From Diphasiastrum complanatum (Eukaryota; Streptophyta; Lycopodiopsida; Lycopodiales; Lycopodiaceae), in contig CM055096.1 of the NCBI GenBank assembly GCA_029204225.1, positions 66,996,370 through 67,060,369 on the forward strand: a DNA stretch of 64,000 bases, written 5' to 3'. The translations under genes were made by a program, and so were the position numbers. How positions within the stretch are numbered: the first letter of the stretch is position 1; the number at the start of each line of letters is the position of its first letter. Below, one piece after another: positions 1 through 64,000 of the stretch. The notes beneath the pieces were generated by a model, which saw only the letters and a program-made list of their open reading frames with translations, did no database searches and was not told the origin of the DNA.

Positions 1-254
1 GGTGAACACCAATTTGACAGATTGAGAATAATCAGCATACTCTAATTCAGGTACCTCTTATTGTATGCTGCTTAAAACTTTTGGCTTTGTTGCATACCGA
101 GAGTTCTTGCTAAGATATTCTGAACAGTGACGCTCTCCTTATCTGGTCTAACTATTCAATATCAGTTAAGGCTCTGTGGCATGCATGTCAGTCATTATAT
201 TTGATCCCATACTATTCCGTACAGTAACTTTGTAGCGGTTGCCTTTTCAAACAG
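1..254 (+). other. Intron sequence of PGM
   Basis: Non-coding sequence upstream of the first visible PGM exon. It ends in a pyrimidine-containing acceptor, TTTTCAAACAG. The exon that should precede it (ending in the first two bases of a Lys codon) was not found here. Confidence 0.6.
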
Positions 255-886
255 GTTAATCAAACAAGTTAGACCAGATGTTGCTGATGTAGAAAAGGCT
301 GATGAATTTGAGTATAAAGACCCAGTTGATGGCTCCATCTCAAGCCATCAAGGTATTCGGTATCTTTTCCAAGATGGCTCCAGACTGGTAAGTTCTGTAA
401 CTCATTTCACATATAAGCATGGTTTATCGTCTCTTTACTTTCAAATCCAGTATGAACCATTGTATATCAGCAAGACCTTTCTCAAAGCCAAGAAACTATT
501 GCAAAAATATGGCATATTATAGGTATTCCGTTTGTCTGGAACTGGTTCGGAAGGTGCAACAATCCGCCTGTACATCGAGCAGTACCAGTCTGATTCCACC
601 AAAATCGGGACAGAGGCCCAGGATGCTCTTGCTCCCCTTGTAAGTTTGAACCCCTGTTCAACTTAAAGTTGTCTTATTCTTAAGTCGATGTCATGGCTTT
701 TCAACGTGTTCCATCAGCAGACAAAGCTGGAGATATTGTGAATTAAAGGGAGCTTAGTTTTTCTCTTTCTGAGTTTGAATTATACATCTGAGAAGTGCTA
801 ATCATGGCTGGCAGGTTAAAGTGGCCTTGAGCCTCTCAAAAATGCAGGAGTTTACTGGCAGGTCCAGCCCAACTGTCATAACTTAG
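255..886 (+). CDS. PGM: Phosphoglucomutase, cytosolic type: last three exons (5' part outside window)
   Basis: Interconverts glucose-1-phosphate and glucose-6-phosphate in sucrose and starch metabolism. Three exons read in phase: 255-387 (enters with a split Lys codon), 523-639 and 815-886 (stop TAG at 884-886). Introns 388-522 and 640-814 are GT-AG with GTAAGT/GTAAG donors. Recognisable blocks are [11 protein letters not shown], then HQGIRYLF, then the phosphate-binding loop [19 protein letters not shown] in exon 2, and the C-terminal [15 protein letters not shown] end typical of eukaryotic PGM. The final domain IV is therefore complete and undamaged. I found no convincing preceding exon in bases 1-254, which look intronic. 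Ending in VIT without further sequence fits plant PGMs. The short open frame at 419-643 is an intron-spanning read-through of exon 2, not a gene. Identification rests on strong recall of the family sequence. Confidence 0.93.
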
Positions 887-1870
887 CAATGGAGAGCTAG
901 GTAATCTATAGTAACCATATTATTTTTTTAAAGGCTTGTCTGCGAGGATAGGTTTCCTCAAGTCAGTCAAGATCAAAAAGTTTTCAAGCTACCAGTGTTC
1001 CAGACTCATTAAGGTACCGTAGGCTAAAGAACTGTAAGAAACCAGATTTCTGTTAAATCATTATCTTGTCAGGATGGAGTTTTATATCCTTCCAGAGAAC
1101 TAGATTTTAGGATCTTTCTGAGATAAACCATTTTTGGGTAATGGTTTTTGGATAAGCATATGGAAGTTTATCCAAAACTTTTTTTTTTGGGGGCGGGGGT
1201 CTTCCTCAATGGGAGGGCCTTTGCCTTAGGTCCAGTCCCTGACCATGGGGGAAGGCACAAGGCCTTGGACCTTCAACTGCGTATTTGCCAAATGAGTTTT
1301 TTTTCTTTTCTAAATGCTACTGTTTTTTCATATAAGTCTCTAGAAACTCAAAAATTTTATGTGAACAGCCAATGAATGAACTCCAAGTAGCAATTTGACC
1401 TTCCCTTGCTAATGACTGGATGCCACATAGCACTTGGACCTTCCGGCATAAGGCAGTCAGTCATTTGGCTGTCCACATAAATTTTTTAGAGAAAGGATCA
1501 GTGAATGCTTATGGATGTTGAATGCTTCCTTGCTTTTTGATTCATGCTATCACTATTGTTCAGAGCTCAATTGCTTTGTTCTTTCTCGTTGTTATTACAG
1601 AGTATTGTTTCAGAAAGAATGCGACTCTGTCTGCATTTAGACTTGTACTCTTTATGACTGAATAATCTTTGTTCCAGTAACCTAAGTCGTGTTGTGCTGT
1701 GTTAAATGCATCTTTATTTATGTTTTGATTGACTCAATTTATGCAGATGAACTTATTTGTAGATTAAACTTTTTATTTAACTGATAATCTGTGTTGATCA
1801 TAATGCCTAAGTTCCGCACTATTTCGCTTCCACAATTAAACTATAAATCAATCTAGTTTGTGCATGCCTA
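887..1870. other. PGM 3' UTR and intergenic sequence
   Basis: About 1 kb after the PGM stop. It holds a T8-G5 homopolymer junction near 1180-1200 and no open frame with protein-like composition. Nothing else recognisable. Confidence 0.5.
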
Positions 1871-2010
1871 TGGAGTTGATTGTTTGGATCCAGTGACTTC
1901 GAAGCTGTGATCAAGTAGAGCGTTCTTCGAGTTTTGAAGTCGTCTTGAATCCGCTAGATGTAGATTCATGCACCGAGGATTTTGTCATTCCTATGCACAC
2001 AATCCCAACA

Positions 2011-2021
2011 TGGTATCAGAG
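2011..2021 (+). other. Primer-binding site of copia-1
   Basis: TGGTATCAGAG is complementary to the 3' end of plant initiator tRNA-Met, the usual primer of Ty1/copia reverse transcription. It directly follows a CCCAACA end, as expected for a 5' LTR ending in CA. Confidence 0.8.
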
Positions 2022-2135
2022 TGGTTATAGAGCTTATAGTACCAGAACAATTGCTCTGATACAGTGTAGACGCTTATTATAATTGTTTCCAGTCATATAA
2101 TCTACTATCTGCATACACTCATCTTGAACTTCCAA

Positions 2136-2880
2136 ATGGATTTGCAATCACAGTCCGCTCTAATGGTAGACAAACTCGATGGTTCGAATTACCATTTATG
2201 GAAATTCAAAATGAGAGTAGTACTGATGGCCAAAGAACTATGGGAAATAGTTGTAGGAACCGAACTAATTCCCAATGTCGATGAGCAAGCCATTTCCAAG
2301 TGGAAGCTCAAGGATGACAAGGCTTTTGTCTTGATCACCCTTAACATCTTCGACACGCAGATTGGCCATATCAGACAAGCCCGATCTTCAAAAGAAGCTT
2401 GGGACATATTGAGTACACTTTACGAAGTGAGAGATGCCACTTCAAAGTTGCATCTGAGGAGAAAGTTCTTCTCACTCAGATGTCAGAAAGTGATGATGTT
2501 CATAATCACATTAATCAATTCAAGACTTTGTTAAAGCAAATGGCAGCAATAGGTTCACTGACACTGTCATGACCTTATTGTCGAGCTTGTCGTCCTCTTA
2601 CGAATACTGGGTGATGATTTCTACTCCTTCATCCAGAGTCACAATCATGCAGCTGCAGGAGGAAACTCGAAAGGATGGAGCATCCTTGTCCTCCATCAAT
2701 GACTCGCAGGCTCTATTCTCCAAGAAGAACATGACAACAATCAGAAGTAGTCAAAGAAGCAAGGTCTGCGACCCAGAATCAGCAATTCGCTTTGAACAAG
2801 AAAAGATTGTTATGCAAATACTACAAAAGGACAAACTGTGAAATCCGAGACTGCCGAATCTTGAAACAACAACAAGAAGA
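2136..2880 (+). pseudogene. copia-1 gag polyprotein, frameshifted
   Basis: Nucleocapsid precursor of a copia element. From the ATG at 2136 the frame reads MDLQSQ..., LDGSNYHLWKFKM and KEAWDILSTLYEVRD, the retrotransposon gag (UBN2-type) pattern. This frame ends at 2534. The domain continues in another frame at 2569-2700 (TLLSSLSSSYEYWVM). A zinc-knuckle position near 2805-2855 reads LCKYYKRTNCEIRDC. Compared with C-X2-C-X4-H-X4-C, the second Cys is Tyr and the His is Cys, so the knuckle is destroyed. The closest relatives in this window are the minus-strand gag at 44479-45004 and the fragment at 9948-10554. Confidence 0.8.
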
Positions 2881-2990
2881 AACAGTTGGATCAACAAGCC
2901 AATGCAGCTATCAACGCGAAGCAAAATTTCAAAGACGACGACGAGTAGAAAGCTTTCATGGTGAATCATTAACATGTCGAACAATAAGAG

Positions 2991-3700
2991 GAATGGTTCA
3001 TCGATTCTGGAGCGACACAACACATGATGAGCCATCAAGAATGGTTTATCGACTATTTGGCCTATAGCACCAAAAGGTTCGTTCCCCTCAGAGACAACAA
3101 CTCACATGTAATCGAAGGTGAAGGTATTGTTAGATTGAATTTTCTTCATGGATTGTCGAAGCTGATACCAAATGTATTGTATGTCCTGAGTCTGATGACA
3201 AATTTGTTGTCGGCCAGTCGGATTACTGATTTTGGACATAAGGCAGAGTTTGAGACAAATTCATATAGGATTCTTAATAAATGTAAGAGAATTCTTGCAC
3301 TCAAAAAGAGACAAGGATATCTCTATAGGCTCACTCGTTACTCTGCGACTGATCGTGCTTTAAGCAATTCAGTACCTGCTAATAAAGAATTGATTTGGCA
3401 TTATAGACTTGGCCACCTTCATCATACATCAATTACTGACATGTCTAAGCATTCTTCAGTTTTTGATTTAGACGACCAAATGGTTGACCCTTCTGTCTGC
3501 CAAAGTTGTATAAAAGGAAAGCAGACATGAAGACCATTTAAGTCAAATCAAGAACATATATCTAAAGATTTGCTAGACATAGTTCATACTGATATATGTG
3601 GCCCAATGCAAAGACCATTACTGCTTGGTGCAAACTTCTTTATCACATTTATTGATGACTATTCTAAAAGAATTGATGTATATTTCATGAAGCACAACTG
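2991..3700 (+). pseudogene. copia-1 protease and integrase N-terminus, truncated
   Basis: The aspartic protease active site DSGAT is at 3003-3017, preceded by EEWFI. A continuous frame runs to 3530. It includes NVLYVLSLMTNLLS and the integrase zinc-binding region (LIWHYRLGHLHH..., C-X2-C in CQSCIKGKQ). After a TGA at about 3528-3530 the same frame goes on: DIVHTDICGPMQ (first catalytic Asp), then FFITFIDDYSKR. It stops near 3700. The rest of integrase, with the second Asp and the Glu, is absent. RT sequence follows at about 3880, so roughly 1 kb was deleted. Confidence 0.75.
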
Positions 3701-3879
3701 ATACATATCGAAATACTATTCGATTCCTTCAGGTAGTCAGCCTGTACAGTCAAATTCAGAGGACAATAAAGAAGCTGCTACTTAGGAGCAGCCGACACAA
3801 AGTCGAATTTTGCAACTAGAAGATCAACACAAATTCAAGTTTAGCCTGTTCGATACACTAATGAGTTTGCTCACTATGC

Positions 3880-4735
3880 TATTCAGGAGTCGACCATAGT
3901 TGAAGAAGCTATGTCGCAGGCCGATTTAGATCTTTGGAATGAAACTATGGACAAGGAGTACAAGTCACTGCTGAAGAACAATACATGGACTGTCATCAAA
4001 CTGCCAGTAGACAAGAAAGTCATCAATTGCAAATGGATACTTAAGATCAAATACAAAGTAGATGGCAATATCGACATGAGAGAGGCTTGACTCGTGGCAA
4101 GGGAGTTCTCACAAATTCCTAATATCGACTACTTCAAAACCTTTAGCTCGGTAGTCAAACATGCTTCTATCTGATTGCTACTATCATATGCTGCATCAAT
4201 CGACCTTGAGGTACATTAGATGGATGTACAAATGGCATTCCTCAATGGGGTTATTGAAGAGGACTTCTATATGATCCAACCAGAAGGCTATGTCCTTAAT
4301 GGTCAAAAAGACCAAGTATGCAAACTCCATAAAGCCTCATACGGTCTGAAACAATCGTCCAGACCAGCTCATGCATAATTCCATGGGCCCGGGTCTAAAG
4401 TTATCGAAGGAGCAATGTCCTCAAACCGATGAGGAGAAGGCCGACATGAAAGGGTATCCATATCAATCAATCATCGGATCGCTGATGTATGCTATGATCT
4501 CCACTAGGCCTGATCTTGCATACGCCATCAGCTCCTTGAGCCAATACATGGCTAACCCTTGTATGATCCACTGGAAAGCTCTTTTAAGAGTAATCAAATA
4601 TGTACGAGCCACCATTGACCTATGCATCTGTTATGGATATGTTGATCCATTCGATATCCATACACTTCATGAATATACATATGCGAATTGGGCAGAGGAT
4701 ATTGACACCAGAAGATCGACTGTTGGATCCAGTGA
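3880..4735 (+). pseudogene. copia-1 reverse transcriptase and RNase H, broken
   Basis: RT begins with LWNETMDKEYKSLLKNNTW and CKWILKIKYKVDG, with in-frame stops at about 4088 and further on. FLNGVIEEDFYMIQPEGY follows at 4240-4290. The frame breaks near 4365 after ASYGLKQS, and it resumes at 4371 in sequence from beyond the catalytic palm (YQSIIGSLMYAMISTRPDLAYAISSLSQYM). The YVDD motif is lost. RNase H is cut after DIDTRRSTVG. No function is possible. Confidence 0.78.
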
Positions 4736-4776
4736 CTTCGATTGTTTGGATCTAGTGACTTCGAAGCCGTGATCAA
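4721..4776. repeat. Duplicated short repeat at the 3' end of copia-1
   Basis: TGTTGGATCCAGTGACTTCG (4721-4740) is followed at once by a second version beginning GATTGTTTGGATCTAGTGAC (4740-4776). The second copy matches 1878-1914 over 37 bp with two differences. It may be an LTR remnant or a deletion-junction repeat. Confidence 0.6.
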
Positions 4777-4931
4777 TCGGTAGAGAAGTAGCCGATGGTG
4801 AGATATTTGATCTCATTACAGAGACATGCACCACCAAAATTGTGCACATTTAGCTTGTACCTACAAACATTGAAAGCAAATAGTAAAAAAATTTCGATTT
4901 CAATATAATTACTATTATAAATTAAGGATGT

Positions 4932-5563
4932 AAGTAAGCTTGAACCCGTAAGGAGTATCAGCGATGCATAGGGTGTAGGGTCTTCTCTTTACAAACTTGG
5001 AGATCTCCCTCGCATCACCTTGTTGTATTGTGTAAAAACAAGGAGGATCATCAAAGACTTGTGAAGAAACTTTCCTTGGGATCAACATCAATGCTTGAGT
5101 CCCCAGGCTTTTGAGATTCTGTTTTCCAGTCTTTGTAGTTGAGGCTCTTTACCATCGCCTATGGCACGTTCATGAAAAGCTTGTGTTAAAAAACAATAAA
5201 TGATTAAATGCAAGCTTTTTGCAAATGAATTAAAAAATAAAAATTCTAAATTGAAAAACTAAAATCACCTTTAAAATTCCTTTCCCATTTTTGCAAGGCT
5301 GAGCTATCCGTCAGCAACTCTCGACAGGACACTCCCAATAACATCCTTGGAGGGAATGCCACTAAACAACGATCTGGAATAGAAATTCAACCCAAAATTG
5401 TAAAATACGGTAAAATTTTTTTGCAATGCAAAGAAATTTGATTCAAAATTGTCTTACCTAAGTGAAATCTCAAGATGTCAGCTTCCGTCAACCTACGCTG
5501 AATAGAAATCCCGTCAAGCTTATGCTTGTTGTAATAGAATGCCCAGATCGCTAAAATCGAGAG
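4932..5563 (-). pseudogene. Unrecognised multi-exon coding remnant
   Basis: I do not recognise this protein. On the minus strand an open frame at 5563-5458 reads AIWAFYYNKHKLDG then RLTEADILRFHL. It ends at a GTAAGA donor, phase 1. An acceptor (TCTATTCCAG) opens an in-phase exon 5373-5269 with PPRMLLGVSCRELLTD and SALQKWERNFK, ending at GTGATT. Downstream, 5175-4932 holds a long open frame containing DDPPCFYTIQQGDAREISKF and RRPYTLCIADTPYGFKLTY. How it joins exon 2 is unclear, because the obvious phase gives a stop. Composition, splice signals and open phase across an intron argue for a real gene or transposon gene that has decayed. It lies divergently to the DUF7869-like gene at 7.2-8.8 kb. 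No promoter or start codon was found. Confidence 0.4.
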
Positions 5564-5599
5564 CTAGAGAGCGCAAATAGAGAAAATGAAAAGGCAAAG

Positions 5600-6130
5600 G
5601 TGAGTTATGCCATGCCCGTGTTCTCTTAAATATTATACGGGAACTGGGTGAGTGTCTTCTTTTAAGTTTTAAGTTTAAGAAAACTGGGTGGGTGTCGTCA
5701 TTTAAGTTTGTAAGGTGGCTTTTCCTCACATTTCAGTCACTAGAACTAAATATATTTCAAATGCTTATAACTTTTTCGTTGTAGCTTGGATTAAGACGAT
5801 GTAAAAAGAAAAAATAATTGAAAATTTTATGCTTTTTGCAACTAGCACTGTAAACAAGAATCCGAGTAACAATAAGGAGGTTATTAAGCAATTGTTATTA
5901 AAATATCAAATCAATTTAAAATTTGACTTAGGAAATTCATATCTTTTTTTATTTGGGTTTGCTTGAGAAACTCTAACGAATTAAAACAATGGCTAAATTG
6001 GTAGGGTTGAGTCCAAAGAAGATGACAAGGCTAACTCCACCTTTGTGGTTATTGCGAGTCAACACCTTAAATTTTGTTCGAACAATAACATTGGCCTAAA
6101 ATTTTATCCTAATCCTAAACACAATTCTGT
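5600..6130. other. AT-rich non-coding sequence
   Basis: No supported ORF or RNA. A 20-bp phrase (near TTTTAAGTTT and AACTGGGTG) is repeated around 5641-5705. Otherwise nothing recognised. Confidence 0.4.
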
Positions 6131-6845
6131 CTCGTAACTTTTGCCCTAAATTTTGTAAACTACTTAAGCATGTGGTCTCCTGTCTAATTTTATCCTGACC
6201 ATAACGTCAACCTAAAATTTTAAGGTAATCATAAATTCAACAGTCTTTGTGCCCTAACTTTTGCTCTAAATTTTTATTTGACTACATAAGGATGTGGTTG
6301 CTTGTCTAAAATCATTTTGTGCTTATGCCTTCAAATGTTCTTGTTTGCTCTGGTGTTGCCTGGCTATCATATTCTATTCAACTAGCATACCAACATTTTC
6401 ATCAAACCTATGACGAGCATAGCTTTCTATGCTTAGCATAAGAATTAAGTCTCTAGTTTTTTTTCTCTTGTCAACTTATTCCAACTCTCGTAACTTTTGT
6501 CCGTAAATTTTGTAAACTACTTAAGCATAACGTCGCCTGTCTAATTTTACCCCGACCATAATGTCAGCCTAAAATGTTAAGGTAATCCTAAATTCAACAG
6601 TCTTTGTGCCCTACTTGTTGTCCTAAATTTTTATTTAACTACTTAAGGATGTGGTTGCTTGTCTGAAATCATTTCATGCTTGTCTGGAATCATTTCAAAT
6701 GTTTTTGTTTGTTTGTTGTTGCATGGCTATTATATTCTATTCAAACTAGCATACCATCATTTTTTCAAACCTATGACAAGCATAGCTTTCTAGTTTGGCA
6801 TAGAATTAAATCTCTAGTTTTTTTTGTTTCTTGTCAACGTATTCT
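6131..6845. repeat. Two-copy direct tandem duplication, period about 356 bp
   Basis: Copy 1 (6131-6486) and copy 2 (6487-about 6845) both start CTCGTAACTTTTG. They share the phrases AATTTTGTAAACTACTTAAGCAT, AAATTCAACAGTCTTTGTGC, AAGGATGTGGTTGCTTGTCT and CATAGCTTTCTA in order, with scattered substitutions and small indels. There is no coding content. Confidence 0.88.
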
Positions 6846-7253
6846 AACATGTGTTGAGAGTAAAAGTAAAATCGTAGTTGTTTTAAATTTTTTCTAAGGT
6901 ATGTCCTAAACAGTTTAGCAATGGAGAGTTCATCTCCTGCTGCAATTTATTACGATGGAGTTTCTACGAGTTCCATCATCTGACATTAAGGTTGCAACTG
7001 TGTATCACGAAGTGACTTCAGGTTCAATACAAGCTACTGAATTTTGTATGACTTCATCTTTGTCTTTGTGTCTCGTAAATCCTCGAGCAGTGTATTACTC
7101 TTTCACCGGAGATTCTTAGTGGTTCGGAATCAAGCAAACACCCAGTTACTAATTCTAGTCAGTTCACCATCCCACGACAAGGAACTCTTTCTTTGAAGAG
7201 ATCAAGACAGGCACGAAGGCCCATAATGTCCAATGTTGTGAAGATCTATATTT

Positions 7254-8846
7254 TTGAATGTAGCAGAGATTTCTGAAAGCTTAGAGCCTTCTACTAAAAA
7301 CCAAGATAATGAAGTGGCAAAGAATCAACCCACACCTATAATAGGTACGAAATCATTACCAATTACCAGCACCTTTAGGTGCCAATGTTGCAAGTCCCTC
7401 ATGCAAAAGCAGAATCCAAAATTCAAGGTTCTATTCAAAGTCGGATTGTTTATTCGGACTCCTTAACTGTAAAAGTATGGTTGACGCATTTTATAGACGT
7501 GCATGCTAAGAAACATCCAAATTCTCTATGTTTTCACCTTCCAAGCAATTTCACAAGATTGAAAATATTCTTGATGTACAAAGATTTTGCAAAATCAAAA
7601 AATGTTCATCATCTAATTTATTCTTATTTCGTGAAACTGTGGAAGAGAGATTTGGTCTAGTGAAAATCTTCAAAAAATCTAGAATGTCTATCTATACCAT
7701 CTGTGAGCAATTGAAAGCGCTCAGAGAACAAACAAAAAGTCCTCAGAAAAAAAGTATTTTATGGATATTAAATTTAGTCTTTTTTTTTTTTCAAACACAT
7801 TTTAAATTTCTTTTATGCTTTCAATTTAGTAAATCATTTTTTTATGTGATTTCTTTTAGCGGACATTACAAAGTCACTTCTAATTCACAGAGACAACAAA
7901 AAGACAAGAGCTTGCAAAACACATGAAAAAGTGTTTGGAGTTTTCTCAATGACACCTTGTAGTTTAAGTGTATTTCAATTATCCCAATGTTCGAAATGAT
8001 CCAAACTTGACCATTACCATAATTTACAAAACAATAGTTGAATTCGACAATAGTCTTCTTGAGATTTTCTACTTGCAACTTGATAATAATGCCAAAGAAA
8101 ATAAAATCAAACACTACTGACATATTTATCCATGTTGGTTGCTTTAAAAATTCTCAAAAAAATTAAAATAGGATTTTTATTGGTGGGTCACGCTCACGAT
8201 CAAATCAACCAAATGTTTAGCTGCTTTTTGAAAAAGCTAATACGCAAAAAAGTTTTTTTTTTGCCAGTACTAGGAAGTATTATTGAGTCATACACCCGTA
8301 CAACAAACGTGTTTTTACTACGACGCACATTTGATTTTAGAGATTACATCAAAACATCGGAAGAACATTGCATTGCATCAATAAATGATATTAGTTTTCA
8401 ACATGAATTCAAAATTCCAAATAGTATTGGTGGCATCACATTATTGTGGGAAAACAAGTTTCAAACTTTGTGGCATGGTTACCTTATGAAGGAGTTCGTT
8501 TCTTACAAAGCGTGGCCTCTTCTCAAGTTACGCTTGCACCTTTGTGTCATCTAATTTCTACTATGGAAGAGCAAAGGGCTCAAAGAGAACATCATCCAGT
8601 TGATCTGTTTGCGGCACTAAATTTTTTGGAAACGACCATTCAAGCAGCATACCAATTTTTTGATGAGTTTGATCGACATTGGTGCATGGATTTTTTTGAA
8701 GAGCAAATGCTAAGTGTGCTTAAGTTGGGAGATGCAAACTTGTTTGAGGAGTTTCAATTTAGACTATCAAAACACCATAAATATTTGTGTATTTATTTAT
8801 TTTGGACATTTTTATTAAAAATTCTATTTTTTTTTACATGGTGTTA

Positions 8847-8847
<1 letters not shown>
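7254..8847 (+). pseudogene. DUF7869-like protein gene, decayed (possibly transposon-derived)
   Basis: Blocks in order match a family I recall as DUF7869-containing proteins, known from animals, algae and some plants; the function is unknown to me. A Cys-rich start (FRCQCCKSLM) is at about 7372-7400. Next come VWLTHFIDVHAKKHPNSLCF and HLPSNFTRLK (7472-7560), then FGLVKIFKKSRMSIYTICEQ LKALREQTKS (7654-7743). After an interruption (7744-7860), the block NLTITIIYKTIVEFDNSLLE then IFYLQLDNNAKENKIK lies at about 8000-8115. IKIGFLLVGHAHDQINQMFS and RKKVFFLPVLGSIIESYT continue at 8165-8300. A last block, WLPYEGVRFL plus an acidic tail, is at 8446-8790. At least four frame changes or stops separate the blocks. 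The conserved LDN and GHTH-like motifs could be metal-binding acids of an RNase H-like fold; that is speculation. The central third of the family appears lost or intronic. Confidence 0.6.

Positions 8848-8848
<1 letters not shown>

Positions 8849-8878
<30 letters not shown>
8849..8878 (+). repeat. Poly-T tract
   Basis: A run of about 30 T directly after the DUF7869-like remnant. It would be poly-A on the minus strand, possibly a retroposition scar or simple slippage. Confidence 0.8.
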
Positions 8879-8879
8879 G

Positions 8880-9620
8880 GCTAAAGAGCATATTCTTTGT
8901 AAATTTTTTTTGTGGCTTTTGAAAATTTTCATGAAAAAACATGTTTTTGGAAAAAATTTAAAATTCAAATAAAGGTTACCCGCTTTTAGGATTTTGACCC
9001 ATTTCAAAAGATTTCACGTTACTAATTTTTATATACTTTTGTGTCAATGATCTAGTTGTGATGACATAACAAAAGTTGATTTTTATCCCAATGTGTAACT
9101 TGTAAATAGAAGAGTAACGCTACAATATATTGCTCATAATGTGGACGTTGTTGTTGTTAAATTTTTTAACATACACTAATCTGAATCAAAATAATGTTCC
9201 ACATACATATGATTCTTTACATTCAAGTCATCTTTGTTGTAATTTTTTGTTCAACTCCTCAGGTGGAATGCAAGGAATAACTCCAATAATATGAAGATTT
9301 TAAGTTTTAGTGCAATTACAATGAACACATAATGCAAATCACATACATTGGCATAGTATCAGTTTCAATTTTATCAAGATATAATGAAACATGTGCACAA
9401 AAAGAGAAATATTTTCACTTTGATGGATAAAAAATGAAAAAAGTTGCTCAATATAACAAGATCTGCATTTGCAAAAATTCGATTCGATACAAAGAGTTTT
9501 TACAAATCTACATTCCCAATAATGTTAGCATATGCTATGACTGCACACAAAGTATAAGGTGTGATCATTAGAAAAAAAGCTATCCTAGATATAAGATCAA
9601 ATTTCTCAACTAGCTTGGTT
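8880..9620. other. AT-rich sequence without features
   Basis: No open frame with protein character, no RNA gene signature and no repeat seen. Confidence 0.4.
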
Positions 9621-9624
9621 TATG

Positions 9625-10554
9625 TCATGCTATCTCGAGTAACAAAACGTGAAAATTTGTTGTTAACAAGTAGATGCTTCCGTTCGTTGTGTACTTGACT
9701 TTGAAAATCCATTTGCAATCAACTATGTTTCTGCTAGTAGGTGATTCGACAACAGTCCATGTCTGGTTCTTGATAAGAGATGAATAATCTTTATCCATAG
9801 CTTCTTTCCAGAGATCAGAATCAGGCTGATTGGAGTGCCTCTTCGACAATTGTCGGCTCATGAACAAGGTAGGCTGTAGACTCATCGATATACCTAATAG
9901 GTGATCTGCTAGTTCTTGATGATCTTCTGGGGAATAGAGGAAGTTGATCATTTTGGCTGCATTCTTCTCTTTGAGAATTTAGCAATCCTAGATCTCAAGT
10001 TATTGGGCTTGCAATACCTGCAAAACATCTTCTTCTTCGACGAATGTGGATTTGATGATTGTTCTTGACTTTGAGTCTGTTTCTGATTCGATGCAGGCTG
10101 CTTGGAGTCTTTCTGCTTCTGTCGTTTTGAGCCGTTGTTGACATATAGAGCATGAGACGAAGAGGTAGACAGAGTGTCTTGATTTCTTCGATTATCTTCT
10201 TGTAGCAACATAGTGATAACTCTGGTAAGAGTTAAATATGAGTGTGTCGTGATGATCATCACCCAGTTCTCATATGTAGAGAGTAGGCTTGAAAGCAATG
10301 TCATAATTGCGTCTTGATCATCTATGACTGATCCGACAATGGCCATCTGTTGCAAGAGAATCTTAAACTGGTTAATATGATTATGAAGAGAATCATTATT
10401 CGACATCTTGAGTGTGAAGAATTTCCTTTGAAGACGTAACTTGGCAGTTACGTCTCTCACATTATATAGTGAGCTCAGGATGTCCCAAACTTCTTTCAAA
10501 GTTTTGGCTTCAGCTATGTGGCCAATTTGAGTATCTAATATATTGAGGATAAAA
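9625..10554 (-). mobile_element. Ty1/copia fragment with a large internal deletion (copia-2)
   Basis: On the minus strand gag (10554-9948) runs directly into the start of RT (9951-9625). Gag has DTQIGHIAEAKT, EVWDILSSLYNVRDVTAKLR and LLSTYENWVM, and a knuckle reading MFCRYCKPNNLRSRIAKFSK. There C-X2-C is present but the His and last Cys positions are not. RT has DLWKEAMDKDYSSLIKNQTW and DCKWIFKVKYTTNGSI, then degenerates. Protease and integrase are absent, so about 2 kb was deleted. The gag N-terminus is also missing: the frame begins at FILNILDTQ near 10554, where different sequence abuts. Confidence 0.82.
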
Positions 10555-10555
10555 G

Positions 10556-11774
10556 GGTGGTGTGGAGTATGGAAGAAGGCGAAGATGGAGCAGAAAGGGT
10601 ATGGCGTGGGGGTGAAAAATTAATGACTTGCATCCATGCCAGAGTGTCTGGAGACAATTGAGAATCAGAAGGATTGAACGGAATGGAAGCAACGGTGGCG
10701 GCAGGAGTGATGGAGGATGCGATGGTGATGGACAGAGTAGTGGATAACGGAACAAAGATAGGAATTGTATCAACAGAGGAAACGAGGGTGGACACAGAAA
10801 CAGATGTGGATGGAACATGAAGAGAGGTAGCGACAACAGAGATTAGAGGGGGGGTTGCACGAAAGAAGAAGTGGCGTTGGTTGATGGGGTGGTTAGTGCG
10901 GTAGTGGAGGTGCATCTTCAGGTAGCAGGTGGAGATGTGGATGTAGAGGCAGCGCCACGCATTCGTTTGCTGGCCGTTGTGTTAATAACTACAGGTTGGG
11001 AAGAGGTGGATGCTTGAGATGGTGGATAAAGGTTAGTATGTGGCACAAGGGTAGACAAGGGATGAGCGTTGAAAACCGTGCACTTTCGTCTCGAGAAGTG
11101 CGTAGGCAAAGTTACACAATAGGGAGCCTGCTGTGATATGCTCACGGTTGTTGGGTTTGATGGAGTTGGTTAGTTCACGAATAAGGAAGCTATGCCAGTC
11201 GTATGGCACAACGAAGGGGCTAGGGAATTCCAGAAAGGATTTCACTATCTGACTCAGCAGCTTAGACTGGATTCTGTCCCTTGCGAAATGTTGAAATAAC
11301 CAGAAAGTTATTCAACAGATGTGCAGCCGTCTGAATGACGGGTTCCGTGATAACATCTATCAGGTAACCATTGTTAGTCTGAATTGGAATTTTCGATGCA
11401 GTTTGGGTGATAAAAGGCTTGATCAGAGTTTTGGCGTGGCGATGGGAGATGGGCTGACGATCATCAGACATAATGCCAATGGTGACCATCTAGTCTGCGT
11501 TAATCCTGACCTTGTACGTGGCACCTTTGCACAATAAGTGAAAACGAGTCTTTTCCTCATCCCAGGTGGCGTAAGCATGAAGGGCAAGGCCCATGTTAAT
11601 CTCAGAATGAAAAAGTGCCAGGTAAAAACCCATTGCCTCCAGAAGTGGGCCGGCTGTCTGCAGCCATGGTTGGATCAAAGCGTCAGAGGGTAGAGGCCAG
11701 ATCTGCGTGGCCTCGGGGATGTCACGCTAGATCACCTGTTTGGTGCCAGAGTCTTCAGAGGATGAGGAGGCCAT
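10556..11774 (-). pseudogene. Unrecognised ORF of about 410 codons, broken
   Basis: I do not recognise this protein. A plausible start ATG at 11774-11772 reads MASSSSEDSGTKQVI, then a stop, then the same frame continues to 11490. It includes IWPLPSDALIQPWLQTAGPL, LALHAYATWDEEKTRFHLLC and KGATYKVRINAD. After a second stop it goes on as MVTIGIMSDDRQPISHRHAK to 11262. A frameshift leads to FPSPFVVPYDWHSFLIRELT and AGSLLCNFAYALLETK (11245-11033). The tail (11145-10556) is rich in Ser, Thr and Pro, then AWMQVINFSPPRHTLSAPSS. It lies on the same strand as the gypsy element and about 1.07 kb downstream of its integrase. It could therefore be an extra ORF of that element or a separate transposon gene. 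GC is higher than in the flanks. Confidence 0.5.
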
Positions 11775-12838
11775 GTTAGCAGTGTTGATTAGAGGTCGAA
11801 AAAGTAGGAAAAATGGTGGAAAATGGAAAAAGGTGTGGAAACGGCAGAAAACTATGAATAACGAGTGTTGGATGACAAGAAGTGTAGTTCAGAGCGCAGG
11901 ATCGGATGATAGCTGGTAGGAAGTTTGGTCGCAAACGGAGAATTTGATAATATCAGTGTGAATTTTGACAGAGCTTCGCTAGCAAAGGTGACAAATGACT
12001 CGAATTCAGCCCTTGTATAGCAAAATTTAGAGTGCGTATTAGGTGAAATCCACTTTTCCTTGTTCAGTTCCACCCAAATTTTGGCAGGCACCTTCTTCAC
12101 AAAATTTTAAGACCTCAGGGAAGTCTGCGAGAGTTCAGAAGGTGATTTGACTGCTATGCGAAGGTTCTGCGAGGGTTCAACTCTCGCAGGAAGTGATCTC
12201 TCGCACAACTTGTTCTTGTGATTGGATTTTCAAGATCAGACCATGTAGGTAGGCTAATTTCACTGCTCTAATTCCATTTAGGCACCTTGCGGGTTGGTAA
12301 GTTGATCTTGATGCTCTGCGAGAGTTATGAAAATTTAGCTTCTGGGAACCCTCGCACGCACTAGAAAATGGTGATTCCTCCATCAGGAACTCTTGCAGAG
12401 ATTTTCATGGATGCATTTGGGTCAGATCTGGTGACTGTCCAAGTTTCAAGAGCTATATCTCAGGGGATCTCAAAAAATCATGAAAAAGTTCTCTTTTAGA
12501 GTGGTTTTTTTTTTGGATGAGATCTCGAGATTTTTTGATTTTTAACTTTTGTAAACTAGTAATCAGCTTCATCCAGGTTTGATCTGACTGTTGGTAGTTC
12601 TCCGGAAGTTCAAATGGATACTTGGTAATAGATCCCTCAGTCAATCTGATGATCTGCTTTCTTCTTGATCCTATCTGGATCTGGATCCTTCTTGGATTCT
12701 GATGGATTTTTCCGATCTTGCCAGATCTGGCTGAATCTTGATGGATTTAGCTTGATTTAGTGTGATCTTCTTAGATCTAGCGGTGATGGCTTGGCAGATT
12801 AGCTTTTCGTAACGTGCCCCCACCAATATGGATCTATC
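11775..12838 (-). other. Sequence downstream of gypsy integrase: possible 3' non-coding or LTR region
   Basis: A purine-rich tract, TTGGTGGGGGCA, lies about 20 bases after the integrase stop (minus strand) and resembles a polypurine tract, so an LTR could start near 12810. No second copy was found in the window to prove it. Short frames at 12644-12453, 12383-12177 and 12100-11852 (MKKVPAKIWVELNKEKW...) have weak protein character. A GATCTGG/TGGATTC-rich stretch is at 12650-12780. Confidence 0.35.
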
Positions 12839-13630
12839 TCACTGTGGTGGCCAGTACTTGTGCAACCAGCTACCGTTGATGGGTGTATCGAATGGTGTCC
12901 CATCTAACTTTTTTAAATTCACGACTCCATGATTAAGAATTTCCTTGATCCGATAGGGGCCTTCACCTGTGAATTTTAATTTCCCTTTGATCGCCTTGGT
13001 TTTATACATGAGGACCAGATCTCCGGAACGAAAATCCTTCTTTTGTAGCCTGCGATTATGCCATGCTTTGCGTCTTTCCTTTTCAGCTGCCAGTGCATGC
13101 ACAGCTAGTAAGCATGTTTCATAGAGTTTATGCAGAGCTTCATGGCGTAACTGTAGAGATTTGGACTCACTAAGACGTTGCGTGGTGGCAATCCTTATTG
13201 AAGGAACTAAAAACTCTACTGGCATCACAACATCCTGACCATATACCAATTGGAAGGGTGTTTGATCAGTGCTTCTTTTATATGATGTCATGAATGCCCA
13301 CAGTGCAGCATGCAATTTATGTTCCCAATCTGATCTGCTAGCTTCAACTGTTTTCGTGAGCGCACTACACAGTATCTTATTGGATGATTATGCTTGCCCA
13401 TTACCACAAGGATAATAAGGTGTACTGGTTCTGTTGATCACGAAGAATTCTTCCAACTGGACCTTGATGGTCTCATTGATGAAATGGCTTTCACGATCAC
13501 TGACTAGCTCTACCGGGCATCCGAAGCGTACAATGATATTTTCATAAAGGAACTTGGCAGTGGTCCTAGCATCAACTACTCTTACTGCCTTGGATTCGAC
13601 CCATTTGGTGAGGTAGTCTGTGGCTACGAT
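12839..13630 (-). pseudogene. gypsy integrase core and C-terminal part
   Basis: The minus-strand frame after the nested element reads IVATDYLTKWVESKAVRVVD, then CPVELVSDRESHFINETIK (second Asp in the SDRES motif; the family norm is SDRGxHF). Then INRTSTPYYPCGNGQ with a stop near 13389, and HAALWAFMTSYKRSTDQTPF with QLVYGQDVVMPVEF (13315-13230). It closes with KGKLKFTGEGPYRIKEILNH and INGSWLHKYWPPQ before the stop at 12839. This is the usual end of plant gypsy integrases. Confidence 0.85.
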
Positions 13631-14367
13631 TGTGAAGAATTGAAAAAGATTATCTATGGTAGATATAGGGGTCTTATGTTTTTTACATCAAGCATCTAGG
13701 TGTAGGATGTTGATAGGAATAAATTTGGCATAGATGGCAAATTATGCATTTCCACTTGTAATGCCACTATTGAGCCAAAATAGAGTAAGAGGCTAAACAC
13801 GTGCCAATTAGAGTGTAGAGAAGTGTAAAGCTTTTGTTTGATGAATTCCAAGAGGTCCAATAGGATTTAGAGGTGGAACCTTGTGAGGTCCAATAGGAAA
13901 TTGAGGTGTGCTTGAATATAGTCCAATAGAATTAAGAGGTGCATGGATCAATGATCCAATAGGATCAAGAGGTGACAAAATATGGTCCAATCATAGTTAA
14001 GCATAGTGGTAGCTCGTGGATCTACTAGTATCATTGTACTCCTCATTTTGAATCTAATTGATTTGGTGATTTCATGGATTTTGTGAGTTATTGGATTTCT
14101 AGCTTTCTCTCTCTACCCGAGAGCTCATGATGCTTTTTCTCTCTCTACCCGAGGAGAGAAACTTGTTTTTACTTAGATTATTTTTTTAATAGTTCCCACA
14201 CGTGTGAGTGAGAGTTGGAAGTGATTGAATGCATGTAGTAGTGTGTTTTTGCCATAGAATCTAAGATTGATCTTGAATCTCAATCTAGTCTTGATCTTGG
14301 TGCATCTACACACCTTAGGAGATCACAAGTACATGTAGTGGACAGTCCACACATGTGAAATTTAACA
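13631..14367 (+). repeat. 5' LTR of copia-3 (737 bp)
   Basis: Begins TGTGAAGAATTG and ends AAATTTAACA, followed at once by the PBS. It matches 19223-19959 over its whole length without length change. An ACCCGAG motif within CTCTCT tracts occurs twice near 14105-14155. Confidence 0.95.
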
Positions 14368-14380
14368 TGGTATCAGAGCC
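14368..14380 (+). other. Primer-binding site of copia-3
   Basis: TGGTATCAGAGCC, complementary to the initiator tRNA-Met 3' end, directly abuts the 5' LTR. Confidence 0.9.
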
Positions 14381-15133
14381 TACCTAAGGTTATCATGCAT
14401 TTTGATCCATCTAAGTGAAATTTTTTTCATCAATCTTGAGCTAGAAGTTGTCAAGGCCCATTTTCCTAGCTATCTTGTTCAATCTTGGATCAAAAGAGAT
14501 CAAAAGGACATTGATTGGGTCTGACCTAGTACTGTACGGAATCAGGTGCTCAGACACGTGTGAGGAACATCCAATTTCAGTTTGGAAGTTCTCTCTCATG
14601 TTTGATCCATTTATCTTGCTTGATAGCTTGTTTTGAAGCTATTTTTGTCTAGTTTCTGTTGCAATCAATTTCATTCCATTTGGTTGAGCCAATCAAAAGT
14701 TATAAGCTTTTGAAGAGGGTTAGGTAGGGCACCTAGACCTGGGTGGACACATTTGGTTTGGTCAAGAGATTGCTTGGTTGATCCAAAATCACAGTTGTAT
14801 GCTTGCCAATCTCATCTATATGTGATCTAGGCACTGTTTTGAGATCTTAGCCATTTTGTTTCATGCAATATCATTGTATTTGAGTCAAATTTGGTTTCTT
14901 AGTGTATTTCATACGTGCTAAGAGTGTTTGTTCCTAACTTTGCCTATACTCCATCATTTGATGTGAAATAGATCTTGTTTTAGAGAGATTTGAGTAGCTA
15001 GTGAGAATCAATTCACAAATTGTTGCAAGATCTTTCATAGGAGGAGATAGTACTCAATTATTGGATCATATTGAGAGTGTGTAGCAACATTTATTGTTCA
15101 TCATTTGAGTTTTCTTCACTTCAAATTTCTTCA

Positions 15134-15960
15134 ATGGGTTCATCCTTGTTGGAACCAAGTGAAAGATTGACCACTTCAAATTATTCAATTTGGAAAATGA
15201 GGATGGAGTCCATCTTGATCCTTCAAGATGTGATGGACATAGTTCTTGGCCTTGAAGAAGAACCACAAGTTCTTCAAGAGGTTCAAAAATACAAAAAGAG
15301 AGCTAGGATGGCTCTCCACTACATTAAGATGAATGTCTCTAATGAGATATTGAGGGAGATAGGTACTTGTACAACAACCGAAGAAGCTTGGGATTGTCTC
15401 AAGACTATCTATGAGGATAAGAATACCTCTAGGCTTCTCACTCTTAGGAATCAAATCTTTCAAAGTAGCCAAAAGAGTGATGAGAGTGCATCTAGTTATG
15501 TTTTGAGAGTAAAAGATATTCATAGAGAGCTTGCTTGCATTGGTGATTCCATCAATCAAAATGAGCTAGTTCAAGTCATTCTCAATGGCTTGAGAAGTGA
15601 ATTTGATAACCTTGTCCAATCCTATGCCATTAAGGAGGAGCTACCAAGTTTGGAGGCTCTCCAAAGTGTGCTAATTTCGGAAGAATCAAGACAAGAGTAC
15701 AAGCTCTTGAGGATGGACAAGATTTCTCTCACTCATAATGATGGCAAAGCTCTCTTTTCCAAGGATAAGCACAAAGGGAGGAGCAAGAACCAACATCAAC
15801 AATCCTCAAGCAAGGACAAAGTCAAATCCAAAGACAAACATGAGGAGAAAGATGATTCCTCTAATGCTTCATCATCCAATCTCAAGAAGAAAAAGATCAA
15901 GTGCTTTTATTGTGGAAAGAAAGGTCATTATGCACCAATCGCTTCAAAAAGAAGAATCAA
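15134..15960 (+). pseudogene. copia-3 gag, frameshift in zinc knuckle
   Basis: Start at 15134: MGSSLLEPSERLTTSNYSIW, then KMRMESILILQDVMDIVLG and EEAWDCLKTIYEDKNTSRLL, a UBN2-type gag. A Lys/Ser-rich linker precedes the knuckle CFYCGKKGHYA at 15904-15936. Just after the His a one-base loss (about 15937-15950) shifts the frame and removes the last Cys. A purine leader of about 750 bases lies between PBS and gag, with no ORF of note apart from a 62-codon one at 14448-14636. Confidence 0.88.
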
Positions 15961-16026
15961 CTCAAGTAAGCCAATATTACCAATGAGACGGAAGACACTA
16001 TTGCAAGTGATGGAGAGGGATCTCTT

Positions 16027-16545
<519 letters not shown>

Positions 16546-17560
16546 ACAAGCTCTCTATGGAGGAATTATGGCATAGGAGGTTGGGACATCCCAACTACAA
16601 ATCCATGCTCTCTATGATCAAAGAAGCCAAAGCTATTGGCTTGCCAAAGTCACTCTCCAAGAAGATCAAGCCTTGTGAGGCTTGTGCTATTGCTAAATCT
16701 CACAAAAAGCCATTTACAAGATCTCCTATCAAAAGCAAGCATCCTTTGGAGTTAATCCACTCGGATGTGCATTTCTCATCAACTACAAGCAAGGGAGGAG
16801 CCACTTGTTTTGTTACTTTCATTGATGATTACACAAGATTCACTTGGATATATCTTCTTGCTTCTAAATCTATGGTGTTTGATCATTTCCTTATTTTCAA
16901 AGCTTATGTAGAGAAGCAATTCTCATTCAAGATTTAAGGTCTTAGAAGTGATGGAGGTGGTGAATATATCTCCAATAAATTTCAAGATTTTTGTGAGCTT
17001 GAAGGCATTAAAAGAGAGTTTTCTTTTGCCTACTCTCCATCTCAAAATGGAGTGGCCGAGAGAAAGAATAGATCTCTATGTGAATGTGCAAAATCTATGA
17101 GAATTGAGGCATCTTTGCCCAGAGATTTTTGGGGAGAAGCCATTAATTGTGCAAATTATCTTTGCAATAGGCTCCCACATATAGCTCTTGGAGGAAAGTC
17201 ACCATATGAAATCTTATTTTTGAAGAAGCCTAAGGTTGATCACCTTAGAGTTTTTGGATGCTTATGCTTTGTCCATATTCCCTTGGAAACAAGGAAGAAA
17301 GAAGATCCTAGTGCATGCAAAGGGATCATGGTTGGATACTCATCCACCAAGAAGGCCTATAGAGTCTTTATACCCTCTACTTCTCAAGTTATTGAAAGTA
17401 GAGATGTTGTCTTTCATGAAGATCAACACTCATCTTTTGAAGATGCTGAGATCAAGAAATCTATGGATGCATCATCAATCATTTATTTTGAAGACAATCA
17501 TGATGTGATGGGGTCGAGATTTGAAGAAGACTCTCCTCGGATTTTTTACCAAGAATATCC
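16546..17560 (+). pseudogene. copia-3 integrase, one nonsense codon
   Basis: The GAG-pre-integrase zinc region LSMEELWHRRLGHPNYKSML with CEACAIAKSHK is intact. The core has LELIHSDVHF (first Asp) and FVTFIDDYTRFTWIYLL. A TAA at 16935-16937, before GLRSDGGGEY (second Asp), ends the frame. The same phase resumes: FSFAYSPSQNGVAERKNRSL (catalytic Glu in the ERKN motif), then LRVFGCLCFVHIP and VGYSSTKKAYRVF. All three acids of the DDE triad are present, so the stop is a recent lesion. A frameshift at about 17561 separates it from RT. Confidence 0.87.
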
Positions 17561-18812
17561 ATGAGAGATAGATCCAAGCCTAAGAGGCTCTCATATGTTG
17601 ACAAAGGCAAACAAGTGGATCTTGATTCCACTAATTATGTTTTTTATGTCTCTCATGAAGAGCCAAAGAATGTACAAGAGGCACTCAATACCAAGGAGTG
17701 GTATGATGCCATGAAGCAAGAGTATGATGCATTGGTCACCAAAAATACTTGGGAGCTTGTGGATCCTCCATCCAACAAGCATGTGATTGGTTGCAAGTGG
17801 GTATTTCGGATCAAGTTCAATCATGATGGCACCATCAACAAGAATAAAGCAAGATTATGTGCCAAAGGATTTGCTCAAATCCATGGTCTTGATTATGAGG
17901 AGACCTTTGCACCCGTTGCAAAGATGGTGACAATAAGAATTCTTATTTCTCTTGCTTGTTTTTTCAAGTGGAAGGTGTTCCAATTAGATGTATCCAATGC
18001 TTTTCTAAATGGTTATCTTGAGGAGGAGATCTATATGGAACAACCTCAAGGATTCATCAAGGATGAGTCCAAAGTGTGCTTGCTCTTCAAAAGTCTTTAT
18101 GGACTCAAGCAAGCACCAAGATCATGGTATTCAAGACTTAACTCTTTTCTTATCTCACTAGGATTTACTCTTAGTGACTATGATCCTTCCATGTATCTAA
18201 AGTTTGTTGATAGCAATATTGTCATTCTTCTAATTTATGTTGATAACATTATTCTTTGTGGAAGTTGTATCAAGCTAGTTGATGAAACCAAGCTAGCACT
18301 TGGATGTGAGTTTAAAATGCAAGATCTAGGAGAGATGCATTACATCCTAGGCCTAGAAATTGATTTTTATGAAAATCATGTCTTTATATGCCAATCTAGA
18401 TATGCTCACTCTATGTTGAAAAAATTCCATATGGAAAATTCTAAGAGCATAGATACTCCAATGGAGAAAATTGTAAAAGATCCTAATAAAGGTGATGAAA
18501 TATCCTTTGAGGACATCACACTGTTTAGGAGTCTTGTAGGCTCCTTGATTTGGCTTACAATTACTAGGCCCGATCTAAGTCTTTGTGTGCACAAATTGAG
18601 TCAATTTATGCAAGATCCTAAGATCCATCATTGGAAGATGGCCAAGAGGATTTTAAGATATGTATCTTCATCTTGTGATTATGGTCTACTCTATAAAAGT
18701 GAAGATCTATCCATTATTGGCTACTCAGATTCGGACTTTGCAAGTGACAAGATGGATCAAAAGTCTATTAGTGCATACACTATCTTTCTTGGAGGCAATC
18801 TTATATCTTGGC
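17561..18812 (+). pseudogene. copia-3 reverse transcriptase with YVDN active site
   Basis: A long open frame (about 420 codons): EWYDAMKQEYDALVTKNTWE, GCKWVFRIKFNHDGTINKNK, VFQLDVSNAFLNGYLEEEIY, SLYGLKQAPRSWYSRL. The metal-binding box reads LLIYVDNIILCG, so the second Asp of YVDD is Asn (AAC at 18245-18247), which should abolish catalysis. The frame continues through LGEMHYILGLEI and SLVGSLIWLTITRPDLS into RNase H and shifts near 18830. Confidence 0.9.
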
Positions 18813-19203
18813 TTTTCAAAAAGCAAGATACTATATCTCTCTCTCTTCATGTGAGGCCAAGTACAAAGCACTCACTACAACTACCAAAGAAGTGCTTTGG
18901 ATCAAGAGGTTATTAATGGAGCTAAAGTGCATCAAGGAGGATGATCTACCAATGATCAAGTGTGATAACATCTCGGCCCAAGCTCTTGCCAATAATCCCA
19001 TATTTCATGCAAGAAGCAAGCACATAGAAGTGGCACACCATTTTGTGAGAGAAATGCTTATTGGAGGTGAAATCTATTTGGAGCATGTCAACTCATCCTC
19101 TTGTATTGCCGATCTACTCACCAAGCCTTTGAGCAAAAGTGCTTTCGTCAAGCATAGATCTAATCTTGGAGTTATATCAAGATCAATGCTCAAATCTTCA
19201 TAG
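18808..19203 (+). pseudogene. copia-3 RNase H
   Basis: The frame carries SLSSCEAKYKALTTTTKEVL (the catalytic SxxEAEY motif reads SCEAKY), KCDNISAQALANNPIFHARS, KHIEVAHHFVREML and IADLLTKPL, ending at a stop 20 bases before the 3' LTR. It is linked to RT by a single frameshift. Confidence 0.88.
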
Positions 19204-19222
19204 ATAATTTTTTTGGGAGGAG

Positions 19223-19959
19223 TGTGAAGAATTGAAAAAGATTATCTATGTTAGATATAGGGGTCTTATGTTTTTTACATCAAGCATCTAGGTGTAGGAT
19301 GTTGATAGGAATAAATTTGGCATAAATGGCAAATTATGCATTTCCACTTGTAATGCCACTATTGAGCCAAAATAGAGTAAGAGGCTAAACACGTGCCAAT
19401 TGGAGTGTAGAGAAGTGTAAAGCTTTTGTTTGATGAATTCCAAGAGGTCCAATAGGATTTAGAGGTGGAACCTTGTGAGGTCCAATAGGAAATTGAGGTG
19501 TGCTTGAATATAGTCCAATAGAATCAAGAGGTGCATGGATCAATGATCCAATAGGATCAAGAGGTGAAAAAATATGGTCCAATCATAGTTAAGCATAGTG
19601 GTAGCTCGTGGATCTACTAGTATCATTGTACTCCTCATTTTGAATCTAATTGATTTGGTGATTTCATGGATTATGTGAGTTATTGGATTTCTAGCTTTCT
19701 CTCTCTACCCGAGAACTCATGATGCTTTTTCTCTCTCTACCCAAGGAGAGCAGCTTGTTTTTAGTTAGATTATTTTTTGAATACTTCCCACACGTGTGAG
19801 TGAGAGTTGGAAGTGATTGAATGCATGTAGTAGTGTGTTTTTGCCATAGGATTTAAGATTGATCTTGAATCTCAATCTAGTCTTGATCTTGGTGCATCTA
19901 CACACCTTAGGAGATCACAAGTACATGTAGTGGACAGTCCACACATGTGAAATTTAACA
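19223..19959 (+). repeat. 3' LTR of copia-3 (737 bp)
   Basis: Same ends as the 5' LTR and preceded by a purine-rich tract at 19213-19222. Differences from the 5' LTR are scattered substitutions only. Confidence 0.95.
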
Positions 19960-19969
19960 TGGTATCAGA
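19960..19969 (+). other. PBS-like decamer beyond the copia-3 3' LTR
   Basis: TGGTATCAGA follows the 3' LTR directly and equals the first ten bases of the PBS after the 5' LTR. The gypsy host resumes with CCGAGCCTGG at 19970. Confidence 0.75.
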
Positions 19970-20745
19970 CCGAGCCTGGGAACTCTTGCCGCAGGGTGAA
20001 TTGGACCGATGTAATCCAATTCCCACTATTTGAATGGTGCTTGGGCTAAGACTGGGTGCAGTAGGTCATAACTCAATCTCGTTGGCCTTCTCGCCCTTTG
20101 GCACACATCGCACTTTTTGAAATATTCCTCCGTATCCTTATGAATCATTGGCCACCAACATCCTGATTGAAGGATCTTGTAAACTGTAATGTTGGATGCA
20201 AAATGGCCCCCACCCATGCCTTCATGTGAAAGCGAAATGATCTGGGTGGCCTCATGAGGAAGAATACACCGCCGAAGAATTCTGTGTGGTCCTCTTCAGT
20301 ATAATTGGCCGGTAATCAGCCGATAAGGTCTAATCTTCAAGATCAATTTCCACTGTTCCGCCTTTGGTAGTGATTTGTCTGGTTGGCCTCGCATTAGATA
20401 TTCAACAATGTCGGCAGCCCATTCTGGTACTGTGTCCACGTAAAATAAGGCAACATCTGCCAGCTCATCGTCGGGTTGGGTTGCAATATCCTTTCCCTTG
20501 ATTCGTGATACATGATCTGCCATGTAATGTTGTTTTCCCTTGCGAACTACTATCCGAAAATCAAATTCCAACAACAAAAATAGCCATTTGGTGATTCTCC
20601 CGGTGTTGCAAGTTTTATTAACGAGATAGAGCAAGGGTTGATGGTCCGTATAAAAAACAAAATGTGTGGCTATCAGGTAATGTCGAAATTTCTTAACCGC
20701 ATAAATCATTGCCAGTGCTTCCTGCTCTGTGGTTGAATAATTCAT
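19970..20745 (-). pseudogene. gypsy RNase H and integrase N-terminus
   Basis: The minus-strand frame has NYSTTEQEALAMIYAVKKFR and FYTDHQPLLYLVNKT, with GKQHYMADHVSRI, the gypsy RNase H signature (Glu and Asp residues kept). After a stop at 20296 the integrase HHCC zinc region follows: SHEGMGGGHFASNITVYKIL and CDVCQRARRP. Then a stop after QAPFK, and WELDYIGPIHPAAR (first integrase Asp). The nested copia then interrupts it. Confidence 0.87.
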
Positions 20746-20981
20746 TTTGGTATCACTGAATTGTCGGCTTGCAAATCAGATTGGAAAATCCTTTTTGTGT
20801 TCACCTGGCTGGGTTAAGACTGCTCCAACTGCATACTTCGATGCGGCCGTATGCACGTGAAACTCAATGGACCAATTGGGTGGGCGTAGGATTGGTGCTG
20901 AAACCAATGCACCCTTAAGCTTCTAGAAAGCCTTTAGGGCTTCCTTGTTCCAATGTGGATCCATTGTGAATCTTAAATTGG

Positions 20982-22284
20982 TCATGCTAACTCCGCAAAA
21001 TCAAGAATGAAGATCCTATAATAGTTAGCATGACCCATGAAGATATACACTTCACGGATTGTCCCCGGTAGTGGTAGATCAATAATGATCCTAATTTTTG
21101 ATACATCTGTGGCGATCCCGTGTCTTGACACTATATGGCCGAGAATCAAGCCATGTGTTATCCCGAATTGACATTTTTCTGGATTCAGGGAGATCTGGTA
21201 GTCACGGCATTTTTGTAACACCTTCTCTAGGTTGGATAAGTGTTCTGAGTCTCGTCCACGCACGCATAGATCGTCCAAGAAAATTTCCAAAATTTTTGCA
21301 GACAATCTTTGAATGTCGCCTGCATGACTCGCTGGAAGGTCCGAATGGCATCACTTTATAGGCATAGGTTCCCCATTCTGTGGCAAATGCTATCTTGTGC
21401 TGGTCCTGGGGGGCAATCTTCACCTGGTTGTAGCCACTGAAGCCGTCTAGAAAATTGTAGGCTTCGGTGCCGGCTACTCCATTGAGGACACTTTCCGTAA
21501 ATGGTAAAGGAAAATGAGCTTTTTTGGTGACTGCATTTAGCACCTTCAGATTCAAACAAATCCGCATTTTGCCGTTCCTCTTGGGTACTGTAACTATCGG
21601 TGATACCCATTCCGTGTGCTCGATTTCATAGATGAAATCTGCATCCATCAGCTTCTGCAACTCCTGCTTGATCAGCTCAGTATAATTCGGGTTGCAACGG
21701 TAATAACGGCTTACCTTGGGGACAGCTCCATCCACCAAGGGTATGGTGTGTTGGACTACTGTTGGTGGAATGCCCTTCAGGTCACTATAACTCTAGGAAA
21801 AACAGTCTTTATATTCCACCAACAACGATCGTAGTCTCTTGAACTGTGTGGATGTTAACTGCTCTCCCACATGCACTATCTTTTTTTCTTCACCTGGCTC
21901 GACAAGATTCATTGGCTGTGTTTGCGCAGATCCCTCAAAGACTTGTTGTACTGGTGCCTGACTTTGATCAGGTTCTCTCTGGGCTTGCGACATCATGATT
22001 ACCACGTCGTCCAAGGTGTAATTCTTGAAAGTCTCAAGCATCTCATGAACTGGCGCTCGTCGAGATTTCTCTTTCAACATATTGATCTTAGTCCGATTGG
22101 TCATTTTTTTATTTTGTGTCACTTGTGTAGAAGATGATGCTGTATCCGAGTCTATCTTGATTGACTTCAAGAAATCCAACACTTTTTTTTTACCCTTTTT
22201 TGTCATTTTGGTGGATTCATCCTTGTTGTCTTTCACCGGGACTGCCGTGACATTCGCCTCATGGTTGCGAATATCAACATCCAT
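20982..22284 (-). pseudogene. gypsy linker and reverse transcriptase
   Basis: A Lys-rich linker (22284-21793) ends in LTSTQFKRLRSLLVEYKDCF, the usual start of gypsy RT. RT proper is 21738-21202 (LQKLMDADFIYEIEHTEWVS, RICLNLKVLNAVTKKAHFPL, NFLDGFSGYNQVKIAPQDQ, AYKVMPFG) and, after a frameshift, 21305-20982. That part has EIFLDDLCVRGRDSEHLSNL (FLDD catalytic box intact), SLNPEKCQFGI and GLILGHIVSRHGI. Frameshifts and a stop near 21790 inactivate it. The gap 20746-20981 still holds degenerate RNase H-connection sequence. Confidence 0.88.
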
Positions 22285-22476
22285 TGTAGCTATTGCCTCT
22301 TTGAGTAGATCACTCTATCGGATCACCTGGTTGTAGTGTTGCTTCAACTGATTCTTCTTATTTGCAGGTGCCTTGGGTGGATCAATCCTTAAGACTTTCG
22401 TCATAGCAGACTTTTGTGGTGGTTGAGCTGGTACTTTCTTGGTTCTGTAACGATCTGGGTCCATGTGATGTAGGAC

Positions 22477-23097
22477 CTATTCATTAGCCAGCTCAATCTC
22501 CTTATTATAAGTTAGAGCATGTTGCCAAGGGACTAGATCATCATCCACTGGGTTCTCAATAGGCTCCGCTGACAACCATGCTACGTTTATCATATTCATC
22601 CCAAATGTGATTGGTGTGTCCATGGTGTAACATTTGGGTGAAGATGTACTAGGCTCTGGATCTGATTCATATTGACATGCCTGGCAGTCAATAGTTGCTA
22701 ATACATCTGTCCATATCACGACATCCATCTCTGAATCATAGTGACCTCCCTTGGTTGGCCTTGGGCGATCAATCGTGTGATCTGTCGTGGATGATCCGTC
22801 ATCAGCTTTGGGTGCAATAGGTTTCACCGCCCATGTGGTTGGATCAACCTTTACAGCCTGTTCTCTATTCTCGAAGGTGAGTTTTTCCGTACTCCAGTTG
22901 TGTACTACTTGCACAGTCCTCAACCATGGTCTTCCCAGTAAGACACGATATGCAGATGGAGATTCAGGTATATCCATGACTACAAAAATAATCACAAACT
23001 GCATGCCTGCTATCTTTACAGGGATATCGACAACTACACCTTTCGGTTTCACACAAGATTGATCTGCCAGCTTGATGGCAAATCTTTTTGGCTTCAA
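22477..23097 (-). pseudogene. gypsy protease region
   Basis: The minus-strand frame opens with RFAIKLADQSCVKPKGVVVD, continues IPVKIAGMQFVIIFVVMDIP and YRVLLGRPWLRTVQVVHNWS, the C-terminal half of a retropepsin (ILLGRPWL hallmark). An Asp-rich variable tail follows. The DTGA active site would lie upstream, near the gag junction at 23100, and I could not find it, so it is probably lost. Confidence 0.75.
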
Positions 23098-23100
23098 CCC

Positions 23101-24990
23101 TTATAAACTCCATTTTTCATATACTCCATCTACCACTGCTGCCTCGTCCTCGTATCTCTTGTGTTTGATGGGCAAAGTGATGTTGTGTTCCTCACTTTCC
23201 CATGCTGCTCCGATGTGGTGGACGCTACTTGTTTCTTCATAGCCCATACAATATATGGGCTCAGGTGCTACTGGCCCCTCATGCGCTTTGGCCCATTCAA
23301 CTAGAAGGCTTTTCGCTTGTAGTGCAATCCGCAGTAGTTCTCCGAGTGGTAAAGTAACACGGCTTGACAATAAAAGGGTGAGCCTTTCAGTGCGTGGTTC
23401 CTCGGGCTCCACCATGTGAAAAGGTGGTTCATGTTGGTGCAACCGATCATTTTGATCAGTGCGCAGTGGTGAGCTTGCTTGCGGTTCCCGTTCGACGCCA
23501 ACTGGAGGTTCCGTGGGATTAACTCTTTCTTGCTCTTTTTCCTCCGCTTGTGCTTTATGTACCCAGTGTCTTATTTTCTGGTATTGCCTTCTTTCTTCCC
23601 TCACATTTGGATATGGCACAGAAGTTGAGGGTTGGTCGTTAGTGACCGATGGTGGAGGTGAGGGAGTCACTTCCTTCCTCTTCTGCGCTCGCGTAACAAC
23701 TAACACAGGAGCGTGGAATTGTAGTCCTTCCGATGGCATCCCTGTTGGAACTGCTGGTTGCTGTATTGCAATGAAGTTAAGAGGTGCACTGGTTCCAGGT
23801 TTAAATGAACAATTCTTGTAACAGTGCCCATAACCACATTCTTGGCAGAAGGATGTATATTGTCCCTTGTAGGGACATTCCGCAATTCTGTGTCCTTTGC
23901 CGCATCCGTAGCAGCCGTAATTTCTTCTGCCTTGACACCGAGTTTGAGCTACACAGACCGCAACATATTCATTTATGGCAGAATCCATAAATGGTTCATC
24001 CGATCTGTAGCATTGCTGCTACTCAGGTTGAGGTGGCATTTGCATCTCTGGTTCCGTTGTTGTCAGGTTTACATGGGCCACTTGTTGATTGGCTGGCCTT
24101 GGTGGAGCAGGCAAGGCCATACGTTGTGGTTGATTTGGTGCGCTGTACCTTGGTGCCACGTTGGGTGCCCCTTGATGGTAAGGATAAGAAGTCTGATAAG
24201 GACTTCTCTTCTGTTGAACAATCCAGGGGTTGAACGGGCAAAATGCCATATCGTGCGATGTTACATTGCATAGATAACAAAATCTATGTGTTAGTCTCAG
24301 ATTTTGCTTTAGGACTGGACACTCGTCCGCTGTATGGTTTTGCGTGCACACTGAACACCATACATTTTCCCATCTTGGATACTATAGCTGGTTTGGTTCC
24401 GGTTGATGTGGCGTTACTGCTACAGCTCCCTGTAAGGCCTTCAGTTTTTGGTCAAACTGCACCATAAGTTGCTCCATCTGTTGTTTGTGTAATTTCGTCA
24501 TTTGCTCCAACAACAGTTCTGTGGATAGAGCATATGCAGTTGATGATGATGATGCTAACGAGGGAGTAGGGGTGTGGGTGGATGGATATTTGTCGTCAGA
24601 TCCCTCATCCTCTTCCCTGATGGCATCTTGCATAGCTTCTTGTAGAGTAGCATACTGCTCCCGTCGTTTCAGTTCTCTTTTGATGCTTCGTGGTAGTCCG
24701 GCTAGGAACCACGTGATCACCGCATGATCAGGAGTTAGGGTTGCACTGCACTCGGATCGTAAGTGTTTGACCCACTCAATATAGTCCCTAACCCTTTCTC
24801 ATTTTCCCATTTTGACTTTGCTCAGCAGGAGGAACGGGTCTTCCAGGAACTTTCTTGGTTTAAAGCGCGTAATGAGAGCCACTTTAACCGCTTCCCAGGT
24901 AGATTTTTCTTCCTCTGACAATTTGAAAAACCAACTGCTATCCCACTCTCTTTGGAACCTGAGATTAATCACTCTCTGATTTCTCAACAA
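23101..24990 (-). pseudogene. gypsy gag with four zinc knuckles, several breaks
   Basis: On the minus strand 24990-24799 holds REWDSSWFFKLSEEEKSTWE and KVALITRFKPRKF. The part at 24720-24382 has ITWFLAGLPRSIKRELKRR and a Gln-rich coiled region. Two knuckles follow in 24351-24240: CTQNHTADEC (first pair incomplete at the boundary) and CYLCNVTSHDMAFC. Two more lie in 23925-23810: CYGCGKGHRIAEC and CQECGYGHCYKNC, both C-X2-C-X3-H-X4-C. A Pro/Glu-rich linker runs to 23101. Stops near 24797 and 24018 break the frame. Four knuckles in one gag is more than the usual one or two. Confidence 0.8.
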
Positions 24991-25652
24991 GATCTAAGGT
25001 GATCTTGAGCTTGATCTATCTTCTAGATCCAAACTCACTATAGATTTGATCAAACTAGTCTCCTCCTTGATCTCGACTTCACAAGAAGGGTGAATCCACC
25101 TATACTGAACCAAAAGCACTTTATAACACACAAATGTCTTACAAATAAAGCCTTTTAAATTTAGGTTGAATCACATTGACATATTCAATCACAAACCTAT
25201 CCAAAACCGAGTAGAATAGACAAACATTTTTCACTAGTTTTGCATTTCTAGATGAAAAGTCATCAAAACACTTGATCTGAACCTAAATGGTGTATTTTAG
25301 GACTTTAAGAAGCCTAAGAACGACCTAATTAAGCTCTCAAATGGCTGATCCAAACTTCTAAAGAAAGGTGGCATTCAAATCCTTATGAAAATCTCTACTA
25401 GGAGACATGTACTCCAAGATTCAACTCATAAGAACTTTCTAATTTGGTTTGGTTGAATGAAAATGGGTCAATCTCGGTTCCTGCAGCTATAACTCAGCAA
25501 AACAAGTTCCCTTTGATCTATTATCACTCAAATGAAACCAAATTTGGAGGTACAATCACTAGATTAGCAACTAGTAGCAAGGACAAAGCCAATACTACTC
25601 AAATCTAGGATCTAAGCTTGAGAAAATCAAATCTAAAGCTAACTTATGATTA
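24991..25652 (-). other. Leader sequence between a copia PBS and the gypsy gag
   Basis: About 660 bases with no ORF. On the minus strand it follows the PBS at 25665-25653 and should be a copia 5' leader, but gypsy gag, not copia gag, comes next. The junction near 24990 is therefore an element-element boundary. Confidence 0.45.
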
Positions 25653-25665
25653 GGCTCTGATACCA
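25653..25665 (-). other. Primer-binding site (minus strand)
   Basis: The plus strand reads GGCTCTGATACCA, the reverse complement of TGGTATCAGAGCC. It abuts an LTR that starts TG at 25666. Confidence 0.85.
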
Positions 25666-26365
25666 TGACAAAATTTTACAGCAAAATGAATTTCAATCAA
25701 TCCTAAAAGTGATGGAGGATGCACAAATATAAGATTTAGATCCAAACTATGAGCTAGAATCAAGACTAGTTACCAAAACTAGCAAATTTGGCATTTAACT
25801 CAACATTAGGCACATAGATTTGATCAATTGAACCAAAGTAAAGTACAGCAAGCTTCTCAGACCTGTAAAAAGCTTCAGTACCTTCCAAACCAAGCAATTA
25901 ATGCATAATAACACTCACATCCAAGAGCTAGAACTCGCCCCCAAAAGACAATGATGATAGAAGTGGAAAAACTCGATTTTTCTTGATAATTTGATGGAGA
26001 TCCCATCATGTATTTATACATTTCAAGCTCAGATCTGAGCATATTAGGGCACCTCTGAACTTTTCATACCCTAACCCTAATATCTAACCTAATAGGTCAT
26101 TGGATCCACCCTAACTTGGGGTCAAGATCTCAAGATCCAAAAACAATGTAAAACATGCTATTTTTAGATCCTAGAATTTCTCTAGCCTATCCAAACACAT
26201 TTTTGCCTCATTTCAAAGATGCTATCTCAATGTAATATGAGGAGTGAACTTATTGAAAAGCATCCTATGTGATTTGGCACGTGTGGCATCTATTTACATG
26301 GCCATCTTGCCAATTACAATGCATGTGGCCAAAATTGGTCAAGTTGGAATTGTGAAATTTCAACA
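25666..26365 (-). repeat. 5' LTR of an otherwise lost copia element (minus strand)
   Basis: 700 bp with TG...CA ends (TGACAAAATTTT to AAATTTCAACA), directly next to the PBS. A TATA-like TATAAATA on the minus strand near 26010-26020 would be its promoter. No partner LTR was seen in the window. Confidence 0.65.
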
Positions 26366-26496
26366 CTAAGTCGCGTGTAGTCTGGGGAGTGGCCTCGATC
26401 CTAGAAGCCTTGGAGATGCTTACACAACAAGAAAAAGCAAGAACTAGTTCTACTTACAAGCAATGATGCAAATAACCTCAAAACATAATCAAATAG

Positions 26497-26572
<76 letters not shown>

Positions 26573-27250
26573 AACTCTAACTAAATCAGAAAAACTCCAA
26601 ACTAGACATACATGCTAAAAAGGGGCTAAAGTAGCAAGACTTAGACAAAAAATGCATAAAACACAAAGTTACACTAACATTAGCCAAAAACCACATTTAG
26701 CACATATGGACCCAAAAATAGCAGCACTTAGCTCTCTTGCACTAAGGATGAAAATTACATACAATGAGCTTCTTTTTATAGAAGGTTGTAGAGTTTCCTT
26801 TCCACAATTACTTATGGGACAAGACATCTCAAGTCTCAATATAGAATGCAAGTTCCCTTTTAAAAGCTTGAATTTGACTTTTACATACTTTTTTAGGTCT
26901 AAATTTAAATCTTGAGACTTGCCAAAATTGTTTTCTTGCCCCTAATAACTTATTGGCACCACAAGTTGGAGCAGGATGCCAAACTGGGGGCTAACATAAC
27001 TAACTACTGACGGGATCATCCAGATGGGCTTATACACGCAGAATGTCATGCTTGGGCCATTAATTAAACAAAATTGATTACCAAAATAATTATGTACACA
27101 AGCTCCTTCCATGCAAGGTCCTCCTTTCCTAAACTCTCCCGGGCTCCATTGAAATGCCCCTTAGGCCTTGTATTTCAACCCCCACAATTTTAATTCAAAA
27201 CATTTCAATGGAAACTTGTAGTTGTGTTTTGATGTAGTCTCTATGTATAT
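26366..27250. repeat. Repeat-like sequence related to 43.4-44.0 kb, with (CT) tract
   Basis: A pure (CT) run of 67 bases is at 26501-26567. Between 26985 and 27195 the sequence shares ordered phrases with 43730-43975: GGGCTTATACACGCA, GATG/AATGTCAT...TTGGGC, ATGCAAGGT and CTTGTATTTCAACCCC versus CTTCGTATTCCAACCCC. Both stretches probably derive from one LTR family. The 87-codon frame at 26652 has no protein character I trust. Confidence 0.5.
26501..26567 (+). repeat. (CT)33 microsatellite
   Basis: Sixty-seven bases of uninterrupted CT. Confidence 0.97.
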
Positions 27251-28080
27251 TGTGATGCCTTCCTTAGTGCTATTATGATTTGAAATAGCGTACATGAACT
27301 TATGTCCATTGCAACATATAATATGGAGAAGGATTTAGAGGTTGAAGCTTTGTTTTGGAGAATGTTGAACAAAGTAGTATTTCACCAGTAAATGGTTGAC
27401 GAAGCATAACCAAAGTGGAGGGTTGTTCATAGAGTGTATAACAGAGGAACAAATTATGTATTGCATGGGAGGGAGATTTCGGGTCTCTTTCACTAGGAGC
27501 TTAGTCTTTTGCTCCATACTACATAGTACGTGCTTAAGAGAAATCAAGATAAGCACAAGAAATTATGTCAAAAGTGGAAGAACGCAACATTGACAAATGA
27601 AGCATTTGCATAGTATTAATTTATAAGATGGATTGCTAGCTAAATTTGTGGAATTTATGGTATGCATGCTTGAGTCCACGCAGACATCTACAAGCCCAAT
27701 CCATGAGCACTAACTATGTTTATACCCATTTAGACAAAAATATGACTCATTGACCTCGATCTCAATGGCCAACCCAATACTACATGCTTACACTTTCACA
27801 TGATGCACAATAATCTTTTGTGACACAATTTTATGAGGCATTTAGGGGGTTATGCCATTCACTAGCCAGCCATTTTTGATATAATATGTTGTATTGACAC
27901 ACCAAGGGGAGCTAGTAGACCTCAAGGGGAGCCAAGAAACCCAACATAGCTTCTTGTGTTCAACCACCAAATCAACATTGGCTCCATGAGACAAGAGTCT
28001 CAAGAGACTAACCCCACTTAGACATCCAGTACGCTCATATTCTATAGCTTGTCTAGCTGCCAGTTTCTGTACTTCAGACA
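27251..28080. other. No recognisable feature
   Basis: Short frames on both strands have no family resemblance. One 79-codon minus-strand frame (28081-27842) contains a phrase resembling an ankyrin turn, too short to support a call. Confidence 0.4.
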
Positions 28081-28102
28081 TTTTTAAACTGTATTTTCAA
28101 CT

Positions 28103-28115
28103 TGGTATCAGAGCC
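28103..28115 (+). other. Primer-binding site of copia-4
   Basis: TGGTATCAGAGCC, complementary to initiator tRNA-Met. It follows an LTR-like end (CAACT) rather than the canonical CA. Confidence 0.8.
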
Positions 28116-29359
28116 GTTGGCGGCTACAATCACCGGACAGGAACAGAGAGCTGCAAATTCACAATGGTTTGTTGGCTAGGATGCACAAAATTGAGTCGTG
28201 GAGATTCGTGGAACGGCTCGAAATTGTAAAAAGGATTCAGAGACAAGGAATTGTCGGCTGAATTAGAAAGCAAGCAAAGATTGAAGCCCAAAATTCAGTA
28301 GGAGGGTTGCTTGGCATTTGTGATTGGTTTGAATCCAATCAGATACCGTTTGAAGAGTGGTTTGGAGCAAAAGTCAGCTTACTATAGGGCGACCTCAATA
28401 GGATTGGTAGCTGTAAAAAGTATTCCTGAAAAAGTTTGAACAAAGTCCAAAAATGCTCATCATTCCTTCAGCTAGGGTTTTAAGCTGAGTAAATGTGAAT
28501 CTCTCCTGTTTTTGAAGCTTTTTTGGAGCTGTGAAAACGTGCAGTTGGGCACTCGAGGGTGGATGATGCTGTCTCAAGCAGCCGTGCTTGGCCGTGGACT
28601 GGATAGGGAGAACAACGAGGTTGTCTCCAACTCCCACCATAGCTAAAACCCTGGTGGAATGCAGAAGGAAAGAAGAGAAGGAGGCGCAGATCACGCGCGG
28701 CAGCAGGAAAGTGGAGCCAGTACATATAAGTGCCTAGTGTCTTGAAGAACTCCTCTCAGTGCACAAACACAATGTGGACCAGAGGATTGAACTCCAAGTT
28801 CATGAACGGTTGAGATCGAATTGAATATAAACCGTTGATTACCCCACAGCCATCGGATCAGCATGGGTCCAATTCAAATGTCATAGAAGGGGTCTGAAGT
28901 GCAAAGTGCATTGCAACTTCATCAAAAAAAAATTCAAACTGAAGTAATAGTTGGGTTCCAAGTTTTTGAAGGGTGAATTTCTTCACACTGAAGAAACAGT
29001 TCAAAATCCAAATTGCCCTTATTTTCACCTCCTTTAGTCTATTTTGGCCAAACGAAAGGCTATGGCCTCCAAACAAAAAGCACCCTAATTGTACCTGCAA
29101 GTACGATACACCAAAATAGAGTGATTGCCGTGGAGAAAGTGTTCAAAGCACGCCAGAAGTGATTTCACCATTCCACTGGGCAGGAAGCTGGGAGCTGGTG
29201 ACGAGAAGCATTTTGGAAAACGACGCCAGTTTGGCTTTCAATTTGGCGAAAGAGCGGCAGGTGGCCTGGTAAGCTAAAAATTGCAGGTCATTATTATTGA
29301 TTTCTAACATCACGGTTGGCTCCAGCATACACTTTATAGAAGTTTCAAGCAGTTTGGAG

Positions 29360-30150
29360 ATGGCAAACATCAATGAGGCAATTTTGGGCGATGCAAGCAA
29401 ACTTGATGGGGCTTCTAACTACAACATCTGGAAACTCAAAATGAAGAGCATTTTGATGGAGAAAGAGTTGTGGGAGATCGTGGCAGGTATTGAAGTCCGG
29501 CCAAATACCACTCCAGGTGACATAAGGGCCTTTGATAAAAAGGCGTAGAGAGCATTGTCATTGATCAATCTTTCAGTGAAAGACCATGTGATCACTCATA
29601 TAAGTGATGTCACGACAACTAGGGGAGCTTGGGAAGCTCTTAGAATGCAATTTCAAACTTGCAATCCAGCTCGAGCCATGTTCTTGAAGTCGAGATTGAA
29701 CACAGTAAGGATGGTAGAAAGTGAATCAGTGGGATCTTTCTTCACCAGGATAAAGGAGCTGAGAGATCAACTTGTGGCGATTGGAGAACCAATCAGAGAT
29801 ATTGAATTGGTACATACCACAATGAGCGGTGTCTCGGAAGGGCTACAGATGTTTGTGAGCGGCATTGCTTCGAGGGAGAGGTTGCCTATTTTTTAAGACT
29901 TCCACAGAATCATGTTGCAAGAAGAGCAGCGTTGCGAAATGGTGAAATCAAGGCAAACCACACAGGAGGATCAAGCCTTGCTTGCTAAAGGCAAGCAGAA
30001 AGGATGGAAAAGGATTCCTAAGAAATCCAAGGATGATGATGACGAGGGAGAGTTGTCGTCAAAAGGGAAAAAGAAGAAGAAAGGCAAATGTTACTATTGC
30101 CACAAACCGGGTCATTGGGCACGCGAGTATTATAAGAAGAAAGCGGACAT
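29360..30150 (+). pseudogene. copia-4 gag
   Basis: Start at 29360: MANINEAILGDASKLDGASN, then YNIWKLKMKSILMEKELWEI. A TAG near 29546 interrupts. The frame goes on with LINLSVKDHVITHISDV and LKSRLNTVRMVESESVGSFF, then another stop near 29894. The zinc knuckle CYYCHKPGHWAREYY (30090-30134) has Tyr in place of the last Cys. A Lys-rich stretch precedes it. This is the Tnt1-like gag pattern. Confidence 0.85.
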
Positions 30151-31440
30151 AAAGGCGGGAAAAGTGACTCAACAAGGAAACATTGCCGAAGATGATGGAG
30201 AAGATGACGAGACAAGTGTCTTCTCATCAGCATTGACATCCCAAGTTGATGATGGTGCCAGATGGTTCATAGATTCAGGCGCCACAAGGCATATGACCGG
30301 GAAACGTGATTGGTTTGAAAAATTCTCACCAATCCATGATGGGGATAAGGTCACTCAAGCCAATGGAGAGGAATGCCAGATACAGGGTGTGGGCAATGTA
30401 CCTGTGTAGTTTCCTGATGGCAAAATTAAAAACATCCATAATGTACTTTATGTTCCTGGACTCAAAAAGAGTTTGCTTTCTGTTGGTGTAATGGCAAATC
30501 AACATCTTAAAGTTGAATTTGTCAAGGATGGATGCCTTATGAAGGATATGAACCACAACCACAAAGTGGTGGCAAAGGGTTACAGAGATAGTAACTATGG
30601 CCTTATAAATTGGATGCTGCAAAACCAGGTGAATATGGTTTGGCTATCTCAACAGCATCTCAATCCGAGTTGTGGCACAGAAGACTTGGTCATTTGAACT
30701 ATGGGAGCTTGAGATTGATGGCGAAGCTGAAGATGGTAATAGGGTTACCGGCATTGCAGGATGATCATCGTGCAATATGTGAAGGATGCATAATGGGAAA
30801 GCATCACAGGGAGACATTCAAGAAAGGTGGAGCTGCAAGAGCTAAGAAACCGCTGGAACTAATTCACAGCAACCTGTGCGGCCCAATGAAAACCATGTCG
30901 TTGGGGAAAGCATATTATTTTATGACTTTCATAGATGATTACTCTAGGAGGACATGGATTTATTTCTTGAAGAAAAAATCTGACACTTTTGCTCGTTTCA
31001 AGGAGTTCAAAACTTTAGTAGAGAACCAACTGGATGCACACATCAAAGTGCTAAGATCTGATAGAGGGGGCGAATACAAATCTGATGATTTTAAAGACTT
31101 TTGCAAAGAACACGGCATTAAAAGACAATTCACACAGTCACACACATCGCATAGTAATGTGTAGCTGAAAGAAAAAACAGAACTATTATGGAGAGTGCAC
31201 GCTCCATGATGAAGCAAATGGGCTTGACCGATTCACTTTGGTCGGAAGCGTGCAGTGCGGCAACGTTCTTGAAAAACAGGAGCCCTACAATTGCAGTTCT
31301 AAATGTGACTCCTGAAGAAGTATTTATTGGAATAAAGCCAAAAATCGACAAGTTTCGTGTCATTGGATGTAAGGCCTATGTACATGTGCCAAAGGAGGAG
31401 CGAAAGAAACTTGATGCCAAAGCAATCTTTCTTTTACGAG
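30151..31440 (+). pseudogene. copia-4 protease and integrase, truncated
   Basis: Protease: ARWFIDSGATRHMTGKRDWF (DSGA intact) and NVLYVPGLKKSLLSVGVM after a stop near 30408. Integrase: SELWHRRLGHLNYGSLRLMA, CEGCIMGKHHRETF, then LELIHSNLCGPMKTM, where the first catalytic Asp (HSD in the family) is Asn. FMTFIDDYSRRTWIYFLKKK and LRSDRGGEYKSDDF (second Asp) follow. A frameshift at about 31160 precedes RTIMESARSMMKQMGLTDSL and the break at about 31425. Confidence 0.85.
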
Positions 31441-31595
31441 CCCTTTGAGTGTTATTAAGCAACTTATCTTTGTACTTACGAGTGAGTGTGAACATACAGT
31501 TTGTGGGAGAACAATTTGTTTGTCTTATCTTATTGCACTTGACGTTGTGTTGTGGTGATTGATTCGTTCAGGTTTTTAAACTGTATTCTCAACTA
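31440..31595 (+). repeat. 3' LTR remnant of copia-4
   Basis: U5-like sequence (GTGAGTGTGAACATACAG, GTTGTGTTGTGGTGATTGATT) ending TTTTTAAACTGTATTCTCAACT. Only the end is shared with the 5' side at 28083-28102. Confidence 0.6.
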
Positions 31596-31599
31596 AAAA

Positions 31600-33840
31600 T
31601 CTACATGTTCAACAACATCTCAAAACAATATACCTTGCTACGTGTTACTACAATAATTAATGCATTGAAACCATTCATGCTTAATAAGAGATGCATTCAA
31701 CATTAACCAAATACATGAAATTCCAAAAAATCATATTTGATCCAATTTATGTCAATGTAGAATATAAAAGTCAAACTAGTATCAAATAGGTGTAGATTTT
31801 AGGTTTATAATTCATGCAATTGGATGCAAATAGTTGATGGGTGATGCAATGCAAGATGAAATGGTTTTGGTCAATGTTTAAGTGTGCATATACAATGAAA
31901 TAGTTGATGTTTGTACAAACATGATGATGAAAGAACAATAGTGATATGGATATTGACATTGTGAGAATAGAGATGCAATCTTGGTCTAGAATACTCATTT
32001 GATTGTTGGTCTAAAATACTTATTTGACAATTAGTATTCTTGTTTTGAAAATCTCTTCATAAGATGGTGATTGGAGGTTTTTTAGAAACAAATAACTTGT
32101 GGTGGTGAAGTAGCCCCATAAATATCATATTCATCTTGCTGGATTATGCAAAGCTATAACCACACAAAAAGCAAAAGTAGTCCATCAACTCATCCAAGCT
32201 TTTTACATAAAGTGATTTGGTTGTCATGAGAACGAATGAACAATATTGCAACAAGATGCATGGAGCTAAATGGCCATAGTGGTCCTCCAATAAGAGCCAT
32301 GTTGGTGAAAACTTTCTTCATACTCTTACTTGACATTAGGTGCTCAACTCCAATCAAGTTTCACAACACGAGGCCATACAAAAAGGGAAAAAATGGCAAT
32401 TGTGCAATAACAAAGTATTTTGATGATGAGTGCCCTTGTTGAACGGTTTTGGTAAGATCTTTCTCATGGCTTTAGGCATTTAGACAACAAAGCCACAATG
32501 GAGTTTATAGCTTTTGGTTGTATTGAAGATTTTGAAAGACCTTTATAACAGCTAAAACAGATTTCATGGCAAGGCCATTAGGACAAACCGTAAATGAACA
32601 GTTGTTGAACTAGTTAGAATGGTCTGCAGAAAATCTTTCACAAGCCCTATGGTATGCACGCTTGGCTTACTCCTTATTGCATGAGTTTTTTTTTCTTGTA
32701 AGCCACAATGTTTGTGCCTTGATATGCTTGTAGAAATTTCTATACTGATGTGAACATTTAAAATACCTCATAATCTTCTCTTGCAGATTCTATGGGCACC
32801 ATGCAAAAGACAAATTTAAAAAATGAACCAAGATTTTTGTGTTGTCTATGAACCACAAACACCTACCTTCACTATAATTTTCTCGGAATTGTCAAGTTTG
32901 TCAACAGAAAGTAGCACGATTCAGGTCCAATAGACCACACCACACACAATACGCACCTATAGGCCACATGTCGGATTCCATTCCCATCACCTAGCCACCT
33001 ACCCTTATGACCCTGAAAGGGCTGGTACGAGGGGACAATGGAATATTGTCTACTATTAGCTTATACAGAAGTGATTCTCTAGGATGCAATTGCTTATGAA
33101 ACAATGCACTCTTCTAGTACCTTCATGCATATAGCCGCACTGTGTGCTCCTTGAATCCTCCAACATGGGATGTCATGTTGATCCTCTTCAAGAATCTGAA
33201 GGAAAGTGCCAAGGTAATCTTTTGTTACTTTGTTCTCATGTTTATACAGTGAGGAGTGTAAAAAACCAAAACTTGGACAAAGTATCAAGCATTCTAAAGT
33301 ATCCTTCTTTTATTAAAAGGCTTCAAATTAAGGTGATGCCCAAAAATGCAGAAACAGCACATACAATAGCCTTCTAAAGTTTTTTGGGAGGATGAAGATC
33401 ACTTTATCCGTAATGGTTGACATTGCAGAGCAATTATGATAATGACATCTAGATACTCCATAGGGCACCAAATAACTCTACAGATATAGTGTTTCAATCA
33501 CTCTGTCACTCATATTTCAAAGATGTCATTTGAAAATTTAAGACTGCGATAATGTCCAAAACAAGGATCCCTAACCAGCGATGGATGCAGAGTCTGAAAT
33601 TCTCCTGGTTGAAAGTACACAACATAGTGATATTTGTATCTAAAAACTTTGATACATAATATCCAACTGCATGTACTCCAAGTTGCTTATCGTACGGTTG
33701 GATCACCTTCCTACTGCTGCATAGTGAAATTTTTCCATTAAAGCATTTCTTGTAGTTGAAAACTCTAGAACCCAATGTGTCACCACATACAGAAATTGGC
33801 AACTGAGAACCATGCATTTCCACCCCTGATTTACTCTTTT
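31600..33840. other. Intergenic sequence downstream of KCR
   Basis: AT-rich and without protein-like ORFs, apart from a 64-codon minus-strand frame at 33288-33094 that matches nothing I know. It includes the KCR 3' flank at the right. Confidence 0.4.
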
Positions 33841-33910
33841 TCTGAGCATCTTTAAGAAACATACGCATTTCCACTATGGCTTCCACCCCTGATTTACTCC
33901 TTTTTTTGAG
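33836..33910 (-). repeat. Local duplication of the KCR 3' end
   Basis: The last KCR codons and stop region (minus strand LLKDAQKK... at about 33893-33918) recur about 58 bases downstream as FLKDAQKKSKSGVEMHG (about 33820-33860), with CCACCCCTGATTTACTC(C/T)TTTT shared. The second copy lies in the 3' UTR and lacks the stop. Confidence 0.8.
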
Positions 33911-36900
33911 CATCTTTTAAGAGACCACGCCTGCGTATGTCTAAATTCATTCGCAAACGCATAGTGTCAATAAGAGGCTCTGGCAAGACAGAAATCAACC
34001 ACCAAATGCACGAATGAACCCAATATGGGGTGCATCTTGGCTCATAGCCAATTGATCTTAGAGCAACTTTTGCATAGGTATTTGCAGATGGAACTGTAAG
34101 GGAGGCCCGTTTTATCTTGGCCATCTTTGTTGCCACATATAGAGGAACCTGTGCAATACCATGAATTGTTTCAACATGAGGACTACTTGTATTGTGTAAA
34201 TTACTCGAGTACGAGTCTGAGCATACAAAAGTTGCATATAAATGTAAAATGCATGGATAAGCAATTTATCTCAGAAAAAAACAGCAAATCAAGTGATCAC
34301 ATAGCTGCACTGCAACATGTACAACTTGAGACCATGCAATTTAACAAAGAAATATACGACTCCACTCAGCAAAACAGTCTGAAACAGCTTTCTTATTGAA
34401 CCAAATAGCATGTACCTTAAGCCATAAAAGCTCATCATTCAAAATTAAAAGCCAGGCATAGCAGAATAGTATAACCAGGTGCAGTTTCTAGTACTTCAAT
34501 AGTCAGCTTTCAATCACAGTAGGGACATCTTTCAAAAAATTTAGGGGAGGAAATGAGCAAAGGTGTGGCACCTGCATGATTAAAAAACACAACTAGCCAT
34601 TCACTTCTCTAGTGGGCCCATGATCCAGAGTTAAAGCTTCCAAAATAGAAGAGACAAATTTTCGGTTAATAGATTCACAGCAGCTCGCAACAGCCTTACA
34701 ACTTGAAAAACGAAACAATTTCTAGCATATTTCAACTACTCAATGAAATGAGATTGACAACGATTCATATCTCTACAAAAGCTCTTACGAACTTGTGTAG
34801 TGATGATGCAGCCAAAGATTATATTACAACCTTGCTGTAACTGCAAGGTCCTTAAAAGAGCCTTGCACGTTGAAAAAGTTGATTCTATTGACTTGTGGCA
34901 ATAATTTCCAGCTGAAATCAGCTTCACAAACCTCATAGCCTGCCTCACACTGTTGTCATTTAAGGTAGCTGTTACTATGCTTTTGAAAGATGAAGCAAAC
35001 TGTATTTGCTTTAAGGTTTGCAGCAAAAATTGACCAAATAATCTTACCAATTGGGCAAATATTTGACAAGTACAACAAAAAGCGGGTTCCAAGGTGTTTT
35101 GTTAGGCACAATATTATAGATTTTTGTCAGAAGAAAATTTTGTCAACTCTTCCAATAGAAAGAGTGATAGACTATGAACAATCAGTAGAGCAGTTTTACC
35201 AGCCAAAGATGTTTTTGAATAGCCCTTGGCACATTTTCACATCCCACAATATTTATAGAACTTTACCCACAACTTAAAAAGAGCCCTACTTCAGGAAATC
35301 AAGGGAGTGTAAACACTTGGGCCTGGAGTGCAAATGAAACAAAAATGCTTACATAAACAGGTCAATTCCACTATTAAAGCAATACGTCTTCAAAAGATTT
35401 TGAATGTTTCTTTTTTTCTATCCTTCCTCCACTTTGGATAGCGTGCACCATGGAACTGTTAGAATGTGGTCTACAGATCAACTTAAAGTTTGGTTAGTTA
35501 GACTTAAAATTCAAAGAGTAATATAAACTTGATATGAGTTTTTTCACATGTTAGAAAATGAATTTAGAGTGTCAAATTGCTACAAATACCTTTTGTGGCC
35601 AGAATCTCAAAGAATCCTCTTACATCCTTTTATGCAAGTCAGTTGCATGAGTCCTCCTTTTGAATATCTTCAACATTGTTCACCCCGATGTCACCAGCAG
35701 TCATGATTGTAAAAAATACTGATCTAACAAATAAATGATGTCTCCTCTGGAAATGACTCTTAGTCATAAAAGATTATCAAGTGATTAACAGACCTTTATG
35801 GACAACCTATTAATCTCTAATTTAGCAATACTTTAGAATTCTCAAATTGATCCTAACATAAAAAATTCTTACAAATGGTGAAGGCTAGTTAAAGCTTTTG
35901 ATCTCCAAGCAAAAAAAAATTGAATTAGAGACCGAGTCTTAATTTAGATCTAAAAATAGAAAAAACTAGGTTCATTGGTTTTCGTGAGATTGTACAGAGA
36001 ATAAAGTTCTTTGATCACAACCAGATCAATCAATCAGTGGGACGTATGTATATTTATGAAATGTTTTAAATATATTGTAAGCTGCACAATCTCATTTAGT
36101 TACAATCATCTGACAAATGAATTTTGAAAAGAAAACTTTGAACATGTTACCTTTACATCAAGTACAATGTGGATTTCATTTTCAGCACTACAATCAGAAT
36201 CCCATTCTCAACTTAGGAAACTTAACTCTAGTCTCCAATCTCAATTCAAAACAAAGAAATGGGAACAGAGTAAAATGGTAAATACCTGGCATTGCACATC
36301 AATACCACTGTGCTTGTACTCCACATAAAGAGATCGTGAAAACTGATCTACGAACCTGCATTTTATGTCTAAATGAGAAGATTGTTCCATCCTAAAAGTA
36401 TGCAGAAATTATTTAGACAATCAAAGAAAAAAAGACGATTCTTAACAGAGTTTATGATATCTCGTAATGTGGAAATAACATATAAAGTATGGTGGTTAGC
36501 AGTAAAGAAGTAATTCAACCAGAAACCAAGGAAAAATTGAACTAAAGAAACAGTGTAGCTGCGGTTGAACATTAGTCTGAAGGCGTATAAGGAGAACCAC
36601 GCGTATTTCAAAAAAATTGCGGTTGTCAGAGCATGAAATCAGGAGTGTTCTTGCATCTTCACATGCAGCAAAAGGATAAGCTCCAAGATGAAAGCTCTTT
36701 AAAAACTGGTATATTTCAATAACAAAACAAATCAATAACTAAAAACGATAAAAGATTTCAAATCTATCTTTCATTCTGATTAACTTCATATCAATGCTGA
36801 TTCCCAAGGTTCACAAAAAAAACAATAGACCGCATCAAATAAAGCCGTACGCTTTCGTTGCGGCATAGAGCGTGTACAGAGGATCTGCTGGCATAATAGA

Positions 36901-37479
36901 TGCTGCTCCTGATCCGATATTGATAATGGCTCCTCGCTTGCGTTGCAACATTCCAGGCAATACTAATTGCACCATGCGAGTTGTGACATCGATATTGACC
37001 CGAATCAGATTACTCATCAATTCAGAATCTAGTTCATGGAAGAAACGAGCATAAGGATAAGACATCCCCACGTTGTTTATCAATATGCCAACCTCTAGCC
37101 CAGTCACAGCCTTAGCAATACTAGCCATGCCAGCATCCAGATCCGGATGAGTGAAGTCCACCTCTGCATACCGTGCATCCACTCCATAGCCGGTCTGTAT
37201 TTCCTTCACCAGATCCTCGAGCTTGGTCTTGGATCGCCCAATCAGCACCACATTGATCCGCTTCTTTGCCAACTGAAAGCAAAAAGCACGGCCGATGCCA
37301 TCAGTTGCACCAGTCACCACTGCCCATGTGCCATAGGTCTTGGATAGGTTCTTGCCAGGCCGCAGAAACGCCACCCACACGCCTTGCAGGAGAAGCAGTG
37401 CGAGCTTGAGGAGATAGATCACTCCCAGCGAGGCAAGAGCAAGTAGCACCATCTGCTCACCCACAACGCCTCCTCCCAT
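33894..37479 (-). CDS. KCR1: Very-long-chain 3-oxoacyl-CoA reductase (elongase beta-ketoacyl reductase)
   Basis: Second enzyme of the ER fatty-acid elongase: reduces 3-ketoacyl-CoA with NADPH to supply very-long-chain acids for waxes, sphingolipids and suberin. Three exons on the minus strand: 37479-36851, 36355-36286 and 34148-33894, with GT-AG introns of 495 and 2137 bp. The splice gives 317 residues, against about 318 in Arabidopsis KCR1. I chose the ATG at 37479; the open frame extends upstream only through a Glu-rich stretch without ATG. Residues 10-39 form a hydrophobic anchor. TGATDGIG (56-63) binds NADPH, followed by INNVG (134-138). The catalytic set is Ser190, Tyr205 and Lys209 (YAATK). 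Exon 2 reads FVDQFSRSLYVEYK. Exon 3 reads VPLYVATKMAKIKRASL and ends DAQKKE, a C-terminal lysine signal typical of ER return. No lesion is seen, so it is probably functional. Confidence 0.95.
34149..36285 (-). other. KCR intron 2
   Basis: 2137 bp between exons 2 and 3, donor GTATTT, acceptor TTGCACAG. Some short frames (for example 35092-34736) but no transposon signature recognised. Confidence 0.85.
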
Positions 37480-37620
37480 TTCTCCTCCTCCCTCTTCTTT
37501 TTCTTCTTCTGCCTCTTCTTCTTTCTCTTCGAACAAATCTCTTCTTCTTCTTCTTTCTTTACCTCACAGCTTCCCCCTCCTCCTCCTCCTGCTTTTATTT
37601 GCTTATTTGGCCCTAACTTC
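37480..37620 (-). promoter_or_regulatory. KCR 5' UTR, GA-rich
   Basis: Just upstream of the start the minus strand is a run of GAA/GAG/AGA triplets (CTT-rich on the plus strand) up to about 37560, then GGAGG repeats. GA-rich 5' leaders are common in plants. No clear TATA box was seen in the next 150 bases. Confidence 0.4.
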
Positions 37621-38880
37621 TAAGCCCCAAGGCTAGGTCAAGGGGAAGAATTTTCAAATCTCTCCCCAGTCCCATTTCAAGCTACCACAAAGTCCTCTGC
37701 GGAGGACTTTCACTTGTCGCCCATCTTTTAAATCTTAGCAAGTGAGTTGACGGGCAATGGACAACTTCCTTTTTAAACTTGGTTGGTAAATGCTAAATGG
37801 AGGGTTACAATTTGGTTGGCTCGTTTCAATCCCTGCCATACCACTGGTCCTTTTTATTTTTTATTTTTTTTAGGTTGTCTTTGACAACTGAACATGCTCA
37901 GGCTCAAGTGAATGAAACCTAGTGGAAAAGGTGCGAGCCACCTCATCTGCCCTGTGGTGACAAGTCCGTGTAAGTATGAAAGAGGGAAAAACCCATTCAT
38001 TTTCTCCTCTCCTTAGATCAATGGGATAAGTCCATTTTGAATTTGGAACTTGCCAAAGAGTGTTAGGTGAAACCACCCTTGGCTGAAATTGCCTTTCAAG
38101 AAACCACCCTTAGTTGGAATTGTCAAGAGTTTCCAGATTAGTTGGAGTTGCCTTCCAAGTGATCTAAAACATATCTATATTGTGCCACTATGGAATGTAG
38201 AATAGTGGGTGGTGCCAAGACCTTGGGATCCCCCCCCCCCCCCCCCCCACCCCCATGTGCTTCATTATTAACAGATGTAACAAGAAGGGAGTTGACCTAT
38301 AACCCTTTGATAATTTTATTTGGTATGGGCGGAGTGAGCGAGCGTGTGTGTGTGTGTGTGTGTGGGTGTGCACAGGCAGGTGTCTTGTGCATGCGGCGTG
38401 CTTGAATCTAATAAAACTAAACATTATCATCACAACACAAAAAATATGTATCTTAAAGTCAATAGAATCCATACATAGTCATCATAGTAAAAAATATCAT
38501 CTTCATAGAGCCTAGCTATTAGCAAAAGCTCCAAGTTGAGGAGAATATACTCACTTGCATCCATTAACAACCATGTTAGAACATGAAAATATTGTGGGAT
38601 CTACAAATGTCTACACATATACTTAGTTGATTTTATGTCCCAACAAGTAGTCATTCTCATCAAGATTGTGTTATGACCTGCATTAGCTACTTGTTCAAGA
38701 TGTCGTGCATTTATGCAAACTATTCAAGATTCAATGCTAAATCTACAAACTATTTAAGAACTAGAATATACTAGTAGACTATTTAAGAGGTTCTATAAAT
38801 TTGCAGGTCCATAGAAGATGTTAGAGAATATTGTAGACTGCGAAGAATGGGTTTGGAATGGAATCAACATTTTGTTCTCA
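37621..38880. other. Intergenic sequence with simple repeats
   Basis: Holds a C19 homopolymer at 38230-38248 and a (GT) run at 38344-38364. No supported gene. The frame rich in His-Thr (38472-38188, minus) is the GT repeat read on the other strand. Confidence 0.6.
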
Positions 38881-41800
38881 GGTTTGCATAAATAGAAGGT
38901 TGTCATACGTCCTAGTTTAAGATGAGAAGTCCCTAGGTTCATGGTGAAGACAAAAGTGACAAAAGAAAAATAAACAAAAGGAAAACTAGCACACCATGCA
39001 AGGAGACCCATGATGTAGTAATGTACATGATATCATGAATACATATCATACAACAAGGCCTTTAAAAGACATAAGAAAGCTGATTAAAAATACAACAATT
39101 CAAGAGCATGCTTGATAGTTATAAAAATTGAATACGGCCAACAAACATCCACCAAAAAAATTGAATCAAATTGACTACTTTATTATATGCACAAGTACAT
39201 TGCTTTCCCCAACGGTACTTCACAGTATGTGCTCCAATTGAGTTGGATGAAAGAGTTAGTGTGTCAATAAGGACTTGAGACTTAGGCTTGAATTCATTTA
39301 AAGCTCATAGCCTTCAAAATTTGGAAGCTTTGTGCTTCATTTTGTGCTTCTAATTTGATTGATGTATACTCTAAATATCTAAAAGGTATACATCATTCAC
39401 TTAATGCAAAAAGTTTAATGTTATTAAACAAACAAAGAGAGGGTCATAAGACTACCTAAATTAAGATGGGAAGTCCGTAGGTTCTTATTGAGGACAAAAG
39501 TGACAAAAGTATAATAAATAAACATGAAAACAATAAAGCTCAATTTTTTAATATAAAAAAAAAACAAATAGAAAGTCATCCCACGTCCTAGGTTAAGATG
39601 GGAGGTCCCTAGGTTCACAGTGAAGACAAAAGCCGCAAAAGAAAACTAAACAACTAGAAAGTGACATACCATGAAAGGAGACCCATAATGTAATAATGTA
39701 CAAGATATCATCCATGAATATCATACCAAAAAGGGCCTACAAAATTCTTAACAAAAGTGATAAAAATACAACAATTCAATAACATGCTTGATAGTAGTGA
39801 ATGTGGCCAACAAACATCCACCATAAAAATAAAAGTAAATTGACTACTTTATTACACTCATGTGCAATACGTTATGTTCTCCCAATGAGTTGGATGAAAC
39901 ATTTATTGTGCCAATAGAGACTTGAGACCTAGTCTTGAATTCTAGTTTGCATGCACAAGGGACACTTCAAAGCTCACGTGCTCCAAAATTTGGAAACTTT
40001 GTGTTTCATATTGTACTTCTTGATGTCGACTCTAAATATCTAAAAAGTATGCATAAATAAGTTAATGCAATAAGTTTAATATTATCAAACAAACTAAGAG
40101 AGGGCCATATGACCTTTTAAGTTAAGATGTGAAGGCCCTAGATTCATAACCAAGACAAAAGTGACAACAAACATGAAAACTACACACCATGTATTGTACA
40201 TAAGGTAATCATGTACAATACATCAAGGCTCCAAAGGTTATAAACAAACCAATAAATTCAAAACCATTTAGAGCATGCTTGATAGAATTAAACACTAAAT
40301 AAGGGAACGGCCAACGAACATCACCACAAAACAAATAACTAAATAAAATTGGCTACTTTATTATATGCATGTCAAAATTAATTTTGCGAAAGGGACTTCA
40401 CATCATGTGCTCTATTTGAGTTGGATAGAAGTGTTCTTGTGCCAATAGGGATCTGAGACCTGGGCTTGACTTCTCGTTTGCATGCACAAACACATGAAGC
40501 TCACAACCACCAAAATTTGGACACCTCGAAGCTTAGGACCACAAAAATTTGGATGCTTTGTGCTTTTTAATGTACTAAGTCTATTTACACTCCAAATTTT
40601 TTTATAGTATATAAAATGAAGTCATTGCAATAACGACAAATAGAGGGTCTTTGCACCTCCTAAAGATGGGAAGTTTTGAGGTTCGTAATGAGAACAAAAG
40701 TGACAAAAGAAAACTAAAAACACACTATGCAAGGAGACCATGATGTAATAATGAACAAGACATCATCAATGCATGTCATATGTGAGGCCAGCAAAAGTCA
40801 TAGCAAAACCGATAAAATGCAAAATTTCAAGAGCATGCTTGATAGTACTAGACATTGAATATGGCCAACAAAACATCCACCAAAAAAATTGAATTAGATT
40901 GACTACTTTATTGTATGTACAAGTACATTGCTTTCCCCAAAGGGACATCAAATTATGTGTTCTAGTTGAGTTGGATACAAGAGTTATTGTGCTAATAGAG
41001 ACTTGAGCCCTAGACTTGAATTCTCATTTGCATGCACAAGGGACTCCTAGAACCTCTCATTTTCCAAAAAATGGAAGCTTGGTGTGTCATATTGTAATTT
41101 TGTCTTGATGTGCACTCTAAATATCTAAATAGTATGCATAACCAAGTTAATGCAATTAAGTTCAACGTTGCAATATTAAACAAACAAAGAGAAGGTCATC
41201 ATACCTCCTCAGTTAAGACAAAAAATCACTCAGTTCATAATGAGGACAAAAGTGACAAAAGGAATCTAAACAGACATAAAAACAACATAGCATGCAAGGA
41301 GACCCATAATATAATCATGTACAAGATATCAATGCCTATCATACATTAAGGCCCTCGAAAGTTATAACAAACCATAATAATATTCAATGCTGCAATGTTA
41401 ACATGAAAAGTCCCTCAATTGATAACAGTGACAAAAGTGACAAAAGGAAACTAAACAAGCAGAAAAACAATGTGCTATACAATGAGATTATGTAAGGAGA
41501 CCCCTGATGTAATATTGTACAAAATATCATCAAGTCATCTCATATCATGAGGCCCTTAAAAATCATAACAAAACCAATAAGAATACAACAATTCAAGAGC
41601 ATGCTTGATAGTACTAGACATTGCATTAGTGAATGGGAAACAAACATCCACCATGATAAGCAAAATTTGACTTACTTATTTTAAGCATGTGCATTGCTTT
41701 TCCCAAAGGGACATCACATTATGTGCCCTATTTGAGCTGAATAAAAGCATTTTTGTGCCAATAAAGATCCAAGACATAGGCTTGAATTCTCATTTGTATG

Positions 41801-41898
41801 TACAAAGAATATTTCAATGCTTAGCACATCCAAAGTTTGGAAGTTTTGTGATCCATATTGTACTCCTGATACTCGATGCACACTCTTAATGTCTAACG
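38881..41898. repeat. Tandem array of diverged units of about 530-555 bp
   Basis: At least seven unit starts can be aligned at about 38881, 39433, 39566, 40096, 40629, 41184 and 41396. Five units are near full length and two partial. Each begins with AGAGGGTCAT...TTAAGATGGGAAGTCC and GACAAAAGTGACAAAAG. Then come CAAGGAGACCCATGATGTA, AGAGCATGCTTGATAG, CAACAAACATCCACC, GACTACTTTATTATATGCA, AGTTGGAT, GACTTGAGAC and ACTCTAAATATCTAAA. There is no coding capacity on either strand. Units differ by substitutions and indels, so the array is old. Confidence 0.9.
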
Positions 41899-41899
41899 A

Positions 41900-43232
41900 C
41901 TTCCCATCTCTTCTGAGTACCTTCGATGAAGATACTTATGGCAATTAGACTATGCATTTTGATTCTGCTCTTTCCTACTGCAAGATCTACTCTAGCCTCA
42001 TATAGTTTTCCTACAATGATGCTTCCTAATCTTCTCATCCTAGAGATGTCCAATAGGTTGTTAACAAGAAGAAAAAAGCCTCTTGTTTTACTCCCTTTGC
42101 TTCACTCAAGATGTCTAATGGGTTCAGACTACCTCTCTTGGTAGCATCTGGATGGATAGTTCTTATGAAAATCAACACTTGGCAATTGGTGAAGCTTCCA
42201 CAAGACAAGAAGGCAATTGGATGCAAATGGATCTTCAAGGTGAATACAAACCAAGATGGATCTATCAACAAGTACAAAGCAAAGTTGGTGGCAAAAGGAT
42301 ATGCTCAAGAGTATGGTATTGACTATGATGAAAGCTTTGCACATGTGGCAAAGATGGTAAGCATTCGAATCATCATTTCACTTGCTACACTTTTTTATTG
42401 GGATCTATGGAAAATGGATGTTTCTAATGCTTTCTTGAATGGAGATCTTCATGAGAAAATTTACATGGAGCAACCTGAGGGCTACACTTCTCAAGAGAAG
42501 CCTAATATGATATTCTTACTTCCAAGGAGTTTGTATGGGCTTAAGCAAGCACCAAGGAGTTGGTATGCTAAGCTTAACACTTATTTACTCTCTAAAAACT
42601 ACATTATGAGTGAGTACAATTATTCACTCTACTTTAGAATGAATGGTAATGATGTTACTATCCTCTTAATTTATGTGGATGACATTGTTTTAATTGGTGG
42701 TAATAATCAAGATATAGATTATATCAAGATAGCTTTCAAGAATGAATTTGAGGTTCATGATCTTGGTTACTTGCACTATATCTTAGGAATAGAAGTGAGT
42801 AGGACTTCCAAAACTACTTTTATTTGTCAAGAGAAGTATGCTAACTCTATTCTCAAAAGATTTCATATGGATGAATGCAAATTTGTTTCTACACCTATGG
42901 AATCTAATGTAATAATAACTATAAGAGGTAATAAACGATCCCTGAAGCTGGACATTATTCTCTATATAAGGCTAATAGGATCTATTATATGTCTAACCAT
43001 CACAAGACCATATCTAAGCTATTGTATTGGTAGATTCAGTCAATTCATGCTTGATATTAGTGAGTCTCAATGGAAGATAAAACAAAGAGTATTGAGATAC
43101 ATCTCGGGATCTAGAGATTTTGGCATTATGTATGCTGAATTTACACCTAACCTTTTGATTCAAACTTTGCAGGTGATCATATGGATAGGAAATCCATAAG
43201 TGCATTGTTGGGAAAGATCATGATGCCGAGAT
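41900..43232 (+). mobile_element. Ty1/copia fragment: reverse transcriptase (copia-5)
   Basis: The RT frame 42111-43199 is nearly whole: AIGCKWIFKVNTNQDGSINK, KMDVSNAFLNGDLHEKIYM, SLYGLKQAPRSWYAKLNTYL, and LLIYVDDIVLIGG with an intact catalytic YVDD near 42673. Then DLGYLHYILGIEV and a frameshift after SRDFGIMYAEF. RNase H sequence FAGDHMDRKSIS sits in another phase at 43166-43205 and stops abruptly near 43232. The part upstream (41900-42110) is frameshifted pre-RT linker. Its left edge directly abuts the tandem array. Confidence 0.87.
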
Positions 43233-43389
43233 GATAGAGTGGTGAACGGTTCCTTGGTGCATGTACTACACCAATTGGATCAGATTAGGGTAGCGAGTCA
43301 ACGACTCGTTTGATCCTACTTGATTCTAACTTTGAAGTTGTTAGAATCTATTGTATTGATTACATATATAAACACAAAGAAAGTCTTGC

Positions 43390-44000
43390 AACTTATAATG
43401 TGGAAGCGTAAGCAAAGTAATCGCACTAAAACAAAGTAAAGTTAGAAGCACTCGAACAATACTAAAATAGCATTATGCCAAAATAGAGCAACCAAAATGA
43501 TAACATTTGTTTCTTTTCATTAAAAATAATTTTTACAAATAAAAAGGGTTCTACTTATAGTAAAATGACTAGAACCCCTATCCACTTTTACTTTTGGGAC
43601 TTAGTAGTACAACTTACAATGACTTGGGAAACTTTTATCACCATATAAGTTTTTACCTGACTTTTGGTAATTTAAAAGTTGAGGTTTAATCTTATAACTT
43701 TTCAAATGTTTTACTTGTCTCATGCTAACTAATTGGCATCTCAAGTTGGGCTTATACACGCAAGATGCCATACTTGGGCATTTTGCTAGGATATCAAGGT
43801 TGGCATTTCAAGTTGGAGTTGTACACCCAAGATGTCATATTTGGGTCTTTTTTACTTCAAAATGTGATAACTTATTAGTCCATTCTATGCAAGGTGTACT
43901 TCCCGAGTATCCTTGCATTCCACTAAAATGGTCTTTGAGCTTCGTATTCCAACCCCTGCACCTTTGGACATTAGTATATATTCTTTTTTTGACAATTGGT
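43390..44000. repeat. Dispersed repeat related to 26.4-27.2 kb
   Basis: It shares ordered phrases with 26985-27195 (GGGCTTATACACGCA, ATGCAAGGT, TTCCAACCCC). In addition it carries two internal half-copies in tandem: GCATCTCAAGTTGG at 43736 and GCATTTCAAGTTGG at 43803, each followed by ...ACACGCAAGATG / ACACCCAAGATG. Probably LTR-derived. Confidence 0.55.
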
Positions 44001-44478
44001 TGATGACCTTGGCTACATCTTTTTTGGGCCTCGTTATTGACTAGTATTTTTTGGTGCAAGCCTTAATATGAGACATATAAGATTGCTGATAGTTTTTCTT
44101 CTTCTACTCAACCATTAAAAAGAGTAAAAAAGTGAGAATTATTATCCAACATCGACCTAGTACTCAATTGTAAATGTTTTTGTTCATTACTAGAATGTTC
44201 AAACCATAAGAGTCCAAGATCCAAGACATTTCACATGATGCCATTAGGATTTATCTTTCATGGAGTCTCTAAAACTTTAAATAGTAATGTTTACTAGTGA
44301 TTTTTATTTAGGTTTAGTTGTTTTCTTTATTAATTTAACATTTTCAAGCTTAAATAAAAAAACAGTGGCTTTATTTATACATGTAACCAAATCTTTTACC
44401 ATATCCTAGAATCTTATCTGGACTTGCTAGAAATTGTGCAAATTCTAGTATTAAATTCGAACCTATGACTCAAATTGA
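44000..44478. other. AT-rich sequence without features
   Basis: No ORF, RNA or repeat recognised. Confidence 0.4.
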
Positions 44479-45004
44479 CTATCCTACTGATTGAGAGTGA
44501 ATTTGTGTCGATATGATCATCACCCAGTTCTCATATGTAGAGGGCAAGCTTGAAAGCAATGTTATAATTGCGTCGTGATCGTCTATGACTGATCCGACAG
44601 CGGCCATCTGTTGCAGAAGATTAATAACCTGGCTAATGTGACTCTGAAGAGAATCACCAATAGACATTTTGAATGTGAAGAATTTCCTTCGTAGATGTAA
44701 CTTAGTAGTTACGTCCCTCACATCATATAGTGAGTTGAAAATGTCCCAAACGTCTCTAGACGTTTTAGCTTCAGCTATGTGTCCAATCTGTGTATCTGAT
44801 ATATTGAGGATAATAAGCGTGAAAGCTTTACCGTCCTTCGATTTCCACTTTGAGTCGTTGTCTTCAGGTTTTACTTTTGTACCTGTGACGACATCCCATA
44901 ATTCGTTGGCGATTAACAAGGTCGTCATCTTAAATTTCTACAAATGATAATTGGATCCAATCAGCTTGTCTGTGATAAGACCGGTTTTACTTTGAGAATC
45001 CATT
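44479..45004 (-). pseudogene. copia-6 gag N-terminal half
   Basis: The minus-strand ATG near 45004 reads MDSQSKTGLITDKLIGSNYH, then TAG in place of the Trp of the SNYHLW motif, then KFKMTTLLIANELWDVVTGT. AFTLIILNISDTQIGHIAEA, VWDIFNSLYDVRDVTTKLHL and LLSSLPSTYENWVMII follow. It ends at a stop at 44479. It is clearly the same family as the gags of copia-1 and copia-2. Confidence 0.85.
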
Positions 45005-45199
45005 TGGAACTTAGTCTGTCGATTGTATCGATGATGCTAAGATGTAGTAATGCCAACAATAAGAAATCAGTTCTCTGATATTGAAAGGTTGAAAAAAAAA
45101 ACTGAAGAGTATGATATCAACTTGATATCGTGGAAGATATGAAGTATTAGAGCTTCTGCTCTGATATTATATTGGAATCAGATAAAGAATAAAAATTAT

Positions 45200-45211
45200 G
45201 CTCTGATACCA
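45200..45211 (-). other. Primer-binding site of copia-6
   Basis: The plus strand reads GCTCTGATACCA, the reverse complement of TGGTATCAGAGC, abutting TG at 45212. Confidence 0.85.
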
Positions 45212-45904
45212 TGTCGAAAAGTGGTATGTGCGGAAGATAGGTCTAGCTTGAAAAGGAAAAGAATGAAAAGAATTCGTATTTAGAAAGAAAACTTTTCGTG
45301 CATGGCAAAATAAACTATCTTCATCTTTCCAATGCATGACTATGCCTATCAATTTCAAACAAGACAATAGTGATAGAAATCACGTTTGATCTTATAGTAA
45401 CTAACTTTGAAATCATCAGTACTACAGTGATTACGTAGCCAAACAATTAAGCATCAAAAATTATCAGACAAATAATTATTCACGAAGAAATACAGAAATG
45501 CATAGTATTGATTCAAAAAAAGTCGTGCTCTCTATGCTATCTCTGAGCGGCTAATATGAAAGTATGAATTAATGCGCAATGCTGATAAGTAGTAGCACAA
45601 TAGCAATCTCTAAAACAACTCTAAGATGTGAGCTAGAATGCTCAGGAGTGTTCAAGCTTGCAGGCTTGAGAGAGAGAGCTAACTATTCAAACGCTTATGA
45701 TAATTTTGATTTGCTTGCTTGATTTGTATGAAAATAAACAACTATTTATACTGAAAAATTAGGTTGTCAATTGCGATCGCCAGTTGGCTGGTGATGCGCT
45801 GACATCCATCCGGTCCTTGTCATTGATTGCTGATAAGCAGTGAAATTGGCCGTAAATGTTCTGTCTGCCTAAATGAACCAAAATTGTAGCTCTGCAGAAT
45901 TGAA

Positions 45905-46155
45905 CTAAAACAGCCACATGCGACACTGTCAGGTTTTTTGCACAATGCCAAAAAAGTCGAAGGTGCCCTTAAATATCATTTAGGGTTGCCCCACAGATTG
46001 CCAGAGTCATTTTCTTAACATTTGAGGCTCTTTGGAAAAAAGCGAAAAATGCGACACTGCATATTTGAACGAGATTTTTGACATGCAAAAAATGCAAAAA
46101 AGATGACACTGCATTTTTACACGAAATTTCTGTCAGGCAAAAAATGCGATACTGT
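45905..46155. repeat. Short tandem repeats in the copia-6 U3
   Basis: The phrases AAAAATGCGACACTGCAT, AAAAAAGATGACACTGCATT and AAAAAATGCGATACTGTCG recur at intervals of about 50-60 bases, with ACATGCGACACTGTCAGG before them. Placed upstream of the LTR TATA box, they look like an enhancer-type repeat. Confidence 0.6.
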
Positions 46156-46159
46156 CGTT

Positions 46160-47527
46160 AAACTCTATGTAATTTAGAAAAAAGAATTTGGACAAAAAAT
46201 GAATTTATTTTGGTAATTTACATTAATAGACTTTTTTGGATCAGAATTCCTCTAATGTTACTTGAATGTTGGTTCCTACATTAATTCACAAACAAGAAAA
46301 GAAACTAATTAACTCTAGGAAAGCAACAAATCTAATCCACTCTACAATTCACAACCACACACAAAGGAGAGAAGGCCAAGATCATGAATGCATCACTTAA
46401 GAAACAAGCATGATCAAGGAGCTCAATGGATGCACCAAACTCGTGAAGGCTCTTCTCATTTCAACATGGAGTAGATACAATACACAAAAGGCTCCTCTTC
46501 ACAAAGAGGGAGTCTCTTAAATAAGCAAGAGAGCTTATTAGGTGGCATCCTAGTGGAATTTCCACATTTTACAAATTACAAGTGGAATAATGCTCTCCAC
46601 TAGAGGTCACCATCAAAAGGTGGCTCACTCTACTTTCTTTAAGAGGGGTCTACTTGCATTTATTACATTTGCCTAGAAATACTAGTTCCTACATGGTCAT
46701 TCCACGAGGTTTACACAGTTCTTGCTTGCCATTCCTAACTAGCATTTCTCGGCTCTCATACTCGGCTTTCAGTCTTCGTTCGTCTCGTCTCCTTAGAGAC
46801 CTCCTCGGTCTAAGGTGAGAGGTGCTCTTGAGTTGCTCTGTCTGAGTATCTTGGGGATTCGTCAGAATCAGCCAACACCTTTCATAAGCTCTTTAAGCTG
46901 TCATCCAACGACCACTTCACATCCACGACCTAGATCACTCCCGGAGCAATCAATTGCAACAATTGATTCGTACCTCTTCTCGATCCTGCGGGTATGATCT
47001 TTCTAGAGTATTGAAACAAGATAATCTAGCCACTGGGCACTTTGGTGTGCTACAGCTCCATTCTCTTCACCGTGCGTGAGTTCTCTCCTTCAATCCACGC
47101 GACATCTCTCTTTCCCTCTTCTGCTTACTGATTTTCCAACTGTATCAGACCATTCTCACGAGATTCTTGAGGGCTTTTAATCCGATCTAAACCTGTAGCT
47201 AGCTACAACCTACCTCTGCACCTTGGAGGAACTTGTCAGATCTCGATTTCATTGATAAATTAGCGCAAACAACTGATTTTTGTGGAGACTACTATTTTCT
47301 GACATAAAACTCTTCGAATTAACGCACATCCAATAGGACAACTATTAGGTCGCAGATCGCAATAGCCAATTGGCCGTAATGCGTTGGCATCATCCACTTA
47401 GTACTTCCCAGAAATTTACTTGCAAATCAGTTAGGGCAAGTCTTTAGCTTCAATTCTATGTTAGTGTTTGACTAGGGCTGAGTCTCATCGGAACGACGTT
47501 TCGGAACGAGCGTTTTTGAACTCTGGA

Positions 47528-47534
<7 letters not shown>
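46160..47534. other. Repeat-derived non-coding sequence
   Basis: At about 47320-47410 the sequence resembles the copia-6 LTR at 45740-45830 (AATTAACGCACATCCAATAG..., GATCGCAATAGCCAATTGGC, ATGCGTTGGCATCATCC). It may be another LTR copy. TCTTAAATAAGCAAGAGAG near 46510 could be a minus-strand TATA region of a solo LTR. No ORF supported. Confidence 0.4.

Positions 47535-47584
<50 letters not shown>
47535..47584 (+). repeat. (TG)25 microsatellite
   Basis: Fifty bases of TG, preceded by CGGAACGACGTTTCGGAACG. Confidence 0.97.
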
Positions 47585-47586
<2 letters not shown>

Positions 47587-48051
47587 TGGTTCCCTCTTAT
47601 AGCCATGGTGCTGCTTTGTGAACTACGTCCATATATGACTCCATAAAAGAATATAATTAATAATCAAAATTTAGACCATAGATTCTAAATATGTTGGCAA
47701 CGTTGTCATTCACTAGTTTATCCTAGAAGAGATGGATGCTCGAGCATAGTCACAAAGAATGGCATTTCAAAGCTCTTGGAATCATCGATACCCGTAGGAC
47801 AGGTGCAATATTAGGAACTATCCCTAAATTTTTTTCGCGCATGGGGCATCTGTTGCTGTGAAGATTATTGACAGTTTCCGTATTCTGTTGCATCTGAAAT
47901 TCGTAGATCCCATTGATCTAAATCGATGCATTGGCAATGATTGGCATCCGAAATCCATCAATCGCTGAACGAAATCGTTTTGGCAACCTGGTCCGGTAGA
48001 TTGTTTTGGCACGCAACCCGTTCTGACATTTGAAATCATATTGGCAACCCG

Positions 48052-48574
48052 TGTTGGAAGTCAGTATTTGTCCTTCAATGGAGATTTATTTGTTGATGCT
48101 CTAACTACGAAGTCAAGGTACCAAAAGGTACACCTTAGATGGCTGTTAGGGGTCATGAGAGTTTATTTTCTCCCTGGGTGGAATCTTCTCCAGAGATAAT
48201 TGGATTGCATGACTTCATGGGGTTAATGCCATATTTAATGAAGTTGAGGCAATGTATATGGTTTTGAGGACATGTACTCAAGTTTGGAGAGGCCCAACTC
48301 ATAATGGAGAGTCCATGGGGCAAGTGACCTTCTTTTCCAATTAGCACTTGGCTGTCCAATGCCAAGGCTCTTCAATTGCTTTTGTAACTCCTATGTAACA
48401 CATGGCTCTTGGCTGCTGGCTTTTGGATATTCCACATTGGAAACCATTGGCCTTTGGATTTCTCTATCCATTGGCCTTTGGATTTCTCTATCCATAATTT
48501 GTGATTGTTCATAGAACGTTAATCACTTAATTCATTGTGAATGTCTCCGCTTCTAGTTCACCTTGAATTCCACA
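48052..48574 (+). repeat. 5' LTR of copia-7 (523 bp, TATA region deleted)
   Basis: Colinear with the 3' LTR but about 190 bases shorter. The stretch with the TATA box and following transcribed region (3' LTR about 51540-51690) is missing. In its place the phrase CCATTGGCCTTTGGATTTCT is duplicated in tandem (48461-48510). Confidence 0.88.
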
Positions 48575-48575
48575 T

Positions 48576-48590
48576 TGGTATCAGAGCGGG
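48576..48590 (+). other. Primer-binding site of copia-7
   Basis: TGGTATCAGAGCGGG, one base after the LTR end CACA. It matches initiator tRNA-Met over the first 12 bases. Confidence 0.85.
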
Positions 48591-50869
48591 TTCATAGGCT
48601 GCATGACTAACACTCATAGCCTCTACATCATGGAGATTATTATGCATATTGGAAGGTAGACAGATGGGCGATTTTGTTCCAGCCAATGGAGTCTCTAAAA
48701 GGTGCATTGTTAAGCAGTTTGGGCGCACTTTACAATATCTCTGTGAGCAGGTTTGATGTAGATTTATTGGCACATTTTCCAAGCAACAAGGATGCGCATA
48801 TTTATAGGCAAATTATCTCCTTCACTATAGGCACATTTTTCATCTATTTTGGACGTTTTTTCTACCAGTGTTAGTTCTTGGTTTTCTGTTGACAGGTCAC
48901 TTCTTTTTTAACTTTTTGTGGTTCATTTTCCAGCCAGCTAATAGAGAAAAATTTGTGGCACAATAGGTGTATTTAGTTGTCTCTGTGAACATGTTTCTAT
49001 TTTTTATCAGCGCTGGAAATTAGTGGGGTGTTGGATTTTCTTTAAAAGCTTGGATGTTATTCTCTTCTAGAAACTTCTTTGAGTGAATAGAGTGCATGTT
49101 GAATCTTTAGCATACTTAATAATTTGTTCTCTTTTGCCTTCATAAGTTGTTTATGATTGATTCATGTGTATTTGTTGTCCATACTTATTTGCAAATGCAA
49201 ATATTAATGGGTGCAAATGTAAGTGATGAATTGGATTCCTATTGGATCATGTGTAACTTTTTGGGTGAATTCTAAAGGAGGGACAGATTTGAAATTTGTG
49301 TTATAGCATGAATTACGGTTGTCTACACCTTAGAATCATGTTGTGAATTTATTTTCTTGAAGAATGGGAAGTTTTCTACCATTTTCAAGGTAAATTTTTG
49401 AGAATTCATCACGCTGGAATCTATTTTCTCTTTTATAGAGTTGGCTTTTAGATCGGTTCTATGATCATCTTTACATAGAGAATTGTGCACCAATAACATT
49501 GACCTTTTTTTCATGTGTTAAATCTCTATTTCGATGTGATATTCTTGTTATGGAGAGTGCATTTTGAATCTTATTCTTGTGAAAAGGGAGAGAAAAAGTA
49601 TTAAGTGATTTATTCCTAGCCATACATTTGATTTCCTATTTGGAATTTGGATACCAATAAGCATTTTTAATCCTATAAGACAGGTATGCATCATGGGAGA
49701 GAAATTGGTGGAACGCAATTCCATTGTTTGATCTGTTAGCAGGTACCTTGAAGTGAGCTTTTCTAGAGCACTTATGGTTGGGGTAGTGGTTGTTCTTCTA
49801 TATAATATACATAAACACAAACCTTGAATCCAGATTCCAAGGCAAAGCAAAATTTTAAGTGATATAACCAAATGGAAGTTGGAGTTGGTTTCTGATTTGA
49901 AACTTTACTGCTATTTATTCCATGTGAAATCCTTTTGGGATTTTTTGCACATGGGTGGTCATAAAAAAAAAGCGTGCTGAACAAGTTATCCAGAGTTGCG
50001 TTATGAGTCACAGTAGCTCGACCTATTTTTTGTTGCTGCATTTATCGATTTAGCTATGTTATTACAAGATAGGCAAAAACACTTTGACGAATTCCATATT
50101 TGGAGTTCAATCTCAAATAGCTCTCCATGAAGTCTACTGGCCATAGATCAGTGGGAATCTACTAATCTCAATATTACTTCTATTTTTATGTTGAAGACTA
50201 AATCAGATGCATGTACAAAATAAAGAGATTCAAAACTTACATTAAAACACAGTTATTGAGAGAATCAGAATCATGTTATCAAGACTGGCAGGATTTGACT
50301 AAGCAATCATCTACACCAACTTAATTCACGACAATATTGAACCTGCTCTCATAAGTCACAAGATGACATTAATTCTCAAGTCAAAACTGTTGCAATAAAC
50401 CTGATGACAACGTGCTTAAAAGTCTTGTTCAATTGTTATGGCATATCTCAAGCCTTGGCAATCTTGCTATATACTTAATTCAATAATGATCTAACTGACA
50501 ATAAGATCAGGTAGAGGCCGATCGTTTAGAACCATATGTTGATCTTCCTATGGAGTATCAATATCTGTTGTTGAGCCTTCTTCTGCTCTAGAGGCGCAAC
50601 TCAGATCGAAGTTCTATCATCAGAGTAGATCCATTTACATTGTTCTCTTACCTTCAATTTTTGTAGTGGCATTGATAAGCTGACCAGGCGGATCGCTGAA
50701 GCTGTTGATGGGTGTTGACGTTGCTGCTATTGTTGCTGCTTGAAGGGAGGAACTAAAGGAGCAGGGGTTTGAAGCCTCACTTGACTTGACCATTGTGTTT
50801 GATGTCTGAAGCAAAGGTTGAACTCATTTATTAAAATTTGGTGCATTGATAAGCTATGCTTGGAAATCT

Positions 50870-51010
50870 ATTTTTTGGATGACTTATTCTTTATAGGTAG
50901 TTGTGACAAACTCATTGAAAGTGAGAAAAAAATCACTAAGTGCAAAGTTTGAGATGAAGGATCTCGGGGACCTACACTACTACTTGGGAATTGAGGTCCG
51001 AAGACAAAAC
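50870..51010 (+). pseudogene. copia-7 reverse transcriptase remnant
   Basis: DDLFFIGSCDKLIESEKK in one phase (from the catalytic DD of YVDD at 50878-50883), then SAKFEMKDLGDLHYYLGIEV in the next, ending in QNKNL. This is the Ty1/copia palm-to-thumb segment. The frame shifts once and no other pol sequence remains. Confidence 0.8.
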
Positions 51011-51061
51011 AAGAACCTTTGATGGGGGTAAAGCAAAATTAAATTTGTCAGTAAGGGAGAG

Positions 51062-51774
51062 TGTTAGAAGTCACTATTTGTCCCTATTTGTCCTTCAATG
51101 GAGATTCCTCTGTTGATGCTCTGATTGCGAAGTCGAGGTACCAGAAGGTACACCCTAGGCGGTTGTTAGAGGTCATCAGACTTTATTTTCTCCCAGGTGG
51201 AATCTTCTCCAAAGATAGTATGGTGAGTACATAGATTTCTCCAGGCTTGGATTGCGTGACTTCATGGGGTTAATGCCATATTTAATGAAGTTGGGACAAT
51301 GTATATGGTTGTGAGGACCCAAGGAGCATTTTTTAACTTTTGGTCCATGTACTCAAGTTTGGAGAGGCCCAACTCATAATGTGGGGTTCATGGGGCAAGT
51401 GACTTTCTTCTCCAATAAGCACTTGGCTGTCCAAGGCCAAGGCTTTTCATTGTTTTTTTTAACTCCTATGTAACACATGGCTCTTGGCTCTTGGCTTTTG
51501 GATATTCCACATTGAAAACCATTGGCCTTTGTATTTCTCTACTTGTATAAATATGCACCCTCTTTCTACTGAAGAGAAGGAAGAACCTGAAGAGGCTAGA
51601 GAGACTAGAGAGAGTGGCAATGCTTGTGTGCATACATTCTTTGTATAGAGATTTGTCTCCATTGATATCCTACTTTTCTTCCACTTGTATGCATAATTTG
51701 TGAATGTTCATAGAACATTAGTTACTTAATTCATTGTGAATGTTTTCGCTTCTAGTTCACCTTGGATTCCGACA
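51062..51774 (+). repeat. 3' LTR of copia-7 (713 bp)
   Basis: Complete copy with a TATA box (TTGTATAAATATGCACC) at about 51543-51559. It ends GATTCCGACA. Confidence 0.88.
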
Positions 51775-52152
51775 ATCCGTTCTAGCAATCAATTCTAGCA
51801 ACATGTTCTTGCAACCAGTTCTGGTAGATTCTTTGGGCATCCGCAACATGTAAGGAATGGCTCAAATGCCATAGCTAAGCACCGATTTAGATTCCCAAAG
51901 AACCATTCCTTAGAAAGGGTATGGAACCGTTTCTAGGAATTTTCTAAATGTTCTAAACCGTTTCAATTTAAATTTTCTCAAATGTTCTAAACATGATATG
52001 ATAAACCTAGAATGTTTTGGAATTTAAAGACCCTCTATCAGTGAATATTCTAAACATTCAGAAGATAAATTGTGTTTTTAGATTCCTTTTTTTTTATGGC
52101 CTTTTCATTTTCTAAGACATCTAAAAAAGTTTACAAAAAACCCCCAAAAGAA

Positions 52153-52155
<3 letters not shown>

Positions 52156-52189
<34 letters not shown>
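52156..52189 (+). repeat. (AC)17 microsatellite
   Basis: Followed by CGGAACGAAACGTTCTGAAA. The block is an inverted relative of the sequence around the (TG) tract at 47.5 kb. Confidence 0.95.
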
Positions 52190-52488
52190 CCGGAACGAAA
52201 CGTTCTGAAATTTCCGGAACAAGTGTTTCGGAAATGCCACACATCTATGGACTAGGGGTAATGCAACACACATAAAGTAGACATTATTTCTAACAAGGAT
52301 TAGTACTTTTTCTAAACTTTTGTTGTTCTCTTGTATTATAAATGGAAATCCTCACAAATCTACTCATTGAGTTGGGTAGAAGTGAATCTTTGTTGTCCAT
52401 ATGAGGCTATTTTGTTTTCCTTTCCTCAAATATATAGTTTCCTTGTATATTTTCATTTTGCTTCTCATTTTTTTTTCCAAACACATAG

Positions 52489-52491
<3 letters not shown>

Positions 52492-52548
<57 letters not shown>
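52492..52548 (+). repeat. (AT)28 microsatellite
   Basis: Pure AT run. The Tyr-Ile frames on both strands here are artefacts. It marks the edge of the minus-strand copia remnant that follows. Confidence 0.96.
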
Positions 52549-52553
<5 letters not shown>

Positions 52554-52599
52554 CATGCACGTCCAGGGGGTTTTGGCCATTTTTGCGTCCGCATCGGCG

Positions 52600-53420
52600 G
52601 ACGCGGGGTCGGATGTTCAATCTCTCACCATGCTCCAACAAAATGGAACCTATGGAAGCCATCTTTCCTTGAGAAATTTTCTTGCAATGGATCAAAAAGT
52701 GTTGTTTCTCTCTCAATAATGGATCCAATAAAGGTGTGCTACCAACTCCAATATGAGATCTTGCAACTAGGTGTGAGATCTATCTTCCTAGCTCTACCAA
52801 TCTCTTTCAAACTAGATCAAATTTTCAACCAAATGTGAAGTATGGACAAATTTTGGGTCAACCTCTTTTAAGCATGTGGAAAGCACTCAAAACATCTAAA
52901 AAAGACTCAAATACAAGTGGTTTGCATGAAACTATGTTGTTATGACCTCAGAAAATTGTCTAGATCTCAAATAGACAAAATTGGCAAGCTTTTTCTTGAG
53001 TTTTTGGACTAAACAAGCTAGATGTGAGCCTAAATTGATGTGTCCATATAGGTGTGGGTGCCCTACCCACCTCACTTTGAAATCCTATAACTACCTCAAG
53101 ACACAACCAATTGCGCTAAAAACTACACTTCACTAGCTTTCCAACAAGCTATCAAGCACTCGATGGTAGAGAGAGAAATCTAGAATAGCTCAAAATGTAG
53201 GAACTCTCATTAACTCAAAAAATCACATAGAATTGATCAAAGACACATATAAGTAACAACTCGAGGTAGTGCAACATGATTGGACCCCTTCTTTTTCTCC
53301 TCCTAATTTGATTGGTTGAGTGACTTATGAGTTCTCAAACTTGATTGGACCAATTTGATGGATTTCTAGCTTTTGATTGGTCACTACTCTCATGCCAACA
53401 CATAGGGAAGTGTCACACAT
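52600..53420 (-). mobile_element. Copia leader and gag start, related to copia-3 (minus strand)
   Basis: The minus-strand ATG near 52662 reads MASIGSILLEHGERLNIRP, close to the copia-3 start MGSSLLEPSERLTTS. Upstream (to the right) the leader shares GGTAGGGCACC..ACCT....TGGACACAT with the copia-3 leader near 14725. A degenerate PBS (plus strand CTCTCATGCCA) may lie near 53390-53400. Gag is cut after about 20 codons, shortly before the AT repeat. Confidence 0.6.
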
Positions 53421-53870
53421 CCAGTCTCATCATGACAAATGTAACAAGCCTAACCTAGCTCCAGCCATATCACACTCTACTTTTGGCCTAATCATGACTT
53501 TACATGTGTACTTGCCCGTTTTGCCTCTAAAGTCAATATTGGCCCTATCTCCTACTAACATGTGGATAGATTGTAGGAATTTGATGGAAATGTGCTGAGT
53601 AGCGAAAGTGGTGAGCAAATGGAGATAGATCGGTAGTGCGTCAGTTACCAACTATGAGTTCAAGATGAAACGAATATTGCAATGTGCAATGGAACCAAAA
53701 ACATAGACAAAAAAAATGCACTCAGATAAATCAGAAATGTGAGTACAGAAGCTTGAAGTTGGCCACAGAACAGTAGTGCATTCAACCCCCACTAACTAAT
53801 TCTACATAAGCCTACATAGTCATTGAACATCGTTGCAAAATATTACCAGTACATTGTTACACAAGATGCT

Positions 53871-54579
53871 TGTTAGGGCGTTGACTCCACTGGATGTCAG
53901 ATGAACAATACATTAAAGCCCTAAAAAAATCTACTTATAATTTTGCAGAAGACCGCCAATATTTAACGGTAAGTAGATCGAATTTTTCTAGTTAACAGTA
54001 TCAAAAATTAACTAAGGGTCGAATTTATACAAAGGATCAGATTTACTAGACTCGATCCGATCTAGGGTCAAAGACACCCAGATTTATTAGACCCGATTTG
54101 ATCCAGGGTCGAAGACGATCCGATCTGATCCGATCTGATCTAGGGTCGAAGACACCAGGAATTTATTATTCGCCTCGATCCGATTTTATCCAGGGTCAGA
54201 AAATCACATTTTGACGGGATTGACATTGGGTCAGATTTTTCTAGTTAACAATATAAAAAATTAACTAAGAGTCAGATTTATACAAAAGGTGTCAGATATA
54301 TTACACCCAATCTGATCCAAGGTCGAAGACATCCGGATTTATCAGACCCGATCCAATCTAGAGTCAAAGACGTCCGAATTTATTATCCGCCTCGATCCGA
54401 TTCGATCCATAGCTGAAAAATCACATTTTGATGGGATTGACATTGGGTCAAAAAATTTCGATCCTTTGTTAGAAAAATTCGATCCTTTCTTTTTGGTTGT
54501 GGATTTTTCAGAATAAGTATGAACAGAGTTCATGATTCTCATTACCTGATGGAATTGGGCTTGAGCATGAATTCCAACA
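53871..54579 (-). repeat. Putative 3' LTR of copia-8, with internal repeats
   Basis: The minus strand starts TGTTGGAATTCATGCTC after a purine tract (TTAAGGGAGAG, 54590-54580). The plus left end TGTTAGGGCG would give TG...CA ends with short inverted repeats and a 709-bp length. The left boundary is a guess. Inside, a unit of about 255 bp is present twice (about 53983-54236 and 54237-54450), with GATCCGATC-type motifs repeated many times. Confidence 0.5.
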
Positions 54580-54599
54580 CTCTCCCTTAATGTGGATCC

Positions 54600-56060
54600 T
54601 GAAAAATTTCGATCTTCAGATTTAGTAAGTTGTTAAATTTGAGATGATGTTCCTTTGTTAGAGTCTTGGTGAAATAATTGGCTGCCTGTAACTCTGTCTT
54701 ACATTAAACAAAAGAAATTTCCTTGCTTTGTACTTTCTCTCTAAGATAGTGATATCGAATTTCGATATGCTTACTTCGGGAGTGGAATCTCGGATTCAGA
54801 GATAGTGTAATGGCACTTTGATTGTCATAGTAGCGGGTCATTGGATGTGACTGGATAATTTCGATATCTGCAAGCAAGTTCTTCATCCAAATTGTCTCAT
54901 TAGTAGCATTTGTGACAGCTATGTATTGCGATTATGTGGAGGATAATGTTATTGAGGTCTGTTTATGGCTATTTCATGAAACTGGGCCTTGATTGAACAA
55001 GAACACAAATCAAGAGGTCAGTTTTCTTGTGTTGATATCTCCTACCCAATTTGCATCTATGTAGGCCTCTAGAATGTTGGTAGATTGGCTGCCTCCACAG
55101 CAAATGTTGAGGTGTTTTGTAGCTTGGACATACTTCATGACTTTCATGAGAGCCTTCCAATGGACTGGACCTGGATTTGAAAGAAATTGGCTGAGAGAGC
55201 TGATTGAGTAAGCAAGGTCAGGTCGAGTGCAGAGCATAGCGTACATCAATCAATCGATTATGGAGTGAAATGGATACTGCTTCATTTTCTCCTTCTTTGA
55301 CTCATATTTTGGACATTGCTCCTTTGACAATTTCAAACCAGGGTCGAGTGCTAGGTCAAATTTGAAAAATCTGAATTATGAGACAATAGTGAGCAGGACC
55401 CGTATATGTCATCTTGTATTCCTATGCTAACAAGCATTTGGTATCCTTCAACAAATTCAAATTGTTACTAAACAGTAACGTGTCATCAACATAAAGAGTG
55501 ATGATTATGAAGGAATCCAATACAGACTTAAAATAGACATTTGAGTCTGTCGAGTTTGGAATGAAACCATCATCGATTTAAAATATATTTATTTTTTGAA
55601 ACCAGGCTCTTGGAGACTATTTCAGGCCATACAGAGCTTTGTGAATTCTACACACTAGGTGCTCCTTACCCTTTAGCTCATATCCTTCTGGCTGGGACAT
55701 GTAGATCTCCTCTTCAATGGTGTCATTGAGAAATGCAGTTTGGACGTTCATTTGGTGAACTTTGAGGTCGGTTGTAGCTGCATAAAAAAGAACTCTACGA
55801 ATTGAAGCATGCTTTACCATAGGACTGAAGATTTTTTAATAATCCAGATCTAGAATATGGGAGAAGCCTTTGGCTACCCATTTGGCCTTGTATCGGTTTA
55901 TTTTTCCTTCAACAACATACTTCACCTTGAACAACCACTTGCATGGGATCGGATTTTGATGCTTTGGCAGCTCAATTATAGTCCATGTTTGATTCTCAAT
56001 TAGGGAATCAAATTCTACATCCATGGCTACTTTCCATTGGTCAGCATCAGGTGTTGACAT
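54600..56060 (-). pseudogene. copia-8 reverse transcriptase and RNase H
   Basis: RT begins MSTPDADQWKVAMDVEFDSL then CKWLFKVKYVVEGKINRYKA, a stop, HASIRRVLFYAATTDLKVHQ, and FLNDTIEEEIYMSQPEGYEL. YVDD follows near 55500. MMYAMLCTRPDLAYSISSLS begins the 55249 block; RYYDNQSAITLSLNPRFHSR then KHIEIRYHYLREKVQSKEIS (54830-54720) is RNase H. An in-frame stop (TAG) precedes CKTELQAANYFTKTLTKE. At least six breaks. Confidence 0.85.
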
Positions 56061-56208
56061 TGCCTCATGAACCGTGTTTGGTTCTTACACAAAATAGTAG
56101 GCCGAATCATCCATGGATCAGAATGGAGGCTGTCTGAGTCGATTTGATCTTTTGGATTGAATTTTGAACCTTCGATGCTGTTGTTGAGGTTCTGACTCAC
56201 TGTCTGAG

Positions 56209-56412
56209 TCAACTGTCTGAGTCAGTATCGATTTTCTGTTGTTTGACTCTTGGATTGGATTTTGGATTTTCGATCCTTGGGTTGGATTCTGGATTTTTCA
56301 ACCTTGGATCGGATTTTGATTTTTCGATCCTAGGATCGGATTTTGACTGTTCGATCCTTGGGTTGGATTTGTCTGGAGCTTTTCCCTTATGGTCAAAAAA
56401 TTGGTCTTCCAT
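56209..56412 (-). repeat. 27-bp coding minisatellite in the copia-8 integrase-RT linker
   Basis: An open frame of 67 codons whose centre is five copies of a nine-residue unit: SNPRIEQSK, SDPRIEKSK, SDPRLKNPE, SNPRIENPK, SNPRVKQQK. On the plus strand TTGGATT/GATTTT/TTCGATCCT repeats with a 27-base period from about 56245 to 56375. The unit stays in frame, so it expanded while the element was coding. Confidence 0.85.
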
Positions 56413-56449
56413 GAATATGACATCTCTGCTCGTGAAGGTCTTTTGATTT

Positions 56450-56886
56450 TGCTAGGTTTTAGAGTTTGTATGCCTTGTGATCAGGGGAGTAGCCAATGAA
56501 AATCGATTTTTTGCGTTTGTCATCTAGCTTCTTTCTCAGACCTTCAAGGATCTAAGCATAAGCAATGCATCCAAATACTCGGATATGTTTGAGTGATGGA
56601 TTCGATCCAGTACACACCTCATGAGGTGTCTTGCCATTTAGGGCCTTGGTGATGGATTGATTTTGTAGGTAGACAGCTGTAGTGATAGCTTCTACCCAAA
56701 TCTCTTTGGAAGAGAAGCATGAGCCATCATGCTTTTGGCACTCTCAATAAATGTCCGATTCTTCCTCTCTACTACTCCATTGGACTGAGGAGAGTAGCTA
56801 ATGGTGAATTGTTGATGTATTCCACAGGCCTTACAAAATTTCTTGAACTCGTTTTCCTTGTAATCTTCTATTAAATATGAAGTCAA
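56450..56886 (-). pseudogene. copia-8 integrase C-terminal half
   Basis: ENEFKKFCKACGIHQQFTIS and YSPQSNGVVERKNRTFIESA hold the catalytic Glu (ERKN). After a frameshift near 56692 the sequence goes on with QNQSITKALNGKTPHEVCTG, HIRVFGCIAYA, a stop, and FIGYSPDHKAYKL. The second Asp (DRGGEY in the family) is degraded at the right edge. Confidence 0.8.
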
Positions 56887-56889
56887 GGG

Positions 56890-58640
56890 AATGTAAATGA
56901 TTTCATCATGTAGTGCTCTCGCACTTTATAGGTTGATTTGTTCATTCATGATTTGAAAATCATGATTTTTCAAATCTAGAGGCATGTTGTAAACTTCTTG
57001 TGAAAATAAGTGAATCATCCTCTAATTATCTCCATAAGCAAGTATCTAGCCTCATTAATTTCGAAGTTACTTTTGATTACAATATTCGAGAAAGCATACA
57101 AAGATTTAGTAGGTTGTGACCTATAATTATAGCATGCATAATCTTGATAATCTTGATGAGTGCATATTTTGTGATCTTGATCTTTGTCATGATTATGAGA
57201 CAAGGAGGTCTTCGATTTCCATCAAAGAGGAGTAGCAACATCAAAGAGGAGGAGCAACATTAAAGAGGAGCAAGCTTCAAAATCAAGCATTTTCATCAAA
57301 CATGGAAGGAATTAATGTCAAAGGCACTAAGATGGTGCAAAGCTGTCCACTTCATCTTGGAAGAGGTCAACTTCAAGGAGATTCTATCTTGGATACAATG
57401 ATCATGCATCATTATCAAATTTATTGGTTGATCTTCACACTCATTGTAGCTACAAATGATCCATTTATGAAGCCAAAGTCAGCCCTTGAATTTATGCATA
57501 ATTTGTCATGCTTTGATCAAGCTATTTTGAGGGGAAAGTGCAAATACTAGCTTGATTAAAACCATATATTATGTACATAAGATAGTTACACACATGTGGA
57601 AGCTTTTCCTACAAGTGAAAGATAGGCCTAGATTGGTTAACACAAAATCTCAAAGGCCAATTAAACAAATAGTAAAGTTTTTCAACTTAGAATCAATTTT
57701 CTCAATTCCAGATTTTTTGAATTGGTGCAATCTAATAATGGATGGCAATAAATTTGTATGAGACTTTAGGACTGTCTCACATGTGTGAAATAGGTCAAAT
57801 CCGCCCAAGCCTCATGCTTTATAAATATACTCATTTTGGAGCTCATAATGTACATACAATTACAAGGAGAATTGAGAAATTTTCATCAAACTTGTCTAGA
57901 TCTCTCTTTTGCATGCAATTTGTTGGATCCAATGCATTTATGATCACTTGTACTGTGCTCTTTGCTCTGTGCCCAAATGTTGTTTTGATATCTCCAATGC
58001 AATGAAATCTATCGATTAAGGGATGACTCCAATAACCAACAACTGAAATCCTACCTATAAGATTGGCAAGTGCAAGTTGGATAAATTAAGTTTATGAATA
58101 ATTTATCATAATAGTAATGATACTACCTATGAATTTGTGTTCAAGCCTTGATTTGTCAACTGAAAGTATAAGATTGAAATGTTTGGTTGTTTGAACTCTC
58201 TCTTACATTTCATAATGTAAAAAATGGAAAATGTGATCATACACTTGAAAGTGATCCATGGGAATAACGAGTTTCATCTTCAAATTTGCAATGAGAATGC
58301 ATTAACTAAAAAGCTTGGAAAACAAGATTGATACGCACAGAGCATGATCATTTGTGTCATTAAGAAGCATAAACACTCTCAAGCAATCCTACATTGGGTT
58401 ATCACAGTACATTAAAAGACATTCTATAGATTAGATAAAATGTATATGTGAAAATGTTTATAAGCCAAAAGCTTCACTTTCTACAAGTTTTCTATATCTC
58501 TTATCACTCATTTAATCGATAGTGAAATAGACAAACACTGGGATGTGATTGATGAAGGTAACTTATGAAACAACAGACTTTTACTCTCTTGAAGTATAAC
58601 AATATAGGAAAATCATCAACCTTGTTTTGCCAATAATTCA
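56890..58640. other. Non-coding sequence, possible solo LTR promoter
   Basis: A TATA box (GCTTTATAAATATACTC) at 57818-57834 lies in context typical of LTR U3/R, but neither LTR edge nor partner was found. AAAGAGGAG-CAACAT is repeated two to three times at 57228-57270. No protein-like ORF is supported. Confidence 0.35.
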
Positions 58641-58648
58641 ATGAATGG

Positions 58649-59083
58649 TCAAAGTTCTAAAAAAGCAATAGAATGTGCCCCTACTCGTGATGCAGCCGCA
58701 CCTGTTGTTGCAACTAACAAAATTCTTTGTCCCTTTTTGATGCATTTGTAATTGAGGTATCGTATAAAAAATGTTTTGCCACTTCTTGGAGTGCCAGATA
58801 GAATAAACAATCCTGATTTTGAGCTTGTAATAATTTTATATATCTTCTCTTGTTCATCCGTAAGAGATGAATTCTGCATGTATTCAAATTCAGATTCCAA
58901 GCCTAAATCATTTTTCGTATTTTGTGGCAAAGATATACTTTGTGCATTTTCAATTGTAGAATTTGCCATTGTTAATGTTTTGTTGGTAAGTGATTTTTTT
59001 TTGTAGAAGTATATTTGAAATTTTTTGTCATTCTTCTTTTTCAAGAAGTTGTCTATTGGCATATTCTGCAATATACATATCAA
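58649..59083 (-). pseudogene. PIF1-like helicase N-terminal part, Helitron type
   Basis: 5'-3' DNA helicase of superfamily 1. The frame carries SSLTDEQEKIYKIITSSKSG (Q-motif region), then LFILSGTPRSGKTFFIRYLN, whose GTPRSGKT is a Walker A box (the family norm has Gly for Arg), then GQRILLVATTGAAASRVGAH, motif Ia. It stops at 58649 after about 144 codons, so Walker B and all later motifs are missing. A purine-rich Lys/Asn region precedes the domain. Confidence 0.75.
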
Positions 59084-59164
59084 TATCTCTCTCTTTTTCG
59101 ATGTTCTTTGAGAGATAGCTGATTATATCTATTTGTAATACTATTGATGGGACACTACTTGATA

Positions 59165-59587
59165 TCAAAATTGCATAATGAAGGAAGCTAATATTTCCAT
59201 CATAAAATCCATGAGCAAATGGAAATAAAAAGGAAACAGGCTTGTTTCTAATGTTAAGGTAGGTTTGTCATGATGTTGGGTATTATTTACAAGTTGTATA
59301 TGTCTTGAATAGATTTTGTTGTTGTTTCTTAGTTTTACATTTGAATCTTGACAAATATCATGATGGCGTTTGTCATTACGCCTCGATAATGGGGTTGTAT
59401 CTTCTAGCAGAACATATGATTTTTGGAGGGGATCAATAATCATGGTTTCATATGGAACATTGCCAGAGACATGGTGATTGATGGATCGTAGAGAGATGAA
59501 GGCTAAACTATTGTTAGAAGCATTTTTCTCATAGATGGTGTAAAACCGTGCAAATAGCGGATAATGTTGCAAGTTTTGTTCTAGCAA
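59165..59587 (-). pseudogene. Helitron-associated ORF
   Basis: The frame reads YPLFARFYTIYEKNASNNSL then AFISLRSINHH, MIIDPLQKSYVLLEDTTPLS and PTLTLETSLFPFYFHLLMDF. The pattern (..DPL...., TPLSRxND, LE(T/A)xLFPF) matches sequence that precedes the Helitron_like_N domain in plant Helitrons as I remember them. It shares a strand with, and overlaps, the Cys-rich ORF by seven bases. Activity unknown. Confidence 0.5.
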
Positions 59588-59599
59588 TCTATAAAGGGA

Positions 59600-59642
<43 letters not shown>

Positions 59643-60189
59643 CCGAAGACTCATTTTCAATATCTAGATCACATGCAATTTCATTATCAAGCAACGATTT
59701 CCTCGTGATCCACCCTTCTGAAAAAGATTTGTAACGTCTTTTTGTTTCGATCGAAACATCAACAAAATCTAGATTTTGGACTAGAAAAGGCTCCAATCGC
59801 AATATGCTTCGTATATATTCAAGCGATTGAAATATGATGTAGCGTATTCTATGGTTATTTTTGACACAAGTGTTACACACATACCATGTTTTCTTTGATT
59901 CGTTTTCATATGTATATTTCCATAAAAATGTATTGGCTATCGTGTAGGGATGTATATTATCAATTTCTAGTATGTTTTTGTTGCAGATGCGGTCCATAAA
60001 AAAAGTTGAGCTACCACAGGCAGAACAACATTTCATAGATTTCACTAGATTCATTCCTATTTCCAACCATTGATTATTCATCTCTGAAATTTCCACTCTC
60101 GTCCTGTTGAAAAGTCTAAACTTGTCTCTTTCTTTTTTTAATGTTCTTTGTCTAGCAAGCAAACGTTTTTGTTTCATGGTTGATGTCAT
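59581..60189 (-). pseudogene. Cys-rich Helitron-associated ORF
   Basis: About 202 codons: a basic N-terminus (KQKRLLARQRTLKKERDKFR), then MKCCSACGSSTFFMDRIC, and later TWYVCNTCVKNNHRIRY. The two CxxC pairs suggest zinc binding, like the C-rich head of plant Helitron proteins. Near the end a run of A (T on the plus strand, 59607-59642) encodes poly-Lys and then runs into GGPFIDC and a stop. The homopolymer has probably shifted the frame relative to the next ORF. Confidence 0.5.
59607..59642 (+). repeat. Poly-T tract (poly-A on the coding strand)
   Basis: About 36 T after CCCCCC, inside the Cys-rich ORF. Confidence 0.95.
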
Positions 60190-61480
60190 GAATGTAGTCT
60201 AAGAAACAAGAATGGTTGCACTAAAATACTTATGTACAATCTATATGTAAAAAATGAAGTTTGCAATATGCGCCTTTCAACTAAAAAGTTGCCAAAATGA
60301 GATAATAATTTTACTAGTTGATGTACTCAAAAGAGGAGGTGGTCTTTATACAATGACCTACAAACATATAAACATACGAAATGATCATTTATGATTGTAG
60401 CACAACAAACAAAGAACAATTCAAAAATAGATATTTTCAACAGATTTGAAGTTTTTTCAATCTGATTTTTCATGTTAGAAGGACACATTGCAAAATGTAT
60501 CATAAGAAATAAATTGTAGCAAGTGTTTGAAGAACTTTCAGGGAAAAAATAATTTCAACAAAACAATTCAATCGATTGCCAACTTCAAAAAACATCAAGA
60601 TTGTCATGATTTTCTTATAAATTCAATGTCTATCAAATATCTGCAGAAAAATATATATCCAAAGCAAACTACATTGCAATGTTTAGCGTCGACTCGTGAA
60701 GAAAAGGATGACAAAAATGTAACACAAGTTATGTATCTATCATGAAACTTCGTGCATGAGGCATTACATCACGATGACTATCTAGCGTTTTATGACTACA
60801 ATTTAATTTTTTATTTGCATTTATATATGATCTCACAATACACACATTTGTATCTCTTTTAACATATATTCATTTCAAATTGATGAAATTATGTCGATAA
60901 GATGTGAATGATCTTTTCCGCATTGTTAGTACAATTAGAATTGTTAGTATTGTTTGTTGGCATGTTGCCATGAAGAGGTGGCAATTGTCCTCTTCAAATT
61001 TTTCAAGAAGGAGATTATGCTTGTCTCGTTGCAATTTTGCAGTATGAAATTTGAACTTTGAAGTTTGCCAAAGAAAAAATCGTTCGCATCCAATTGAAAT
61101 TATTTTAATAATGAAATGGATATATAGACTCATGAAGCCTAAAAATATTTTTCTAGTAACTCTATTCCATTATGAAACTCATAAACAACTACTATTTGTT
61201 ATGATTGCCAAGTAAATATCTATCAAGTTCATGTTGCATGCAACTAGAAGGATATCTATGGAGCAAGACTATGTAAGCCAACTGGAAATGGATAGTCAAA
61301 TCTCGAAGCCAAACCAAATTCTTCATAAGAATTGATTCTTATCTAAATACTATACAATTGCATGGATAAGCTCACATTAACGCGTCAAGTCTAAAAATTT
61401 TGTTATTGAGAGAAATAATGTCCAGAGCTACATCTAATTAAAATATCAAATAGTTAGAAATCAGAGTTAATCTGATATAC
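60190..61480. other. AT-rich sequence without features
   Basis: Short frames only (for example 61133-60870, minus). No family recognised. Confidence 0.4.
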
Positions 61481-63999
61481 ATTTTATGTAAGCTCTAAAT
61501 GTGATACTGTAATAAATGTACAATTAGTCAGTTTACTGTTTTCAGTAGTGATCGGGACGTGACCCACTATTGTCATATCAGCGGGCACTGATCCCGTAGA
61601 CGGCTACTTGGGTTAGCCGGGTAGCCACACGTAGGAAGAAATTAGCCTGTACAGTGATTTTGAGTTCATTATGCTATACTCAAGGGCATGTCCTGGGTTT
61701 GTCAATATATGTGGCCATATTGGGCCTAACTCTAGTTTGGCAGGTGGTAGGCCAGTTTAATGACACTTGTTGAGCCCATGCAGTTTGGGGCTTTGCTATA
61801 TGTATAGTGTTTCTTCATAATAGACTTAACTTTTGTTGTGCCATCTTTGAGAGCTTGTGAGGAGTGGCTATGAAAAATTGCTCAAAAATGATTGTATGTG
61901 GCTATGACAGGAAGTTGGCCGGGTTTCTCTGAGTACTCCGTCAATTGGAGAGCGGAGCAGATCAGAACGAGATACAACGTAGTGGTAACTCAGGGTTGAG
62001 TGGATTTTGAAATCCATTTACAGTGTGAGGAGAAAGGAGCAGTTCTGTGAATTGCCAAAAAGTGGCCTAGTTGAAGAAAAAACGAAAAGTCACGGATCTT
62101 TCTTTGTACTTGACGGGTGAAACCTGCTACAGGGTGGTACATTGAGGCATTATCGCTTTAAAATCATTATCACTTACTTCTGACAGGGTAACAAGATGTT
62201 TGGAAGCGATAAATGTAGTATGGGGGCGAATGGTAGTAGAATTGTGTGGAGAAAGCCAGTTTTGGCAACAGAAGTGCAGTTTGGCGACGTGACTACTCAG
62301 CATTGGCGACAATTTTGAGATGGCAAGCAATCACAGGTGAGAGGTAGGCATGGTATGCCGGTTATAGGTGAAAAATTCTTGTGATCAGGTTCAATTCTTG
62401 GGGTTCGAACCAACCAACTTCAAGTGGCATTTTGGGAGAACGCTCTCACAGGTATGATCGACAATGACATTGTTGAGTCAGGTGATAGCTGCATTGACAC
62501 ACACATCTGTAGCTTGGAAATTTCTCATTCGGAGGAAAATATGGGCTAGCTTGGAGGTACACACATATTGGTGGACATAGGTGATGGAAGTGCGAGGTGG
62601 TTCCAGTTGGAAGCCATTGGGCAAGATAGCGGACTTGCATTGGATGAGTTGTGTGTGGGACATGCAGAGGATGAAGAATGGATCAATAATCACACTTTGG
62701 ATGCTCTTGGAGAGTGACGAGTGTGATGATTTTGCGGTTTTGCAGTCAGTAAGTCAATTTTGATCAAGTCATTGTAGCTGTAGAGCAGTGTATCAGGTTT
62801 GTCATCGAGGAGATACACTTCAACTACCAGTTTGGATAAGTCAAGTCAATTTGACATATCAGTATTGCATCAGGGATGCAGATTCCAGTGATGACAAGGT
62901 GCGGATCGTTTGGTTTGGGCCATGGAAGATTTCATAGGGTCACTTGGAGTGCACAGCCATGTGAGGGACTTGATGGTGGCTTTGAATTCACATCTCAATG
63001 TATTCTCAGAGAGTGGTTTGGAACCATTCACAGGAGCAGCTTGGAGCTAGTTTGGGAGAATACAGGTGGGCACTATAGGGTAGATGCCCAGATCTTTGTG
63101 ATCGTGGATGGCATTGAGATACCTGGTAGGGATAGCACTACAGGATGACATGGAATGATCATCAAGGGGGAGTTATTTCATATTGGACTTGAGTCATTGG
63201 CATAAACAGGACTTACAAGGGTAATTCATGATGGAATCAAGATGCTGCAAACACAAATGGGCAAAGCGTGAAGCTTTGAGAGCCAGATCTAGGTTGGAGA
63301 GCTGATGGAGATCGCACGGGGTGTGATCGGAGGACAAACACTGTGGTGAGTGTTTTGCTAGCAATCTACTGCAGGAGATACTGATGTCGAGGACTTCATG
63401 GTGTGCTCATTTGGGAGTACATGATGGCATTATAGCAGAGGGCCAGTTTTGGACATTGGCATCGATGGGGAGACATCTACCATCATGGGTGTGGATAAGC
63501 TATCTATAGCTTTCATGCATTTGGCTATATTTGTAGGAGTCTAGGCTTGTCACAGGTGTTGGAATTTCCATGGTGCAGATTCGCAGGTGGTGAGATCATG
63601 GATAAGCCTAGAGGGAGTCACTCAAAGCCATATACCTCAGTACGATAAGGGAGACAATATTCTCGGGAGACCATGAGCACCGACTCAGGGACAGGCTTGC
63701 GTTGACATGGTGTTGGGTGGCACATAGTCAGGGAGAGTGAGCAGATGCTAGGAGCCATGTGGAGCAGGTGATTCTTTGGAGTTCGGCTTGTCTAGCAGGA
63801 TGGTGACCAAGATCGGAGACATCAGGTGAGCATAGTATGTGGATGACGAGTCGATTGGGGTGGCACTCATGGAGATGCTACAGTTGCTCAGGTATGATAT
63901 GTCATTTGATGTATGGATGATGATCTTCAGCTGGTGCATCATGTGGTGACCTAGGGACGGGTCATGCCTACTTGGAGGTAGGTGGCATGAAGTGTACAT
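61481..63999 (+). other. Possible LTR-retroelement remnant, higher GC
   Basis: Base composition changes near 61540 to more G-rich sequence. CTATATGTATAG near 61795-61807 could be a TATA region and TGGTAACTCAGGGTTGA near 61982-61998 a primer-binding site of another type. A purine tract, CAAGGGGGAG, occurs at 63162-63171. No ORF over 90 codons has a recognisable domain. No repeat pair was found. Weakly supported. Confidence 0.25.
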
Positions 64000-64000
64000 G

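Follow-up and report, generated by a model that had tools for sequence, protein, structure and literature searches.

A dead copy of a probable DNA transposon with a DUF7869 gene and a predicted bacterial-type DNA methyltransferase gene in Diphasiastrum complanatum

The window analyzed here is a stretch of 64,000 nucleotides of Diphasiastrum complanatum (assembly GCA_029204225.1, contig CM055096.1, positions 66,996,370 to 67,060,369 of the forward strand), and positions are counted from its first letter unless a locus is named. It holds a broken gene of the DUF7869 family on the + strand, pieces of a predicted DNA methyltransferase gene upstream on the opposite strand and, between the two genes, a direct duplication and remains of a palindrome array (Table 1). 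The methyltransferase gene and the palindrome array had been missed in the earlier note on this DNA, which was made by a model from the sequence alone. The peptide blocks by which that note recognized the + strand gene are all present and are spread over three + strand frames: LTHFIDVHAKKHPNSLCFHL lies in 7379-7657, LQLDNNAKENK in 7968-8117, GFLLVGHAHDQINQMFS and LGSIIESYT in 8105-8551, and WLPYEGVRFL in 8425-8844. The family name given there is right. The profile search that the note had proposed returned Pfam PF25273 (DUF7869) rather than no match, with E-values of 3e-9 and 5.8e-22 for two pieces that fit neighboring stretches of the profile and that both exceed the curated cut-off of 26 bits. 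The match is far above chance. In the same Pfam search, none of six other pieces of the locus matched a family over its cut-off.

The gene had also been called decayed, and comparison with L041, a relative elsewhere in the genome, bears this out: in addition to frameshifts, the window copy has suffered three internal losses. About 350 bp are missing at 7421|7422, within the 5′ part of the gene; about 125 bp are missing near 7946-7949, where this 5′ part stops; and about 780 bp, which form the C-terminal open frame of L041, are missing at 8754-8758. At the position of the second loss L041 encodes LGLVIDGMDQ, which contains the first of three conserved Asp residues. The window copy could thus hardly work even if its frames were ignored, because this loss takes the first conserved Asp with it. 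The third conserved Asp is replaced by Asn (GHAHDQINQ, compared to GHTHDQIDQ in the aligned copies L036/L037). An origin as a processed pseudogene was ruled out: the end of the copy shows no poly-A, and the sequence lost at the 125-bp gap is coding sequence with the first Asp, not an intron.

Table 1. Features of the locus (positions within the 64,000-nucleotide window).
Feature	Position	Strand	Basis
Dead copy of a DNA transposon (probable)	4773-9020		Homology with other copies; best explanation
Decayed methyltransferase piece upstream of the AdoMet-binding motif (predicted)	4776..4889	-	tblastn
Methyltransferase piece with catalytic-type motif, ADTPYG in place of DPPY (predicted)	4921..5052	-	tblastn
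Two blocks, 4936-5124 and 5123-5359, joined here	4936..5359	.	DNA search of own genome
Junction without the palindrome array of relatives	5359..5360	.	Comparison with L041
Direct duplication of about 357 bp (6130-6485 / 6486-6848) between the two genes	6130..6848	+	Also present in L041
Three decayed 19-base palindromes ACYTATGCTNAGCATARGT, at 6406, 6425 and 6769	6406..6787	.	Pattern search
DUF7869 gene, 5′ part	7254..7949	+	Own-genome matches; comparison with L041-L043
DUF7869 domain, profile positions 27-76, with LQLDN	7968..8117	+	PF25273, 3e-9, 37.2 bits
DUF7869 domain, profile positions 74-177, with GHAHDQINQ	8105..8551	+	PF25273, 5.8e-22, 78.7 bits; alignment
Protein part behind the domain	8425..8758	+	Comparison with L041
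Run of 29 T within the 3′ untranslated part	8850..8878	+	Flanks common to L041 and L042
3′ terminal 21 bases, one arm of a probable terminal inverted repeat	9000..9020	-	3′ tails; pattern match

Comparison with other copies further revealed that the interval 7254..8847, given previously for the gene, is too narrow. Homology extends from about 4773, the far position to which it could be traced, to 9020, which is a fixed end. The poly-T run that had been taken for the end lies inside the copy, as the sequences on both of its sides are also found in L041 and L042. The direct duplication noted upstream of the gene is present as described, but it is part of the element and not of its surroundings, since L041 has the same duplication (L041 1799-2150 / 2151-2451).

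In the genome of origin (1.74 Gb in 5176 contigs), a first-look search for DUF7869 yielded 2953 candidates, and each of the 150 that were scored exceeded the Pfam cut-off, which rules out the alternative of a single-copy gene; about two-thirds of these 150 carried a stop inside the match, as counted by eye. None of 14 control genomes had a DUF7869 match over the cut-off, and pattern-limited searches of viral contigs and GTDB contigs returned no prokaryotic or viral relatives. A search of the genome with the window DNA returned 1806 candidates at first look. Scoring of 40 of them recovered the window itself and 39 other places, which matched it at 82-88% identity in their best stretch. Most of the copies that were fetched sort into three lineages (A, B, and C). 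The window copy belongs to lineage C, in which a sublineage C proper (L041-L043, L054, L057, and the window) and a sublineage C′ (L036-L039, L067, and L068) differ by about 30% in their DNA. As separate observations, two pairs of DUF7869 matches with near-equal scores lie in opposite orientation about 4.2 kb apart (C21:21671177(-) / 21675937(+) and C1806:32120(-) / 36846(+)), and each is possibly a palindromic pair.

Several lineage C copies carry methyltransferase pieces upstream of DUF7869 on the opposite strand. The upstream piece in the window was matched by tblastn with the piece from L067 over 38 amino acids (63% identity, E 8e-12) and falls in a DNA block common to other copies, while the piece with the catalytic-type motif was matched with the pieces from L054 (70% identity, E 2.6e-17) and L067 (57% identity, E 3.5e-16); a short further match was found at 5072-5119 (E 0.007). 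The piece from L057, with its one in-frame stop read as X, matched PF01555 (3.1e-12, 47.4 bits, cut-off 26.7), and either half of this piece alone fell below the cut-off. The same piece also matched DNA methyltransferases in PHROG (5e-11), and its closest relatives of solved structure were CcrM (6.9e-9) and RsrI (2.5e-7). The motif D-x-P-Y-G comes first and LDLFSGSGTT comes last, which is the order found in the permuted beta-class enzymes. Motif IV reads D-I/V/T-P-Y-G in L054, L060, L064-L067 and the window and DTTYG in L068, so that neither DPPY nor SPPY occurs in the copies examined. Given these matches and motifs, the second gene is predicted to encode a beta-class DNA amino-methyltransferase of bacterial type, specific for N6-adenine or N4-cytosine, and the separate pieces appear to be exons of one gene. 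A first-look search of the genome for PF01555 gave 1605 candidates; all 150 that were scored exceeded the cut-off, many of them without stops.

Between the methyltransferase and DUF7869 genes of lineage C copies sits an array of the palindrome ACYTATGCTNAGCATARGT, whose unit is also cited as ACCTATGCTnAGCATAGGT, with a spacing of about 28 or 41 bp. L043 contains 10 such palindromes, compared to none in any of 200 shuffles, L041 contains 16 (three of them outside the array), L038 five and L039 six; with up to 4 mismatches, 17 are found in L067 and 16 in L068, again with some outside the array. The same search found none in the lineage A and B loci or in the lineage C loci L026/L037 and L042. 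The window retains three matches with up to 3 mismatches in its 64 kb, where 0.11 would be expected and none of 100 shuffles reaches three. What it lacks is the array itself: the two blocks that are joined in the window are separated by about 540-1120 bp wherever both were listed for another copy, and window position 5359 corresponds to position 1019 of L041, where homology with L041 starts directly behind the L041 array. The palindromes may be binding or methylation sites.

We also noticed repeats of a different kind in lineage A. Upstream of the lineage A copy in L035 (oriented positions ~100-4400) there are long repeats with units such as AAAATTTTCGCGA, which are perhaps the lineage A counterpart of the palindrome array. 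Lineage A copies further have an upstream frame, CPLPYPHDDFDRLGDV ... ISIDVIAKKFLWDNADI (L035 4718-5365 on the - strand, L007 477-1014, and L040 oriented 1233-1505), on the same strand as DUF7869; by eye it is unrelated to the methyltransferase, and a Pfam search returned no match over the cut-off.

The 3′ end of lineage C is well defined. Ten of 14 lineage C 3′ tails reach a common last base, which corresponds to window position 9020, and continue into unrelated DNA; of the others, L041 diverges about 60 bp before this base, L043 breaks off earlier, and no match was found for L045 and L049. The consensus of this end is ...CATTTCAAAAGATTTCGTGTT, and the terminus pattern matches the window with 2 mismatches where 0.02 matches would be expected in the window. 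The last bases of the C′ copies L036, L039, L067, and L068 are likewise TCGTGTT or TTGTGTT. The copies are thus dispersed and share an end that is followed by unrelated DNA, as in DNA transposons with terminal inverted repeats. A duplicated TA target was ruled out by eye, with a shared T followed by A in only three of the 10 tails.

The earlier note had also proposed a search for terminal inverted repeats, and its outcome was mixed. L061 and its near-copy L062 have, at the opposite (methyltransferase) end, the sequence AACACAAAATCTTTTGAAATG, which is the inverse of the 3′ terminus and fits the pattern AACACRAAATCTTTTGAAATG at 21 of 21 bases in L061, a fit reached by none of 200 shuffles. The DNA that follows this terminus in L061 is unlike the DNA of the 3′ end, and it is therefore another end of the element and not a stray 3′ end. 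L061 was read at the methyltransferase end, short of a DUF7869 end, and target-site duplications were not recovered. A terminal inverted repeat is thus likely for lineage C on the basis of this one pair of loci, and L054, L057, L060, and L063-L068 showed no inverted counterpart on their methyltransferase side. A short-word search for inverted repeats in the flanks of L031-L033 and L035-L037, which extended to lineages A and B, was negative. The shared start of L067 and L068 (positions 1190 and 1076, respectively) is doubtful as a true 5′ end, as L066 365-635 matches L067 915-1184 at 69%, and both copies probably lack their 5′ end. The near-identical pairs L031/L032 and L033/L034 were not taken for young insertions; on one side or both, their identity continues as far as sequence was retrieved, which makes them probable segmental duplications and uninformative on ends.

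Both genes were once under purifying selection. Ten pairs of DUF7869 genes were compared in their open frames, and in two of them dS was saturated and gave no value; dN/dS was 0.16, 0.16, 0.07, 0.18, and 0.14 in the more distant pairs and 0.54, 0.99, and 0.46 in the close pairs. For the methyltransferase, seven pairs were compared: four had dN/dS values of 0.11-0.15, two had 0.26 (one of these two pairs is fairly close, with a dS of 0.29), and the closest pair had 0.76. The pattern seen for DUF7869 is the one expected if selection acts on the gene during movement of the element and is nearly absent once a copy is inserted, which fits a transposon gene. The previous suggestion that the locus belongs to a transposon is accordingly upheld by a dispersed, high-copy element with a fixed 3′ end in lineage C and a selection pattern like that of transposable elements.

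Whether the methyltransferase belongs to the same element as DUF7869 has to be weighed against the alternative that it is a gene of a different repeat that was inserted by chance beside some of the DUF7869 copies. In L067 and L068, the methyltransferase on the - strand, the palindrome array, and DUF7869 on the + strand follow one another within one stretch of about 8 kb, and the aligned parts of these two loci are about 90% identical across both genes; L068 lacks two stretches that L067 has. The divergent order is also found in L054, L057, and the window. Other methyltransferase pieces, N-terminal or from the middle of the protein, were recognized by eye in translations of L038, L039, L041, and L055, in which tblastn with the catalytic pieces found nothing. 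Nesting is supported by the lineage C copies in which no methyltransferase pieces were seen (upstream of L042 and L043, by eye, and in L056, L058, and L059) and by L060 (G000 C7:61203501-61205400), in which the methyltransferase piece shares its strand with the nearby DUF7869 and is perhaps from another nested copy. In the flanks of lineage A and B copies, as far as they were read in passing, no methyltransferase was noticed. It also agrees with the low number of pairs. Among 150 of the 2953 DUF7869 hits and 150 of the 1605 methyltransferase hits that were sampled, three pairs lay within 10 kb of each other, compared to 0.26 expected, and two of these were divergent and one was not; none of the 39 further lineage C places found with the window DNA lay within 30 kb of the 150 listed methyltransferase hits. 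The excess of pairs over expectation counts in favor of one element. Against nesting stands the recurrence of the order methyltransferase, array, DUF7869 in L054, L057, and the window as well as in L067 and L068. Chance nesting is unlikely to produce this recurrence, because the two sublineages differ by about 30% in DNA. Together with the alignment of L067 and L068 over both genes, this makes a separate nested repeat quite improbable.

We propose, with a probability of about 0.65, that window positions 4773-9020 are a dead copy of a multi-copy, two-gene DNA transposon whose transposase is most likely the DUF7869 protein. The proposal draws directly on the copy number, the fixed 3′ end, the divergent methyltransferase pieces, the arrays, and the past selection on both genes. 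A less damaged element would be about 8 kb or longer and would carry two divergently transcribed genes. The + strand gene would encode the DUF7869 protein, which would bind the element, pair its ends, and cut and join DNA, using three acidic residues: the D of IIDG, the D of Q(L/A)DN, and the D of GHTHxxID. The - strand gene would encode the beta-class DNA amino-methyltransferase acting on N6-adenine or N4-cytosine, and the palindromes, as sites of binding or methylation, could serve to regulate both genes or to mark the DNA of the element itself. Movement by cut-and-paste and methylation of the arrays are both presumed in this model.

The assignment of transposase function to DUF7869 is predicted from the conservation and placement of these residues. 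Among the copies with sequence at the respective position, and with eight near-duplicate loci dropped beforehand, 25 of 29 retain the first Asp at its motif (counted by eye), and the other two are retained in 27 of 29 and 28 of 30. The order of the hydrophobic stretches suggests that the three Asp are placed as in an RNase H-like nuclease, and the conserved order of strands and helices could fit such a fold. DUF7869 could instead be an accessory protein, such as a DNA-binding or regulatory protein, with the recombinase being an unrecognized protein or supplied by another element. This would agree with the failure of sequence comparisons to link DUF7869 to any transposase (no sequence match among solved structures in PDB, no NCBIfam match, and a probability of 0.1% when aligned by hhalign with the copia integrase, for which the profiles were thin), and with the presence in the element of a second, unrelated enzyme and of long coding stretches without a family assignment. 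Nevertheless, DUF7869 is the one protein seen in lineages A, B, and C alike, while their other contents differ, it was under purifying selection, and its conserved Asp residues appear to occupy the places expected for an RNase H-like nuclease, which makes an accessory role rather unlikely. A decayed and expanded family of host genes, with no transposon involved, is hardly credible. Its genes seem to have introns and DUF7869 is unlike any catalogued transposase, but against it stand the dispersed copies (150 of them confirmed, about two-thirds of these with a stop, and as many as 2953 at first look), the common 3′ end with unrelated flanks, the position of L068 inside a copia element (read by eye), and the near-neutral change between close copies.

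Eukaryotic DNA transposons comprise several superfamilies, and DUF7869 may be a known transposase to which specialists have given another name (Sola, KDZ, Academ, Novosib or similar). This is compatible with a DUF7869 transposon and would touch only part of the novelty. Such an identity is a real, if unlikely, possibility; a search of a limited set of papers returned neither the word DUF7869 nor the peptide GHTHEDIDQ, which follows the motif of the earlier note. To our knowledge, a methyltransferase partner is part of none of the Sola, KDZ, Academ, and Novosib superfamilies.

The features of the element can be compared with those of several known systems. Pfam DUF7869 (PF25273), which is shared over the curated cut-off by two window pieces and the 150 scored copies, carries no function in its name and is found here as part of a mobile element that has a fixed end. 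The element resembles the cut-and-paste transposons with DDD/E transposases in its high copy number, its dispersal, its fixed end, its probable short inverted repeat, and a protein that shows selection when distant copies are compared and nearly neutral change among close copies. It differs from them in its two divergent genes with a palindrome array in between, and the analysis recovered for it neither a link at the level of fold nor a target-site duplication. Fungal KDZ transposons are linked with TET/JBP, and retrotransposons with C5-methyltransferases; these elements likewise carry or accompany DNA-modifying enzymes, which, as far as is known, are of other classes and are combined with other transposases.

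The beta-class methyltransferases of PF01555, such as CcrM and RsrI, share with the second gene the domain match and the motif order with IV first and I last. Unlike CcrM and RsrI, the gene described here is found at high copy number in a probable plant transposon, with D-I/V/T-P-Y in place of DPPY in motif IV. In bdelloid rotifers, N4CMT is a PF01555 enzyme of the permuted type that was captured by a eukaryote and deposits 4mC at transposons, and it was stated in 2022 to be without eukaryotic homologues (PMC8885841). N4CMT is encoded by the host and has transposons as its targets, while the gene described here is carried by the probable transposon itself, and the likeness is at the level of the domain. 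Among the references of the same paper is a preprint about N4-cytosine methylation in the sperm of Marchantia (PMC8885841), which suggests that plants can have an N4-cytosine methyltransferase and that a PF01555-type enzyme in a plant is not necessarily new.

In a limited literature search, no description of a eukaryotic transposon with a PF01555-type methyltransferase was found. The combination of DUF7869, as a probable transposase, with a bacterial-type methylating enzyme in one DNA transposon may thus be new. We further propose, tentatively and at somewhat less than even odds, that the element represents a new superfamily, that DUF7869 is a new DDD transposase, and that the element's own methyltransferase marks the array and the ends with 6mA or 4mC, which would govern transposition or shield the element from silencing by the host. 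If this is true, a protein family without a function would gain one, a further kind of DNA transposon would be added to those of plants, and a transposon would be able to place base marks of bacterial type (6mA or 4mC) on the DNA of a plant whose genome holds no fewer than 150 confirmed copies of the methyltransferase gene and as many as about 1600 at first look. Whether and how 6mA and 4mC marks arise in plants is debated. A transposon-borne enzyme would make the origin of such marks directly testable and would be one possible source of the genes responsible.

Three other sequences were observed near these copies or elsewhere in the window. A helicase-like fragment at window positions 58649-59122 on the - strand (AAA_30, 1.7e-7; PIF1, 2.7e-6) is possibly Helitron debris. 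The open frame at window positions 36835-37563 on the - strand is presumably a host gene of the ketoacyl-CoA reductase (KCR) type. Upstream of the C′ copy in L037, a long open frame (249-1751, 501 amino acids) looks like a host gene of the F-box/kelch type.
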